From contig NZ_CP031747.1 of assembly GCF_005311025.1 (NCBI RefSeq), positions 3,881,870 to 3,945,869 on the forward strand: a stretch of 64,000 bases of DNA, in the 5' to 3' direction. The notes below the pieces were generated by a model. The model saw only the letters and a program-made list of their open reading frames with translations, made no database searches and had not been told where the DNA came from. Made by a program: the position numbers and the translations under genes. Below, in pieces: positions 1-64,000 of the stretch. The stretch is from Alcaligenes faecalis (GTDB lineage Bacteria; Pseudomonadota; Gammaproteobacteria; Burkholderiales; Burkholderiaceae_B). Numbering within the stretch: the stretch's first letter is position 1; each line of letters opens with the position of its first letter.

Positions 1-1
1 G

Positions 2-133
2 GAGCTGAACAATCATGGTCAAGGAACATTTGGCGTGGGCGGTGGCATTGTGCTGGACTCGGACCCGGACCAGGAATGGTTGGAGTGTTTGTGGAAAGCA
101 CGTGTCTTGCAGACCCCTGTAACACTGACTTAA
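2..133 (+). CDS. pabB: Aminodeoxychorismate synthase component I, C-terminal end (partial)
   Basis: Only the last 43 codons and the stop lie in the window; the gene enters from the left edge. The visible peptide contains GVGGGIV followed by DSDPDQEW, the usual C-terminal signature of chorismate-utilising enzymes (anthranilate synthase/PabB family). PabB makes 4-amino-4-deoxychorismate from chorismate for folate synthesis. The lyase gene pabC follows after 10 bases, which favours PabB over TrpE. A PabB-PabC fusion is excluded here because a stop codon separates the two. Confidence 0.75.
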   Translation, partial: ELNNHGQGTFGVGGGIVLDSDPDQEWLECLWKARVLQTPVTLT

Positions 134-143
134 AGGCAGCATC

Positions 144-794
144 ATGAGCCAAAGCAAACCTGAATTGATAGAAACCTTGCGGGTAGATGCAGACGGCCAG
201 ATCCCCCTGCTGGAACTGCATCTGGAGCGCGTGGCACGCAGCTGCACGGAACTGGGCTACGACTGGGATGCACAAACCTGGTTGCAGGCCATGCATACCG
301 CGTTGGGCCAGGCCCCGGTCAACACACCCTTGCGACTGCGTATCTTGTGGGGTGCCGACGCCAGCGCCCAGGCACAGGCGAACGCACTGCCAGCACTGGA
401 AGGCCCCTTACAGCTATGCCTGTCCCGCATACCCCTGCCCGCTCAGGACCCGCTGCTCTCGCACAAGACGACGCATCGCCCCTGGTATCAAGAGGCCAGC
501 GCCCTGCTGGAAAAGCATCCCCAAATCTTTGATGTGATCTATCTGGATACACAGAACCGGGTTTGTGAAGGCAGCCGCAGCAATATTTATATTCAGGACG
601 AACAGGGCCAGTGGTGGACACCGCCCGCCCAAGGCTGGCTCTTGCCCGGCGTGCAACGGCAGGCGCTTCTCAATAGCAAGCTGGTTCGTGAAACCGAGAT
701 TTCCCTGGAGGATTTACTGAACGCCAAGGCAATCCGAGTCTCGAATGCCTTGCGTGGCTGGCAGGACGCCTTACTGGTTCAGTATCCGGTTTAA
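144..794 (+). CDS. pabC: Aminodeoxychorismate lyase (class IV aminotransferase fold)
   Basis: PLP enzyme that releases pyruvate from 4-amino-4-deoxychorismate to give p-aminobenzoate for folate. The 216-residue product is somewhat shorter than the typical ~270. The PLP lysine is probably Lys108 in the SHKTTHR stretch, and the class IV signature EGSRSNIY lies at about residues 142-149. It is preceded by the pabB end, so the two form an operon. The 3' end overlaps the convergent tcdA gene by 24 bases. A class IV D-amino-acid or branched-chain aminotransferase is the alternative, but the pabB neighbour argues for PabC. Confidence 0.85.
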   Translation: MSQSKPELIETLRVDADGQIPLLELHLERVARSCTELGYDWDAQTWLQAMHTALGQAPVNTPLRLRILWGADASAQAQANALPALEGPLQLCLSRIPLPAQDPLLSHKTTHRPWYQEASALLEKHPQIFDVIYLDTQNRVCEGSRSNIYIQDEQGQWWTPPAQGWLLPGVQRQALLNSKLVRETEISLEDLLNAKAIRVSNALRGWQDALLVQYPV

Positions 795-1571
795 GGCGTA
801 GTCGGCGGCCTGCATGCCCATGCTGGCCGTCACAGTGACCCCGGAGCCATAACCCGCGCAGGCCAGTCCTTGCAGCGCACCGTCTTCGGCCTGGGTCCAG
901 TTCTGTGGCAGACGCGTTTCCTGCTCGAACCACAGGCAATCCACTCCCATGCGAGGCACACGCTTCAAGGCGCGGCCCTGAGCATCGCTGCCACGCGCAA
1001 AGCCATGCTGCTTGCGCAGGATCTGGCGCAGCTTGCCCAACAAGGCATCATGGCGTGCTACCGACAAGTCTCCCCGGCGCAACGTCAGCGGATCGGTTTT
1101 GCCTCCTGCCCCGCCGCAGCTCAGCAGGGGCACCTTGCAGCGCCTGGCCTGCAAGATCAGAGCAATCTTGGCACTAGCCTGGTCAGTGCAATCCAGAAAC
1201 ACGTCGGGACGCTGCTCCATCAGGCTGGCCGCATTATCCTCGGTGACAAAATCTTCAATCAGCTGCAGCTGGCACTGAGGATTGATCTGCGCAATGCGCT
1301 GGGCCATGGCTTCAATCTTGGCCATGCCCAAGGTGCTGTCCAGAGCAGGCAGTTGGCGGTTGATATTCGATTCGGCAATATTATCCAGATCAATCAGGGT
1401 AATTCGGCCTACGGCCGAACGGGCCAGCGCTTCCACCGCCCAGGTTCCCACGCCCCCGATACCCGCCACCATCACATGGGCGGCCGCCAGACGCTCTCGC
1501 GCTCCGGCTCCATACAAACGATCCAAACCGCCGAAACGGCGTTCGGCATCCATGTTGTGCTGCTCTGTCAT
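771..1571 (-). CDS. tcdA: tRNA threonylcarbamoyladenosine dehydratase (CsdL/TcdA)
   Basis: E1-like (ThiF/MoeB fold) enzyme that uses ATP to cyclise t6A to ct6A at position 37 of ANN-decoding tRNAs. The product has 266 residues. The nucleotide-binding motif GIGGVG is at residues 37-42, DLDNIAESNINRQ at about 61-73, and DCTDQASAK further on, all in the order typical of TcdA. Neighbouring genes are not functionally linked, but tsaC, which acts earlier in the same modification, lies at 12.2-13.2 kb. Transcription converges on pabC. HesA/ThiF paralogues are the only realistic alternative. Confidence 0.88.
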   Translation of the reverse strand: MTEQHNMDAERRFGGLDRLYGAGARERLAAAHVMVAGIGGVGTWAVEALARSAVGRITLIDLDNIAESNINRQLPALDSTLGMAKIEAMAQRIAQINPQCQLQLIEDFVTEDNAASLMEQRPDVFLDCTDQASAKIALILQARRCKVPLLSCGGAGGKTDPLTLRRGDLSVARHDALLGKLRQILRKQHGFARGSDAQGRALKRVPRMGVDCLWFEQETRLPQNWTQAEDGALQGLACAGYGSGVTVTASMGMQAADYALNRILNQ

Positions 1572-1823
1572 GCAATCTGTCCATCACCGGCCCATGCGGC
1601 CAAACCCGTTAATTCTACGTCTAATTGCCCCTGACCAGCCTGTGAAACGGGCCTTATGCCCTGGTGGCTTGACTGGGCCCTGCCAAATAGCAACACTCGT
1701 ATAAGCAAATTAGTATTTTTCCTTAGTTATCAGCAAGAAAGCCCGCTACAGTGGACTGTGCTTGCTCTACAATTGTCATAGGTTTCAAGCATCTGTGATT
1801 TTGGCTTACCACCCCTTTTTGCC

Positions 1824-2495
1824 GTGAACATCGATTCTATTTCCGCCTCGCCTTCCGCCGTACCCACACCGTGCAGCTTTCGTGTCCTGACTGACGAAGA
1901 GCGCAACGCCTCTTTGCGTCAATCCCTGGAAGAGGTGCAGTGGTGTGAAAAACAGGACCTGTGGGTCTATGGTTACGGCTCTCTGATCTGGCGTCCCGAT
2001 TTTGAATTTGCCGAGCAGCGCCAAGCCTTGCTGCGCGGTTACCATCGGGCGCTGTGCTTGTGGTCACGTATCAACCGCGGTACGCCCGAGCAGCCCGGTC
2101 TGGTTTTCGGGCTGGATGTAGGCGGTTCTTGCCGGGGCATGGCCTTTCGCATTCCCGCCGAAAGCGTCCCCAAGGTATTCGATGCCCTATGGCTGCGCGA
2201 AATGCCCAGCGGTGCCTATATTCCTCGCTGGTTGCGCTGCCGCACCAGCCAGGGCGATATTCGTGCCCTGGTCTTTACCATGAACCGCAAGACCGACGCC
2301 TACGTCCCCCGTATGCCGGACGAACAGTTGCGACAAGTGGTGTACTCGGCCCAGGGAACCAACGGCCCTTGCATCGAATACGTCATGGAAACCGCCTCGG
2401 CGCTGCAACGCTCTAAAATTCTGGATAAACGCCTGCAATCAGTGGTTCAATTACTACAGAGCCAGACTGCACTGCTTAATCCTCAACAAGCCTAA
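1824..2495 (+). CDS. chaC: Glutathione-specific gamma-glutamylcyclotransferase, ChaC family
   Basis: Cytosolic enzyme that cleaves glutathione to 5-oxoproline and Cys-Gly. The 223-residue protein carries the substrate-loop motif YGSLIW at residues 51-56, the family stretch RGYHRALCLWS at about 71-81, and a glutamate in LWLREMPSG (Glu126) where the catalytic residue is expected. The start is GTG; no in-frame ATG precedes the conserved core. pdxH follows after 9 bases and may be co-transcribed. A periplasmic gamma-glutamyltranspeptidase is also encoded in this window (6.1-7.8 kb). Confidence 0.88.
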   Translation: MNIDSISASPSAVPTPCSFRVLTDEERNASLRQSLEEVQWCEKQDLWVYGYGSLIWRPDFEFAEQRQALLRGYHRALCLWSRINRGTPEQPGLVFGLDVGGSCRGMAFRIPAESVPKVFDALWLREMPSGAYIPRWLRCRTSQGDIRALVFTMNRKTDAYVPRMPDEQLRQVVYSAQGTNGPCIEYVMETASALQRSKILDKRLQSVVQLLQSQTALLNPQQA

Positions 2496-2504
2496 GAGCG
2501 CCCC

Positions 2505-3137
2505 ATGTCCCTTGCCGATTTGCGTAACGAATACGAACGCTTTTCCCTGAGCGAAAACGAACTCTGTGCCGATCCTCGCCAGCAATTTCAACGCTGGCTG
2601 GATCAGGCGATTGAGCTAAAGGAAGTCGAACCCACGGCGATGACGCTGGCCACCGTGAACCCGGAAGGCCGCCCATCGGCGCGCATTGTTCTGCTCAAGG
2701 GTTACGACGAACAAGGCCTGGTGTTCTTTACGAATTACCAATCTCGCAAGGGTACGGACCTGGACCATAACCCTTGGGCCAGCCTGTCCTTTTTCTGGGC
2801 CTCCATGCAGCGCCAGGTGCGCTTTGAAGGCCGCATCAGCCGCATCAGCGCAGCCGAATCCGACGAATACTTTCACAGCCGTCCTCTGGGCTCTCGCATT
2901 GGGGCCTGGGCCTCGCCGCAAAGCCAACCCATCAGCCGCACAGAGCTGGATGCCCGTGCCAAGCAGTACACTGAAAGCTTAGGTGAACATCCCGCCCGCC
3001 CTGAACACTGGGGTGGCTTCCGACTGACTCCAGACCATGTCGAATTCTGGCAAGGCCGTGCCTCGCGCCTGCACGACAGGCTGGTGTTCGACCGCAAGGA
3101 CACATCTGACTGGCAGGTGAGCCGACTGGCTCCTTAA
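2505..3137 (+). CDS. pdxH: Pyridoxamine 5'-phosphate oxidase
   Basis: FMN enzyme that oxidises pyridoxine/pyridoxamine 5'-phosphate to pyridoxal 5'-phosphate, the last step of B6 synthesis and salvage. Its 210 residues match the usual family length. Seen motifs are [20 protein letters not shown] near residues 48-67, TNYQSRKG at about 77-84, and the substrate-binding RLHDR at 188-192 near the C-terminus. It lies 9 bases after chaC. Confidence 0.95.
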
Positions 3138-3176
3138 GCCGTTCCCTTGGGGACGCCTGCCCTCAGCATTGATGCA

Positions 3177-3689
3177 ATGACTGTTTTTTCTTCTACCTTC
3201 GATAGCGACTTCTTCCGTTCGGCACTGGGCCGTTTCGCCACTGGCGTGACGGTCGTGACCGGTGCCAACAAAGACCACCCGGATCAGGCCATTGGCCTGA
3301 CCGTCAGCTCCTTTAACTCTGTTTCCCTGGACCCACCTCTGGTGCTGTGGTCGCTGGCCAAGCGCTCCCAGTCCCTGCCACACTTTGTGGACGGCCAGGG
3401 CTACGTGATTCACGTTTTGGGAGCCAGTCAGCTATCGCTGGCCAAGCGCTTTGCCTGGGGCGATCAGGCCGAGCGTTTTCGCGATCACCCCATCAAGCGT
3501 TCCCCGCACGGCTTGCTCATGTTGGACGACGAGCGCTGCAGTGCCTGGTTCGAGTGCAAGCCTTATGCCGTGCATGAGGCAGGCGACCACCTGATCTTTA
3601 TCGGTGAAGTCACCCACTGCGAACGCAGCGCCCATCAGCCCCTGATCTACCATGCGGGCGACTTTGACCTGACTCCTTCCCTGGCGTGA
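3177..3689 (+). CDS. Flavin reductase-like domain protein (FMN-binding split barrel)
   Basis: About 170 residues with the short-chain flavin reductase pattern: DFFRSALGRFATGVTVVT at residues 11-28, GLTVSSFNSVSLDPPL, and GEVTHCE near the end. Such proteins supply reduced FMN/FAD to two-component monooxygenases; the partner cannot be told from context. An upstream TTG at 3147 would add ten poorly conserved residues; the ATG at 3177 fits the family start. It lies 39 bases downstream of pdxH, which shares the fold, but the sequences are clearly different families. Confidence 0.82.
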   Translation: MTVFSSTFDSDFFRSALGRFATGVTVVTGANKDHPDQAIGLTVSSFNSVSLDPPLVLWSLAKRSQSLPHFVDGQGYVIHVLGASQLSLAKRFAWGDQAERFRDHPIKRSPHGLLMLDDERCSAWFECKPYAVHEAGDHLIFIGEVTHCERSAHQPLIYHAGDFDLTPSLA

Positions 3690-3777
3690 CGGGGTGTTGC
3701 AACGCAGCCCTGACGACGACAGCATGGCGGGAGTACACTACGCCTTTTGCTCCAACGCGCCAATAAGGTCCTGATTC

Positions 3778-4893
3778 ATGGCAAACGATGTCGATTGCAT
3801 AGTGCTGGGAGCGGGGGTCGTAGGTTTGGCCTGCGCCCGACAAATGGCCCAGCAAGGCATGGAGGTTCTGCTGATCGAGCAAACCGCCAGCATTGGCAAT
3901 GGCGTCAGTTCCCGCAATTCAGAGGTCATACACGCGGGCATTTACTACACGCCGGGCAGCCTGAAGGCCCGCCTGTGTGTAGAAGGCAAAGCCCGGCTGT
4001 ATGACTACTGCCAGGAACACCATATAGCCCACGCCCGTTGCGGCAAGCTGATTGTGGCGACCACGCCCGAACAGGAAGCCGATCTGCTCAAGCTGCAGGC
4101 CCAGGCGCGCGCTTGTGGTGTGGACGATTTGCAGTGGCTAAATGCCGCCCAGGCCCAGGCTCTGGAGCCGGCCTTGAATTGCAGCGCCGCCCTGCTCTCT
4201 CCTTCCACCGGCATTGTAGATACCCATGCCTTGATGCTGGCCCTGCAAGGCGATGCAGAAAACCACGGTGCCCAACTGGTCTTCAATACGCCTTTTGTCA
4301 GTGCGCGTGTCCTGCCCGGACAAGGTTTTGAAGTGCATGTGGGTGGCGCAGAAGCGTTCAGCCTGACAAGCACCCATCTGATCAATGCGGCTGGTTTGGG
4401 CGCGGTCGCCGCCGCACGCCAGATCGAGGGGCTGGATGCCAGCCATATCCCGAATGCCTATCTGTGCAAAGGCAGCTATTTCTCTTTGGCGGGTCGCTCG
4501 CCCTTCAAGCACCTGATCTACCCCATGCCCAATAAAGCCGGGCTGGGTGTGCATCTGACGCTGGATCTGGCCGGTCAAGCCCGCTTTGGCCCGGACACCG
4601 AATGGGTACAGGACGAGAACTACGATATGGACCCGCAGCGGGGCCAATCTTTTTACGCGGCCGTGCGCGAGTACTGGCCCGCTTTGCCTGATAACAGCCT
4701 GAACCCCGCCTATAGCGGTATCCGGCCTAAAATTGTGCCCGCAGGCCATGCGGCAGCCGACTTTGTCTTTTCGGGTCCCGCCGAGCACGGCATACCCGGA
4801 CTGCTGAATCTGTTCGGCATCGAATCCCCCGGCCTGACCGCGTGTTTAGCGATTGCACAACACAGCCAAGAAACCCTGGCCCAGGCAGCTTAA
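3778..4893 (+). CDS. FAD-dependent oxidoreductase, L-2-hydroxyglutarate oxidase-like (DAO family)
   Basis: The 371-residue protein has an N-terminal dinucleotide fold (GAGVVG at residues 11-16), an acidic turn LLIEQ at 31-35, and [14 protein letters not shown] at about 44-57, a stretch characteristic of L-2-hydroxyglutarate dehydrogenases. [10 protein letters not shown] and the C-terminal [15 protein letters not shown] also fit that family. The likely reaction is oxidation of L-2-hydroxyglutarate or a related 2-hydroxy acid to the 2-oxo acid, passing electrons to the respiratory chain. The exact substrate is inferred. purU begins 31 bases downstream. Confidence 0.8.
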
Positions 4894-4924
4894 AAACTTT
4901 TCTGAAATCTTTACAATACTGTCG

Positions 4925-5773
4925 ATGAACGATTACATCTTGACCCTATCCTGCCCGGATCGTACCGGCATTGTCCACAGCGTATCGGGCTGGCTGCTTG
5001 AGCAGAACGGCAACATTCTTGAGGCACAGCAGTTCGGCGACGCCGCCACCAACCGCTTTTTCCTGCGCATCCAGTTTTCCCTGCCCGAAAAGCAGGACGT
5101 CAATGCGCTGCAAACCAGCTTCGCACCCATTGCTGAAAAATTCAGCATGGACGCCAATATTTATGACGCCCAGCGTAAAGCCCGCCTGCTGATCCTGGTC
5201 AGCCGCCAAGGCCACTGCCTGAACGATCTGCTGTTCCGCGCCCATAGCGGCCAACTGCCGGTGGAAATTGCTGCCGTTGCCTCCAACCATACCGACCACG
5301 CCGGTCTGGCTTCTTCTTATGGCATCCCTTTCCATCACCTGCCCGTGACACCGGAAACCCGCCCCGAGCAAGAGCAGCAAATCATCGACCTGGCTCGTGA
5401 CCTGAAGATTGATCTGGTTGTGCTGGCCCGCTACATGCAGATTCTGTCCACCAATCTGTGCCAATCCCTGTCTGGCCGCGCCATCAATATTCACCACAGC
5501 TTCCTGCCCAGCTTCAAGGGCGCACGCCCCTACCACCAAGCACATGCTCGTGGTGTGAAGATTATTGGTGCTACCGCCCACTACGTGACGGCTGATCTGG
5601 ACGAAGGCCCGATCATCGAACAGGACGTGGAACACGTCACCCACTCGGTCAGCCCAGCTGAGCTGACCCAGATCGGTAGCGATGTGGAGTCTCTGGTTCT
5701 GGCCCGTGCTGTGCGCGCCCACGTGGAGCACCGCATCTTGCTGAACGATCAGCGCACGGTGGTATTCCGCTAA
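4925..5773 (+). CDS. purU: Formyltetrahydrofolate deformylase
   Basis: Hydrolyses 10-formyl-tetrahydrofolate to formate and THF, balancing one-carbon pools and feeding formate to purine synthesis. The 282-residue protein has an N-terminal ACT domain (LSCPDRTGIVHSVS near residues 8-21) and a C-terminal formyltransferase domain with INIHHSFLPSFKGA and TADLDEGPIIEQD, which hold the catalytic His and Asp. The ATG at 4925 is chosen because the ACT domain begins right after it; an upstream in-frame start at 4853 would overlap the previous gene. A strong terminator follows at 5811. Confidence 0.95.
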   Translation: MNDYILTLSCPDRTGIVHSVSGWLLEQNGNILEAQQFGDAATNRFFLRIQFSLPEKQDVNALQTSFAPIAEKFSMDANIYDAQRKARLLILVSRQGHCLNDLLFRAHSGQLPVEIAAVASNHTDHAGLASSYGIPFHHLPVTPETRPEQEQQIIDLARDLKIDLVVLARYMQILSTNLCQSLSGRAINIHHSFLPSFKGARPYHQAHARGVKIIGATAHYVTADLDEGPIIEQDVEHVTHSVSPAELTQIGSDVESLVLARAVRAHVEHRILLNDQRTVVFR

Positions 5774-5810
5774 GCAGTGAGGTCAGACCGGCCTTAAGAC
5801 TGAAAAAAAG

Positions 5811-5853
5811 CCCTCAATGCTATGGATATAGATCCACGCATTGAGGGTTTTTT
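5811..5853 (+). terminator. Rho-independent terminator after purU
   Basis: A perfect 10-bp stem (5811-5820 with 5838-5847) holds a second inner 5-bp stem (5823-5827 with 5832-5836) and is followed by six T. A-rich sequence on the 5' side makes it plausible in both directions. Confidence 0.9.
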
Positions 5854-6093
5854 ACTGGTCACCCATTTTTTCAGAAGCCAGATGACATGAGCCTGCTCGC
5901 TACTTGGCAATTAGCTCTACCAGCCTCAGGCAACGATCGACTGCTGTCTCTGCCAATCTCTGACGAGTATCTGCTTCAAATCGCCAACAGCCTCTCCCGC
6001 ATACTGACTGCTTCCTCAAGTCGACCATACGCTTGCAGCATGTCTCGTCGGCAAGACCCATGTTTACCTCGGGTACACGGCTACAAGCTCTGC
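5854..6093. other. Intergenic stretch, no supported gene
   Basis: Sequence between the purU terminator and the 3' end of ggt. I find no RNA gene or repeat. A 72-codon + strand reading frame (from 5887) has no family features. On the - strand, two short helical-looking peptides in different frames (about 5910-6040) could be a decayed gene, but this is too weak to call. Confidence 0.4.
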
Positions 6094-7839
6094 TTATTGC
6101 CCTAACGCCAACCCTTCACGCCGAGGGTCTACCCCCGCTTCCAGCCCCTCCTGAGTCCAGCGAATCACATGCGTACCGCTAGGAAAAGGCTGCTCACGCA
6201 CCTCGTGCCCCATTGCCCTCAAGGCCTGCGCCTGTTCCGTCACCGTAGTCCCAGCTTCCAGCTCAGTCGCCCAATTGCGGCTGCCGTAGTGGGGCAGGCT
6301 GACTGCCTGTTGAGCATCCAGGTTCCACATCAACATGCCGGTCAGGGCTTGAGCCACGTAAGGAATAATGGCACTGCCACCGGGTGAACCCAGGGCAATG
6401 ACAGGGCGGCCATCCTGCATCACCATCATCGGTGCCATGGAACTGCGTGGACGCTTGCCGGGTTCCACCCGATTCACGGACAGGCGTCCCATTTCGTCTT
6501 TGGGGCTCAAGGCAAAGTCAGTCAGCTGATTGTTCATCAAGAAACCATGCACCATGATCTTGCTACCAAAAGCTGACTCGACCGAAGTGGTCATGGACAC
6601 CACTTGCCCCTTGGCATCCGCCACGGACAAATGCGTCGTGGAAGGCAGCTCGGGCGTGTTATCGCTGGCAGCTTGTGAGTCGGCCAAGGGCTTACCCGGT
6701 TGAGCGTGTCCCATGGATCGGTCTGGCTGAATCAAGGCAGCGCGGGATTTCAGATACTCCGGAGCCAGCAAAGCCTGCTGAGGGACAGACACAAATGCCG
6801 GATCGGCCACCCAGGCATCCCGATCCGCGAAGGCCAAACGCCCCGCTTCAGAGAAATAGTGAATCGCTTCCACAGATTGCGGCTTCGCCGCAGCAATGGG
6901 CGTGTGCTGCAAGATACCCAGCATCTGCATCACACTGATAGCCCCGGAACTGGGCGGTGCCATGCCACAGAGAGCCACTTGCTGCCAGTCCATACAGAGG
7001 GGTTCACGACGCAAGGCGCGGTACTGCGTCAAGTCAGACACAGCCAGATCACCCGCAATGGGGTCGGCGGCAACGGCAGCCACCATATCCTGGGCAAGTT
7101 CACCTTGATAAAAAGCCTGTGCGCCCTGTCTGGCCAAAAGGCGCAGCACTCGCGCGTATTCCTTGTTCTGCAAACGATGACCAACAGGCCAGGGCTTGCC
7201 TTGCTCGTCCAGAAAATAGGCACGTGTAGCCGCCTTGTCAGCCAGTTCAGGATTATCGGCAATCAAGGTATTCAAGCGTGGGCTGACTTCAAAACCGACC
7301 TCAGCAAGCTCAATCGCCGGGTCAAACAAATTCGCCCACGGCAGCACGCCACCGTCTTTATGCATCAACTCCAGGGCACGCAGCAAACCCGGTACGCCTA
7401 CCGAGCGACCACTATTGACCGCCTGCTTGAAGGACATGGTTTTACCGTCCAGCTCGAAGCGATCCAGACTGCTGGCTGCGGGCACCGTTTCCCGTCCGTC
7501 ATAGCTCATCAGGCCGGTCTTGGGCTGGAACATCAGCAAGAAGCCGCCACCGCCTATGCCGGAAGACTGTGGTTCCACCAGCCCCAGAACCAACTGAGCC
7601 GCAATGGCTGCATCCACCGCACTGCCTCCCTGATCCAGGATGCGCAAACCCGCTTGTGTCGCCAAAGGATGTGCCGTCACCACCATGCTTTTCTGGGTGA
7701 CAAGCTTGTCACGCTGCATGACACTGCTGGCGGTTTCCGGGTTCAAATGCTGGCTGGCTGCTTCCCGAGCGTGCGCAGGTAGCGCCAGCGCCAAGGTCAA
7801 GGCAGCCGACATCAGAGCCGGTTTCCAGTGCAATCTCAT
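6094..7839 (-). CDS. ggt: Gamma-glutamyltranspeptidase precursor
   Basis: Periplasmic Ntn-hydrolase that transfers or hydrolyses the gamma-glutamyl group of glutathione. The 581-residue precursor starts with a signal peptide (basic start, hydrophobic core, cleavage near PAHA-RE at about residue 24). Autoprocessing would occur before Thr401 in the STTHLSV motif, giving large and small subunits. GGGGFLLMF at about 97-105 and the oxyanion-region GSPGGS near the C-terminus are present. The start overlaps the LysR stop in an ATGA arrangement, with an AAGGAGA ribosome-binding site 5 bases upstream, so the two genes are translationally coupled. Confidence 0.94.
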   Translation of the reverse strand: MRLHWKPALMSAALTLALALPAHAREAASQHLNPETASSVMQRDKLVTQKSMVVTAHPLATQAGLRILDQGGSAVDAAIAAQLVLGLVEPQSSGIGGGGFLLMFQPKTGLMSYDGRETVPAASSLDRFELDGKTMSFKQAVNSGRSVGVPGLLRALELMHKDGGVLPWANLFDPAIELAEVGFEVSPRLNTLIADNPELADKAATRAYFLDEQGKPWPVGHRLQNKEYARVLRLLARQGAQAFYQGELAQDMVAAVAADPIAGDLAVSDLTQYRALRREPLCMDWQQVALCGMAPPSSGAISVMQMLGILQHTPIAAAKPQSVEAIHYFSEAGRLAFADRDAWVADPAFVSVPQQALLAPEYLKSRAALIQPDRSMGHAQPGKPLADSQAASDNTPELPSTTHLSVADAKGQVVSMTTSVESAFGSKIMVHGFLMNNQLTDFALSPKDEMGRLSVNRVEPGKRPRSSMAPMMVMQDGRPVIALGSPGGSAIIPYVAQALTGMLMWNLDAQQAVSLPHYGSRNWATELEAGTTVTEQAQALRAMGHEVREQPFPSGTHVIRWTQEGLEAGVDPRREGLALGQ

Positions 7840-8717
7840 GTGTTCTCCTTTTGGTCCTCAAGCAGCCATTGTTCCAGCAAAAGCACCGCTTCGCTGGGCT
7901 CATTGGCCGTAGGATAACTAAAAAAATAGGCCTCACTGACAGGCATGGCATGATCCAGCGGCATGATCAGCTCGCCCTGCTCCAGCGCCTGTTGCACCAG
8001 AAAACGCGGCATCAAGGCCACGCCCATGTCAGCATGCAATGCCGCCATCACCAGGCTGAACAGCTCGTAACGCGGGCCGGAACTGACACGCAAATCAGGC
8101 TCCAGACCGGCAGATCGATACCAGTCCGACCAGCTATCGGGGCGCGTGGACATATGCAGGTGAACCAGCTTTTGCCAGTCGTCACTGGCGGCCAGCTCGG
8201 GCGAGCAGACCGGCACCAGTTCGCCTTCGTCAAACAGCTTGATCCCTTCAGTTTGCGGCCACAACTGCCGTCCATGATAAATGGCAGCATCAAAGGGGTG
8301 GTCGCCAAACTGAAACGGAGTGGTACGCACGGACAGGCTGACGGTGATATCCGGATAGCGCTGGGAGAAACGGGCCAGACGCGGCATCAACCACACGGTC
8401 GACAAGGTAGGAAGCACGGCCAGATGGATGCTGCGGCCCACACCGGCGCGTGCAATCAGGCTGAAAGTATCCTTGCCGATTTGCTCCAGATGGTGACGGA
8501 TGCGAGCAGCATAATCGCGCCCTGCCGGAGTCAACACCAGACGCCGCCGCACCCGTGTCAGCAAGGTGACACCCAGCCGCTGCTCCAGGCCGCTTACCTG
8601 CCGGTACACCGCGCTATGCGTCAAGGACAATTCCTCGGCCGCACGGGAAAAAGTCCCCAAACGGGCCGTGGCCTCAAAGGCCTGTAATGCGCCCAAACTG
8701 GGTACGCCTTGTCTCAT
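7836..8717 (-). CDS. LysR-family regulator, GcvA-like
   Basis: The 293-residue protein has an N-terminal winged helix-turn-helix (PSLGALQAFEATARLGTFSRAAEELSLT, about residues 5-32, followed by the recognition helix SAVYRQVSGLEQ) and a C-terminal periplasmic-binding-like effector domain. The PSLGALQAFEA opening is typical of the GcvA subgroup. It overlaps ggt by 4 bases and is divergent from gcdH across a 290-base region with two palindromes (8799-8833). It may control ggt, gcdH or both; in other proteobacteria a LysR gene is often next to gcdH. The inducer is unknown. Confidence 0.88.
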   Translation of the reverse strand: MRQGVPSLGALQAFEATARLGTFSRAAEELSLTHSAVYRQVSGLEQRLGVTLLTRVRRRLVLTPAGRDYAARIRHHLEQIGKDTFSLIARAGVGRSIHLAVLPTLSTVWLMPRLARFSQRYPDITVSLSVRTTPFQFGDHPFDAAIYHGRQLWPQTEGIKLFDEGELVPVCSPELAASDDWQKLVHLHMSTRPDSWSDWYRSAGLEPDLRVSSGPRYELFSLVMAALHADMGVALMPRFLVQQALEQGELIMPLDHAMPVSEAYFFSYPTANEPSEAVLLLEQWLLEDQKENT

Positions 8718-8798
8718 AGGTCTTCCTCTTAATCATGCCGCCTCAGCCCTCCTCATTCAGTGCAGAGCCGGATCGTTACGCCAGAACACGACATTGTG

Positions 8799-8833
8799 CA
8801 ATTTTATCAATTGCCTTGTGCGCTTTATGCACA
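8799..8833. promoter_or_regulatory. Candidate LysR operator pair in the lysR-gcdH divergent region
   Basis: Two inverted repeats lie side by side: CAATT-N5-AATTG at 8799-8813 and TGTGC-N7-GCACA at 8817-8833. They sit about 80-120 bases upstream of the LysR start and 175-210 bases upstream of gcdH. LysR proteins usually bind such dyads near their own promoter. The binding itself is inferred. Confidence 0.4.
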
Positions 8834-9007
8834 CTATGCTGAGACTTTATATTGATCTCGCTGATCCACAGCCACCTGATGATGCGCTTGCTGCTCATAG
8901 TGGCGACTGTCAGCGATACTTAAGCAGCTCTTTTCTATTTTCCAGATTGGTGGCGCCCATCCAGGCTCCACCTGACTGACCCTCTTTGATCTTCCCGGAG
9001 TACCTCT

Positions 9008-10201
9008 ATGTCTGCCAATCCCTCTTTCCATTGGGACGACCCCCTGCTGTTGAATCAGCAGTTGAGCGATGAAGAGCGCATGGTGCGCGATGCCGCCCAC
9101 GCCTATGCACAGGAAAAGCTGCTGCCACGCGTACTGGAGGCCTTTCGCCACGAACAGACTGACCCCGCCATCTTTGCCGAGATGGGCTCGCTGGGCCTGT
9201 TGGGGGCCACCATTCCCGAAGCCTACGGTGGCGCTGGTCTGAACTATGTCAGCTATGGTTTGATCGCCCGCGAAGTGGAGCGTGTGGATTCAGGCTACCG
9301 CTCCATGATGAGCGTGCAATCCTCTCTGGTCATGGTGCCGATTTTTGAATTTGGCAGCGAAGAACAAAAACAGAAATATCTGCCCAAGCTGGCCAGCGGC
9401 CAATGGATTGGCTGCTTTGGCCTGACTGAACCCAATCATGGCTCGGACCCCGGCGCCATGGAAAGCCGCGCTGTAAAAGTGGACGGTGGCTATCGTCTGA
9501 GCGGCAACAAGACCTGGATTACCAACTCCCCCATCGCCGATGTGCTGGTGGTCTGGGCCAAAGTCGTGGGTGGTGACGACGACGGCAAGATCCGCGGCTT
9601 CATTCTGGAAAAAGGCATGAAAGGTCTGTCCACCCCGGCCATTCACGGCAAAGTAGGCTTGCGTGCTTCCCTGACCGGCGAAATCGTCATGGCCGATGTG
9701 GAGATTGCAGACAGCCAGATGCTGCCCCATGTCTCGGGTTTGCGTGGCCCTTTCACCTGCCTGAACTCGGCCCGCTTCGGGATTGCCTGGGGTGCCTTGG
9801 GCGCCGCCGAATCCTGCTGGCATACCGCCCGCCAGTACACCCTGGACCGCAAGCAGTTTGGTCGCCCCTTGGCGGCCAATCAACTGATCCAGAAAAAACT
9901 GGCTGATATGCAGACCGAAATTACACTGGCGCTGCAAGGCTGCCTGCGTCTGGGACGCATGAAAGACGAAGGCACAGCGGCGGTCGAAATCACCTCCATC
10001 ATGAAGCGCAACTCCTGCGGCAAGGCACTGGATATTGCCCGACTGGCACGCGACATGCTGGGAGGTAATGGTATCTCTGACGAGTTCGGTATTGCTCGCC
10101 ACCTGGTCAATCTGGAAGTGGTGAACACCTACGAAGGCACCCACGACGTACATGCCCTGATTCTGGGACGCGCACAAACCGGGATTCAGGCTTTCTTCTA
10201 A
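9008..10201 (+). CDS. gcdH: Glutaryl-CoA dehydrogenase
   Basis: FAD acyl-CoA dehydrogenase that oxidises and decarboxylates glutaryl-CoA to crotonyl-CoA in lysine, tryptophan and benzoyl-CoA-type catabolism. The 397-residue protein has [30 protein letters not shown] and the C-terminal [15 protein letters not shown] motif, whose Glu376 is the expected catalytic base. [16 protein letters not shown] is also diagnostic of the GCDH clade. A GGAG ribosome-binding site lies 8 bases upstream. A palindromic terminator follows immediately at 10215. Confidence 0.93.
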
Positions 10202-10443
10202 AGCAAACCAAACAGGGCAAAGCCAAAGGCTTTGCCCTTGTCCGTTTCAACCGGAACAAACTGGTGAATTACATGCCGTAAGGGGACTTCTCTCCCGTCT
10301 GCATTTACGGTTTTTACTGCCGAGAGACTCGAGGTAAACAGTATCCCTTCATAAGCAGCGGGCAAAAAGCCTGGAATGAAGGTTCTTTCCAGTCGCAGGG
10401 CCGTCTCAAGATCAAAATGGCCGCTGGAAAGTTGGTAAACCAA
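10198..10443 (-). CDS. Small hypothetical protein (uncertain)
   Basis: An 81-residue reading frame starting at TTG. The same frame continues unbroken from the codon after the MaoC stop (10465), so it directly follows that gene. The middle (AYEGILF, then [18 protein letters not shown]) looks like real protein and faintly resembles small conserved proteins with a HHAEGIF ... SDGR.VPVR ... EQHV pattern; I could not verify this. Its last codons overlap both the gcdH stop and the gcdH terminator stem. It may be a decayed gene. Confidence 0.3.
10215..10240 (+). terminator. Terminator hairpin after gcdH
   Basis: A perfect 10-bp stem (10215-10224 with 10228-10237), a 3-base loop, and a short T-containing tail. 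It begins 13 bases after the gcdH stop. Confidence 0.7.
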
Positions 10444-10464
10444 AACTATGCGGTGGCGGTCTTT

Positions 10465-10911
10465 TTATTCTTGTTCGGACTTCAACTCAAACATGCTGGT
10501 CGATTCCATTTCCAGCACCAGCTCATCACGCTGATTGAACACATTCCAATTCCAGCGAATGATACCCAGATCTGAACGGCTGCTGGACACACGCTTGGAC
10601 GCCACCGTGGCCTCCAGACGGATTGAATCACCGGCCCGCACAGGCAAGACCCAGCGCAGACGCTCCAGACCGGGCGAACCAAAGGACTCGGAATCGTGCA
10701 AGGCAGAATCCACGGCCATGCGCATGGTTTTGCCGCAAGTGAGCCAACCGCTGGCGATCAAACCGCCCCAATGGCCCTCTTCGGCCTGCTTGTCGTCAAT
10801 ATGAAAGGACTGCGGATCGTATTTCTGGGCAAATTCCAGCATTTCTTCGCGAGTCACAGGGACAAGTGGGTGCTTGATGACCATACCCACTTCAAATTCA
10901 GCAAATTTCAT
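10465..10911 (-). CDS. MaoC-like hotdog dehydratase
   Basis: 148 residues with the hydratase pattern EFAQKYDPQSFHID followed by GGLIASGWLTCG, equivalent to the D-x4-H ... G.IASG active-site region of (R)-specific enoyl-CoA hydratases. The typical role is hydration of an enoyl-CoA intermediate or a thioester-binding function. The ATG at 10911 is preferred; an upstream TTG at 10923 would add only four residues. It is convergent with gcdH, and an acyl-CoA role is consistent, but the true substrate is unknown. Confidence 0.82.
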   Translation of the reverse strand: MKFAEFEVGMVIKHPLVPVTREEMLEFAQKYDPQSFHIDDKQAEEGHWGGLIASGWLTCGKTMRMAVDSALHDSESFGSPGLERLRWVLPVRAGDSIRLEATVASKRVSSSRSDLGIIRWNWNVFNQRDELVLEMESTSMFELKSEQE

Positions 10912-11285
10912 GTTGTTGTACAACGAAAAAAGCCCCCACGCTGCGCCTTCGGCTTGCTGCCCCCCGAGGGGGAGGTTTTGCCTTGGGGCGGCCCGGCGAC
11001 AAAAAAAGCCCCCACGCTACACCTTCGGCTTGCTGCCCCTCCAAGGGGGAGCTTTCACCTTGGGACGGCCCGGCGGCAAAAAAGATCGAGATCGCCACTC
11101 TACCATCTCTGCCAGAATTTGCAGCCCCTGCCCCTACTGCGCCACAAACCGCAGCAAACTGTCCACATCCGGTATCAGGAGAAGCCAGCCTGTGCGTCTT
11201 ATACCAATCTATGGCATAAAGAGAGTTTCCTGATTACTAATTACCTGAGCGCCCGGTTTGTTCGGGGCTATGCACAACCAAGGCT
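10912..11285. other. Intergenic region between maoC-like gene and hydrolase
   Basis: 374 bases upstream of both divergent genes. It holds the two-copy repeat described separately and about 200 bases of AT-richer sequence ahead of the hydrolase. Reading frames across the repeat have no protein-family features and are taken as chance. Confidence 0.6.
10926..11077. repeat. Two tandem copies of a ~75-bp GC-rich intergenic repeat
   Basis: Copy 1 (10926-11000) and copy 2 (11001-11077) share an A-tract, AGCCCCCACGCT, CCTTCGGCTTGCTGCCCC, a GGGGGAG segment, CCTTGGG and CGGCCCGGCG; a third A-tract follows at 11078. Each copy can fold through its CCCC/GGGG arms. Similar elements recur between genes in Bordetella-, Achromobacter- and Comamonas-type genomes, from general knowledge. 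Copies differ by substitutions and short gaps, so the duplication is not recent. Confidence 0.8.
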
Positions 11286-12101
11286 ATGACAACACTCGAT
11301 TCATCTTTGCAATTTGCGAGCCTGACTCAGGGCTCACAAGCCATCCAGCTGGAATATCAACGCATTGCCCCCGAACGGGAAACCGCCCCTTTGCTGGTGT
11401 TCCTGCACGAAGGTCTGGGCTCGATTGCCATGTGGAAAGACTGGCCGGCACAACTGTGCGAACAAACCGGCTGTAGCGGCCTGATGTATTCCCGCTATGG
11501 CTATGGCCGCAGCACCCCGCGCCCGGACAATCGCCCCAAAGAGCCCGACTACCTGCATGAGCAGTCGCTGGACGTGCTGCCTCAACTGCTGGAGCAACTG
11601 GGCGAAGACGGCAAGAAGCGCCCGATTGTGCTGGTCGGCCACAGCGATGGTGGCTCGATTGCCCTGCTGGCGGCCAGTGGCTTTAGCGACAAGCTGCAAG
11701 GCATTGTAGTGATGGCCCCGCACCTGTTCGTGGAAGACATTTCCCTGCGCGGCATTCTGGTTGCCCGCGAAGCCTACGAGCAAGGCTTTTTACGCGAACG
11801 TCTGGGCCGCTATCACGATGATGTGGAATCCGCTTTCTGGGGCTGGAACGCCACCTGGACCGATCCCCGATTCCGCGACTGGAATATTGAACAAGAGGTC
11901 AGCCGTATCACCTGCCCGATTCTGGCGATTCAGGGCGTGGATGATGAATACGGCACGCTGGAACAGATCCGCCGCATCAAGGAGCTGGTGCCCCACACCG
12001 AGCTGCTGGAACTGGAGCAATGCGGTCACCTGCCCTACCGGGATAAGGAAGCGCAGGTGAACCAGGCGATTGTGGACTTTCTGAAACGAACAGCCCGCTA
12101 A
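11286..12101 (+). CDS. Alpha/beta-hydrolase fold protein
   Basis: A 271-residue single-domain hydrolase. The nucleophile elbow GHSDGG places Ser120 as nucleophile. The oxyanion region is FLHEGLGSIAMW at about 39-50, and the acid and base would be in IQGVDDEYG and EQCGHLPYRD near the end. There is no signal peptide. It resembles the esterase/enol-lactonase-like group, but neighbours give no substrate. Its 3' end faces tsaC. Confidence 0.85.
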   Translation: MTTLDSSLQFASLTQGSQAIQLEYQRIAPERETAPLLVFLHEGLGSIAMWKDWPAQLCEQTGCSGLMYSRYGYGRSTPRPDNRPKEPDYLHEQSLDVLPQLLEQLGEDGKKRPIVLVGHSDGGSIALLAASGFSDKLQGIVVMAPHLFVEDISLRGILVAREAYEQGFLRERLGRYHDDVESAFWGWNATWTDPRFRDWNIEQEVSRITCPILAIQGVDDEYGTLEQIRRIKELVPHTELLELEQCGHLPYRDKEAQVNQAIVDFLKRTAR

Positions 12102-12166
12102 GTAGCGAACTCACTCAGTCCCTAAGCTCAGCCCTTAAAGCACACACGCACTACTAAACAGCAGAC

Positions 12167-13192
12167 TTATTCAAAGGCTGCTGCTGCTCGGCCCAGGCGG
12201 TCATTGACCGCCTGCCAGTCCGGCGTATCCGGGCAACGCTGCACCCAAATATGTTGGTACTGGCCTTGGTCCAGACGACGCAACATGGCGTACAAGTCCT
12301 GGGCATAAAGCTGCGCATCCGGACTGCACACATACCAGTCGTGCACCTCCGCCGAAAATGGCGGCAAGGAGGCAAAAGCGACAATGGCCTGCTTGCCCCC
12401 CTGGCTCAAAGCAGCCTGCACAGCAGCCGCGCTGTCTTCATCAAACAAAGATAAAGGGGTACGCGGCGCATAGTGCGCTTTCAAGCTGCCCGAAACCTGT
12501 GGGGCTTGTTGATCCGGGCTGGCGGGTTCGTAGCCGATAACCTCGGCAATCATGGCGGCGCTAATGTGGCCAGGCCGCAAAAGCACGGCACCCACACCTT
12601 GATGAGTACGCGACACGTCCACAATGGTGGACTCGATGCCCACTTCCGACGGGCCCGCTTCCACAATCAGCAGTTCCTCTGCACTCATGTCCGCGAATTC
12701 ATCGCGTACATGGCTGGCCGCCGTGGGCGATACCTGACCGAACTTGTTGGCCGAAGGTGCTGCTACTCCTGCCTGTCCGCTGGGCTTGAGTTCTGCCATG
12801 CGCTTGAGCAAAGCCTGTGCCACCGGATGGGAAGGGCAACGAATACCAATGCTGCTTTGCCCGCCACTGACCGTATCCGGAATAGCCGGATTGCGCGGCA
12901 AGATCAGCGTCAAAGGACCCGGCCAGAAGGCATCAATCAATTGCTGCGCCACGGGCGGAATATCCGTCACCCAATAGCGCAAGTCAGCACCGGGGGCCAC
13001 ATGCACAATCAAGGGATGATTCGCAGGGCGGCCCTTGGCCTTGTAAATCAGTTGCACCGCCGCCGGGTTTTCTGCATCCGCGCCCAGACCGTAGACTGTC
13101 TCGGTTGGAAAGGCCACCAGCCCCCCTTGTGCCAGCACACGGGCGGCTTGCTCTATCTGCTGCTCGGAAGGGCTACGGGTGGAATCACTCAT
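12167..13192 (-). CDS. tsaC: L-threonylcarbamoyladenylate synthase, long Sua5 form
   Basis: Makes threonylcarbamoyl-AMP from Thr, bicarbonate and ATP for t6A37 of tRNA. The 341-residue protein has the YrdC domain with GGLVAFPTETVYGLGADA near residues 23-40, KGRPANHPLIVH and APSANKFGQVSPT, followed by a C-terminal Sua5 extension. The ATG at 13192 is chosen: it overlaps the purK 3' end by 8 bases and the family begins there. An in-frame extension upstream is antisense-like sequence inside purK. It ends the purC-purE-purK run, as in related betaproteobacteria. Confidence 0.92.
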   Translation of the reverse strand: MSDSTRSPSEQQIEQAARVLAQGGLVAFPTETVYGLGADAENPAAVQLIYKAKGRPANHPLIVHVAPGADLRYWVTDIPPVAQQLIDAFWPGPLTLILPRNPAIPDTVSGGQSSIGIRCPSHPVAQALLKRMAELKPSGQAGVAAPSANKFGQVSPTAASHVRDEFADMSAEELLIVEAGPSEVGIESTIVDVSRTHQGVGAVLLRPGHISAAMIAEVIGYEPASPDQQAPQVSGSLKAHYAPRTPLSLFDEDSAAAVQAALSQGGKQAIVAFASLPPFSAEVHDWYVCSPDAQLYAQDLYAMLRRLDQGQYQHIWVQRCPDTPDWQAVNDRLGRAAAAFE

Positions 13193-14369
13193 GATCAAAC
13201 GCGATACGCAAGGCAGCGGCGGCTCGGGCAGTGCGTTCACGCACTTGCTGATCCGACTCGCCCACAATATTGACGTGACCCATCTTGCGGCCAACACGGG
13301 CCTCGGCCTTGCCGTACAGGTGCAAGGACACGCCAGGCACAGCCAGCAAGGCAGCCCAATCAGGTTCACGCATCTGGCCCTGTTCATCAAACCAGATATC
13401 GCCCAGGATGTTGAGCATCATGGAAGGACACAAAGCGCTGGTATCACCCAAAGGCAAGGCCGCCATCACGCGGGCTTGCTGTTCAAACTGGCTGGTGACG
13501 CAGGCGTTCATGGTGTAGTGACCGCTATTGTGCGGACGGGGAGCCACCTCATTGGCTAACAAACGGCCATCTTCCAGAATGAAGAACTCCACACACAAGA
13601 CACCCACGTAGTCCAGCGTACGGGCGATAGCGGCAGCCGCCTGACGGGCCTGCTCGGACAAGGCATCATCCTGAAACTGGGCGCTGATGGTGGACACGGC
13701 CAAAATGCCATCACGGTGCTCATTACGGGCACATGGGAAGGTTTTGACCTGATCGTCCAGGCCACGGGCCAGGACAACCGAAATTTCGGACTTCAAGGGT
13801 TGCAGGGCTTCCAGCACACAGGCCTGGGAACCGAACTCCTTGAAGGCAGCCAGCGCCTGTTCACGGTCTGCCACACGTGCCTGACCCTTGCCGTCGTAAC
13901 CAAAGCGCGCTGTCTTCAGAATGCCGGGAAACAAGGCGCTGTCAGCGGCCTGCAAATCGTCCAGGCTTTCGATGGCCGCATAAGGAGCCACCGGCACACC
14001 GGCCTGCGCGATAAAGGCTTTTTCACGAATACGATCCTGCACAATGCCTACGGCATCACCAGACGGTGTGACTCGTGTGTGCTTGGCCAAGGTCAGCAAG
14101 GACTGCGCCGGGACGTTCTCGAACTCGGTACTGACGGCTTGGCACAAGTCCCCCAGACGGGAAAGCGCTTGGGCGTCATCGTAGGCCGCACAGATATGCA
14201 GATCCGCCACTGCGCCTGCAGGGCTATGGGTGTCCGGGTCCAGCACGGCCACCTTGTAGCCCAGGCTTTGGGCGCTATGGCAGAACATGCGGCCCAGTTG
14301 GCCGCCTCCAATCATGCCCAGCCAGGAGCCAGGGACCAGAAGGGCAACATCAGTCATGGGGGTCATCAT
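13185..14369 (-). CDS. purK: 5-(carboxyamino)imidazole ribonucleotide synthase
   Basis: ATP-grasp enzyme that carboxylates AIR to N5-CAIR in purine synthesis; PurE then converts the product. About 394 residues. GMIGGGQLGRM lies near the N-terminus, FPGILKTARFGYDGKGQ in the ATP-grasp core, and EVAPRPHNSGHYT near the active site. Several start codons are clustered (GTG at 14372, ATGs at 14369, 14366 and 14357); ATG 14369 is used. It begins 12 bases after purE and overlaps tsaC by 8 bases. Confidence 0.94.
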   Translation of the reverse strand: MMTPMTDVALLVPGSWLGMIGGGQLGRMFCHSAQSLGYKVAVLDPDTHSPAGAVADLHICAAYDDAQALSRLGDLCQAVSTEFENVPAQSLLTLAKHTRVTPSGDAVGIVQDRIREKAFIAQAGVPVAPYAAIESLDDLQAADSALFPGILKTARFGYDGKGQARVADREQALAAFKEFGSQACVLEALQPLKSEISVVLARGLDDQVKTFPCARNEHRDGILAVSTISAQFQDDALSEQARQAAAAIARTLDYVGVLCVEFFILEDGRLLANEVAPRPHNSGHYTMNACVTSQFEQQARVMAALPLGDTSALCPSMMLNILGDIWFDEQGQMREPDWAALLAVPGVSLHLYGKAEARVGRKMGHVNIVGESDQQVRERTARAAAALRIAFDHE

Positions 14370-14381
14370 CACAAAATAAAA

Positions 14382-14894
14382 TCAGGCAGTAGCAGGAGGA
14401 ACACGCATAGCTCGGGCGGCCTCAGTCTGGCGGGCACGGTACGCAATCAGTTTTTCAGTCAGCACAGCATCGTTGACCGCCAGATTGGCAATCACGTGCA
14501 GCGCGGCATTGGCGGCACCGGCCTCGCCAATGGCAAAGGTGGCAACCGGCACGCCCTTGGGCATTTGCACAATCGACAGCAGGGAATCTTCACCACGCAG
14601 GTAGCGCGAAGGTACAGGTACGCCAAACACGGGCAAGTGCGTCAGGGCAGCCAGCATGCCGGGCAAGTGAGCCGCGCCGCCTGCACCGGCAATAATGGCT
14701 TTCAGGCCACGGGCCGGAGCCTGGGCACCATAGTCCACCATATCAATCGGCATGCGGTGGGCAGAGACCACACGGCACTCATAGGACACGCCAAATTCGT
14801 CCAGAATGGCCACAGCCTGGCTCATGACATCCCAGTCGCTGGAGGAACCCATCACAATGCCCACTGTGGGGGCCGCAGGAGTTTGTACGCTCAT
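14382..14894 (-). CDS. purE: N5-carboxyaminoimidazole ribonucleotide mutase
   Basis: Class I PurE, which isomerises N5-CAIR to CAIR. 170 residues with GSSSDW at 16-21, SAHRMP at 44-49, [13 protein letters not shown] and the [23 protein letters not shown] stretch, all in the family order. It sits between purC and purK on the same strand. A hairpin at 14918-14942 separates it from purC. Confidence 0.95.
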
Positions 14895-14917
14895 TAGAGA
14901 TACGCCCTAAAAGGAAG

Positions 14918-14942
14918 AAGGCGCCATGCTGCCGGGCGCCTT
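14918..14942 (-). terminator. Hairpin between purC and purE
   Basis: Perfect 8-bp stem (14918-14925 with 14935-14942). Read on the - strand it is followed by a pyrimidine run with several T, so it could act as a weak terminator or attenuator between purC and purE. Confidence 0.45.
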
Positions 14943-15136
14943 GGTAAATAGAAAAACAGCAGGGTCCATCCAATGATGGGTTTTCCGGCGAGGCAGACTT
15001 TGCTCTGCCCATCGCCCTCCCCCAAAGCCCGGCTCGCTGTGGCAAAGTCGTCCAAGGACATGCAGCCGCTTGGCACCCTGCGAAGGACGAGCAGGCAGCT
15101 CGTTTACGGCGAGCGCCTGTCCGGGCTGTAAACCGT

Positions 15137-16018
15137 TCACGCTGTCAGGCGTTCCAGGGCTTCACGGTATTTGTCAGCCGTACGCTCGGCCACCTCAGCA
15201 GGCAAGCGAGGAGCGGGTGGCGTCTTGTCCCAAACCTGGGTTTCCAACCAATCGCGCACAAATTGCTTGTCGTAAGACGGTGGGCTGATGCCTTCGGCAT
15301 AGCTGTCGGCTGGCCAGAAACGCGAGGAATCCGGGGTCAGCACTTCATCCATCAAATGCAACTGGCCTTGATCGTCCAGGCCAAACTCAAATTTGGTATC
15401 GGCAATCAGAATGCCACGGCTGGCCGCGTAGTCAGCAGCTTCGGTGTACAAACGCAAGGTCACATCACGGATTTGCTCGGCCAGCTCCTGACCGACTTCC
15501 TTGACCACGTGGGCGAAATCCACGTTCTCGTCATGCGAGCCCATTTCGGCTTTGGCAGCCGGCGTAAACAGCACATGAGGCAGCTTGGCCGCTTGCTTCA
15601 GGCCAGCCGGCAAGGTGATGCCACATACCGCGCCGGTAGCCTGGTAGTCTTTCCAGCCCGAACCGATCAGATAACCACGAGCCACGGCTTCCACCATGAT
15701 GGGCTTCAAGCGCTTGACCACCATGGAGCGGCCTTCCACTTGGGCGCGCTCTTCAGGCGCCACCACATCAACCGGGTTCACGCCAGTGGTGTGATTAGGG
15801 ATGATGTGCGCCAGCTTGTTCAGCCAGAACTCGGTCATCTGCGTCAAGACAGCGCCCTTGCCGGGAATGGGGTCGTCCAGAATCACATCGAATGCCGAAA
15901 TGCGATCACTGGCCACAATCAACAACTTGTCCTCACCCACCGCATACATGTCCCGAACTTTGCCGCGCGCGAGTAGCGGCAGGGAGCTCAGGCTGGATTG
16001 ATGTAAGGGCTCTTGCAC
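15137..16018 (-). CDS. purC: Phosphoribosylaminoimidazole-succinocarboxamide synthase
   Basis: SAICAR synthetase, the purine step after PurE. Its 293 residues fit the longer yeast-like form. GKVRDMYAV near residues 19-27, [11 protein letters not shown], the [26 protein letters not shown] region, and DTKFEFGLD are diagnostic. It is downstream of fba with a terminator-like hairpin in between, and upstream of purE and purK. Confidence 0.96.
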
Positions 16019-16043
16019 GATTTCATCCTTAAAACGAAAACAT

Positions 16044-16068
16044 CCCGCTGACTATGGATGCAGGCGGG
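16044..16068 (-). terminator. Possible terminator between fba and purC
   Basis: On the - strand a GC stem of 5-8 bp with one bulge is followed by a T-rich run containing TTTTCGTTTT. It lies 90-115 bases beyond the fba stop. Confidence 0.5.
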
Positions 16069-16157
16069 ACGACAATCCCGGCGCCTGCGGCACCGGGCAA
16101 AGACGCGGAGACCGGGGCGGGCAGTCGTGCTGCCCACTCCTGCTCCGCCTGACAAAA

Positions 16158-17222
16158 TTACTGAACGATCTGGGACAACTCGCCGGTGCTGTACTGGCGG
16201 GCGATTTCCTGCAAAGGAATGGCCTTGATCTTGGAGGCCTGACCGGCGGCACCAAACTGCTGGTAGCGGGCCACGCACACTTTCTTGGCGGCTTCGCGAG
16301 CAGGTTTCAGGTATTCGCGTGGGTCGAATTTCTCCGGGTTTTCGAACAGGAAACGACGGATGGCAGCGGTCATGGCCAAACGGATATCGGTGTCGATATT
16401 GACCTTGCGCACACCGTACTTGATGGCTTCCTGAATTTCTTCCACAGGCACGCCGTAGGTTTCTTTCATGTTGCCACCGAACTGGCGGATTTCAGCCAGC
16501 AGTTCCTGAGGCACACTGGAGCTGCCGTGCATGACCAGGTGAGTATTGGGCAAACGACGGTGAATTTCTTTCACGCGCTCGATGGACAAAATGTCGCCGG
16601 TAGGCTTGCGGGTGAACTTGTAAGCACCGTGGCTGGTACCGATGGCGATGGCCAGTGCGTCCAGTTGAGTGCGTGTCACAAACTCAGCGGCCTGCTCGGG
16701 GTCGGTCAACAACTGATCCAGAGTCAGAACGCCGTCAGCACCGTGACCGTCTTCCTTATCACCCTGCATGGTTTCCAGGGAACCCAGGCAGCCCAGTTCG
16801 CCTTCAACGGTCACGCCCAGCTTGTGAGCCATTTCGACCACTTTGCGGGTGACTTCCACGTTGTACTCAAAGTCGGCAATGGTCTTGCCGTCGGGCAACA
16901 GGGAGCCGTCCATCATCACGCTGGAGAAACCCAGCTCGATGGCGCCTTTGCAAATCTCGGGGGACTGGCCGTGGTCCTGGTGCATCACCACAGGGATGTT
17001 GGGGTAGGACTCGACAGCAGCTTCGATCAGGTGACGCAGAAACGCTTCGCCTGCGTATTTACGGGCACCGGCCGATGCCTGCATGATGACGGGGCTATCC
17101 GTCTCCGAGGCGGCTTCCATAATGGCCTGGACCTGCTCCAGGTTATTGACGTTGAACGCTGGAATACCATAACCGTGCTCGGCCGCGTGATCGAGCAGCT
17201 GGCGCATGGAAACTAGGGCCAT
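16158..17222 (-). CDS. fba: Class II fructose-bisphosphate aldolase
   Basis: Zn-dependent aldolase (FbaA/CbbA type) of glycolysis, gluconeogenesis and possibly the Calvin cycle. 354 residues. The catalytic HQDHG motif, the metal-binding EGELGCLG segment, [23 protein letters not shown] and VRKVNIDTD are present. A strong AGGAGG ribosome-binding site precedes the ATG. In related genomes fba follows pgk-pyk; here those positions are filled differently (see findings). Confidence 0.96.
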
Positions 17223-17303
17223 GAGAAGACCTCCTGAAGACTAAAATAATTGAAAAACTTGGCCGGGCACGGTTCCGTGCACAGCCGATTGTTTGTAAGC
17301 GTA

Positions 17304-17933
17304 TTAACTGGCGGTCCGACGCGCCGACTTGGGGCGGAACGCATTGACCACATGCTCGTGAGTTTGTGCGTAAGGTCCACCAATCAGGTCGATGCAATAC
17401 GGGACTGCTGCAAAAATACCCGGCACCAATACTTGTCCGGTTTCTGAATCCCGTAATCCTTCCAGAGTTTCCTGAATGGCTTTGGGCTGCCCAGGCAGAT
17501 TGATAATCAGAGCAGCGTGGTCCTGAATTTCTCGGATGACCGCAACTTGCCGCGACAAAATCGCTGTTGGTACGAATTTTAAACTGATTTGACGCATCTG
17601 TTCACCGAAACCGGGCATTTCGCGCGTTCCAGCGTCCAGAGTGGCCTCCGGCGTCACGTCGCGACGCGCCGGACCAGTGCCACCGGTAGTCAAAATCAGG
17701 TCGCAACCCGCTTCCACCAAGTCGACCAGGGTGTCGGTAATCTGGGCACGCTCGTCGGGAATCAGCCGTTCCAGATAGGCAGGCGCTACCGTCAAGGCGG
17801 AGTCCAGCCAGCTGCGCAGCGCCGGTATGCCTTGATCCTGGTACTGTCCGCTGGAGGCGCGATCTGAAACCGACACCAAGCCGATACGCAATTGATCCGG
17901 ATGCTCGCGGGGAGACTGTCGATTGAATGTCAT
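17304..17933 (-). CDS. mog: Molybdopterin adenylyltransferase
   Basis: Activates molybdopterin with ATP before molybdate insertion. 209 residues with IGLVSVSDRASSGQYQDQG at the start of the fold, the TTGGTGPARRDVTPEAT loop, and the family's AALIINLPGQPKAI stretch. MogA-type rather than MoaB-type is favoured by the VSDRAS...G.YQD.G pattern and the long C-terminus. It lies between fba and the SDR, all on the - strand. Confidence 0.88.
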   Translation of the reverse strand: MTFNRQSPREHPDQLRIGLVSVSDRASSGQYQDQGIPALRSWLDSALTVAPAYLERLIPDERAQITDTLVDLVEAGCDLILTTGGTGPARRDVTPEATLDAGTREMPGFGEQMRQISLKFVPTAILSRQVAVIREIQDHAALIINLPGQPKAIQETLEGLRDSETGQVLVPGIFAAVPYCIDLIGGPYAQTHEHVVNAFRPKSARRTAS

Positions 17934-17960
17934 GCTTTTCCTTGGAAGCGAAATAAACTA

Positions 17961-17979
17961 CAGGCCCTGAACGGGCCTG
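17961..17979 (-). terminator. Possible terminator after the SDR gene
   Basis: Perfect 7-bp stem (17961-17967 with 17973-17979), 5-base loop; on the - strand a TAGTTTATTT tail follows. It lies 35 bases beyond the SDR stop and just ahead of mog. Confidence 0.5.
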
Positions 17980-18013
17980 CCAATAGCACGATTGTAACGA
18001 ATCGCAGTGGGGC

Positions 18014-18772
18014 TTAAATACAACGGCCGCCGTCTACTTCGATGCAAGTGCCTGTAATGAACTCGGCCTCGTCCGAGGCCAGATACAGCGCTGCCGCTGC
18101 CACGTCCTTGGGTGTGCAAAAACGTCCCAGCGGAATTCCCGCCAAGAAACGGCTGCGGTTTTCCGGCGTATCGGGCATGCCCATGAACTGTTCCAGCAAC
18201 GCCGTGTCACCAATCACCGGATTAATGCAGTTCACCCGGATATTATCCGGCCCCAACTCTGCCGCCATGCCCTTGCTGATGGTCACGACCGCACCTTTGG
18301 TGCCGTTGTACCAGACCAGTCCGGGGCGCGGACGCAAGGCGGCGGTAGACGCAATATTGATGAAAGAGCCCGAGCCCTGGGCGCGCAGATACGGCACAAA
18401 GTGTTTGGCGGTCCAGTAAATGCTTTTCACGTTGACGGCATAGACCAGATCGAACTCGCTTTCGCTGACCTCCAGCAACGGTTTATTGCGATGCGTGGTG
18501 CCCGCATTGTTCACCACAATATGCAGCCCACCGCATTCGCGCAGGGCAATATCCAACAGGGCATGAACTTCGTCCCCTTGCGAGACATCGCAAGCGGCAA
18601 AAATGGCCTGACCACCCTGTGCCTGAATCTGGGCCGCTGCGGCCTGCCCTTGCTCTGCATTCAGGTCGGCAATCAGTACACGCGCTCCTTCGCGTGCAAA
18701 GCGCTGTGCAATGCCCAGGCCAAAACCCGATGCACCGCCCGTCACGATAGCCACTTTGTCTTGCAATCGCAT
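18014..18772 (-). CDS. Short-chain dehydrogenase/reductase (classical SDR)
   Basis: 252 residues. The cofactor motif TGGASGFGLG is at about 11-20, NNAGT in the middle, the catalytic Ser in NIASTAAL, and YNGTK supplies Tyr and Lys. The acidic residue after beta2 (LIADLN) suggests NAD(H). It resembles the 3-oxoacyl-ACP reductase/glucose dehydrogenase group; substrate not determinable. The aldehyde dehydrogenase gene lies upstream on the same strand, so the pair could oxidise an alcohol in two steps. AAGGAG lies before the ATG. Confidence 0.86.
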   Translation of the reverse strand: MRLQDKVAIVTGGASGFGLGIAQRFAREGARVLIADLNAEQGQAAAAQIQAQGGQAIFAACDVSQGDEVHALLDIALRECGGLHIVVNNAGTTHRNKPLLEVSESEFDLVYAVNVKSIYWTAKHFVPYLRAQGSGSFINIASTAALRPRPGLVWYNGTKGAVVTISKGMAAELGPDNIRVNCINPVIGDTALLEQFMGMPDTPENRSRFLAGIPLGRFCTPKDVAAAALYLASDEAEFITGTCIEVDGGRCI

Positions 18773-18800
18773 GTTTGTCTCCTTCTGCTTTTTATATAGA

Positions 18801-18823
18801 AATGGCGGCTTTGCGCCGCCATT
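18801..18823 (-). terminator. Hairpin between aldehyde dehydrogenase and SDR genes
   Basis: Perfect 9-bp GC-rich stem (18801-18809 with 18815-18823), 5-base loop; the - strand tail is AT-rich (TTTCTATATAAAAA). May partly terminate transcription from the dehydrogenase gene. Confidence 0.5.
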
Positions 18824-18908
18824 GGTGAAACCTGTTTAGCGTTCAGCTGCCATGCTGCCAGAAAACCGGAACCGCCACAGCCGCGCTAACCCCTAAATAC
18901 CCCTACGA

Positions 18909-20351
18909 TCAGCTGGCCGCATGACGTAGCGCAACCGTTTTCAGGGAAGTCAGGGCGTACAAGGCTTCAAAGCCCTTCTCGCGGCCTATGCCGGACTGGC
19001 CGGTTCCACCAAAAGGCAGTTCCACCCCGCCTGCCGCACCGTAATTATTCACAAAGACCTGCCCGGCTCGCAGTTGCCGGGCCATACGCACTTGACGAGC
19101 CCCGTCGCGGGTCCAGACCCCGGCCACCAAACTGTAAGGCGTGCCATTGGCCATGGCGATGGCTTCTTCCTCTGTACCGAAGGGCTGGGCCACCAGAACA
19201 GGACCGAAGATTTCCTCCTGCGCCAGACGATGTTCAACAGGCACATGGCCCAATAAAACAGGCACTTGGTAAAAACCGCCTGCGGGGGCCTTGGAGTCCA
19301 GCTTGCCTTGCGCCAGCACCACAATGCCGTCCTGGTCCAGATTTTCCAGATAGGAACGCACCCGCGCTTGCTGCTGCGCGCTGATCAGGGGACCGCAATC
19401 CAGATTGTCGCTGGCCGCCCCGGTCAGCAGCGCCTTGAAGGCTTCGGCCAGACGCTCGGTAAAGTCGCCATAAATAGCGCGCTGAATCAACACTCGACTC
19501 CCTGCCGAGCAAGTCTGCCCTGCGTTCTGCACAATCGCATTGACCACGACCGGCAAAGCAGCATCCAGATCCGCATCCGAGAACACGACTTGTGGAGACT
19601 TGCCGCCCAGCTCCAAGGTGACCGGCACAAAATTCTGCGCTGCTTGCAAGGCCACCTGACGGCCTGTGCCGGGAGAGCCAGTAAAGGAAATGTGATTGAT
19701 ATCCGGATGAGCAGACAGAGCCTGCCCGGCTTCACTACCCAGCCCCGTGCAGATGTTGAGCACACCCGCCGGCAAACCTGCTTCGTGCAACAACTCGGCC
19801 ACGCGCAGCAAGGACAGGCTGGCATCCTCGGCCGGTTTCACCACGCAGGTATTACCCGCAGCCAGGGACGCGGCTACGCTGCGCCCGAAGATCTGCAAGG
19901 GGTAGTTCCAGGGGATGATGTGCGCGGTCACTCCCAAGGGTTCACGCAAGGTGAACGCCGTCATCTCCCAGCCCAGCGGGATGGTTTGACCATGCAGCTT
20001 GTCCACAGCGCCCGCATAGAACTCAAAATAGCGGACAATGGCAGCAGCATCGGACTGGGCCTGACGCAAAGGCTTGCCGGTATCGCGAGACTCCAGCCGC
20101 GCCAGCTCCTCTCGGGCATCAGACAGAGTTCGAGCGCAACGCAACAATAACTGGCTGCGTTGGGCGGCCGTCAGACGGCTCCACGGCCCCTGGCTGGCAC
20201 GTCGGGCGGCCTGTACGGCCCAATCAACATCCACCTCGGACGATTGCGCCAAGCGGGCGAAGGTCTCGCCTGTGGAGGGGTCGATAACCGGTAGCAAACC
20301 ACCGCCCTCCGCGCCAAGTTGCTGTCCGTCAATCCAATTGCGACACTCCAT
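18909..20351 (-). CDS. NAD(P)-dependent aldehyde dehydrogenase (betaine-aldehyde dehydrogenase-like)
   Basis: 480 residues of the ALDH superfamily. IIPWNYPLQ, TGSPGTGRQV, the general-base Glu in LELGGKSPQVVF and the nucleophile Cys in NAGQTCSAGSR are intact, as is EEIFGPVL. The ATG at 20351 starts at the usual MECRNWIDG-type N-terminus; a longer in-frame start would run into the divergent gene's control region. The closest pattern is BetB/gamma-aminobutyraldehyde or aromatic aldehyde dehydrogenases; the substrate is not known. The SDR gene follows. Confidence 0.88.
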   Translation of the reverse strand: MECRNWIDGQQLGAEGGGLLPVIDPSTGETFARLAQSSEVDVDWAVQAARRASQGPWSRLTAAQRSQLLLRCARTLSDAREELARLESRDTGKPLRQAQSDAAAIVRYFEFYAGAVDKLHGQTIPLGWEMTAFTLREPLGVTAHIIPWNYPLQIFGRSVAASLAAGNTCVVKPAEDASLSLLRVAELLHEAGLPAGVLNICTGLGSEAGQALSAHPDINHISFTGSPGTGRQVALQAAQNFVPVTLELGGKSPQVVFSDADLDAALPVVVNAIVQNAGQTCSAGSRVLIQRAIYGDFTERLAEAFKALLTGAASDNLDCGPLISAQQQARVRSYLENLDQDGIVVLAQGKLDSKAPAGGFYQVPVLLGHVPVEHRLAQEEIFGPVLVAQPFGTEEEAIAMANGTPYSLVAGVWTRDGARQVRMARQLRAGQVFVNNYGAAGGVELPFGGTGQSGIGREKGFEALYALTSLKTVALRHAAS

Positions 20352-20426
20352 GACCGCCTCCAATGCTATTGTTATCTCAGCCAATCGAGCTTTGCTCGAG
20401 ATCATTCTACTCAAGGACCTGCTGCT

Positions 20427-21269
20427 TTGGACTCTCGACAACGTACTTTGCTCTTAGCGGGCGCTGGCGATCTGGGCACCCGCACCGGGATGCTGGCCCG
20501 CCATCACGAATGGCCGGTGATCGGCCTGCGCCGTCATGTTCCCCTGGACGATCACAGCGGGATCGAATGGGTGGAAGCTGATCTGAGCGAGCCCACCTCC
20601 CTGCGCCTGAAGCACCGTAAAATCACCCACGTACTTTACGCCGTCTCTCCCGACCAGCGTAGCCAGGCTGCTTATGAGCGGGTATTTCTGCACGGTCTGG
20701 AAAACCTGCTCAACGAGCTGGACCTGAAAGCCCTGAAACGCTTTGTCTTTGTATCGTCCAGCGCCGTCTACGGGCCGAGCACTGAATGGGTGGACGAGAA
20801 CTCGCCCACAGAGCCTACGCAATTCAATGGCCGAGTACTGCTGGAGGCCGAGCAGCTGCTGCACCACCGCATCCCGGCCCAAGCCGTCGTCATCCGCCCC
20901 AGCGGCCTGTACGGGCCAGGGCGTACTCAATTACTGGACCGCCTGCGTGAAGGCCGTGCCACCGTGCCGGACGACCCGGAGCACTGGGCCAACCGCCTGC
21001 ATATTGAAGACGCCGCGCGCGCCTGCTGGCACCTGCTGCGCACTCCCGCGCCCTTCCCTTGCTACATAGGTACGGACAGCCGCCCTTACCGGATTACTGA
21101 GCTTTACGACGGACTGGCGGATCTGCTGGAAGTAGCCCACCCCGAACGGCGTCAGTCCAACGAAGGTGGCAAGCGCCTGAGCAACCAGCGACTGCTGGAC
21201 AGCGGCTTTCAGCTGGACTGGCCCGACGCCCTACAGGGGTATGCACAGTTGATTAAAGATGGGGCGTAA
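20427..21269 (+). CDS. NAD(P)-dependent epimerase/dehydratase-type protein, YeeZ-like
   Basis: Extended-SDR-type protein of about 280 residues. It begins with LLLAGAGDLGTRTG, an atypical nucleotide-binding loop, and has FVSSSAVYGPS and VIRPSGLYGPGR. The characteristic YxxxK is replaced by a region without an obvious Tyr (QFNGRVLLEAEQ), as in YeeZ-like members. The TTG at 20427 is chosen: it has TCAAGGA nine bases upstream, and the protein fold starts directly after it. Divergent from the aldehyde dehydrogenase. Confidence 0.78.
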   Translation: MDSRQRTLLLAGAGDLGTRTGMLARHHEWPVIGLRRHVPLDDHSGIEWVEADLSEPTSLRLKHRKITHVLYAVSPDQRSQAAYERVFLHGLENLLNELDLKALKRFVFVSSSAVYGPSTEWVDENSPTEPTQFNGRVLLEAEQLLHHRIPAQAVVIRPSGLYGPGRTQLLDRLREGRATVPDDPEHWANRLHIEDAARACWHLLRTPAPFPCYIGTDSRPYRITELYDGLADLLEVAHPERRQSNEGGKRLSNQRLLDSGFQLDWPDALQGYAQLIKDGA

Positions 21270-21279
21270 AGCGCAGCCC

Positions 21280-21531
21280 ATGCTCTATCCACTCCACGTG
21301 CACAAGGATGAACATAGCGCCTATGGCGGGCGCTTCCCCGACTTCCCAGGCTGTTTTACAGCAACTGATGAATTACAGAATCTTGCTCGGGCTGCCCAAG
21401 AAGCGGTTAAGGCACACTGCTTCGGTGATAGCTCCCCCCTCCCCTCACCGACCACACCTGAAGACTGGTTAGAGCACGAGGGCTATAAAGAGGGATTTTG
21501 GATGATGGTCGATATTGATCTATCCAAGTAG
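21280..21531 (+). CDS. HicB-like antitoxin domain protein (orphan)
   Basis: 83 residues with the HicB-like N-terminal fold: YPLHVHKDEHSAYGGRFPDFPGCFTATD, then a helical LARAAQEAVKAH. In HicAB systems such proteins neutralise the HicA RNase and repress the operon. No HicA-type gene (about 60 residues) is found on either side: the upstream gene ends 10 bases earlier and a terminator lies 16 bases downstream. An upstream in-frame ATG at 21259 overlaps the previous gene and is disfavoured. Confidence 0.75.
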   Translation: MLYPLHVHKDEHSAYGGRFPDFPGCFTATDELQNLARAAQEAVKAHCFGDSSPLPSPTTPEDWLEHEGYKEGFWMMVDIDLSK

Positions 21532-21546
21532 GCAAAAAACAAAAAA

Positions 21547-21575
21547 GCCAGCCAACTTTCGTTGACTGGCTTTTT
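21547..21575. terminator. Bidirectional terminator between hicB-like gene and pgk
   Basis: 10-bp stem with one mismatch (21547-21556 with 21561-21570), 4-base loop, TTTTT on the right and AAAAAA on the left. It serves both converging genes. Confidence 0.88.
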
Positions 21576-21595
21576 CTGACGAAGCAAAGACTGGC

Positions 21596-22786
21596 TTAAG
21601 CCTTGTCTTCCAACGCAGCCACGGCTGGCAAGCGCTTGCCTTCCAGGAATTCCAGGAAGGCACCGCCGCCGGTGGAGATGTAGTCCACATCTTCGCCGAT
21701 ATTGAACTGGGCAATCGCTGCCAGAGTGTCGCCACCGCCCGCAATCGAGAAGGCCTTGGAGCCTGCAATCGCGCGCGACAGGGTTTCGGTGCCTTGTGCG
21801 AAAGCCGGGAACTCGAACACGCCCAGAGGGCCGTTCCAGACCACGGTGCCAGCCTTGGCAATGATGTCAGCGATCTGCTGAGCCGTTTGCGGGCCCACGT
21901 CCAGAATCATGTCATCGTCCTGAACCTGATCAGCAGCCTTGATTTCAGCCGCTGCATCAGCGGCAAAGGACTTGGCGCACACCACATCCACAGGGATAGG
22001 CACCTCGGCACCGCGCTCTTTCATGATGCGGATCACTTCACGGGCTTCTTCCAACTGGCTTTCTTCCACCAGGGATTTGCCCACGGACAGGCCACTAGCC
22101 ATCATGAAGGTATTGGCAATGCCGCCACCGACCACCAGTTGGTCAACCTTTTCAGCCAAAGCGCGCAGGATGGACAGTTTGGTGGACACCTTGGCACCAC
22201 CCACAATCGCGACCAGAGGACGGGCAGGCTGGTTCAGGGCACGGCCCAAGGCCTTCAACTCGGCTTCCAGCAAAGGACCGGCACAAGCCACGGGAGCAAA
22301 GCGGGCGATACCTTCGGTAGTCGCTTCAGCACGGTGAGCCGTACCAAAGGCGTCGTTTACGTAAACGTCACACAAGGCTGCCATTTTGCGAGCCAACTCG
22401 GGATCGTTCTTCTTTTCCCCCACATTGCAGCGGCAGTTCTCCAGCAAGACCACTTGACCGGGCGACACTTGCACGCCATCCAGCCAATTGCGACGCAGCT
22501 CAACGGGCATGCCCAGCAACTCGGACAAACGTTGCACCACGGGCTCCAGCGAATCCACAGGCTGGCACTCGCCTTCTTTAGGGCGACCCAGGTGAGACGT
22601 GACCATCACCGCAGCGCCGGCATCCAGCGCCATGCGAATGGCAGGCACCGAGGCACGCACGCGCGTATCTTCGGTGATACGTCCGTCTTGCAGGGGGACA
22701 TTCAGATCAGAGCGGATAAATACCCGCTTGCCTCGCAGCGCGTCCGTTTCGGCCAACGCAGACAAGGTCTTGATGCTTGTAGACAT
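21596..22786 (-). CDS. pgk: Phosphoglycerate kinase
   Basis: 396 residues. [28 protein letters not shown], the [11 protein letters not shown] segment, WNGPLGVFE and GGGDT are all present. It forms ATP from 1,3-bisphosphoglycerate in glycolysis. It is the last gene of tkt-gap-pgk on the - strand, separated from gap by a GC-rich hairpin, and ends at a shared terminator. Confidence 0.97.
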
Positions 22787-22813
22787 GATTTTTTGTTCTG
22801 GGAATTAACGTGA

Positions 22814-22837
22814 CAGGGGCGGGAAATCCCGCCCCTG
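22814..22837 (-). promoter_or_regulatory. GC-rich hairpin between gap and pgk
   Basis: Perfect 10-bp stem (22814-22823 with 22828-22837) with a 4-base AAAT/ATTT loop and no T-run, 12 bases after the gap stop. More like an mRNA-stabilising or partial-attenuation hairpin than a terminator. Confidence 0.55.
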
Positions 22838-22848
22838 CTATTCAGATC

Positions 22849-23862
22849 TTACTTGGCCGACATCAGTGCGATGGTGCTGTCGAGCATGCGAATGGAGAAG
22901 GCCCATTCGTTGTCGTACCAGGCAGCCACTTTAACCATATTGCCGCCGGTCACCTTGGTCAGCAGGGAGTCAACCGTGCTGGAGGCGGTAGTGTGGTTGA
23001 AGTCGATGGAAACCAGAGGCTCGGTGCAGTAGTCCAGAATGCCCTTCATGGCGCCTTCCGAAGCGGCTTTCAGAATACCGTTCACTTCTTCAACGCTGGT
23101 GTTGCGGCTGGCCACGAAAGTCAGGTCAACCATGGACACGTTGATGGTGGGAACGCGCACGGCGTAACCGTCCAGCTTGCCATTCAGTTCTGGCAGCACC
23201 AGACCCACGGCAGCCGCTGCGCCGGTCTTGGTGGGGATCATGCTGCTGGTGGCCGAACGGGCACGGCGCATGTCCTTGTGACGCACGTCGGTCAGAACCT
23301 GGTCGTTGGTGTAAGCGTGGATGGTGGTCATCAGACCGCTGACCACACCCAGTTCCTTGTGCAAAGGAGCAACCAGGGGAGCCAAACAGTTGGTGGTGCA
23401 CGATGCGTTGGAGATAACGGTATCGGTGCTCTTCAGAATGTCGTGGTTCACGCCGTACACGATGGTGGCGTCCACATCCTTGCCACCGGGGGCCGAGATG
23501 ATGACTTTCTTGGCACCGGCTTGAATGTGCTCACCAGCCTTTTCCTTGGTGGTGAAAGCGCCGGTACATTCCAGCACTACGTCCACACCCAGCTCAGCCC
23601 AAGGCAGGGTCAGCGCATCGCGCTGGCTCAGCAGGCGGATACGGTCGCCGTTGACCACCAGATGATCGCCATCCAGCGACACATCAGCGTTGAAACGGCC
23701 ATGCACGGAGTCATAGCGAGTCAGGTGTTCGTTGATCTCGGCACCGCCCGAGGCGTTGATGGCCACGATCTCGATATCGTGTTTTTTGCCGTACTCGTAG
23801 TGGGCACGCAAGATCATGCGGCCGATACGACCATAACCATTGATTGCGACGCGAATCGTCAT
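22849..23862 (-). CDS. gap: Glyceraldehyde-3-phosphate dehydrogenase, type I
   Basis: 337 residues. NGYGRIG at 8-14, the catalytic Cys155 in [12 protein letters not shown], and WYDNEW near the C-terminus are typical. The residue after INx in the second strand is Ala37 within [11 protein letters not shown]-preferring enzymes normally have Asp there, so cofactor preference is uncertain (see findings). The ATG at 23862 has GGAG six bases upstream; an upstream TTG adds four residues. It starts 12 bases after the tkt stop. Confidence 0.95.
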
Positions 23863-23874
23863 GTCAGACTCCAA

Positions 23875-25920
23875 TTACAAAATTTCTTGAACGGCCGCAG
23901 CGACCTTCTCTGCTGTCAGACCAAAATGCTTGAACAGGACGCCAGCCGGGGCGGATTCGCCGTAAGTATCGATACCCACTACAGCGCCTTCCAGGCCCAC
24001 GTACTTGAACCACAGACCTGTGGTACCGGCTTCAACCGCAACACGCGGGATGCCGGGTGTCAGGACCTGATCACGCCACTGCTTGTCCTGCGCGTCGAAC
24101 AGGTTGGTACAAGGCATGGACACCACACGGGTCGCAATACCTTGCTGAGCCAACTGCTCCTGTGCTTGCAGCGCCAAACCCACTTCCGAGCCAGTTGCCA
24201 TGATGATGGCGCGCGCATCTTGCGCATCACGCAGCACGTAGCCACCACGACGGATGTTCTGGATGGTTTGCGCATCGCGCTCGACGAAAGGCAGATTCTG
24301 GCGCGACAAGAGCAAGGCGCTAGGACCACCGTCCTGTACGTCCATACCGATGCTGGTAGGACGCTCGACCGAGCAAGCCCAGGCCACCGCCGTTTCCGTG
24401 GTGTCGCAAGGACGCCAGACATGCAGGTTGGGGATCAAACGCAGGCTGTTGGCGTGCTCGATGGACTGGTGTGTCGGACCGTCTTCGCCCAGACCGATGG
24501 AGTCGTGGGTGAATACGTGCACAACACGCTGCTTCATCAAGGCAGCCATACGGATGGCGTTGCGCGAGTAGTCGGAGAAAGTCAGGAAGGTGCCGCCAAA
24601 AGGCAGGTAACCACCGTGCAGAGCCAGACCATTCATAATGGCGGCCATACCGAATTCACGTACACCGTAGTTGATGTGGCGACCGAAATGCACACCGTCG
24701 GCGTGGGCGCGAACCGCTTCGGCACCCTTCCAGTCGGTGAAGTTCGAGCCGGTCAGGTCAGCCGAGCCACCCAGCATTTCTGGCAGCACATTGACCAAAG
24801 CGCTAATGGCCAATTGCGAGGCTTTACGCGACGCAATGGTTTCGGCCTTCTGAGCGGTTTCTTCAATAAAGGCCTGTACTTTGGCGCTGTAGTCGGCAGG
24901 CAGCTCGCCTTTCAGACGGCGAGCCAGTTCTGCGGCCAGTTCAGGGTAAGCCTGGCTGTAAGCGTCAAAGCGCTTTTGCCATTCCGCTTGCTGGGCGCCG
25001 CCTTTTTCGCGGCAATCCCAACCTTGGTAGACTTCCTGAGGAATTTCAAACGGTCCGTGGTTCCAGTCCAGTGCTGCACGGGTGGCGGCAATTTCATCAG
25101 CGCCCAGTGGGGCACCGTGAACCTTCTCGGAACCGGCGGCGTTAGGAGCACCCTTGCCGATCACGGTACGGCAGCAAATCAGGGTAGGACCCGTGCCCTC
25201 TTTCGCGTTGCGGCGAGCCTGTTCAATCGCGCTATTGATCGAAGCGGCATCGTGGCCGTCAACCGCGCGTATCACGTTCCAGCCGTAGCTTTCAAAACGG
25301 GCGGGCGTATCGTCACCAAACCAGTTCTCGACCTTACCGTCGATGGAGATGCCGTTGTCGTCGTACATCACGACCAGCTTGGACAGTTTCCAGGTACCGG
25401 CCAAGGAGCAAGCCTCGTGCGAGATACCTTCCATCAAACAGCCGTCGCCAGCGAAAACCCAGGTCAGGTGGTCGACCACATCGTGGCCTTCGCGGTTGAA
25501 CTCGCGCGCCAACAAGGCTTCAGCCAATGCGAAGCCAACAGCATTGCCCAAACCCTGGCCCAAAGGACCTGTGGTGGTTTCCACGCCCGCGGTAATACCC
25601 ACTTCAGGGTGGCCGGGAGTGCGTGAATGCATCTGACGGAAGTTGCGCAGCTCGTCCATGGGCAGGTCGTAGCCACTAAGGTGCAACAAAGCGTAGATCA
25701 GCATGGAACCGTGGCCGTTTGACAACACAAAACGGTCGCGATCAAACCAGGCAGGGTCGGCAGGGTTGTGTTTCAGGTGCCGGGACCAGAGAACCTGGGC
25801 GATATCGGCCATGCCCATGGGCGCACCGGGGTGGCCCGAATTAGCTTGTTGCACGGCATCCATAGACAAGGCACGGACGGCATTGGCTAGGGTTTTATCA
25901 GAGGCTGACGCAATATCCAT
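23875..25920 (-). CDS. tkt: Transketolase
   Basis: TPP enzyme of the pentose-phosphate (or Calvin) cycle; 681 residues. GHPGAPMG at 29-36, the thiamine-binding [17 protein letters not shown]-region equivalents and the transketolase signature [16 protein letters not shown] are present. The ATG at 25920 starts at the conserved N-terminus; a TTG ten codons upstream is possible. First gene of tkt-gap-pgk and divergent from rsmE. Confidence 0.96.
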
Positions 25921-26114
25921 TAGAAGCTCATTGGGGCGGCGGCGCGACAATTCCGACAGGCGGACGGCTCACGGCCCTGATTAGTTTATAAAACGCGCTA
26001 TTTTAGCATTGCTGGCGCTAAATCGCCCCCACTTGAGCTGGGGCCTTGCGCTTTCTCCCCGAAGCCTGGGTACGGTATGCTTGTGCGGTTTTTTATGCTT
26101 GATGGTGTCTTGAT

Positions 26115-26843
26115 ATGGCAGCTCCCCGTTTCTACCACCCCCTGGACTTGACGGCCCAGACCGAGATCGCCCTGCCCGAGGCTCTGGCGCATCACGCTAT
26201 CCGGGTGCTGCGTTTGAAGGACGGTCAGGACATTGTCCTGTTTGACGGGCGCGGAACCCAGTATCCCGCCACCTTGCGCATTGATGGCAAAAAGGGCTTT
26301 GCCAGCCTGGGCGATGCCCAAACACCTGTCCGCGAGCTGGCCGGTCGCATAACGGTGCTGCAAGGCATTGCCTCCAGCGACAAGATGGACTGGATTATTG
26401 AAAAAGCCGTGGAAATGGGCGTCAGCCGGTTTGTGCCGATTCGCGCGCAACGTAGCGTGCTGCAACTGAACGCGGAGCGACAGGCCAAGCGTATGGGCCA
26501 TTGGCAAAGAGTGATTGAGTCGGCCAGCGAGCAGTGTGGTCGCAACCGCTTGATGGAACTGTCAGCGCCGCTGACATTGGCCGAATATTTCCGCGAGGCG
26601 GAAACTGGCCTGCATCTGTTCTGTGATCCCGATGCGCCCCAGCAATTGGCGCAGGCCATCGGACCGCAAGATCAGGCCATGACTATCTTGATTGGCCCCG
26701 AAGGCGGGTGGTCGCCCGAAGAGCAGAAGGTGGCACTGGGTGCCCAGGCTCAGGCGATTCGTTTCGGGCTCCGCGTGCTGCGAACCGAAACCGCCGCCTT
26801 GGCGCTGACAGCAGCGATCAGCGCCTTGCAAGGCTGGGAATAA
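26115..26843 (+). CDS. rsmE: 16S rRNA m3U1498 methyltransferase
   Basis: SPOUT methyltransferase acting on the small ribosomal subunit. 242 residues: an N-terminal PUA-like region (HHAIRVLRLKDGQDIVLFDGRG), then the knotted domain with SDKMDWIIEKAVEMGV, ESASEQCGRNRLM, LIGPEGGWSPEE and LRTETAAL at the end. Divergent from tkt and convergent with the barstar-like gene, whose stop is 3 bases away. Confidence 0.94.
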   Translation: MAAPRFYHPLDLTAQTEIALPEALAHHAIRVLRLKDGQDIVLFDGRGTQYPATLRIDGKKGFASLGDAQTPVRELAGRITVLQGIASSDKMDWIIEKAVEMGVSRFVPIRAQRSVLQLNAERQAKRMGHWQRVIESASEQCGRNRLMELSAPLTLAEYFREAETGLHLFCDPDAPQQLAQAIGPQDQAMTILIGPEGGWSPEEQKVALGAQAQAIRFGLRVLRTETAALALTAAISALQGWE

Positions 26844-26846
26844 GGC

Positions 26847-27314
26847 TTATTCTTCGTCCTGGCTGGAGTAGGAAGCAGGGGTCTCACCCGGTTCAGGGTC
26901 AGGATGCTTGCCGGCGTGCAGAACGACACATACAAAACGGCGCTCGTTATTCGAGGCCCAGGCATGCACATCTTCACACACGCCCAAAATAGCCTGGGCG
27001 TCTTTTTCCAACGCAGGATCACCACTGTGCAGATTGTCCAGCCACAGGGCCAGGCCTGCTTTCTGATCCAGCACGGTGTCACACAGGCAATCGTAGAGCG
27101 CATCCAGATTGCCACCAAAAAATTCAGGGTAATCGACAGCCTTGGCGACTGCTCGCAGCACAGCGGAACGATTGCGCGCACGATCGCAACTTACTTCCAG
27201 GGCGGTAAGCCCCTGGTCCTGTGCCTGCTCCAGAAAATCAGCAGCCGTCAGGCCCGTTGCGTCGAGCACACCGCCTTGTTGCAAAGCTTCTTGCAAAGTC
27301 AGGGATTGGCTCAT
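26847..27314 (-). CDS. Barstar-family protein
   Basis: 155 residues, longer than the ~90-residue barstar of Bacillus. The core pattern is at residues about 61-105: DYPEFFGGNLDALYDCL, then WLDNLHS. Barstar-fold proteins inhibit barnase-type RNases, but many chromosomal homologues have no known partner, and no barnase gene is visible nearby. A poorly conserved acidic tail (PEPGETPASYSSQDEE) ends the protein. Its ATG overlaps the patatin stop by one base (TGATG), so translation is probably coupled. Confidence 0.8.
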   Translation of the reverse strand: MSQSLTLQEALQQGGVLDATGLTAADFLEQAQDQGLTALEVSCDRARNRSAVLRAVAKAVDYPEFFGGNLDALYDCLCDTVLDQKAGLALWLDNLHSGDPALEKDAQAILGVCEDVHAWASNNERRFVCVVLHAGKHPDPEPGETPASYSSQDEE

Positions 27315-28510
27315 CAGGACGCTTCCTTAAAAAACGCTAACACTTCTTCACGACGACTCATGGTATCGGTCTTTCCTAACTCGATCAGCTCTTGGGTGTA
27401 GCCGGACTCGAATAACAAATATGAAATTAATGCACCGCCTGTGGTCGGACCGGACTTTGAAGATACACCAAGTACTCGAAATAGGGTACGTGCAGCAGTT
27501 GGCATCTGATGAATATGCCGAGTGGCAATTTCATCCAGCGAGCGGCTGGGGGTGATGGCAAACGTGCTGACAGGACGCAGCGATTGGCTTTGTAATACAT
27601 TTGCAGGCATATAGGCAAGCAATGTATTGATGCGTTCCATACGCTCAATATCCGTTGACACACTATCGAGGAATATGTTGGATAAAGCATAGCCACTGAT
27701 CTGCGCCAAAGAGGGGTATGGCGGATCCTTGGATTCCTGTTCGTGATAGGTGTTGTCGGCGTATCCGGTACCCACAATCAGCACCTTGTGCGCTCCCAGA
27801 TGAATGGCCGGACTGATGGGTGCCAACTGACGCATCGTCCCGTCCCCGCACCACTGGGTTTGCTTGCCCACTTGCAGAGACTGAGCCGGAAACATGAAGG
27901 GAATGGCGCTGGAAGCCATCAGGTGGTCCACCCCGATGACACCGGGGATGGCACGGCGCAGATTGCGCGTCCAGGGGCGAATACGCTCGTCAGACTGATA
28001 GAAAGTCAGGTGCTCACCAGTGGTGTAGGCCGCTGCCGTAATCGCCAGCGCGCCCACATGCTGCTGGGCCAGATTGCGCTGCAAACGGTCGAAGTCCAGG
28101 CTCTCTTCCAGCAGGTCGCGCAGGGGCGAATTATCCAGCATGGAGTGCGGCACATGGTCACGCAGACGCGGCGCCAGCCAGCCCAAGGCCAGCGTGGCCA
28201 CCCAGTGCACACTGGTCGCCAGCAACTGCAAAGGGTCAGCATGAAAAATATCGTTGGTGCGCAACGAGCCCCACAGCTGTTGTATATGGTCTACAGCCTC
28301 ATGAGGCCTGTCGGCGCGGCACGCCAATCCGGCCGCGTTGATGGAGCCTGCCGAAGAGCCACAAATAATATCGAAGGGATTGCGAAACTGAGGGTTGCGA
28401 TCAGGGTCCAGCAGCTCCAGCAAACCGGCCAGCACCCCGGCCTGATACGCACCGCGCGCCCCGCCCCCATTCAGGACCAATGCCACAGGAGCGGGAGAGC
28501 GCTGGATCAT
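27314..28510 (-). CDS. Patatin-like phospholipase
   Basis: 398 residues. The glycine-rich oxyanion motif GGGARGAYQAG is near residues 15-25, the nucleophile Ser53 lies in GSSAGS (51-56), and a catalytic Asp probably in WCGDGTMRQLAP. These lipases act through a Ser-Asp dyad on membrane lipids. It has no signal peptide. It follows maeB after 8 bases and overlaps the barstar-like gene by 1 base, so all three appear to form one operon. Physiological substrate unknown. Confidence 0.87.
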   Translation of the reverse strand: MIQRSPAPVALVLNGGGARGAYQAGVLAGLLELLDPDRNPQFRNPFDIICGSSAGSINAAGLACRADRPHEAVDHIQQLWGSLRTNDIFHADPLQLLATSVHWVATLALGWLAPRLRDHVPHSMLDNSPLRDLLEESLDFDRLQRNLAQQHVGALAITAAAYTTGEHLTFYQSDERIRPWTRNLRRAIPGVIGVDHLMASSAIPFMFPAQSLQVGKQTQWCGDGTMRQLAPISPAIHLGAHKVLIVGTGYADNTYHEQESKDPPYPSLAQISGYALSNIFLDSVSTDIERMERINTLLAYMPANVLQSQSLRPVSTFAITPSRSLDEIATRHIHQMPTAARTLFRVLGVSSKSGPTTGGALISYLLFESGYTQELIELGKTDTMSRREEVLAFFKEAS

Positions 28511-28518
28511 GATCGGTA

Positions 28519-30813
28519 TCAGCCTTCAGTAGCGACGTTGGCATCCACTACCGTGACCGCCGTCATATTGACGATACGGCGCACCGAAGAAGTGGACGTC
28601 ATGATGTGAACCGGTGCTCGTGCCCCCAACAGGAAGGGGCCGATTGCCACGTTACCACCGGCAGCCGTCTTGAGCAGGTTGTAGGCAATATTGCCTGCCT
28701 CCACGTTCGGGCACACCAGCAAGTTCGCCTCGCCAGTCAGGGCCGAGGTGGGCAGGATTTGATGGCGGGCCTTTTCATCCAGCGCGCAATCGCCGTGCAT
28801 TTCCCCGTCCACCTCCAGACTGGGGTCCAGCTTGCGCACACGCTCCAGCGCACCCCGCATGGTGACGGCGGCAGGCGAATCATTGGTGCCGAAGTTTGAG
28901 CTGGACAGCAAGGCCACCTTGGGTTCGATATTGAACTGACGCATCTTGCGAGCTGCCGCCAAGGTGATCTCGGCTACCTGATCCGAATCGGGATCGTGGT
29001 TCACGTGCGTGTCCGTCAAGGCCACGGTACGCTCGCTAAGCAGCAGAATATTCATGGCCGCATACGTTTCCACGCCGGGGGCTTTGCCAATCACCTGATC
29101 GACCAGCTCCAGATGGTTCTCGTAACGGCCCACCGTACCGCAAATCATGCCATCAGCATCACCCAGATGCAGCATCATGGCGCCGATCAAGGTTGGGCGA
29201 CGACGCATTTCCACACGCGCCATCTCTTTACTGATACCGCGACGGGACATGATTTCCCAATAGCTGGTCCAGTAACGGTGAAAGCGATCATCCTGTTCGG
29301 GGTTGGTCACTTCCACATCAATGCCCAAACGCAGGCGCAGGCCATAGCGTTCAATACGCTGCTGCAGGACAGCCGGACGCCCCACCAGAATCGGGCTGGC
29401 CAAACCTTCATCCACAATAATCTGCACGGCGCGCAATACACGCTCGTCCTCGCCCTCGGTAAAGACCACACGGGACTTGGCGCCGTCCTGCACCAGGCCA
29501 CGGGCCAGCGAATAGATGGGCTTCATGAAGGAGCCGGACTTGTAGACGAACTGACGCAGCTGATAGATATAGCTTTTCAAGTCCGCTATCGGACGCGTCG
29601 CCACGCCCTCGTCCATCGCCGCCTTGGCAACGGCAGGCGCAATGCGCACGATCAGGCGTGAATCGAACGGACGGGGAATAAAGAAGGATGGGCCAAAAGA
29701 AACCTCTTCCAGACCATAAGCAGCGGCTACGCCTTCATCCTGCTCTTCACGCGCCAGCTGACAAATAGCCAGCACAGCGGCTTTCTCCATGCCGCGCGTG
29801 ATCGTGGTGGCTCCCACATCCAGCGCACCACGGAAGATATAAGGGAAGCACAGCACATTATTGACCTGGTTCGGGTAATCCGAACGGCCGGTTGCCATGA
29901 CTACATCATCACGCACAGCGTGGGCATCTTCAGGCAGGATCTCGGGATTGGGATTGGCCAAGGCCAGAATCAGGGGCCGGGGAGCCATTTTCTTCAACAT
30001 CTCGGGCTTGAGCACGCCACCGGCGGACAAGCCCAGAAACACATCGGCCCCCTCAATCACATCACTCAGGCTGCGGGCGTCGGTCTGCTTGGCAAAGCGG
30101 GCCAGCTCGGGCACGGGATTGCCGGGACGACCTTCATACAGCACGCCATCAATATCCGTAACCCAGACATTTTCCAGCGGCAGTCCCATATCAATCATCA
30201 GGTCCAGGCAAGCCAGCGCGGCCGCACCAGCCCCCGAAGTCACCACCTTGACCTGCTTGATGTCTTTTTCCACCACGCTCAGGCCATTCAGAAAAGCGGC
30301 CGTCACACAAATGGCGGTGCCATGCTGGTCGTCGTGGAAAACAGGAATGCTCATGCGCTGGCGCAGCTTGCGCTCCACCTCGAAACACTCGGGTGCTTTG
30401 ATGTCTTCCAGATTGATGCCGCCAAAGGTCGGCTCCAGACCCGCAATAATGTCCACCAGCTTGTCTGGGTCGGTTTCATTGATCTCGATATCAAAGACAT
30501 CCAGACCCGCAAAACTCTTGAACAGCACGGCCTTGCCTTCCATGACCGGCTTGGAAGCCAGCGCGCCAATATTGCCCAGGCCCAACACAGCGGTGCCGTT
30601 GGAAATCACCCCAACCAGATTGCCCCGACCGGTGTAGCGAAAGGCATTTTGCGGGTCGTTGACGATCTCCTCGCAAGCGGCCGCAACCCCAGGCGAATAG
30701 GCCAGTGCCAGATCGCGCTGGTTGGAGAGTTGCTTGGTCGGCGTGACCGATAACTTTCCGGGTCTGCCCTGCTCGTGATATTCCAGGGCTGCTTTCCGAA
30801 AATTGGCGTCCAT
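28519..30813 (-). CDS. maeB: NADP-dependent malic enzyme, MaeB type
   Basis: 764 residues: a malic enzyme domain in the N-terminal half ([16 protein letters not shown], the [11 protein letters not shown] region, [12 protein letters not shown] for NADP binding) and a C-terminal phosphotransacetylase-like domain starting near residue 430, which in this family regulates rather than catalyses. It converts malate to pyruvate, making NADPH. The ATG at 30813 has an AGG upstream; an earlier start adds eight residues. First gene of a maeB-patatin-barstar operon. Confidence 0.94.
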
Positions 30814-31029
30814 GCTTATACCTACCCAAAAATCCATTCAAAACGGACCGGGATCGCCAGAGCGCTGCCATTGCCTGTCAGCGTGAATTCAAACAAGCGC
30901 GTGGCTTGATACGCTGAATGCTGTTCTTGTCTCCGAAACCCCAGTCGCCTTGCCTGGCCCTCAAGGCCAAAGCAAGGACCATTCTAGCCCTTGAGTTACA
31001 ACATGGGTCAAGCACAGGCCTGGACAAAC

Positions 31030-31929
31030 TTACAGCGTCTGGCCCGGATAGGAAAATCGGTCCGCTGGATCAAACAGCGCTTTGATGCGGCTATCCACAT
31101 CCTGAGCTTGCCAGGACTGCTCCTGATTCGGCCAGGACCAATCTTGCGGGTCCGAGCCGCTTAAAACGGCATCATCCAGCACCAGCCATTCCACCCAGGC
31201 CAAATCACCGCCGTGGCCCAGCATCAGATGAGCCAGATTAATGCCCTCGCCCTCAACCGGCTCCAGTGCATCCAGCCTATATCGGCAAGGCCATTGTTCC
31301 TGTCTCAAGGCCTGCGTTTCGGATTCGCCCATCAATTGGAACAGGGCCGGAATCAACTGCTGCATGCGCAGGCTATCAAGCGGGTTGCGGTTTTCCTGAC
31401 CAAAGGGACCCAAGGCTGCCTGCGTGTTGTCAGCCAGAATGACCGAGCAATGCAACACGCCCGACAAGGCAGTGCGACCTGTGGGCCAATCATGCTGGCG
31501 TCGATCCGCCAGCCAGGCGGCCACGGTCATCCCGGCAGGCGCATTGGCCAGTCCTTGAAAACCTTTGGCTTCCATTTCACCCAGCAGACAGCCGGGCTGA
31601 ACAAACCAGCGATTGGAGTTGGGCTCCAGACGGTCGCAGCGGGCCATCTGTCGGCCCGGTGCCAGAACAATCAAGGGACCATCGGTTTCACTGGCCTGCG
31701 GCACACCTTCCAGACACACCGTCACACCGTACTCGGCGGCCAGCGTCAACACCATATGGACATCCGCGCTGGAGGCAGGCTCCAGACGAGCCTGCTCGTG
31801 ATCCGGTTTCGCACTGAGTTCTGACCACTCACCTTGAACCCGAGCTTTCAGACGTGAACAAAATGTCTGCCACGCTGTTTGGGGAGGACGACGCCCCATC
31901 AAAAATGCACGCCGCGACGAAGAAACCAT
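31030..31929 (-). CDS. Degenerate FAD-binding (PCMH-type) protein
   Basis: 299 residues. A central stretch (LIVLAPGRQMARCDRLEPNSN, then VQPGCLLGEMEAKG) resembles the FAD-binding domain of glycolate oxidase/D-lactate dehydrogenase proteins, and the C-terminus IKALFDPADRFSYPG matches their last motif. Cap-domain sequence is short, so it is GlcE-like rather than a full oxidase. The N-terminus SSRRAFLMGRR looks like a twin-arginine motif but is not followed by a hydrophobic segment, so export is doubtful. ATG 31929 has AGGA upstream. It lies 216 bases upstream of maeB. Confidence 0.65.
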   Translation of the reverse strand: MVSSSRRAFLMGRRPPQTAWQTFCSRLKARVQGEWSELSAKPDHEQARLEPASSADVHMVLTLAAEYGVTVCLEGVPQASETDGPLIVLAPGRQMARCDRLEPNSNRWFVQPGCLLGEMEAKGFQGLANAPAGMTVAAWLADRRQHDWPTGRTALSGVLHCSVILADNTQAALGPFGQENRNPLDSLRMQQLIPALFQLMGESETQALRQEQWPCRYRLDALEPVEGEGINLAHLMLGHGGDLAWVEWLVLDDAVLSGSDPQDWSWPNQEQSWQAQDVDSRIKALFDPADRFSYPGQTL

Positions 31930-32071
31930 AGACTTTTCCTGCAACAAACCTAAACTTGAGTCTCACTGGCCCGACGGTTTGTACCCCTACAGGGCACACG
32001 CACATGCCACAGCCACCTGACGCCCTTTTGAGCAAGGTCCTACAATACACTTTTTACCCGAGATTTGCCGT

Positions 32072-33232
32072 ATGTCCCGCCTCGCCAGTCGTACCGAACA
32101 TGTTCTTCCTTTTCATGCTGTTGAACTCTTCAAACAGGCTAATACCCTGAAGGCCACGGGCCGCGACATTATCAGCCTGGGCATAGGCGAACCGGACTTC
32201 ACCGCCCCGCAAGCCGTGGTCGATGCGCTGCATCAGGCCAGTAATCAAGGCTTGAGTCAGTACACCGCCCCTGCCGGTCTGACGGCTTTACGTGAACGCA
32301 TCGCCCTGTATTACGAGCAGCAGTTCCAGGCCCGTGTCGACCCTTCGCGTATTGTGGTCACGGCCGGCGCATCCGGTGCCCTGTCTCTGGCTACGCTGGC
32401 TCTGATCAATCCTGGTGACGAAGTGCTGATGCCCGATCCGTCCTACCCGGCCAACCAGAACTTCATCATGGCAGCCGGTGGTACGGCCCGCCTGATCCCG
32501 GCCTCGGCAGATGAACGCTTTCAACTAAGTGCCCAGCATATTCGCGAGCACTGGGGTCCCAAGACCCGCGGCGTTCTGATTGCGTCGCCAAACAATCCCA
32601 CCGGCGCAACGATTTCCCGCCCTGCCCTGCAAGAACTGATCAAGGAAGTGCGCGCCCGTGATGGCTTCATCATCATGGACGAGATTTATCTGGGTCTGTT
32701 TTATGAAGAAGCACCGCTCAGCGCCCTGACCCTGGATCAGGACATTATTGTTATCAATAGCTTTTCCAAGTACTTCCACATGACGGGCTGGCGTCTGGGC
32801 TGGTTGATCCTGCCCACCTGGATGACAGAAGCCTGCGAGCGCATGGCCGCCAGTCTGGCAATTTGCGCTCCCTCCCTGGCCCAACATGCCGCCCTGGCCT
32901 GCTTCGAGCCTGAAACCATGGCGATTTATGAAGAGCGTCGGCTGGCCTTCAAACAGCGTCGTGATTATCTGCTGCCCGAGCTGGAGCGTCTGGGCCTGCG
33001 CGTACCCGTGCGCCCGGATGGCGCTTTCTATATTTATACGGATATTCGTGAGTACAGTCAGGACAGCGATGCCTTCTCGCAGCAACTGCTGCACGAGGCC
33101 GGAGTGGCCGCTGTGCCGGGCCGGGACTTTGGTACGGCCCACGCGCCTTACACCTTGCGCCTGTCCTACGCCACTGGCATGGACCGCTTGCAGGAAGCGA
33201 TCAGTCGTCTGGGACAATTTCTGGGCCGCTAA
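32072..33232 (+). CDS. PLP-dependent aminotransferase, class I/II
   Basis: 386 residues. The PLP lysine is Lys233 in NSFSKYFHMTGWRLGW, with Asp203 and Tyr206 in MDEIYLG, Asn175 in SPNNPTG, and LGIGEPDFTAP at about 36-46. These mark fold type I, the aspartate/alanine-aminotransferase-like group (AspC/AlaT/DapL-like N-terminal pattern). Substrate cannot be assigned. It diverges from the FAD-binding gene and is followed by a terminator at 33288. Confidence 0.88.
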   Translation: MSRLASRTEHVLPFHAVELFKQANTLKATGRDIISLGIGEPDFTAPQAVVDALHQASNQGLSQYTAPAGLTALRERIALYYEQQFQARVDPSRIVVTAGASGALSLATLALINPGDEVLMPDPSYPANQNFIMAAGGTARLIPASADERFQLSAQHIREHWGPKTRGVLIASPNNPTGATISRPALQELIKEVRARDGFIIMDEIYLGLFYEEAPLSALTLDQDIIVINSFSKYFHMTGWRLGWLILPTWMTEACERMAASLAICAPSLAQHAALACFEPETMAIYEERRLAFKQRRDYLLPELERLGLRVPVRPDGAFYIYTDIREYSQDSDAFSQQLLHEAGVAAVPGRDFGTAHAPYTLRLSYATGMDRLQEAISRLGQFLGR

Positions 33233-33287
33233 GCCTAGGCATCCTTTCCGTCTGTCGGGCCGTGAAGCTCAACCCCATTAAGGTATT

Positions 33288-33315
33288 TCGGGCCGCAAGG
33301 CCCGATTTCTTTTTC
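33288..33315 (+). terminator. Terminator after the aminotransferase
   Basis: Perfect 7-bp GC stem (33288-33294 with 33299-33305), GCAA loop, then TTTCTTTTTC. Confidence 0.88.
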
Positions 33316-33328
33316 TATTCAAACCAGC

Positions 33329-34168
33329 TTAGCGTGCCCGAACCGGAATGCCCGAGGCCAAAGCGATACGGCGGCGTTCAGCCAGCACCTTCGCACCGTA
33401 GCCGCCATCGCTAGGGCCAGTGGCTCCTACATAACAGGCCAGGCCGCCTTCAATAGACCCACGGCGACGGATACAGTCCGACAGAATCTGCGCACCCACC
33501 CGAATATTTGCCTCGGGGCTCAGCACGGCCAACGTCCCTTCCATATAAATATCGAACTTCTCTTTATGGACTTTGGTCATCACCTGCATCAGGCCCTGCG
33601 CACCTACATGACTTTCCGCATAGGGGTTGTAGCGTGACTCAATGGCGATCACCGCCAGAATCAGTTGCGGGTCCAGGTTCTTTTCCTTGCCCACAATAAA
33701 AGCGGTGTGGATCAAGGCCCCCGCCACCGAATAGGCAATCTTGTACTTGCGCGCCAAATAGCTGCGCAAGGCCTGCTGCTGAGCCGCCGTGACGCCCGCA
33801 ATGGGCTGCCCGGTGACCGAAGCACGCAGGTTCTTCATAAAGCCCTGATAAGTAGAGACAGCTTGCTGCTGTTCTGTCTGGCTCAAGTCCTCGCCCTCTT
33901 CCGACAGGTTGGGCTGTGTCTTGTCCGCTGGCCAGACCGCCTGGCTGTACGCATCGTATTTCACCGCCTCGGGGCGCAGGGTTTGCACGAGACCGGTATA
34001 AAGCTGGTTAAACTGAGCGCGCATCGACGGCACAACCACACAGGCTGCAATCGTCACCAGTACGGCAATGCCCAGGTACATGGCACACACGTGCACAAAC
34101 TCACCGATGCGATACGTCAGGGTGCGGGCCGAGCGACTAAGTACATAGTCCATATCTTGGAAGCCCAT
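33329..34168 (-). CDS. Lytic murein transglycosylase, membrane-anchored (SLT domain)
   Basis: 279 residues. One transmembrane segment near residues 29-47 anchors the protein; the SLT domain follows from about 145. Glu177 in [12 protein letters not shown] is the expected catalytic acid, followed by GAQGLMQVM. It cleaves peptidoglycan glycan strands to 1,6-anhydro products. Divergent from ubiD. A phage-type transglycosylase is unlikely in this context. Confidence 0.86.
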
Positions 34169-34264
34169 GGGATCATCCTTAGTATTGCTAACTGCCCGAT
34201 GTTAACCTTAGAACCTGTTCAAGGTCTTAACCAAAAATATCTGCAAGCGGAGCCCCGTTCTTCT

Positions 34265-35809
34265 GTGAAATACCGTGACTTGAGAGACTTTATTGCCCAG
34301 CTGGAAGCCAAGGGCGATCTGAAGCGGATTACGCAGCCAGTTTCCACCTCGCTGGAAATGACTGAAATCAGTGACCGGGTACTGCGTGCCGGTGGGCCGG
34401 CGCTTTTGTTTGAAAATGCCCAGCATCAAGGCTCCAAAGCCGCCATGCCTGTCCTGGCCAATTTGTTCGGCACGCCGCAACGCGTCGCCTGGGGCATGGG
34501 TGCACAGGATGTGTCGGCATTACGCGACACTGGCGAGCTGCTGGCCAATCTGAAAGAGCCGCAAGCCCCCACCGGGATGCGTGATGCGCTGTCCAAAGTA
34601 TCCATGCTCAAGTCCGCCCTGTGGGATATGAGCCCCAAGAATGTCCGCTCTCCCGCGTGTCAGGAAGTGGTGCTGGAAGGCAAGGATGTGGACCTGAACC
34701 AGATCCCCTTGCAACTGTGCTGGCCCGGCGACGTGGCCCCCTTGCTGACCTGGGGCTTGGTGATTACCAAAGGCCCCCACGCCAAGCGTCAGAACCTCGG
34801 TATCTACCGTCAACAGCTGATTGGCCGTAACAAGCTCATCATGCGCTGGTTGTCCCACCGTGGCGGTGCCTTGGACTTCCGCGATCATGCACTGACCAAC
34901 CCCGGCAAGCCCTTCCCGATTGCCGTTGCCCTGGGCACCGACCCCGCCACCATTCTGGGTGCGGTCACCCCCGTGCCCGATAGTCTGTCCGAATACCAGT
35001 TTGCCGGTTTGCTGCGCGGCTCGCGCACCGAAGTGGCCAAAGCCCTGGGTAGCGACTTGTCCGTACCCGCCTGGGCCGAGATTGTCCTGGAAGGACATAT
35101 CCTGCCCAGCAATCACCCGGATGCTCTGGCTCCCGAAGTCCCCGAAGGCATGAAGCCGCCCGCCGACAGCAGCTACGAAATGGCACTGGAAGGCCCTTAC
35201 GGCGACCACACCGGCTACTACAACGAGCAGGACTGGTTCCCGGTCTTTACTGTCGAACGCATCACCATGCGCCGCAACCCGATTTACCACAGCACCTACA
35301 CCGGCAAGCCGCCCGATGAGCCTGCCGTTCTGGGCGTTGCGCTGAACGAAGTCTTTGTGCCCCTGCTGCGCAAGCAATTGCCTGAAATTGTGGACTTCTA
35401 CCTGCCTCCCGAAGGCTGCAGCTACCGCCTGGCCGTGGTGTCGATTCGCAAGCAATACGCAGGCCATGCCAAGCGCGTGATGTTTGGTGTCTGGAGCATC
35501 TTGCGCCAGTTCATGTACACCAAGTTCATCGTGGTGGTGGACGAGGATGTGAACACGCGCGACTGGAAAGAAGTGATCTGGGCCATGACCACCCGTATGG
35601 ACCCGGTACGCGATACCGTGCTGGTGGAAAACACGCCTATCGACTATCTGGACTTTGCCTCGCCCGTTTCGGGACTGGGCGGCAAGATGGGCATGGATGC
35701 CACCAATAAATGGCCCGGAGAAACCCAGCGCGAATGGGGTACGCCTATCCAGATGGATGAGTCCACCAAGAAGAAAGTGGACGATATGTGGAGTTCGCTG
35801 GGGCTGTGA
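34265..35809 (+). CDS. ubiD: 3-octaprenyl-4-hydroxybenzoate decarboxylase (UbiD)
   Basis: prFMN-dependent decarboxylase of ubiquinone synthesis; it needs a UbiX prenyltransferase, not found in this window. 514 residues. The protein starts [18 protein letters not shown], the usual UbiD N-terminus, so the GTG at 34265 is chosen; a longer open frame upstream is antisense to the transglycosylase. The core has [28 protein letters not shown] and the C-terminal [10 protein letters not shown]. Confidence 0.94.
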
Positions 35810-35845
35810 GCCAGAACGCGCCCTCATATGGCATGTTCCAAAAAC

Positions 35846-35886
35846 AAACAAAGACCATCACCGCAACGGTGCATGGTCTTTGTTTT
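35846..35886 (+). terminator. Terminator after ubiD (bidirectional)
   Basis: A long stem of 13 bp (35846-35858 with 35873-35885) plus an inner 5-bp stem, one-base bulge and T-run. The left arm is A-rich, so it may also serve the converging VOC gene. Confidence 0.88.
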
Positions 35887-35934
35887 ATTCTGCTCTTCAA
35901 TGCGGGCCAGTCAACGCTACGCCCAAGGCCAGTA

Positions 35935-36351
35935 TCAGGTCGGCAAGGCCAAAGGCTCCACCAGTTCAATCAGGTACTCATCCGGGTCAAACACAAAGGC
36001 GATCGTGCGTTTACCGTGATTCATCTGCTTGGGAGGTGTCTTGATCCTGACGCCCTGCTCTTCCAGATAACGCACCGCCTGATGCACGTCCTGGACTATC
36101 AAGGCCAGATGACCAAAGGCCCCGCCCTTTTCATACGGCTCTTTTTGATCCCAGTTCCAGGTCAGCTCCAGACTGGACTGTGTGCTCTGGTCAAAGCTGA
36201 GAAACACATTGGTAAAGCGGCCGGACTCATAGTCCGTGTGGCGCACCACATGCATGCCCAGAATATCGCGGTAGAACGCCAGGGACCGCTCCAGATCCAG
36301 GACACGCAACATGACATGATCAAGGCCAAACTGTATTTGGGAAGTGCTCAT
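35935..36351 (-). CDS. Glyoxalase/VOC-superfamily protein (lactoylglutathione lyase-like)
   Basis: 138 residues in two beta-alpha-beta-beta-beta modules. GLDHVMLRVLDLERSLAFYRDILGM (about 8-32), HLALIVQDVHQAVRYLEEQGV and the C-terminal FVFDPDEYLIELVEP fit glyoxalase I: metal ligands would be His11, a Glu in SLELTWN, His86-region and the final Glu in YLIELVE. It probably detoxifies methylglyoxal hemithioacetal. The ATG at 36351 is used because conserved sequence begins after it. Confidence 0.83.
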   Translation of the reverse strand: MSTSQIQFGLDHVMLRVLDLERSLAFYRDILGMHVVRHTDYESGRFTNVFLSFDQSTQSSLELTWNWDQKEPYEKGGAFGHLALIVQDVHQAVRYLEEQGVRIKTPPKQMNHGKRTIAFVFDPDEYLIELVEPLALPT

Positions 36352-36445
36352 AGCAAGGGGCAGAGGGTTGAAAATTGCAATGTAGCAAAACCGCCCTCCT
36401 TGCATCATGACCGCTCATCAAGGGTCCATGAGAAATACTCAAGCC

Positions 36446-37381
36446 TTACGCACTGGCTGCCATCAGCTCCGACGAGATGGTCTGGATGAATAAAGGCACA
36501 CAGGGGTTGGCATTGCTTTCCTGCCACATGATGTTGATGAAGGACTGCGGATGCTGGCCCGACAAGTCCAGATCAATCGCCACCAGATCACGGTGCACGT
36601 ACTTGCGCAAGGACTGCGACAAAACGGCAATGCCGATATTGGCCGCCACCATGCTCATGATGCCGGTAATGGTGCTGGCTTCCTGTACGGAATTGGGATG
36701 AAAACCGGCATGTCGACACAGGGAATAGAAATAGCGCCGCCAGACCTGCCAATGCGTCTTGCTGCCCACCACAAAACGCTCATTGGCCAGTTCCACCAAG
36801 GGGATGGATTTTTCTTTTGCCAAAGGATGATCGCTCTGTAAAAGAACGATGGGATCATCACGGCATACCGGCTTCCACAGCACACCCAGTTCCTCGGGGT
36901 CATCAGAGAAAGCAAAGCCAAAGCCCAGGTCCAGACTGCCCTGCTGCAAGCCCTGTATTTGCTGTTGCGTGGGCATATATAACAAATCGGTTGTGATGTT
37001 CGAATACTGCTGCTTGAAGTGCTCCAGCGTTCTGGGCAGCACGTCCTGCACCGCATAGTCGTTATAGGCAATGATCAGGTGTCCGATATCGCCAAACTTG
37101 GCTTTCTGAGCCAGCTCGATACCGCGCTCCAGATGCACAAAAACCTGTTCGATTTCCTGCAGCAATAAAAAACCTGCCGCTGTGAGCTTGACCTGGCGGG
37201 TGCTGCGTTCAAACAGGTCCACCTGCAAATCATCTTCCAGCTTTTTGATGATGCGCGTCAGGCCCGGTTGCGTGATGTGCAGCAGCTCCGCCGCCTTCTT
37301 GAAATGCAACTGTTCGGCCACCGTTTTAAAGGCGCGCAGGTGATGCAAATCCAGGCGTGCGGGAATCATGGTTTTGCTCAT
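36446..37381 (-). CDS. LysR-family transcriptional regulator
   Basis: 311 residues. Winged HTH at residues about 9-65 (LHHLRAFKTVAEQLHFKKAAELLHITQPGLTRIIKKLE), then an effector domain. It is divergent from the MFS transporter gene over a 294-base region, and a perfect inverted repeat (37389-37409) lies directly in front of its own start. The likely job is to regulate the transporter in response to its substrate; the substrate is unknown. Confidence 0.88.
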   Translation of the reverse strand: MSKTMIPARLDLHHLRAFKTVAEQLHFKKAAELLHITQPGLTRIIKKLEDDLQVDLFERSTRQVKLTAAGFLLLQEIEQVFVHLERGIELAQKAKFGDIGHLIIAYNDYAVQDVLPRTLEHFKQQYSNITTDLLYMPTQQQIQGLQQGSLDLGFGFAFSDDPEELGVLWKPVCRDDPIVLLQSDHPLAKEKSIPLVELANERFVVGSKTHWQVWRRYFYSLCRHAGFHPNSVQEASTITGIMSMVAANIGIAVLSQSLRKYVHRDLVAIDLDLSGQHPQSFINIMWQESNANPCVPLFIQTISSELMAASA

Positions 37382-37388
37382 ATTTTAG

Positions 37389-37409
37389 ATTGATAACATT
37401 GCGATCAAT
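37389..37409. promoter_or_regulatory. Candidate LysR operator (inverted repeat)
   Basis: ATTGAT-N9-ATCAAT, a perfect 6-bp dyad containing the T-N11-A type LysR core. It begins 8 bases upstream of the LysR start, a position typical of autoregulation. The other 250 bases up to the transporter start hold no clear second dyad. Confidence 0.55.
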
Positions 37410-37675
37410 AATAGTGCGCGAATAGTGAATGGACAAGCAATTTGCAGAGGATTAGCTTATCTAGCACGCACTGGATGGCGCTTTGCAAGCATGCCAGGAC
37501 CGGATGCCCAGCCCCACGGAAAGGAGGAACTCATCCTGTTGCAGCCGATGCTCTAGCCGAGCTTTCAACCAATACCAAGAAAAGATAGACACGTAGAAAT
37601 AATAAAAAAACCAGCTACCCCCACAGGGTTTGATTTCAAAAAACAGATAGTCCCAATACTTGAGGAGACATAAGT

Positions 37676-39055
37676 ATGCAAAGGGAAAGCACCGTGGCCG
37701 AATCGGAACATACCGATACGGGTCACATCAAGAAAGTAATGATGGGTTCAGCGGCCGGTACGATCGTTGAATGGTTTGACTTTGCCTTGTTCGGCTATAT
37801 GGCCGTCTACATCGCACAAAACTTCTTCCCCTCGGAAGACAAGATGGCGGGCCTGCTGGCCACCTTTGCCGTATTTCTGGTGTCCTTTATTGTTCGCCCC
37901 CTGGGCGGCATCTACTTTGGCAGGCTGGGCGACCGCATTGGCCGCAAGAAGATTCTGGCCCTGACTGTCTTGCTGATGTCCGGGTCCACCGCCGCCATCG
38001 GTCTGATTCCAACCTATGAAAGCATTGGCATCTGGGCTCCGGTTCTGCTGATCATCATCCGCTGTATTCAGGGGCTGTCGGCCGGTGGCGAATATACGGG
38101 CGCCACCATCTACACCGTTGAACACAGCCCCATGAACAAACGCAACTCCTACGCCTGGGCCATGTCCGGTGCTACATACTTTGCGTTTGCACTGGCAGCC
38201 GGGATCAGCGCCGGTCTGGCCGCGATTGTCGGTACCGAGGCCATGGGCGATTGGGGCTGGCGCACCATCTTCCTGCTGGCCGTTCCCATGGGCATCGTGG
38301 CCTTCTTCATTCGGGATCATCTGGCCGAGTCGCCCGAGTTCCAGCAAATGCGTGCGGAGAAAAAAGGCCAGCTCAGCTACAGCGCGTCCCAGGTGTTCAA
38401 GGCAGAGGGTTCCAATATTGTGAAGCTGGGCGGCTTTATCGTGCTGTACGCCCTGTCCTTCTACATTTTCTCCACCTACATGAACACCTTCCTGCGCACG
38501 GTCATTGGCTTGTCCTCCGTCCAGTCCCTGACTGCGAACATGGTTGCCCTGCTGTTTGTCACCGCCCTGACCCCGCTTGCCGGTGTGATCTCGGACCGAG
38601 TGGGCCGCCGTCGCATGATGCAATTTGCCGCTGTCTGGCATGCGCTGTTCACCATTCCGGCCTATATGATCGTCAGCAAGGGAGCTTCGTTGGAGGCCGC
38701 CATTTTCGGCATGCTGATTATCGGTATTGGTCAGGTGGCAGCCAGCGTGGTGGCCGTCACCCTGCTCTCGGAGATGTTCCCGACCGACATGCGCTATACC
38801 GCTTCGAGCATGTGCTACAACATCACCTTCGCAATTTTTGGTGGCACCGCACCTTACCTGGCTATCTGGCTGACGGCGCAAACAGGCAGCTATCTGGCTC
38901 CCGCGTTTTACGTCACGGTGGTCGCGGTTCTGTGCTTTTTCTGGGTAACTGTGCTGATGCCCGAAACCGCCAACAAGCCTTTGCGCCGCTACCACACCGA
39001 ACCGGCTCATGATGCCAAACCGGCCGTCAGCATGGGCAAGGCAAGCGCCAGTTAA
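37676..39055 (+). CDS. MFS transporter, metabolite:H+ symporter (MHS) family
   Basis: 459 residues with about twelve transmembrane helices. The signature GTIVEWFDFALFGY is at about 28-41, the MFS loop motif GRLGDRIGRKK at 82-92, and its second-half equivalent ISDRVGRRRM later on. This group (KgtP, ProP, shikimate, citrate and aromatic acid carriers) imports organic acids or osmolytes with protons. It is divergent from a LysR gene and 740 bases from the end of the oxygenase operon, so it may supply its substrate; this is inference. Confidence 0.9.
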   Translation: MQRESTVAESEHTDTGHIKKVMMGSAAGTIVEWFDFALFGYMAVYIAQNFFPSEDKMAGLLATFAVFLVSFIVRPLGGIYFGRLGDRIGRKKILALTVLLMSGSTAAIGLIPTYESIGIWAPVLLIIIRCIQGLSAGGEYTGATIYTVEHSPMNKRNSYAWAMSGATYFAFALAAGISAGLAAIVGTEAMGDWGWRTIFLLAVPMGIVAFFIRDHLAESPEFQQMRAEKKGQLSYSASQVFKAEGSNIVKLGGFIVLYALSFYIFSTYMNTFLRTVIGLSSVQSLTANMVALLFVTALTPLAGVISDRVGRRRMMQFAAVWHALFTIPAYMIVSKGASLEAAIFGMLIIGIGQVAASVVAVTLLSEMFPTDMRYTASSMCYNITFAIFGGTAPYLAIWLTAQTGSYLAPAFYVTVVAVLCFFWVTVLMPETANKPLRRYHTEPAHDAKPAVSMGKASAS

Positions 39056-39087
39056 GCCTTCTTTATTCCCGCTGGTTTTCCGCAATC

Positions 39088-39117
39088 AACAGCCCTGTTT
39101 TACAGGGCTGTTTTTTT
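39088..39117 (+). terminator. Terminator after the MFS transporter
   Basis: Perfect 10-bp stem (39088-39097 with 39103-39112) followed by seven or more T in all. Confidence 0.93.
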
Positions 39118-39201
39118 ATGGAAAAAGAGCATTGATTTACATTAAAAGCAATTCACATAAAGCTGATTCTGCCCATACAGAAACAGTATTCCCATACCGG
39201 C

Positions 39202-39211
39202 TTCTATAGAA
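39202..39211. promoter_or_regulatory. TTCTATAGAA palindrome upstream of the small membrane protein
   Basis: A perfect 10-bp palindrome flanked by GGCT and AGCC arms, with CTTCTATAG repeated directly 15 bases on (39201-39209 and 39216-39224). It lies about 90 bases before the 39302 start. Could be a promoter or operator; no more can be said. Confidence 0.3.
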
Positions 39212-39301
39212 TAGCCTTCTATAGCCCGCGTCAAATATAGACTCACCTCCTGCCTTAAGCAGACTGAAGAATGCGCTTGCACTGCCCAAGGGATTTGCAC
39301 C

Positions 39302-39736
39302 ATGACCACCATCAGCCTTACCGACGTAACCGTAAGCAGCGACGCCGCCTCGCATGCCCAAGGGTGGCTGACGGTTCAATTCAGCAATGGCTACCGCATC
39401 CAGGCCTCCTGCCCCGAGAGTAATGACAACTGGGCTCAGGGAACCCGGCAGTTGTGCAAGCCAGGACATCACGACGGTCTGGCTCCCACGCAGGTGGACG
39501 AGCTGCTGATGCAAGCGGCTGACGATGGCAGCTATGTCGTCTTGCAGGCCACTTTACCCAAGACCTCCATTCCCATGACCTATGCCCGTCCCGCTGACGA
39601 GCACGTTTATATGGAGCTGTCCCATAAACAGCAAAGCGTTTTCAGCGCAGATTTTCTGGCCATTGCCGCGATTATTTTCGGGGCTTTGTATGGTTTGAAA
39701 TGGCTCTTTGAAAAGTACCTGCTGCCCAAACTATAA
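39302..39736 (+). CDS. Hypothetical membrane-anchored protein
   Basis: I do not recognise a family. The 144-residue protein has a soluble N-terminal part, likely beta-rich (ISLTDVTVSS, GWLTVQFSNGYRI), with two cysteines, and one C-terminal transmembrane segment at about 116-136 (FLAIAAIIFGALYGLKWLF) followed by a short positive tail, so it would be tail-anchored with the N-terminus in the cytoplasm. It has its own upstream region after the transporter's terminator. A - strand terminator for the amidase operon lies just beyond its stop. Confidence 0.75.
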   Translation: MTTISLTDVTVSSDAASHAQGWLTVQFSNGYRIQASCPESNDNWAQGTRQLCKPGHHDGLAPTQVDELLMQAADDGSYVVLQATLPKTSIPMTYARPADEHVYMELSHKQQSVFSADFLAIAAIIFGALYGLKWLFEKYLLPKL

Positions 39737-39746
39737 AAACGCGGCC

Positions 39747-39774
39747 CAAAAAAAACGTCCTGTAAAAACAGGAC
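39747..39774 (-). terminator. Terminator of the oxygenase-amidase operon
   Basis: Perfect 8-bp stem (39755-39762 with 39767-39774). Read on the - strand it is followed by eight T (39754 down to 39747). It lies 20 bases beyond the amidase stop. Confidence 0.88.
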
Positions 39775-39794
39775 GCTTAAAAGAAAAAAGAAAA

Positions 39795-41105
39795 CTACAC
39801 CGCAAGAACTGAGCTGCTGTTTAAAAAGCGCTGCTGCAACTGACGCGCCTGTAAAAGCAAAACATCATCCTGGTGCGGCTTTCCAATCAACTGCAAACCC
39901 ATAGGCAACTTCTGGAAATACCCCAAAGGCAGGGACACCACCGGCAAACCCAGCAACTGCCAGGCACGACTCATGAAAGGTGCCCCTGTTCCTTCGGTTT
40001 TATAAGGCGCAACACCGGCTGCCGCAGGTGCCAGAATGAAATCCGCCCCACTATCTGCAAACCACTGCAGCATTGCCTGTTTGAGCGTGTCCGCTCTTTG
40101 CAAGGCAGCGATGTACTCCTTGTAGGGAAAAGCCAGACCCGTGCTCATCAAGGACTGCATATGGGCGCTCAAGGTTTCATGCTGCTGTTGCTCGTACACC
40201 AGATTCCGGGCCACTTCATAAGCCATGATCTGAGCATGCAAGGCCGTCAATTCAACAACGGCGTCCTGCAAGGGAAAATCCACCAGCGTATGCCCCTGTT
40301 CCGACAAATCCTGCTGGCACGCCTGCAAGGTCTCCAGCATCTTGCCCTGAACGTCACCCAATGCCTGCCCGGAGAAAACACCGAACACACAAGCCGCCTG
40401 CGCTCCCGGCGAGCTCAGACTCAAGGGCTTGTGCAGCAGAATATTGCGCAGCAAGAGCGTGTCGAGCACGTCATTACTGAGTATGCCCAGGGAGTCCAGA
40501 GACTGAGCCAGCGGCTGAATATTGCGCAAGGAAAACTCGTTCTTGCTACCTACATAGCCAATGCAGCCACAGTAGGACGCTGGCCGTATGACCGATGCCG
40601 CCGTCTGGGTCCCGAAGGCGACTGGCACCATGAAATCAGCCACGGCGGCAGCAGAGCCGCTGGAGGAGCCGCCGGGGGTGCGTTCGGCATCATGCGGGTT
40701 ATTCGTCTTGCCAGCCTGAAAATAAGCGAACTCGGTCGTGACCGTCTTGCCCATCAAAATGCCGCCTGCCGCTTTCATCGCGGTAACGCAGGAGGCATCC
40801 ATATCCGGAATCCGATCCTGATGAATAGCCGAGCCCATTGTGGTGGGAATACCGGCCGTATCAATGACGTCCTTGACCGCAAAGGGCAGACCCATCAAGG
40901 GCGAGGCCTTGTAAAAATCACTGCGGCTTTCGTACTCGGCCAGATAGTCGTCCTGATCAATCAGATACTGCCAGGCACCAATCTTGTCATCGCGTATGGC
41001 AATGCGCTCATAAAAGGAGGCCACGATCTCCGGCAGACTGGCTTCGCCCGTATGCAGAGCATGCAGCAATTGATGCAAAGGCAGCTTAAACCACTGTCGT
41101 TTCAT
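39795..41105 (-). CDS. Amidase-signature family hydrolase
   Basis: 436 residues. The Ser-cisSer-Lys triad appears to be Lys78 (FAVKDVID), Ser147 (GGSSSGS) and Ser171 (GTQTAASVIRPAS). The nucleophile loop reads TAAS rather than the usual TGGS, a variation worth noting. Family members hydrolyse amides, including aryl and carbamoyl amides; as last gene of the oxygenase operon it probably acts on an amide pathway intermediate. ATG 41105 has AAGGAG seven bases upstream and overlaps the preceding gene by 20 bases. Confidence 0.88.
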   Translation of the reverse strand: MKRQWFKLPLHQLLHALHTGEASLPEIVASFYERIAIRDDKIGAWQYLIDQDDYLAEYESRSDFYKASPLMGLPFAVKDVIDTAGIPTTMGSAIHQDRIPDMDASCVTAMKAAGGILMGKTVTTEFAYFQAGKTNNPHDAERTPGGSSSGSAAAVADFMVPVAFGTQTAASVIRPASYCGCIGYVGSKNEFSLRNIQPLAQSLDSLGILSNDVLDTLLLRNILLHKPLSLSSPGAQAACVFGVFSGQALGDVQGKMLETLQACQQDLSEQGHTLVDFPLQDAVVELTALHAQIMAYEVARNLVYEQQQHETLSAHMQSLMSTGLAFPYKEYIAALQRADTLKQAMLQWFADSGADFILAPAAAGVAPYKTEGTGAPFMSRAWQLLGLPVVSLPLGYFQKLPMGLQLIGKPHQDDVLLLQARQLQQRFLNSSSVLAV

Positions 41106-42252
41106 GCTGCCACTCCTTGAGAGCTTGCAATAAAGAGGCATCCACCGTCGCCACCCCACCACCAACACGGCCACGTTCTCCGGCACCGTCAATCATGCCC
41201 AGCAGCACCAACGGCCCGGTATTGTTGGCAATCACTTGCCCAAAATCGCTAATACCATTGCGCCCAGCCAGAAAGGGCAAGCGGGTTTTCAGGAACTTGT
41301 TTTGACGCGTCAGGTAGTCCGAGGGTAGAAAGGCGTGCAGGTTCCTGGCACTCATTCCCGCCAGATCCAGACACTGGCCACCCAGCCCTACAAAATCCAC
41401 GACAGCACTATCGCCCAGGGCACCCAGTGCTTTTGCCTGCTCATTACCGGGCTCTTTATTGCCAGCAATAACAGGAGCGTCCGTAACCAGCCAAGTTGTG
41501 GAGCTGGCCAATTGCAAACCAAAGCGCAAGCCATTACCGCCAACTTTAACGATGGCATCCGCGCCATCAGCAGGAGCCTGATTTGCCAGAATCAAGGCGC
41601 TGGCGGCCATCCAGTAATTCAAGGCCCAAGCCATCGCACCATATAGAAAGCTTTGGCTGGCGTCGTCATTAATGCCCCAGGAGACAATAATGTCGGCCAA
41701 CTGCCGGGAGCCATGCATGGTACGAGCATGACCGTCATCACTATTCAACAAGGAGGCCTGAACGATGGGAGCCAGATCTACCGGTCCCTGAAACTGTGCA
41801 GCCAGCCGCGCACCCAAATCCTGATGCAGCCAACGCAGATGCGGCACCATTTCATCGGCAAAAATACCCAGGCGGGTACACCATTGCATGCCTTCATTCA
41901 GCACCGAGTACTTCTTGTTTTCGGGCTGATTACTGTCGCTGACCTCAATCAAATACATGGACGGCGTGACCACTCCGGCCAATGGCACCACCACGCCGTA
42001 ATCCTGCGCGGGCGCCAGTTGCACGCCCCCTGCGTCCAGCAAGGCTTGCGCCTCTTGTTTGCTAGCTGCCCAGCCCTCATACAAAATGCCGATCAAAACC
42101 GAATTTCGGATTGCGGCAGGCAGCTCCTGTGCATCCCGAAACGGTGGCCCGGCATGCAGGACCAGACGGCCTTGCGAGGGCAAAATGGATTGCAGAGGCC
42201 GGACCCCTGTCCAGGCTGGCATCACGGCCTGCGTCTCTACATGCTGAGCCAT
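41086..42252 (-). CDS. DUF1116 / YlbE (AllG)-like protein
   Basis: 388 residues. The N-terminal half (VLHAGPPF near residues 31-38, GILYEGWAASKQEAQALLDAG, the VTPSMYLIEV stretch, NEGMQW) matches what I remember of the DUF1116 family, which includes E. coli YlbE/AllG, a subunit of oxamate carbamoyltransferase. The usual partners (FdrA/AllF and the DUF2877 protein AllH) are absent here. A carbamoyl or amide chemistry role fits the amidase next door, with which it overlaps by 20 bases. AAGGAG precedes the ATG. Confidence 0.68.
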   Translation of the reverse strand: MAQHVETQAVMPAWTGVRPLQSILPSQGRLVLHAGPPFRDAQELPAAIRNSVLIGILYEGWAASKQEAQALLDAGGVQLAPAQDYGVVVPLAGVVTPSMYLIEVSDSNQPENKKYSVLNEGMQWCTRLGIFADEMVPHLRWLHQDLGARLAAQFQGPVDLAPIVQASLLNSDDGHARTMHGSRQLADIIVSWGINDDASQSFLYGAMAWALNYWMAASALILANQAPADGADAIVKVGGNGLRFGLQLASSTTWLVTDAPVIAGNKEPGNEQAKALGALGDSAVVDFVGLGGQCLDLAGMSARNLHAFLPSDYLTRQNKFLKTRLPFLAGRNGISDFGQVIANNTGPLVLLGMIDGAGERGRVGGGVATVDASLLQALKEWQHETTVV

Positions 42253-42261
42253 ATCGTCTCC

Positions 42262-42876
42262 TTACGCCACGCGCACCCAGGTTTCGCTGTTCGCCAGGCT
42301 GGCGGACTGCGCACGCGAGCCGTTAAAGTCCCGCTCTATGGTGTTGCCCGGCAAGGCCGTGCCATTGATCAGCACCCTGGCTTGCTGCGCCGGATGGAAC
42401 ACGCACATCATTTCGTGCTTCTGGGTTTGGGTCTGGCTTTGCGGCAGGTCCACACAAATCGCTGGCTGCGTCATGTGATGCCATTGCAATTCCACCGTCA
42501 GACCTGCACTGGCGGAGGTGACAGATTCGCTGACCAGATCAGGGAAACGGTTCACTGTCTGGAAAACGCCGTCACTCAAGACCTGCAACTTGTCCAGCGC
42601 CACCGCCTTGCGAAACAGGCCAAAATGGCGCACGAAGTCCCGTACCAGATACTCGGCCAAGGGCTTGTTATCCGTGATCAGCAAACGCGCGTCGCTGTCC
42701 TGCCCGTCTTCGTAAGGCTTGTCCAACACCAGGATGGCCTGGCCGCTGCCATACGCCGAGCTGGCGATGCGAAAGTACAGGGACAAGGACGACCAGTCCT
42801 GTTCAGGGTCGGTCTTCAAGTAAATAAAAGGGTTGTCACCCGTCCAATCCAAGGTGCCGGTTTTAATTCCCGTCAT
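42262..42876 (-). CDS. Hypothetical protein of the oxygenase operon
   Basis: I do not recognise a family. 204 residues, soluble, no signal peptide, no cysteine cluster. It has Trp- and aromatic-rich strands (LDWTGDNPFIYLKT, SLYFRIASSAYG, VELQWHHMTQP) and a C-terminal NSETWVRV, suggesting a beta-rich fold. GGAG lies upstream of the ATG at 42876. It lies 47 bases after the epimerase and 9 before the DUF1116 gene, so it is co-transcribed with the pathway. Confidence 0.72.
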   Translation of the reverse strand: MTGIKTGTLDWTGDNPFIYLKTDPEQDWSSLSLYFRIASSAYGSGQAILVLDKPYEDGQDSDARLLITDNKPLAEYLVRDFVRHFGLFRKAVALDKLQVLSDGVFQTVNRFPDLVSESVTSASAGLTVELQWHHMTQPAICVDLPQSQTQTQKHEMMCVFHPAQQARVLINGTALPGNTIERDFNGSRAQSASLANSETWVRVA

Positions 42877-42923
42877 GCTCAAGTCTCCGTGTTCAATGTA
42901 GTCGTCATGGGAGCCTGGACGTT

Positions 42924-43796
42924 TCACGCCAGGTCTTTTTCCACCGCGTATTCCTGACGCAGTTGCTGGAAGTCCGTGCTTGGTTGCCAGCCCAGAATTT
43001 CCTTGGCCGCATGGCTGCTGAAAATGGAGGCACGAGGATTGTTCTGATACCAGCGTGGGTTCTTGATTTCAGGCACAGGGCCAATAATCTGCTGATACCA
43101 GTCTGTGGTTGCCAAGGGGTGGGAGCTATCGTCTGCGCTAATGAAAAACACGCCGTAGCGCAAACCTTGCAGATTCACGGCGGCCTCAAAAGCACGCGCC
43201 AGATCTGCAGCCCAGATGTAATAGAACAGCCAGTTACGCTGCGGGCTATCGACAAACTGGATGTACTCGGCAATGGTTTCCGGCAGCACCACGGCCAGCG
43301 GACGCAGGCAGATCACCTCCATATCGCTGGCATCGCTAAAGCTTTTTGCCATTTGCTCCATGACGATCTTGCTGACACTGTAGGCCTGATAAGGCTTGTT
43401 TTCATGGGCCTCGTCCACAGGCAGATACTGGGGTTTCCAATCGGCTCGCATCTCCGACAGACCGCAGGCTGAAATACTGGAACACAGCACCACTTTCTTG
43501 ACGCCGTTTTCGCGACAGGCTTGCAGCACATGCCAGGTGCCACGCACATTAACGTTGATGTACTGCTCTTCAGCGGCCTTCCAGTCAAAATCAATTGCCG
43601 CCAGGTGAATCACGGCATCGGCATCTTTGGTGGCCGCACGCACGGCCTCCAGATCCATCACATCCGTTTGAATAAAAGAAACCTGATGCTGGCTGGGTTT
43701 CAGATCCGCCACGACCACATCCATGGTCTGCATCAATTGCTGTACAACGTACGAGCCCACACGGCCCGAGCCGCCTGTAACCACCACTTTTTTCAT
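42924..43796 (-). CDS. NAD-dependent epimerase/dehydratase family protein
   Basis: 290 residues of extended SDR type. VVVTGGSGRVGSYV is at 4-17, SSISACGLSE supplies the Ser, and YSVSK the Tyr and Lys (near residue 144). An acidic VVVADLK after beta2 favours NAD. It probably oxidises or reduces a pathway intermediate such as a diol made by the oxygenase; the substrate is inferred from the operon. AGGAG precedes the ATG; 20 bases separate it from the reductase gene. Confidence 0.83.
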   Translation of the reverse strand: MKKVVVTGGSGRVGSYVVQQLMQTMDVVVADLKPSQHQVSFIQTDVMDLEAVRAATKDADAVIHLAAIDFDWKAAEEQYINVNVRGTWHVLQACRENGVKKVVLCSSISACGLSEMRADWKPQYLPVDEAHENKPYQAYSVSKIVMEQMAKSFSDASDMEVICLRPLAVVLPETIAEYIQFVDSPQRNWLFYYIWAADLARAFEAAVNLQGLRYGVFFISADDSSHPLATTDWYQQIIGPVPEIKNPRWYQNNPRASIFSSHAAKEILGWQPSTDFQQLRQEYAVEKDLA

Positions 43797-43816
43797 GGTG
43801 TTTCTCCTGTTTATTG

Positions 43817-44782
43817 TTATAGATCCAAAACCAGTTCGGCCGACAAGGCGCGCGAAACGCAGATCATCATGGTTTCATTCAGCTGCCGTTCTTCTGGCGA
43901 CAGCACAAAATCTCGATGCTCCGGCAAGCCGGAAATGACCACGGTTTCGCAGGTGCCGCAGGTGCCGTTCTGGCATGAGCACTTGACCCGTATGCCCTCC
44001 CGTTTCAAGGCGGCCAGAATCGTTTCATCCCCCGCTACCGCGATGCTTTTGCCCGACTTCTGCAAGGTCACGGTAAAGCCCTTGCCTTGCAGCATGGCCG
44101 GGTCGGTCTCTACCGAGAAGCGTTCCAGCACCAGTTGCCAGCCAATATCGGCCTGTTCCTGTTGATAGTTTTCCAAGGCGGTCAGCAAAGGCTGCGGACC
44201 GCAGGAATAGACGACGGTCTGCGCATCCAGCGCTTGCAATGCACCTTGCAGATCAAACAGCCCGTCCTGATTGGAGGCATGCGTGGTGATACGCGCAGCA
44301 TCCACTTGTTGCAGCTCTTGCAGAAAAATAAAATCCGCTGCGTTTCTTGCCAGATACAGCAAGTGCCAGTCCAGGCCGGCTGCCGCAGCGGCCTGGACCA
44401 TGGGCACGATAGGCGTGATGCCTATGCCCCCGGCCACAAAAAAGCACTTCTTGTTTGCAGCAAAGGGAAAGTGATTTTTCGGCACGCTGACAGCCAGCGC
44501 ATCACCTTCCTGCAACACCTCATGGATATACGCAGAGCCGCCCCGCCCGGCTTCTTCTTTCAGAACGGCAATTTGCCATTCACGGGTATTGGCCTGCTGG
44601 CCACACAAGGAATATTGACGGTAAAGCGGCTCGGTCTTTGACACCGCCAGCTCCAGCTCAATATGCGCACCCGGCTCCCAGACAGGGAACGCGTCCCCGT
44701 TTTGCAAACCCAGGGTCAGGCCTACGACTCGCTCTGACAGCCTGGTTTTCTTCAACACGCGTGTTTGCAAAGTTTGCTGCAT
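43817..44782 (-). CDS. Oxygenase reductase, phthalate-dioxygenase-reductase/VanB type
   Basis: 321 residues: an FMN/FAD-binding barrel (RQYSLCG near 55-61), an NAD-binding domain (FVAGGIGITPIVPM near 115-128, VYSCGPQPLL near 191-200) and a C-terminal plant-type [2Fe-2S] ferredoxin domain with Cys270, Cys275, Cys278 and Cys308. It passes electrons from NADH to the terminal oxygenase encoded just upstream. The order FNR then ferredoxin is that of class IA oxygenase systems such as vanillate demethylase. Confidence 0.92.
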   Translation of the reverse strand: MQQTLQTRVLKKTRLSERVVGLTLGLQNGDAFPVWEPGAHIELELAVSKTEPLYRQYSLCGQQANTREWQIAVLKEEAGRGGSAYIHEVLQEGDALAVSVPKNHFPFAANKKCFFVAGGIGITPIVPMVQAAAAAGLDWHLLYLARNAADFIFLQELQQVDAARITTHASNQDGLFDLQGALQALDAQTVVYSCGPQPLLTALENYQQEQADIGWQLVLERFSVETDPAMLQGKGFTVTLQKSGKSIAVAGDETILAALKREGIRVKCSCQNGTCGTCETVVISGLPEHRDFVLSPEERQLNETMMICVSRALSAELVLDL

Positions 44783-44800
44783 GATGCTGCTCCTGCTCCC

Positions 44801-46024
44801 TTAGGCAATCGCTCGGATCGGCAATACCCGGCTTTGCTCGTCCACACGGCGCTCTTCGGCGCGGTACAGATCAATCAGCCAGTTTTGCAAACGCTTGATG
44901 ACCAGCTCTTCATTGGTCAGACGGCCACGGGAAGCAAAGTTGGATTGCATGCCCTGATGCGAACGACGCCAGGCAAACAGGTCCTCGATCATCACGGGGT
45001 ACAGATCATCGTGTTCCTGATCGAACTTCTCTTTGTGGTCCTCGCGCTCCAACGTTTCCTGCGGGTACATCCAGGACACGCCATAGGTGGACTGCTTGGC
45101 GCTTTTGGGCAGCCACATGAAGTACTTCACCTTGTCGGGCATGGCCACCAGCAAGAGGTTGGGCGCTACCGTCACGTAGGAAAGCTGAGTTCGCTCCTGG
45201 TCAGTCAAACCCTTCATGGGCGGCTGCAAGATGGAGCCGGTATGCGTGGGGGCTGCGTCTTTGTGGGTGGAGATCAGGTTGTAGGAAACAATGCCGTTGG
45301 CCACGTCATTGAAGACTGCGGTTTCGTCCACACGATCCGGATTGGTTTCATACATGCCGCCCCAGGAGGAGGCGTGCAAAAAGCTGCAGTGATAGCACTC
45401 GTCATTGAAGATCTTCCAGTTCCAGTCGAAACTTTCCATCTTCAACGGTTCCGAGGACTTCAGCTCGGACATGCGGTAGTTCGCCAACTGCTTGCCCAGA
45501 TTACCCAAGCGGGTGTGCAAGGCAGGAGCCATGGCGTCGTAGTTGATGAAGATAAAGCCTTCCCAAACCTCGGCGCGGATCTTGGGCAGACAAACACTCT
45601 TGGGGTCAAAGCTGGCACCGGTATCGGTCAGACCTGGGGCGGAAACCAGCTCGCCCTCCATGTTGTAGACCCAGGCGTGCAAGGGGCAGCTGATGCGGCG
45701 TACATTGCCTGCACCTTCCAGCAACAACATATTGCGGTGACGACAGACATTGGACAGTACATTGATGCCACCTTCACGAGTGCGGATGGCAAACAGCGCA
45801 TCATTGCCTACATCGAAGGTGAAGAAGTCACCGGCGTTGGGGATGTCAGTGGCGCGGCCCACACAGAACCACTGCTTTTTCCAGACGGCATTCAGCTCAA
45901 ACTGGAAAAACTCTTCCGAGGTAAAGCACTCGGGGGGCAAGGCGAAAACCTCGTCGGTTTCCTGCTGAAAGTAGCTGCGGTCAAATTCTTCAATCGCAAT
46001 GGGCGAGCGTAGAGCGGTATTCAT
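44801..46024 (-). CDS. Rieske non-heme iron oxygenase, alpha subunit
   Basis: 407 residues. The Rieske centre is C94-x-H96 with C113-x2-H116, and the mononuclear iron site is NDECYHCSFLH (His212, His217, Asp208/Glu209 for electron transfer). The catalytic domain follows. Such enzymes hydroxylate aromatics or demethylate/hydroxylate N-compounds; the motif context (choline/betaine-type and phthalate-type members share it) does not fix the substrate. No beta-subunit gene is present. AGGAGA lies before the ATG at 46024. First gene of a six-gene operon ending at 39795. Confidence 0.92.
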   Translation of the reverse strand: MNTALRSPIAIEEFDRSYFQQETDEVFALPPECFTSEEFFQFELNAVWKKQWFCVGRATDIPNAGDFFTFDVGNDALFAIRTREGGINVLSNVCRHRNMLLLEGAGNVRRISCPLHAWVYNMEGELVSAPGLTDTGASFDPKSVCLPKIRAEVWEGFIFINYDAMAPALHTRLGNLGKQLANYRMSELKSSEPLKMESFDWNWKIFNDECYHCSFLHASSWGGMYETNPDRVDETAVFNDVANGIVSYNLISTHKDAAPTHTGSILQPPMKGLTDQERTQLSYVTVAPNLLLVAMPDKVKYFMWLPKSAKQSTYGVSWMYPQETLEREDHKEKFDQEHDDLYPVMIEDLFAWRRSHQGMQSNFASRGRLTNEELVIKRLQNWLIDLYRAEERRVDEQSRVLPIRAIA

Positions 46025-46213
46025 CTCAGTATCTCCTCTGGTTTGCATAAGCACCATGAATGGCTTTTATTAGGTCAGGCCAATCATGCGACAGGGAGCG
46101 ACACTTGAAAATTGAGCAAATTTGACGGAACGATGAGTTTTTTTTGTTGCTGAATATGGATAACGAGAAAGCGGTAGGTCGCAAGCACTGCAAAGTGTGG
46201 AAATTCGCAGCGT

Positions 46214-46231
46214 CATGAAACCCGATTCATG
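46214..46231. promoter_or_regulatory. Candidate operator upstream of the oxygenase operon
   Basis: CATGAA-N6-TTCATG, a perfect 6-bp inverted repeat 190-207 bases ahead of the oxygenase start. It could bind the LysR regulator encoded upstream or another dimeric regulator; binding is inferred. Confidence 0.4.
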
Positions 46232-46350
46232 GCTGCGTGTCAGGTATTTGGCAAGCACGTATGAGCGGTGTGAAAACTATGCGGAGCTTGAGAAAGCCCC
46301 CAGTCACACGCGTCAGATCGGGGTTCCACACCCTGATCGCCGAGAAATGA

Positions 46351-46413
46351 GCGATGAGCGATGAGCGATGAGCGATGAGCGATGAGCGATGAGCGATGAG
46401 CGATGAGCGATGA
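46351..46413. repeat. Heptanucleotide microsatellite, nine copies
   Basis: Nine perfect GCGATGA units in tandem (63 bases), preceded by a partial ATGA. It lies outside genes, about 330 bases upstream of the oxygenase start and 150 bases beyond the LysR stop. Perfect copies suggest recent slippage and probable length variation between strains. Confidence 0.97.
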
Positions 46414-46445
46414 GCATCCAGCCTGGTTCGGGAAGGCCGATACAT

Positions 46446-46475
46446 AAAAAAACCTGCATATTTGCAGGTTTTTTT
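46446..46475. terminator. Terminator after the LysR gene at 46566
   Basis: Stem of about 8-13 bp (A-run plus ACCTGCA, paired with TGCAGGT plus T-run), 4-base loop, T-run of seven on each strand reading, so bidirectional. It separates the LysR gene from the oxygenase operon. Confidence 0.88.
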
Positions 46476-46565
46476 AAAGACGCAGGGACAGCGACAAGAT
46501 CAGCAAAGAGCGGAGAAAGCCCGGTCACCGAGCACAACACATGGAAGCCATCAAGCAACTACCGC

Positions 46566-47444
46566 CTAGCGTATTGCAATCGACGCCACCCAATCCACAA
46601 ACTCCTGCTCCTGTCGGCTAAGGTTTGCCTCCTTGGGGTAGGCCAGGAAATAGGCGTACTCTTCCAGGCACACATCGAACAGCTGGACGATTTCCTTCCT
46701 GTCGATCAAAGGCTTCAGCAAGGCCGGACAGCCCAGCATCACCCCTTGGCCATTCAAGACCGCATTCATGCGCACATTGGTGTCATCAATGTGAAAGCTC
46801 TTCTTGGCCGTCAGCTCCTGTCCTGCTGCCTTGCGTAACCACTGCTCCCAGCACAGCTGATTTTCTTCGTGAATCAGCACATGCTGGTTCAGATCCGCCG
46901 GGGAGGTGATCTGGCCATGCGCCTGCAAATAAGACGGTGCACACACTGGCGTCAAATTGCCGGGAATGATGCGCAAGGTCTGCAACTGCGGCCAGTCGCC
47001 CTGCTTGCCCCAGACAATTGCAAAATTGATGTTGTCCCTGAAAAAATCCGGTGCCTGCAACCTGTGCAGCAAGTTGATTTCAATATCCGGATGCTTCAGC
47101 CAGAAATCCCCCAGTTGCCCGGTAAACCACATGCTGGACACAAAGGGCCGCAAGGACAGATTGATGCGGCTCTTGCCGTGAGGCATGCGCAATTCACTCA
47201 AGGCCTGATTGATCTCGTAAAAAGGCCGTTGCAAACGGTCAAACAGAAACTGGCCCTGATCCGTCAGCTCCAGCGAACGGTTTTTACGCAAAAACAGCTT
47301 GCAGCCCAGATACTCCTCCAGCACCTTGATCTGGTGGCTGACTGCCGAGGGAGAGACCAGCAGGTCTTCTGCCGCCTTGGTGAAGTTCAACCTTTGCGCC
47401 GACACCGTAAAGGTTCTTAAGGCATTCAGTAATGGCACCTGCAT
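46566..47444 (-). CDS. LysR-family transcriptional regulator, GcvA-like
   Basis: 292 residues. HTH at about 5-65 (LLNALRTFTVSAQRLNFTKAAEDLLVSPSAVSHQIKVLE), then an effector domain. It is on the same strand as the oxygenase operon and 541 bases upstream of it, separated by a terminator; its own promoter lies in 47445-47560. Control of the oxygenase operon is the simplest inference. Confidence 0.87.
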   Translation of the reverse strand: MQVPLLNALRTFTVSAQRLNFTKAAEDLLVSPSAVSHQIKVLEEYLGCKLFLRKNRSLELTDQGQFLFDRLQRPFYEINQALSELRMPHGKSRINLSLRPFVSSMWFTGQLGDFWLKHPDIEINLLHRLQAPDFFRDNINFAIVWGKQGDWPQLQTLRIIPGNLTPVCAPSYLQAHGQITSPADLNQHVLIHEENQLCWEQWLRKAAGQELTAKKSFHIDDTNVRMNAVLNGQGVMLGCPALLKPLIDRKEIVQLFDVCLEEYAYFLAYPKEANLSRQEQEFVDWVASIAIR

Positions 47445-47560
47445 GACGGGCTATGTCTCCTGATGTGGGTAGCTTTGTTCTGGAATTATTTATTATCGGA
47501 GCATAAGCCTTGCCGCCTTCAAAAACCAGTCGGGCAGAACGTGGAACTTCTGGCAGGCAA

Positions 47561-47585
47561 AAAAAAACCGGCCTGGGCCGGTTTT
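47561..47585 (-). terminator. Terminator of the yqjD-like gene cluster
   Basis: GC-rich stem (67-73 paired with 76-82 in 475xx, with a tight loop) flanked by an A-run on the left. Read on the - strand a run of nine T follows. It lies 20 bases beyond the last gene of the cluster. Confidence 0.85.
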
Positions 47586-47602
47586 CAAACAGACAAGCAG
47601 AC

Positions 47603-47992
47603 TTACTCGTCCACATCGGTTTTGCGTCGTACCGGAACCAGTACATTGCGTGCTTTCTCGCGTGCCGACTTGGAAGAATCAAACAGCTTCCAAGCTCCCA
47701 GAGCCAAAGCCCCGATACGCATCCAGCGCCCGCCAAAACTGCTCAGCACGGCAGAAGCACCGGACAACAGGAACGGATAACGGCGCGACAAGGACAGCGC
47801 GCTGGTGACCACACCGCCCATGCTCAAACCCGAAGGCTTGACGCTGTTCCACAAATTGCCGGGGCTTAAATCTTCGCCCAGGGAGTGGATCTGGGACGAC
47901 ATGGTCTGCCGCTCCAACGAGGCGCGGACTCGCAACAGTTCAATACGCACAGCCCGCTCCTGGGCGGACATGCTCTCTTGCTTCGTGCTCAT
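47603..47992 (-). CDS. Hypothetical protein, third gene of the YqjD/YqjE-type cluster (YqjK-like position)
   Basis: 129 residues. A basic, helical N-terminal half (QERAVRIELLRVRASLERQ), one hydrophobic segment near residues 75-100 (FLLSGASAVLSSFGGRWMRIGALALGAWKLF) and a charged end. E. coli has YqjK at this position, but similarity is only by context and composition. It overlaps the phage-holin-family gene by 4 bases, so the two are coupled. Confidence 0.7.
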   Translation of the reverse strand: MSTKQESMSAQERAVRIELLRVRASLERQTMSSQIHSLGEDLSPGNLWNSVKPSGLSMGGVVTSALSLSRRYPFLLSGASAVLSSFGGRWMRIGALALGAWKLFDSSKSAREKARNVLVPVRRKTDVDE

Positions 47993-48378
47993 TTGCCGTC
48001 TCCCTCGGAATCCCTCAAGCGCTCAATAAATGCGACATCGCGACGCAACTCGGACAAGGTGGCCGAAAAAGGAATCGGGCCTGTGGTCAGACGACGGCGT
48101 ACGGCCAGGAAAAGACCCACTCCCAAACCGGCATACAGAACGACCAGCACTCCCAAAGCCCAGTAACGATAATCCGTAGGCCAGAAGTACAACGCCAGCA
48201 ACAAGCTGAAAACCAGCACCGCCAGAGTGGAGAACAGCAGTGCGCCAAACACCATGCTGAAGATGGTGATCAGGCTTGCCTTTTGCTGACCGGCTTCCAG
48301 AGCGAACAGCTCCAGCCTGGTACTGACAGCCCCTATCAAGGTAGAACCAAGCTGACTGATAGTTTGCCTAAGCGCCAT
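47989..48378 (-). CDS. Phage holin family/YqjE-like membrane protein
   Basis: 129 residues with two central hydrophobic segments (about 38-62 and 68-92; the second reads YWALGVLVVLYAGLGVGLFLA), a start helix ISQLGSTLIGAVSTRLELFALEAGQQKAS that is typical of the YqjE/phage-holin (PF07332-type) proteins, and a charged tail. It is inner-membrane and associated with stress response in enterobacteria. It lies 158 bases downstream of the DUF883 gene. Confidence 0.8.
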   Translation of the reverse strand: MALRQTISQLGSTLIGAVSTRLELFALEAGQQKASLITIFSMVFGALLFSTLAVLVFSLLLALYFWPTDYRYWALGVLVVLYAGLGVGLFLAVRRRLTTGPIPFSATLSELRRDVAFIERLRDSEGDGK

Positions 48379-48443
48379 GATTTATCCCTGCTCTGCGACA
48401 TCCTGCCATTGCATGCAATGACAAGAGCCTGATTTCTAAGAGG

Positions 48444-48477
48444 CTGCCGATCTGGACCGCAAAGTCCAGATCGGCAG
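48444..48477. promoter_or_regulatory. Long perfect hairpin between the DUF883 and YqjE-like genes
   Basis: A perfect 14-bp stem (48444-48457 with 48464-48477), 6-base loop. No T-run follows it on the - strand used by these genes; on the + strand TTTTT appears seven bases later. It may be a transcript-stabilising or attenuating element. Confidence 0.6.
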
Positions 48478-48536
48478 GGCTGCTTTTTATGCTGCTGCAG
48501 CCCAGCAAAGGGCTCGCAGCGCAGAGCAAAGACAGA

Positions 48537-48854
48537 TTAACGTCGGCTGATCAGCATACCGAACATCAGACCCACAATACCGGCCACGCCGATGGCTTGC
48601 CAGGGCTTGTCGTGGACATAGTTGTCGGTTGCCTTGGCGGCACGCACACTGTGCTCGACCACGGCTTCCTGAGCATCATGCAGGGAATCCCGGGTCACAC
48701 GCAGAGAGCGCAGCGCTTTCTCACGCAGCTCACCGGCCTTGTCGCCCGTGGCTTCAGCGGCCTCACGCATCAGTTTTTCAGCTTCATCCAAGCTCGCTTT
48801 CACTTCTTCGATGAATTTGTCTCCGCTGTTTTCCACACTTTTCTTGGTAGCCAT
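48537..48854 (-). CDS. DUF883 family protein (YqjD/ElaB-like)
   Basis: 105 residues: a long amphipathic, coiled-coil-like helix (DKFIEEVKASLDEAEKLMREAAEA onward), then a C-terminal transmembrane segment (AIGVAGIVGLMFGMLIS, about 86-102) ending in SRR. In E. coli YqjD and ElaB bind ribosomes at the membrane in stationary phase. ATG 48854 has AAGGAG upstream. First gene of the cluster. Confidence 0.88.
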   Translation of the reverse strand: MATKKSVENSGDKFIEEVKASLDEAEKLMREAAEATGDKAGELREKALRSLRVTRDSLHDAQEAVVEHSVRAAKATDNYVHDKPWQAIGVAGIVGLMFGMLISRR

Positions 48855-48999
48855 AAATAACTCCTTGCAGTTGAAAGGGACACGCGACAAATACGTATCG
48901 CCAAGTGAATGGCGCCATAGCAGCGCCGCACAAAATTCTTTAACCCGCTGTTTTCAGGATAAAGATACTCGGTGTACCTGAGACCAGTCAGTCGCAGGT

Positions 49000-49722
49000 T
49001 TACTTCAGTTGCGTCACATCCACCGTGGACGGGACACCGTTCTGAATACTTTCTTGCTTCATCACCATCTGCACATCCGGGCAATACCAATCCGTAACTT
49101 GGGAGTTGATGCCCGGTATGGGCAGACTGATGCCACTGAAACTGGCCTGGGTAGGCTCGATCTCGCGTTGATAACGAATAGGCCAACATTGGTAATTGCC
49201 CAATGCAGTCTGTACCGATTGTTGAGCTCCAACCGTCTTGGCACCGGTATGAATGCGCAAGACATTGGCGTTGGACTGGGAGCGCTTGTCCAGATTGATC
49301 TGGAAATCCTGGCGCGGGAAGGTCTGCCCTTCCTGCAGCCCACCGTGTTCGTAGGAAAACAGGCCCAGCAGGCGCAGGTCAAACGAACCTTGAACGGCTT
49401 CCAGACCACCACGGCCATCATCGCGCTGGAAACGGGTGCGGCCATCGCGCACCGTCATCACGTAGTCAATATTGGGCTTGCTGGCCGGCAAACCGGCCAG
49501 AGCTACACTGGCCTTGCCCTGTACACGCGCCTGGCACTGATCACCGCCCTGCTTTTTCACGTCAGAAAAAGCCAGATCAGCGCCCAAGGCCAGAAAGCCC
49601 GAGCCAGTCAGTTGTATCTGCCCACCGTCACGCATGAAAGGCACGTCACACAAACCAGCCTGAGCCGAGCTCAGGCCCAACATGACCAACAGCGGTGCAG
49701 CCATCCAAGCATTCAGTTTCAT
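49000..49722 (-). CDS. Hypothetical secreted protein, DUF3108-like
   Basis: 240 residues. A signal peptide (MKLNAWMAAPLLVMLGLSSAQA, cut after residue about 22) directs it out of the cytoplasm. The mature part has several beta-strand-rich repeats and four or five cysteines. The pattern RIHTGAKTVGAQQSVQTALG..QCWPIRYQREIE resembles the DUF3108 family, but I am unsure. AGGA precedes the ATG at 49722; another in-frame ATG lies two codons upstream. Function unknown. Confidence 0.72.
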   Translation of the reverse strand: MKLNAWMAAPLLVMLGLSSAQAGLCDVPFMRDGGQIQLTGSGFLALGADLAFSDVKKQGGDQCQARVQGKASVALAGLPASKPNIDYVMTVRDGRTRFQRDDGRGGLEAVQGSFDLRLLGLFSYEHGGLQEGQTFPRQDFQINLDKRSQSNANVLRIHTGAKTVGAQQSVQTALGNYQCWPIRYQREIEPTQASFSGISLPIPGINSQVTDWYCPDVQMVMKQESIQNGVPSTVDVTQLK

Positions 49723-49823
49723 GTACATCCTGATTCAGTGAAACTTAGATTCGACTCTTTATTATGCCTATCCCCTCTGGCGTACTGGCAAGGGATTGTA
49801 AAAAAGCACGACAAGTTCTGGAC

Positions 49824-50474
49824 TTAGAGTTCGCCGTCCTGAACCTTCTGGCGAGTACCAAAAATACGGTCGCCCGCATCACCCAGCCCCGGCACGATAT
49901 AACCATGCTCGTCCAGATGCTGATCAATGGACGCGGTATAGATATGGACATCAGGGTGATGTTTTTCAAGAGTGGCAATGCCTTCCGGAGCCGCCACCAA
50001 CACCAAAGCGCGAATATTCTTGCAGCCTGCTTTTTTCAGCAGATCAATCGTGGCGACCATGGAACCACCTGTTGCCAGCATGGGGTCGATAATCAGGGCC
50101 AAACGCTGATCCAGCTCGCCGACCAGACGCTCCAGATAGGTCTGGGCTTCAAAGGTTTCTTCGTTGCGAGCAATACCGATCACGCTGACTTTGGCGCCAG
50201 GAATCAAGCTCAACACCCCGTCCAGCATGCCAATACCAGCGCGCAAGATGGGCACAACTGTCACTTTCTTGCCAGCCAGCTTTTCCACTTCCACATTGCC
50301 ACACCAACCCTCAATGGTGGTGGGTTCCAGAGGCAGATCCTTGCACGCCTCGTAGGTCAGCAAAGAGGCGATTTCCTGGGACATTTCGCGGAAATTTTTC
50401 GTGCTCAGATCTGCCTTGCGCATCAAGCCCAGCTTATGGCGGATCAAAGGGTGGCGTATTTCGTGTATGGGCAT
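49824..50474 (-). CDS. upp: Uracil phosphoribosyltransferase
   Basis: Pyrimidine salvage: uracil plus PRPP gives UMP. 216 residues with [11 protein letters not shown], the PRPP-binding [13 protein letters not shown] and the C-terminal [16 protein letters not shown]. Its stop is 3' to the convergent gene end; a pyrimidine permease or regulator is not adjacent. Confidence 0.96.
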
Positions 50475-50502
50475 GATTGCTTCATCAAATTAGGGACTAA
50501 CT

Positions 50503-50529
50503 AAAAACAGGGCTGCAGCACAGCAGCCC
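50503..50529 (-). terminator. Terminator after dacB
   Basis: Perfect 7-bp stem (50510-50516 with 50523-50529), 6-base loop; on the - strand it is followed by TGTTTTTAG. It ends dacB before upp. Confidence 0.8.
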
Positions 50530-50544
50530 GCACTATCGAGATCG

Positions 50545-51993
50545 TCAACGTACTGCCAGCCACTTCACCACCGCATCAAAAAAGGGTCGGGCAGAGGCAG
50601 AACGTTCGTCATTGACCATCATGACGACAATATACCGCTTTCCGCTGGCTCCCAGCACGTAACCGGCCAAGGCACGGCTATCGCGCAGCGTGCCGGTTTT
50701 CAAGTGGGCACGGCCCTGGACCTCGTCATCGCGCAAGCGCGAACGCACCGTGCCGTCCACACCGGAGATCGCAAAGGACGAAATGTACTCGGGCATCCAG
50801 TTCGAGCGCCAGGCGACTTTCAGCATGTCAGCCATGCCGCCCGCCGTGACGCGGGCATTGCGTGAAAGGCCCGAGCCGTTGTCCACGGTCCAGCCTGCGG
50901 TATTGACCCCCTGGCGACCGAGCACGTTCATGACGGCGCGCTCGCCGGTGGCCACCGTGGCACCGGGACCATTCATTTCTGCGCCCACGGTCAGCAAGAT
51001 GGTACGGGCCATCACATTGTTGCTTTGCTTATTAATAAGACGGATCAGGTCAGACAGGGACTGCGAGTCATGCCAGGTAATCGCCTGCGCACGAGCCGGC
51101 ACACGGCCTGCCTTGATGTCGCGGGCCAGGGTGCCGCCCAGATCGCGCCACAGGCTGCGGAACAGCTTGTCGAAAAACTCGGTTTGGGAATGAACCAGAC
51201 GGTAAACGCTGAACTCGCCGCAAGAAGCGGCGGCCTTGCCACTGACACGGACCACCATGCCACCGGCTTCAGGCTGAATCTGGGTACCAACAACAGGCGA
51301 ACCAGGGCAGGTCGCCGTCGACCACTCGACTTCACCCTGTACGCGCACTCCGGGCAAAGGCGGGTCAATAATCGCAATCCATTTGCGCGCCTGTGTATCT
51401 GGCTGGAACACCAGCCGGGAAGCGCCTAGCCCCACCATCATGGCATCCGGGCTGGCGTTATAGGGACGGTCACCCGCATTATCGAAGTCACCCGGATTGA
51501 TGGTGACGTTGCCGAAGATGGAACGATCCACAATAACTTCGGTCAGATTCTTCACCCCACGCAAGCGGAGCTCGCGCAACATGTCCCATAACTGCGGCAC
51601 GGTCAAAAACGGATCGCCCCCCGCCTTGATGTACAAAGGCCCTTTCAAGGTGCCTTGTTCGTCCACCTGCAGGCCATCCTGGGCCATTAACGTCGTACGC
51701 CAGGTATATTCTGGCCCCAGAGCGGACAAACCGGCCCAGGTACTGACCAGTTTCATTACCGAGGCGGGGTTACGGGGCTCCTGGGGATTGACGCCGATCA
51801 GGCGCGGACCGTCCGCCTCGTCTACCACGATGGACAGAGACGATTGCGGCAAGCGGCTGGCGTTCCATACCGAAGCCAGCTCGGGCGGCAAGGCCTGGGC
51901 CAGGGCTAGTGATGCGCCTTGCACCATGAGCAAGGTGGCCAGAGCCACGTGCTTGCAACGACTCAAAACAGGCTTTGCCTTTAAAACGCCCAT
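50545..51993 (-). CDS. dacB: D-alanyl-D-alanine carboxypeptidase/endopeptidase, PBP4 type
   Basis: 482 residues with a signal peptide ending near SLALA-QA (about residue 31-33). The SxxK motif is Ser78-Lys81 (PASVMKL), KTG is in [10 protein letters not shown] near the C-terminus, and SxN lies in NGSGLSRNA. The ~180-residue insert between SxxK and SxN fits PBP4. It trims peptidoglycan in the periplasm. Divergent from queA. Confidence 0.93.
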
Positions 51994-52151
51994 GCCCTCG
52001 TCTCCAACAGATCAATTCAGGAAAGACCCAAGCATACCGAAAGAAAAACACCACGGATATGGCCGTTTCAGCAATCTGGCGGCAAAGCGTTAAAATAGTC
52101 GGTTACCCCATCAGGCCCGGCCTTCTGGCCAGTGGCCCTTTACGACAAACC

Positions 52152-54349
<2,198 letters not shown>

Positions 54350-54438
54350 CACGCTGTTTGTGATACCGCAATAAAGTGCCGCTACAATACACCGTTAGTT
54401 TTTGACAACCCACACAAAATAATCCTCAGGAGCCCCAC

Positions 54439-54783
54439 ATGTCCGCTGTTGACATTCTGACTCTCATCCCCGCCCAGGCAGCTGCCGGCGGCGAAAATGC
54501 CTTGATGGGCATGCTGCCCATCATCTTGATGTTCGTTGTGCTGTACTTCTTGATGATTCGTCCTCAAATGAAGCGTCAGAAAGAGCACCGCAACCTGGTC
54601 TCCAACCTGGCCAAAGGCGACGAAGTAATCACCTCCGGCGGTCTGCTGGGCAAAGTCAGCAAAGTTCACGACAACTACCTGACCGTTGAAGTGGCCAACC
54701 TGACCGACAAGCCTGTTGAAGTTCTGGTCCAACGCGTGGCCGTTACGACTGTTCTGCCCAAAGGCACGATCAAGTCGCTGTAA
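54439..54783 (+). CDS. yajC: Sec translocon accessory protein YajC
   Basis: 114 residues with one N-terminal transmembrane helix (about 22-40, LMGMLPIILMFVVLYFLMI), followed by RPQMKRQKEHRNL and a soluble VSNLAKGDEVITSGGLLG core. It associates with SecDF and YidC. AGGAG precedes the ATG. secD begins 60 bases downstream. Confidence 0.96.
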   Translation: MSAVDILTLIPAQAAAGGENALMGMLPIILMFVVLYFLMIRPQMKRQKEHRNLVSNLAKGDEVITSGGLLGKVSKVHDNYLTVEVANLTDKPVEVLVQRVAVTTVLPKGTIKSL

Positions 54784-54843
54784 TGCCTCCGACCCCGGAC
54801 CTCGGTCCGGGGTTGCCATTTCTGCACCCGTCGTAGATATCCC

Positions 54844-56715
54844 ATGAATCGTTATCCTCTCTGGAAATATGTCATCGTCTTGGTCGCGCTGGCGATCGGC
54901 CTGATCTATACCTTGCCCAATCTGTTTGGTGAGTCTCCTGCTGTCCAGGTTTCCAGCGCCAAATCCACGGTCCGGCTTGAAACCAACCTGATCAGTCACG
55001 TTGAAGAGCTGCTCAAGAAAAACAATATTCCTACGACGGGCTCGTATTTTGAACAAAACGGACCTAGCGCCACTGCGCGTTTCCGTTTTGAGTCCACCGA
55101 TGTTCAGCTCAAGGCCAAAGACCTGATCGAGCGCGAACTGAACAAGGACTCCACAGCTACCGCCCCCGACTACACCGTCGCGCTGAACCTGGTGTCTGCG
55201 TCGCCTGCCTGGCTGACCGCACTGGGTGCCCACCCCATGCACCTGGGCCTGGACTTGCGCGGTGGCGTGCACTTCCTGCTGCAAGTGGATATGCAAGGCG
55301 CGCTTCAAGCCCGCTACGACTCCATGGTGGCTGATGCCCGCAGCGTGCTGCGCGAAGCCAAAGTGCCTGTTGGCGGCATCGAGCGTGATGGTCACTCGCT
55401 GCGCATGAGCTTTGCCTCGGCAGACGATCGCGACCGCGCTCAATCGGAAATGCGTCGCGCCATGCCTGATCTGGCTTTCACCCCTGCCGGTGACAGCGGT
55501 CTGACAGCCCGTTTGACCGAAGCCGCTACCATTCAGGTGCAATCGAACGCCCTCAAGCAAAACATCACCACCTTGCATAACCGAATCAATGAGCTGGGCG
55601 TAGCCGAGCCTGTGATTCAACAGCAAGGGTCCGATCGCATCGTGGTTCAACTGCCCGGCGTGCAGGATGTAGCCAAAGCCAAGGAAATTCTGGGTCGTAC
55701 GGCCACACTGGAACTGCGCATGGTGGAAGACTCGCCTGCTGCCGTTGCGGCCTTGAACTCGGGCACCGTGCCCTTTGGTCTGGAGCGTTACACCGAGCGT
55801 GGTGGTGCCCCCCTGCTGCTGCGTCGCCAGGTCATCCTGACAGGTGAAAACCTGCAGGACGCCCAGCCCGGTCGTGATTCGCAAACCCAGCAACCCACCG
55901 TCAACCTGACGCTGGACAATAAGGGCTCGCGCATTTTCCGCGACATTACCCGCAACAACATCAACAAGCGCATGGCGATTGTGCTGTTTGAAAATGGCGT
56001 GGGTGAAGTGGTGACGGCTCCGGTTATCCGTAGCGAAATTCCTAACGGCCAGGTACAGATCAGCGGCAGCATGAATGCCCAGGAAGCCGCCGATATTTCC
56101 CTGCTGCTGCGTGCCGGTTCGCTGGCCGCCCCCATGAGCATCATTGAAGAGCGCACCATTGGCCCTAGCCTGGGTGCCGACAATATTCGCCAAGGCTTTA
56201 ACGCCACGCTGTACGGCTTTATTGCGATCGCCATCTTCATCATGCTGTACTACCACCTGATTGGTCTGTTCTCCACCATTGGCCTGACCTTCAACGTGCT
56301 CTTGCTGCTGGCTGTCTTGTCCATGCTGCAAGCCACCCTGACCTTGCCGGGTATTGCTGCCATCGCCCTGACCCTGGGTATGGCCATTGACGCCAACGTG
56401 CTGATCAACGAGCGTATCCGCGAGGAGCTACGCAATGGTGCCTCGCCGCAACAAGCCATTCACCTGGGTTTTGATCGTGCCTGGGCCACTATTTTCGACT
56501 CCAACCTGACCAGTCTGATTGTGGGTGTCGCTTTGCTGGCCTTCGGTTCCGGTCCTATCCGTGGTTTTGCGGTCGTACACGTGATCGGTATTCTGACCTC
56601 CATGTTCTCTTCGGTGGTTGGGGTTCGTGCCCTGGTCAACCTCTGGTATGGCAACCGTCGTCGCCTGCAGGGTATTTCCATTGGTCAGGTCTGGAAACCA
56701 CAGGACAAGAAGTAA
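54844..56715 (+). CDS. secD: Protein translocase subunit SecD
   Basis: 623 residues. An N-terminal transmembrane helix, a large periplasmic region with LGLDLRGGVHFLLQVDM near residues 134-150, and five C-terminal helices with IALTLGMAIDANVLINERIREEL. Uses the proton motive force to complete Sec export. It lies between yajC and secF. Confidence 0.97.
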   Translation: MNRYPLWKYVIVLVALAIGLIYTLPNLFGESPAVQVSSAKSTVRLETNLISHVEELLKKNNIPTTGSYFEQNGPSATARFRFESTDVQLKAKDLIERELNKDSTATAPDYTVALNLVSASPAWLTALGAHPMHLGLDLRGGVHFLLQVDMQGALQARYDSMVADARSVLREAKVPVGGIERDGHSLRMSFASADDRDRAQSEMRRAMPDLAFTPAGDSGLTARLTEAATIQVQSNALKQNITTLHNRINELGVAEPVIQQQGSDRIVVQLPGVQDVAKAKEILGRTATLELRMVEDSPAAVAALNSGTVPFGLERYTERGGAPLLLRRQVILTGENLQDAQPGRDSQTQQPTVNLTLDNKGSRIFRDITRNNINKRMAIVLFENGVGEVVTAPVIRSEIPNGQVQISGSMNAQEAADISLLLRAGSLAAPMSIIEERTIGPSLGADNIRQGFNATLYGFIAIAIFIMLYYHLIGLFSTIGLTFNVLLLLAVLSMLQATLTLPGIAAIALTLGMAIDANVLINERIREELRNGASPQQAIHLGFDRAWATIFDSNLTSLIVGVALLAFGSGPIRGFAVVHVIGILTSMFSSVVGVRALVNLWYGNRRRLQGISIGQVWKPQDKK

Positions 56716-56767
56716 AGTGCCGGGGCCGGTGCAAACCGGCCAGGCCCAACTACAGGCATAAAGCATC

Positions 56768-57706
56768 ATGGAATTTTTTCGTATTCACCGCACTATCCCG
56801 TTCATGCGCCATGCGTTGGTGCTGAACCTGATCAGTTTTCTGACATTTATTGCAGCGGTCGTCTTCATTATTGTGCGCGGCTTTCACCTGTCCATCGAAT
56901 TTACCGGTGGTACGGTCATGGAAGTGCACTATCAGCAAACCGTGCAGGTCGAAGATGTGCGCGGCTCGATTCAGTCGCTGGGCTATACCGATTTCCAGGT
57001 ACAGAACTTCGGCACGTCGCAGGACATCATGATCCGCTTGCCCGTTCTGGACGGACAAGACTCTACCCAGCAAAGCGAGCAAGTACTCCAGGCCTTGAAG
57101 CAGCAGCACTCGGACGTGGAGCTGCGCCGTGTGGAGTTCGTCGGCCCACAGGTGGGGCAAGAACTGCTGCATAACGGTTTGATGGCCCTGGCCTTTGTGG
57201 TCGCCGGTATCTTGCTGTACCTGGGCTTCCGCTTTGAGTGGAAGCTGGCGCTGGCTTGTGCGATTGCCAACTTGCACGACGTGGTCATCATTCTGGGCTT
57301 TTTCGCGTTCTTCCAATGGGAGTTCTCGCTGTCGGTGCTGGCCGGTGTCCTGGCGGTGCTGGGTTACTCCGTGAACGAATCCGTTGTGGTGATGGACCGT
57401 ATCCGTGAAAACTTCCGCAAGCAGCGCAAGATGTCGGTTTCGGACATTATTGATCTGTCCATCACCCAGAACATCTCGCGTACCATCATCACCCACGGTT
57501 CTACCCAGATGATGGTGCTGTCGATTTTCTTCTTCGGTGGCCCAACGCTGCACAACTTCTCGCTGGCGCTGACCATCGGTATCTGGTTCGGTATTTACTC
57601 CTCCGTGTTCGTGGCCGCCGCCATTTCCATGTGGCTGGGCGTGAAACGTGAGGATCTGGTCAAGCCGATCAAGAAAGACGAAGGCGGCGAGGTTGTAGAA
57701 GGCTAA
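56768..57706 (+). CDS. secF: Protein translocase subunit SecF
   Basis: 312 residues with six transmembrane helices. HLSIEFTGGTVMEV follows the first helix; GYSVNESVVVMDRIRENFRK lies in the second half. It partners SecD. A strong terminator (57734) ends the tgt-yajC-secDF operon. Confidence 0.97.
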   Translation: MEFFRIHRTIPFMRHALVLNLISFLTFIAAVVFIIVRGFHLSIEFTGGTVMEVHYQQTVQVEDVRGSIQSLGYTDFQVQNFGTSQDIMIRLPVLDGQDSTQQSEQVLQALKQQHSDVELRRVEFVGPQVGQELLHNGLMALAFVVAGILLYLGFRFEWKLALACAIANLHDVVIILGFFAFFQWEFSLSVLAGVLAVLGYSVNESVVVMDRIRENFRKQRKMSVSDIIDLSITQNISRTIITHGSTQMMVLSIFFFGGPTLHNFSLALTIGIWFGIYSSVFVAAAISMWLGVKREDLVKPIKKDEGGEVVEG

Positions 57707-57733
57707 GTTGCTTCTTGGCTCGCTGTTATAACG

Positions 57734-57769
57734 AAAAGCCCGACATTAAAACAATGTCGGGCTTTTTTT
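57734..57769 (+). terminator. Terminator after secF
   Basis: Perfect 14-bp stem (57734-57747 with 57753-57766), 5-base loop, seven T. Confidence 0.96.
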
Positions 57770-57888
57770 GTTTCTAGGGCTGCTGGATTACGAGTAATAG
57801 AGTGGCGGCAGTAAGCCTCTTTTTGTTTTATTGAGGGCCGGAGCAGGTCGGCGGGCGAGTCAGGTTATTCGCCGCGGGCAGAGGCCGG

Positions 57889-60060
57889 ATGCGGGGTGCA
57901 AGGGTCGTGCTGTTTGAGGAGCACGCTTGCGGTTTGTCCGGGGGACAAACCGCGCTCCGAGTTTTCAACCGTGACCGCGACAGCCGTCCGCAATCGGGTG
58001 AACGTCGTGAATTCTCCGGTGAGCGCCGCGAACGTCCAGCATTCAACCGTGACCGCGACAGCCGTCCACAATCGGGCGAACGTCGTGAGTTCTCCGGCGA
58101 GCGCCGCGAACGTCCTGCATTCAACCGTGACCGTGACAGCCGTCCCCAATCGGGCGAACGTCGTGAATTCTCCGGCGAGCGTCGTGAACGCCCCGCATTC
58201 AACCGTGATCGTGACAGCCGCCCTCAATCGGGCGAACGTCGCGAATTCTCCGGTGAGCGTCGTGAGCGTCCCGCATTCAACCGTGACCGAGACAGCCGTC
58301 CGCAATCGGGCGAACGTCGCGAATTCTCCGGCGAGCGCCGCGAACGTCCTGCATTCAACCGTGACCGTGACAGCCGTCCGCAATCGGGCGAACGTCGTGA
58401 ATTCTCCGGTGAGCGTCGTGAACGTCCTGCATTCAACCGTGACCGAGACAGCCGTCCGCAATCGGGCGAACGTCGTGAATTCTCCGGCGAACGCCGTGAG
58501 CGTCCCGCATTCAACCGTGACCGTGACAGCCGTCCGCAATCGGGCGAACGTCGTGAGTTCTCCGGTGAGCGTCGTGAACGCCCTGCATTCAATCGTGACC
58601 GCGACAGCCGCCCTCAAACGGGCGAGCGCCGCAATTTCTCGGGTGAACGCCGCGAGCGTCCAGCCTTCAAGGGCGACAAGGAATCTTCGGAGCGTACCCC
58701 TGCCGGCAAAATGCCCAGCAAGCTGTTTAGCCCGGCCGGTGACTCCGATGCCTTTCCTCAATATGTCTCGCCTATTCAGCGTGTAGACAGCCCCCAGGCC
58801 CCCAAGCCCGGTCAGCGCCTGCCCGATAGCAATATCGAGCAAAACGAGCGCGTCCAGGTCAAGGCTCTGCAAGGGGAACGCTACCGTCTGTTTGCTCCCT
58901 GCCCACAAGGGCTGGAAGAAGCGCTGTCGCTGGAACTGCAAGCACTAGGCTACGAGAACGTTCAAACCGGCCGTGCGGGCTGCCATTTTGATGCGGACTG
59001 GATCGGTGTCATGCGTGCCAACCTGTCCTCGCGACTGGCGACACGCATTTTGCTGGAAGTCTCGCACGCTCCTGTCACCAACGAAGAGGACATTCTGGCC
59101 CTGGCTCGGGTGACTCCCTGGGAACGCTGGTTTGGCCCCGAGCAGACACTGCGTGTCGACACCTCGGCCGTACGCAGCCCCATGCAAAGCTTGCAGTACT
59201 GCAATCTGCGCGCCAAAGACGGGATTTGTGACCGCCTGCGTGATCTGGAAGGCGCACGTCCTTCCATCGATACCGTACGCCCGGATGCCAAGGTGCATTT
59301 GTTCCTGGACGAGACCAGTGCCACCTTCTACCTGGATACCAGTGGCGAGTCCCTGTTCAAGCGTGGCTGGCGTCACGACAAGGGCGATGCGCCTTTGCGT
59401 GAAAACCTGGCAGCGGGCCTGCTGGCCCTGTCTGGCTGGGACCCCAGCAAGCCTTTGATCGACCCCTTCTGCGGTAGTGGCACAATTCTGATCGAAGCCG
59501 CCTGGATGGCTTTGGGAGCGCCTCCCGGCATCTGGCGCCCCTTCCACTTCGAGCGTCTGCGCTGCCACGACCAGCGCTTGTGGCGTGACATCAAGGACGA
59601 AGCGCGCTCCATGATCGCTCCTCGTCTGGATACTCCATTGATTGGCTACGACATCAACCCCACCGTTCTGGATGCAGCCCGTTCCAACCTGGAACGCTCG
59701 CACCTGACGCTGGAGACGATTCGCTTCGAGCAAGGCGATGCCCTGAAGATTCGTCCAGAAACGGAAGCCGGCTGGATTGTCACCAATCCTCCTTACGGCG
59801 AGCGCCTGGAACATCAGGACGAGGACTTCTGGCCAAACTGGGCCAGCAACCTCAAGCAAAACTTCGCCAACTGGAGCGTGAACATGATCAGCAGCGACCT
59901 GGAGCTGCCACGTCATATGCGCCTCAAGCCCAAGCGTCGTTACCCGCTGTACAACGGTGCTCTGGATTGCCGTCTGTTCTGCTTTGACATGGTTCCGGCC
60001 AGTTATCGCAATAACGAGACAGCCTCGGACGCCAGCGAAGACTCAGCCAGCGCCGAATAA
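57889..60060 (+). CDS. Class I SAM-dependent RNA methyltransferase (RlmL/THUMP type) with repeat extension
   Basis: 723 residues. Residues 26-259 are nine 26-residue Arg/Glu-rich repeats; 260-329 is a Pro-rich linker; from about 330 a THUMP domain (LFAPCPQGLEEALSLELQALGYENV) and then a UPF0020-type methyltransferase with DPFCGSGTILIEAAW for SAM and the catalytic TNPPYGERL. It would methylate guanine N2 in 23S rRNA like RlmL; the exact base is unknown. The start is uncertain: ATG 57889 has AGAGG upstream but its first 25 residues look unlike the family, and GTG 57907 or TTG 57934 are alternatives. The folded part is certain. Confidence 0.85.
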   Translation: MRGARVVLFEEHACGLSGGQTALRVFNRDRDSRPQSGERREFSGERRERPAFNRDRDSRPQSGERREFSGERRERPAFNRDRDSRPQSGERREFSGERRERPAFNRDRDSRPQSGERREFSGERRERPAFNRDRDSRPQSGERREFSGERRERPAFNRDRDSRPQSGERREFSGERRERPAFNRDRDSRPQSGERREFSGERRERPAFNRDRDSRPQSGERREFSGERRERPAFNRDRDSRPQTGERRNFSGERRERPAFKGDKESSERTPAGKMPSKLFSPAGDSDAFPQYVSPIQRVDSPQAPKPGQRLPDSNIEQNERVQVKALQGERYRLFAPCPQGLEEALSLELQALGYENVQTGRAGCHFDADWIGVMRANLSSRLATRILLEVSHAPVTNEEDILALARVTPWERWFGPEQTLRVDTSAVRSPMQSLQYCNLRAKDGICDRLRDLEGARPSIDTVRPDAKVHLFLDETSATFYLDTSGESLFKRGWRHDKGDAPLRENLAAGLLALSGWDPSKPLIDPFCGSGTILIEAAWMALGAPPGIWRPFHFERLRCHDQRLWRDIKDEARSMIAPRLDTPLIGYDINPTVLDAARSNLERSHLTLETIRFEQGDALKIRPETEAGWIVTNPPYGERLEHQDEDFWPNWASNLKQNFANWSVNMISSDLELPRHMRLKPKRRYPLYNGALDCRLFCFDMVPASYRNNETASDASEDSASAE
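57918..57958. promoter_or_regulatory. Hairpin just inside the start of the repeat-bearing methyltransferase gene
   Basis: An 11-bp perfect stem (57929-57939 with 57943-57953), GGG loop, plus an outer 5-bp pair (57918-57922 with 57954-57958) across a 6-base bulge. It lies between the chosen ATG and the repeat array, so it could control translation or mean that the true start is downstream. Confidence 0.5.
57964..58665 (+). repeat. Nine tandem 78-bp coding repeats
   Basis: Period exactly 78 bases (26 codons): each unit encodes FNRDRDSRPQSGERREFSG followed by ERRERPA, with an internal near-repeat GERRE. Units 1-8 encode the same peptide; unit 9 has S11T and E16N. Units 1-8 differ from one another only at third codon positions (for example CGC/CGT/CGA, CCG/CCA/CCC/CCT). 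Confidence 0.98.
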
Positions 60061-60084
60061 GCGTCAAGCCGTCTTGTACAAGGC

Positions 60085-60128
60085 AACAAGGGCCAAGTCC
60101 ATGAAAATGGCTTGGCCCTTGTTTATTG
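60085..60128 (+). terminator. Terminator after the RNA methyltransferase
   Basis: 13-bp perfect stem (60085-60097 with 60111-60123) continued by an inner 4-bp stem and GAAA loop, with a short T-rich tail (TTTATTG). Confidence 0.85.
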
Positions 60129-60274
60129 AGACAAGCCCCCCATATCTTGATTACTTTTCTACCCTTCTGGGGCCCGCCCGACTCCATGCCTTCTGTTCCA
60201 GCCCCGAGCCGGCAGCATTCCGTTAGGCAGCGATATACGCGATAATGGCAGTCTTCCCTGCCTCAAGACGCACC

Positions 60275-60793
60275 ATGACACCCACTTTCACTACTCCTGG
60301 CCGCTGGCGACGCTTTGCCTGCATGATGTATGAATCCATCCTGCTATTTGGCGTTATTTTCACCACCGGCTATCTGTTTGACACCTTGACCCAAAGCCGT
60401 AGCGGCCTGGATCTGCGTCATGTGCGTCAGGTCGTTCTATTTATTGCGCTGGGGATTTATTTCGTGCTTTGCTGGCGCAAAGTGGGCCAGACCCTGCCCA
60501 TGAAAACCTGGCATATGCGACTGGTAGACGAGCAAGGTCAGATTCCTGCCCTGCGTACCCTGCTGCTGCGTTATATTCTGCTATGGCCCCTACCCTTGCT
60601 GGGAGCTTTGCTGGTTCAGCTTCTATCTGGCTACACAGGCTATGCGTCCACGGACCTGCTTATCGTGTTTACGCCTTTTCTGAACTTCATCTGGACCTGG
60701 TTCGACAAAGACCAGCAGTTCCTGCACGACCGTCTTAGCAAGACTCGCCTGATCGATGCGCGCCCTACCCGTGTTACTTCGGCAGCCACCTGA
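60275..60793 (+). CDS. RDD-family membrane protein
   Basis: 172 residues. The first helix carries GRWRRFACMMYESILLFGVIF near residues 9-29, with R12 and charged residues typical of the RDD family; about four hydrophobic segments follow, and WFDKDQQFLHDRLSKT near the end matches the family's C-terminal FHDxxxxT. Function generally unknown; some act in ion/osmolyte transport. ATG 60275 fits the conserved start. Confidence 0.82.
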   Translation: MTPTFTTPGRWRRFACMMYESILLFGVIFTTGYLFDTLTQSRSGLDLRHVRQVVLFIALGIYFVLCWRKVGQTLPMKTWHMRLVDEQGQIPALRTLLLRYILLWPLPLLGALLVQLLSGYTGYASTDLLIVFTPFLNFIWTWFDKDQQFLHDRLSKTRLIDARPTRVTSAAT

Positions 60794-60836
60794 GCAGGCA
60801 GGCTGCCTCTTCATTTTTTAGTAGTACAGCAAAGTC

Positions 60837-61748
60837 ATGACTGACATTTTAAAAAAATACTTGTTCGCCGACCAAAGCACACGAGCCCAGATTGTTCATC
60901 TTGAGCAAGCCTGGCAAATGGGTCTGGAACACCAGCACTATCCTGCCTGCATCCGCGACTTGCTGGGCGAGCTGGTAGCCGCTTCGGTACTGCTGGCGGG
61001 CAACCTCAAGTTTGACGGCTCCCTGATTTTGCAAATCCAGGGCGACGGCCCGATCGCCTTGCTGGTGGTGGAATGCACATCGGACATGGACATACGCGCA
61101 ACGGTGTCGCTGCGTGAGAACCATCCCGTGCCCCAAACCGGCACCTTGCAAACCCTGCTGAACCCGCAAGGCCAAGGCCGCTTCACCGTAGTACTGGCCC
61201 CGCGTCAAAGCAGCAAGGATTTCCGCCCCTACCAAGGCGTGGTGCCTCTGGAAGGCGAGACCGTTGCCGAGGTTCTGCAAACCTATATGCGCACCTCCGA
61301 GCAACTGGATACCCACCTGTGGCTGGCCGCCGACGAAAACCGTTGTGCAGGACTGTTGCTGCAACGTATCCCGCCCCAAGGCGGCCACAGCCTGGCGCAA
61401 AACCTGGACACCTGGGAACGCGCCCTGGCGCTGGGCTCCACCGTCCAGACACAAGAATTGCTGCAACTCGATAGCGACACCTTGATTCATCGCCTGTTCT
61501 GGGAAGAAGACCTGCAAGTCTTTGAACCTCAGTCCGTGCGCTGGCATTGCCCCTGTTCCCGTCAACGCGTCAGCAATATGCTGCGCATGCTGGGTCGGGC
61601 AGAAATCGAGCAAATGCTGGCAGAACAAGACACCATCAATGTGTCCTGCAACTTCTGCGGCAAGCCCTACCAGTACGATGCAATTGACTGCGCGTCCCTG
61701 TTTGTCGACAAGGGCGATACCCAGCCTGGTGACGATACCCTGCACTAA
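60837..61748 (+). CDS. hslO: 33-kDa redox-regulated chaperone (Hsp33)
   Basis: Holdase activated by oxidative unfolding. 303 residues. The zinc-binding cysteines Cys238, Cys240, Cys271 and Cys274 (CxC-x30-CxxC) are intact near the C-terminus. The N-terminal domain has LGELVAASVLLAGNLKFDG. It follows the RDD gene by 43 bases; a perfect hairpin follows it at 61808. Confidence 0.95.
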   Translation: MTDILKKYLFADQSTRAQIVHLEQAWQMGLEHQHYPACIRDLLGELVAASVLLAGNLKFDGSLILQIQGDGPIALLVVECTSDMDIRATVSLRENHPVPQTGTLQTLLNPQGQGRFTVVLAPRQSSKDFRPYQGVVPLEGETVAEVLQTYMRTSEQLDTHLWLAADENRCAGLLLQRIPPQGGHSLAQNLDTWERALALGSTVQTQELLQLDSDTLIHRLFWEEDLQVFEPQSVRWHCPCSRQRVSNMLRMLGRAEIEQMLAEQDTINVSCNFCGKPYQYDAIDCASLFVDKGDTQPGDDTLH

Positions 61749-61807
61749 GCAGAAACCGCTACGAAGGACTACACCCGCACAAGTCCTTCTACCAAGCTAA
61801 AAGACAC

Positions 61808-61842
61808 TCAGCCATGATGGCAACATCATGGCTGATTCTTTT
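61808..61842 (+). terminator. Terminator after hslO
   Basis: Perfect 12-bp stem (61808-61819 with 61824-61835), 4-base loop, then TTCTTTTT. The next gene's ATG (61828) lies inside the right arm of the stem. Confidence 0.82.
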
Positions 61843-62655
61843 TCCTCACCCCATCCTCAATCTGGTTTGGCTGGCGCTCACATCATGGGAGCCCTGCTTG
61901 CAATCATCCTGCTGAGCTGGCTGGTGCTGGACGTGCTGACGCTGTACTCCTTGCGCGTACGCCTGCAGCACGGCCTGTTACAGGCGGCTCGCCAGGCCAG
62001 TGTGCAGCATGCCCGGCCTGAAACCATTGCCCTGGCATTCAGCCAAACACTGGCTGCTGCCAAAGTGCCACTGCACGATCAGTGGCAGATCCAGATCCTA
62101 TCACCCTCACCACAGGCTTTTATGCTGCATGGCAGGCCTTCCCGGCTTCATGAGGGGCGTACAAGCATTACCCAGGGCTGGCAGGCGCAACAAGCGGATC
62201 AAGCCAGCCACGGCGGCCCCAGCATCTACCAGGCCAACACATTGCACTTGTACCTGCTCTATGCCCATAAGCCGGGCCCTCTTTCCTTGCTTCGCCTGCT
62301 ACCCAAGCTTGCTGCCAGCATGCCTGGCCCTTCAGGTTCGGCAGCGGTCTGGCTCCGCCTGGAAATCAGACACCCCATGCAGTCTGATGCCGTGCAGTGG
62401 GATGACTTGGCTGACGGTCGGGTCGTCTATGCCCAGCAGACTGAAAACGAGCTTGCCTTGCCAGTTTCCCAAACAGGCTGGTCCACAGACCTGGAGCCAG
62501 CAGAACCGCCATCAACGGACGGGGATGGCCGTCTGCCATCATGGGATAGCCCTGCTCAAGGATCAGGTGGTGCTTCCCCTTCTCCAGGGCCCGCCGCCCC
62601 CACACCAGACTCAGGAGGAGCTGACTACTCACCTCCAAACCCTGCTTGCTACTAA
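61828..62655 (+). CDS. Hypothetical membrane-anchored protein
   Basis: I do not recognise a family; a TadE-like pilus-assembly protein is a loose comparison only. 275 residues from the ATG at 61828, with one transmembrane segment at about 19-41 (HIMGALLAIILLSWLVLDVLTLYSL), a soluble middle with an AVWLRLEIRHP strand, and a low-complexity Pro/Ser/Gly-rich end from about 225. The first ATG lies inside the hslO terminator stem, so the ATG at 61885 (residue 20) may be the real start. No ribosome-binding site is obvious at either. Confidence 0.6.
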   Translation: MADSFSSPHPQSGLAGAHIMGALLAIILLSWLVLDVLTLYSLRVRLQHGLLQAARQASVQHARPETIALAFSQTLAAAKVPLHDQWQIQILSPSPQAFMLHGRPSRLHEGRTSITQGWQAQQADQASHGGPSIYQANTLHLYLLYAHKPGPLSLLRLLPKLAASMPGPSGSAAVWLRLEIRHPMQSDAVQWDDLADGRVVYAQQTENELALPVSQTGWSTDLEPAEPPSTDGDGRLPSWDSPAQGSGGASPSPGPAAPTPDSGGADYSPPNPACY

Positions 62656-62858
62656 TCGCCGAGCCAGCCAGAGCGGGCGGCGGGCGGCGGCAGCATAGGA
62701 CGCGATAAACGCATTCCTGACTCAAGCGGGAAACAGACTTACAGTCGCCGCAATCAGCAGTTGTGGCCGTAGTCGAGACAGCAATAAGGGAAAAAAGAAG
62801 AATTATCAGAAAGGAACTGGCTGATCAGCCGTTCCAGCAGCACCTTGCGCGCTACTTC

Positions 62859-63164
62859 TTAACGTGGGCTGCTTGTCGTGGCAGCCGAACCACCGGGAGG
62901 CACGATTTGCACAAAGATCTCGCCTTCACGCATCATGCCAAACTCGCTACGGGCGCGCTCTTCAACTGCGTGGGTACCCGAGCGTAAATCCTGAACCTCG
63001 GCCAGCAAGGCGTTGTTACGCGCCGTCAGGGCTTCGTTGGTTTCTTTTTGCGCAACCAGCTTGGTCTGCATTTGCCGTACATCCAGCCAACCGCCTTTGC
63101 CCCACCATAAAGCGTAATGGGTTACCAGGGTCAGGCACAGCAGAAGCAGGACGATAAGGCGCAT
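62859..63164 (-). CDS. ftsB: Cell division protein FtsB
   Basis: 101 residues: short cytoplasmic start, one transmembrane helix (about 2-20, LIVLLLLCLTLVTHYALWWG), then a periplasmic coiled coil (RQMQTKLVAQKETNEALTARNNALLAEVQDL), and EERARSEFGMMREGEIFVQIV, the diagnostic end of FtsB. It forms the FtsQLB divisome complex. It sits downstream of eno as in most proteobacteria. ATG 63164 starts at the helix; an upstream ATG within the hairpin would add thirteen residues. Confidence 0.92.
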   Translation of the reverse strand: MRLIVLLLLCLTLVTHYALWWGKGGWLDVRQMQTKLVAQKETNEALTARNNALLAEVQDLRSGTHAVEERARSEFGMMREGEIFVQIVPPGGSAATTSSPR

Positions 63165-63175
63165 GGCGATATAAG

Positions 63176-63197
63176 AACCGGGTCTTCCGACCCGGTT
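63176..63197 (-). promoter_or_regulatory. Hairpin between eno and ftsB
   Basis: Perfect 9-bp stem (63176-63184 with 63189-63197), TTCC/GGAA loop. On the - strand the tail is CTTAT, not a T-run, so it is more likely a partial attenuator or mRNA stabiliser than a full terminator. Confidence 0.6.
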
Positions 63198-63209
63198 CAT
63201 CAAACAGAA

Positions 63210-64000
<791 letters not shown>

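Follow-up and report, generated by a model that had tools for sequence, protein, structure and literature searches.

An arginine-rich tandem-repeat array under purifying selection in the N-terminal extension of an RlmL-like methyltransferase of Alcaligenes, interrupted by a probable assembly join

The gene for an RlmL-like rRNA methyltransferase in Alcaligenes carries, ahead of its catalytic core, a tandem array that varies in the way expected of coding sequence whose protein product is held by purifying selection; protein constraint and concerted turnover work jointly in this array, as in polyubiquitin genes. Our preferred reading, which we rate at somewhat better than even, is that the array is the middle of a probably disordered Arg/Asp/Glu-rich N-terminal tail that would serve as a multivalent RNA-binding tether on RlmL. 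The window, meaning the whole 64,000-nucleotide stretch of DNA analysed, very probably holds only a 3′ piece of the gene, and its relevant features are as follows (C1 is a contig of the assembly that contains the window).

56768..57706, plus strand: secF, an unrelated left neighbour, very probably brought in by a misjoin
57889..57963, plus strand: spurious 5′ end of the open reading frame, MRGARVVLFEEHACGLSGGQTALRV, a read-through of an intergenic repeat and outside the gene
57896..57963, no strand given: 68-bp piece with an exact copy at C1:1612305-1612372 and 67 bp at C1:4194033-4194099 (minus); probable misjoin at 57963/57964
57964..58665, plus strand: nine 78-bp units of 26 amino acids each, in frame with the methyltransferase (TRF and translation)
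58666..58866, plus strand: non-repeat linker from array to core, conserved across the genus (omega against relatives)
58867..60060, plus strand: RlmL-like catalytic part, stop at 60058-60060 (Pfam, NCBIfam, phmmer)
about 58888-59052, plus strand: RlmL ferredoxin-like domain (Pfam)
about 59077-59337, plus strand: THUMP domain (Pfam)
about 59362-59973, plus strand: UPF0020 methyltransferase domain with the NPPYGE motif (Pfam)

The three domains of the core score 66.4, 54.1 and 163.6 bits in Pfam (RlmL ferredoxin-like, THUMP and UPF0020, respectively), each above its cut-off. NPPY-type motifs are catalytic, and NPPYG is invariant in all 24 aligned proteins. The same domain set is present in the RlmL half of E. 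coli RlmKL, which phmmer matches to the core with E 1.4e-60 for 3v97 and about 1e-60 for both 3v97 and 3v8v. However, the window protein lacks the C-terminal RlmK half: the NCBIfam RlmKL equivalog model gives 335.8 bits against a cut-off of 466 and is covered only at positions 3-390 of 704, which is the RlmL half, and we therefore set aside a fused RlmKL identity. Judged by sequence, the enzyme is a stand-alone RlmL-like methyltransferase, and by homology to E. coli RlmL it would methylate G2445. It also differs from the E. coli enzyme in that the Alcaligenes protein does not start at the ferredoxin-like domain; a long Arg-rich repeat tail precedes it.

Within the window, TRF reports a period of 78 bp and 9.1 copies at 57964-58670. 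The earlier note on this DNA had described units 1-8 as one exact 26-residue peptide whose coding DNA differs at third positions only, and this description is correct. Each of units 1-8 encodes FNRDRDSRPQSGERREFSGERRERPA; their DNA differs at 14 of the 78 positions, all 14 of them at codon position 3 and synonymous, through at least 18 substitutions in total. The probability of 14 exclusively synonymous sites without selection is ~3e-9 to 8e-8 for kappa 1-8, a calculation that treats the sites as independent. Copy 9 is divergent, with S to T and E to N relative to copies 1-8, and this divergent final unit (QTGERRNF) is also terminal in five of the seven other uninterrupted arrays of the genus and in G009, and not in G001 or G004 (genomes are given by handles, G000 being the assembly that contains the window). 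Long antisense and +1-frame open reading frames overlap the array, and we reject these as genes: any frame in which a 78-bp unit has no stop stays open through all copies, and it is in the frame of the methyltransferase that copies 1-8 vary synonymously.

We obtained omega from Nei-Gojobori counts among equal-length units that were found by regular expressions (a loose one for Alcaligenes) and compared within each genome's array. The Alcaligenes values leave out length variants (one 33-residue unit in G006, the 33- and 19-residue units in G003, one unit of 24 residues in G007, and the final units of G002 and G008) as well as pieces of 10 and 15 residues in G008. Omega is low, 0.011-0.108, in all nine Alcaligenes genomes measured: 0.011 in G001, 0.019 in G000 and G008, 0.051 in G002, 0.058 in G004, 0.060 in G007, 0.073 in G006, 0.097 in G009 (four 3′ units only, owing to a run of N) and 0.108 in G003; G005, where the contig ends in the array, gave no value. 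These figures are near those of the folded core (0.006-0.073 for G000 against eight relatives) and mostly below those of the N-terminal flank (0.094-0.481 in seven comparisons with G000, from few changes), while for the linker seven out of eight comparisons of G000 with relatives yield 0.056-0.086, one being not computable. Within arrays, dS is 0.32-0.89 against a dN of 0.004-0.062. The nine G000 copies, copy 9 included, have a dS of 0.61, greater than the 0.144 between the cores of G000 and G006, and copies 1-8 differ pairwise at 2 to 11 of 78 sites; the array is thus not a fresh amplification, as the earlier note had already concluded. Its further claim, that the peptide itself is constrained, stands in part. 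A comparison of repeat number and omega across the genus, akin to the one among strains that it had proposed, bears out the constraint, but the exact peptide varies: ten residue columns are variable among the 26-residue units of G007 and eight among those of G003, units differ between species, and A. endophyticus and other lineages have wholly different unit sequences. This suggests that what is retained in the long term is a composition and a pattern more than any single peptide sequence.

The arrays also turn over. Uninterrupted arrays of the genus have 9 to 17 copies, with G008 a mixture of units and shorter pieces, and their longest exact internal repeat is 56-176 bp, more than in any of 100 codon-shuffled arrays in six of seven genomes; G000 is the exception, at 56 against a shuffled maximum of 60. 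In four of the seven genomes this repeat lies at a three-unit offset. Such long exact repeats point to recombination within the array, and the copies are thus not independent. Selection for synonymous divergence as a means of stabilising the array is unsupported, because exact repeats exceed the codon-shuffled mean in all seven genomes (the shuffled mean pair difference for G003, distorted by unit-length variants, was not used). Polyubiquitin genes offer a comparison for protein constraint and turnover acting together. Their units are folded and are cleaved apart, whereas the Alcaligenes tail has a disorder-like composition and is not known to be cleaved. The likeness lies in head-to-tail units that are alike in protein, carry synonymous differences and evolve in concert (PMC10457151).

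Outside Alcaligenes, tails on RlmL are common in the family. Of the 26 other family genomes that were read, 24 extend RlmL at its N-terminus by 50 residues or more, and the extension contains a G.RA motif in 23; the exceptions for length are G015, a 0.8-Mb genome, and the divergent G020. Among 14 order genomes read outside the family, the motif is found in none and two pass the 50-residue rule, neither with a tail-like frame (in G045 the first Met is at the core; in G047 the frame is Cys/Pro-rich). Across 48 named loci, the extension is 50 residues or longer in 45 and the motif occurs in 43, a count that includes L114, on G009's contig, whose frame is wrong owing to a run of N. The upstream DNA of 20 further genomes was read; these were picked for long open frames from a 140-genome order sample and so are not a random sample. 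In four of them (G104; G074, G119 and G160), from two further families, the tail is clearly Arg-rich or basic, and outside the family G090 may be a fifth case. Repeat finding on 13 chosen extensions gave unrelated tandem units: DRPRFNREGG-like in G104, of 34 residues in G074, 13 in Bordetella genomosp. 1 and 31 in G019; an uncultured relative has PDSR, and the extension of G119 gave no units. A pair of 41-residue units can be read in the sequence of A. endophyticus. Similar composition recurs among unrelated tandem units, in figures that leave out Bordetella genomosp. 1, and two such lineages (G104, G074) lie outside the family. Omega is 0.052 in the G104 array, 0.104 in that of G074 (4 of 6 units) and a near-neutral 0.77 in that of Bordetella genomosp. 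1 (11 units), all three biased downward by unit expressions that fix many residues. The last value is high despite this bias; low values are thus not imposed by the method, and constraint on such arrays is not universal. As a separate observation, the unrelated repeat tail of G104 (L162) opens with GPRARK, like the GARAR motif of the family, and a short common N-terminal motif may therefore predate the arrays.

What might such a tail do? The window array is 31% Arg, 53% charged, 8% aromatic and 4% A/V/I/L/M; each unit has 8% Gly, 23% acidic residues and two Phe per 26 residues. This Arg-rich, charged composition with few A/V/I/L/M speaks for disorder and RNA contact, and the earlier note's suggestion of RNA, ribosome or condensate binding is plausible. 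Even a catalytically dead RlmL domain supports 50S assembly in E. coli, and an activity that unwinds helix 74 has been reported for RlmKL (PMC11194073 for both); Arg is enriched in low-complexity regions of prokaryote nucleic-acid-binding proteins (PMC6821194). From these reports and the composition we infer a multivalent tether and rRNA chaperone. Specifically, the tail would bind RNA with low specificity, its Arg residues contacting the phosphate backbone and bases and Phe/Arg pairs possibly adding cohesion; it would keep the enzyme on the pre-50S particle for longer and may help open or chaperone the rRNA helix due for methylation, and repeat number would set valency and tolerate drift. The tail carries little net positive charge (+0.08 per residue), so a tether working through electrostatics alone is less convincing. 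The synonymous-only pattern of copies 1-8, low omega in nine of nine genomes, the extension in most family genomes read and the recurring composition together make the tether, in our judgement, a little more probable than its negation. Against it count the 14 RlmL proteins first read outside the family, which presumably work without such a tail, and the array of Bordetella genomosp. 1, which evolves almost neutrally.

The same variability feeds a second reading, in which recombination expands a low-complexity tail that is tolerated without any gained function, changes being purged only when harmful, so that it stays open, soluble and non-toxic. The range of 9 to 17 units, the replacement of units between species, the excess of exact internal repeats over all 100 shuffled arrays in six of seven genomes, the near-neutral Bordetella genomosp. 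1 array and the lack of a tail in the 0.8-Mb relative all fit this reading. However, an omega of 0.011-0.019 in G001, G000 and G008 is strong for mere tolerance, a tail occurs in 24 of 26 other family genomes read, and its composition recurs in unrelated units. We consider tolerated expansion unlikely, while giving it real weight.

Arg-rich disordered tails on RNA enzymes are already well known, and the nearest likeness in design to the proposed tether is the GAR domain of eukaryotic fibrillarin. Fibrillarin belongs to a different methyltransferase family and uses different chemistry, and we draw an analogy of design and not of descent; no homology is claimed. A Pfam scan (E 0.001) of the window protein finds RlmL-type domains and no fibrillarin, so it is not a fibrillarin-like GAR protein. 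Fibrillarin likewise methylates rRNA and has an Arg-rich low-complexity domain at its N-terminus (PMC11599257), Gly/Arg-rich in composition, whereas the Alcaligenes unit is Arg-rich with little Gly and many acidic residues. Another composition-like match, to the disordered C-terminal tail of DeaD-type helicases (Pfam DeaD_C; residues 245-274 of the open reading frame), is weak: its 20.5 bits are below the curated cut-off of 23.3, and DeaD_C belongs to another protein and the opposite end, so we reject it as an identity. A bolder extension of the tether, which we regard as improbable, is that Burkholderiales RlmL repeatedly evolved a fibrillarin-like Arg-rich tail, that is, a selected disordered array of tunable valency that brings the enzyme together with 50S precursors as they form, perhaps in small condensates of ribosome assembly, with repeat number as the evolutionary dial.

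A different function would follow from the domain that is missing: the tail might compensate for the RlmK half absent relative to the fused E. coli enzyme. PF10672 (RlmK/RlmI-like), which does not discriminate RlmK from RlmI, is over its cut-off in one of 41 family genomes compared with 16 of 21 order genomes outside the family, and a tail-like extension is found in none of the 14 of those 21 that were read. In the order sample as a whole, 92 of 140 genomes have PF10672 over cut-off. However, all four genomes with clear tails outside the family (G104, G074, G119, G160) have PF10672, the possible fifth, G090, being without it, and it is also missing from G042, G044 and G050, which were read as having no tail; in addition, the family is one clade, and the contrast may thus reflect a single event. 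Replacement of RlmK by a tail is rejected as a general rule, and even as a local explanation we find compensation improbable. On its own account, the lack of any PF10672 match over cut-off in 40 of the 41 family genomes, G000 among them, means that m7G2069 may be missing in this family or made by another enzyme.

Recent gene conversion alone could in principle have newly homogenised the array and so given every unit the same peptide. Exact duplications spanning multiple units agree with this, as does the nearest neighbour of each copy, which is a copy of the same genome in nine of nine cases in both G001 and G004, but in only six of nine in G000 and eight of 16 in G007. Homogenisation alone cannot spare synonymous differences, and yet the arrays combine high dS with a dN of at most 0.062, the G000 copies have diverged beyond the G000-G006 core distance, and copies 1-8 differ only synonymously. 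We therefore think this very improbable as a sole cause, and retain protein constraint acting together with turnover.

The earlier note had placed the array at the N-terminus and taken nine as its copy number; neither survives comparison with the genus. The stretch upstream of the array, 57707-57963, is the secF terminator followed by a dispersed repeat, and the ATG at 57889 is rejected as a gene start because the first 25 codons are intergenic repeat downstream of secF. The N-terminal part of the gene lies elsewhere in G000, at C1:475-2 on the minus strand, where MSDQSERKTLSLNPGTKKKASNAEPRVRSGARARAASLQQDRQGGPKRETRPYVEKRDQDRRERPA is followed by three further units (one of 26 residues and two of 33) that run off the contig end. 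A search of G000 with the unit peptide revealed no other array; its nine matches are the two pieces of the gene (the window and C1:2-298, minus) and one weak match, E 0.57. Start, array and core are continuous in seven of nine genus relatives (G001, G002, G003, G004, G006, G007 and G008); in G009 (A. pakistanensis, L048) a run of N lies inside the array, and in G005 (A. endophyticus, L050) the contig ends there. The six kb upstream of the gene in G006 and G007 match C1:32-6000 of G000, which carries what we take to be leuS-, holA- and proA-like genes. After secF, the sequence of G001, G002 and G006 continues into the region placed at C1:1612305 onward in G000, and in G007 the region equivalent to C1:1612429 onward lies closely behind secF.

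The breakpoints have a repeat in common. The 68-bp piece next to the join belongs to a dispersed REP-like intergenic element (57823-57963) with matches in nine of ten genus genomes, 9 to 48 in each and 33 in G000. At C1:1612305 the element adjoins a coding-like stretch, hydrolase-like by eye, that ends abruptly; at C1:4194033 it adjoins a repeat gene of the type found scrambled, inverted pieces included, up to the contig end. At that right end (L041, C1:4198140-4204139) the repeat gene, which we assume to be Ig-like, is broken into direct and inverted pieces, as expected from failed repeat assembly. A single biological inversion does not account for the full set of breakpoints at the 67-68 bp element. 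The join at 57963/57964 is thus very probably an assembly error, in which the gene was broken inside the array and its 3′ piece attached to the secF terminator, and the gene start and repeat number read in the window are very probably assembly products, nine not being the true copy number. That the junction is instead a true rearrangement giving this strain an RlmL with a new N-terminus is extremely improbable: the frame created by the join does stay open from the ATG at 57889, but the N-terminal half sits at the very end of a contig whose opposite end is the scrambled, presumably Ig-like repeat gene, 67-68 bp are common to three breakpoints, one beside the abruptly ending stretch and one within the repeat gene, and the array is also broken or gapped in G005 and G009.

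Such arrays break assemblies, and the 'N-terminus' noted earlier serves as a warning, being an assembly join. The case described here is a recombining tandem array of low omega carried by a bacterial enzyme that methylates rRNA, and other lineages of this enzyme have arrays of their own with a similar composition. Among the matches listed in the open-licence literature (titles and abstract starts) there is no report of a repeat tail on RlmL or of Alcaligenes RlmL, and the accessible part of PMC7056703 contains nothing on the tail. The RlmL arrays, from zero to 17 units, form a natural series for testing the roles of such tails in rRNA modification and 50S assembly.

Two other repeats were seen in the window. 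TRF finds a 77-bp tandem repeat at 10926-11083 (2.1 copies, 89% match) and a perfect ATGAGCG heptamer repeat of 9.9 copies at 46347-46415. The heptamer repeat, a candidate phase-variable repeat, lies between genes at 46566-47444 (minus) and 44801-46057 (minus), which we take to encode a LysR-type regulator and a Rieske dioxygenase-like protein, respectively, and is ~290 bp upstream of the start of the latter.
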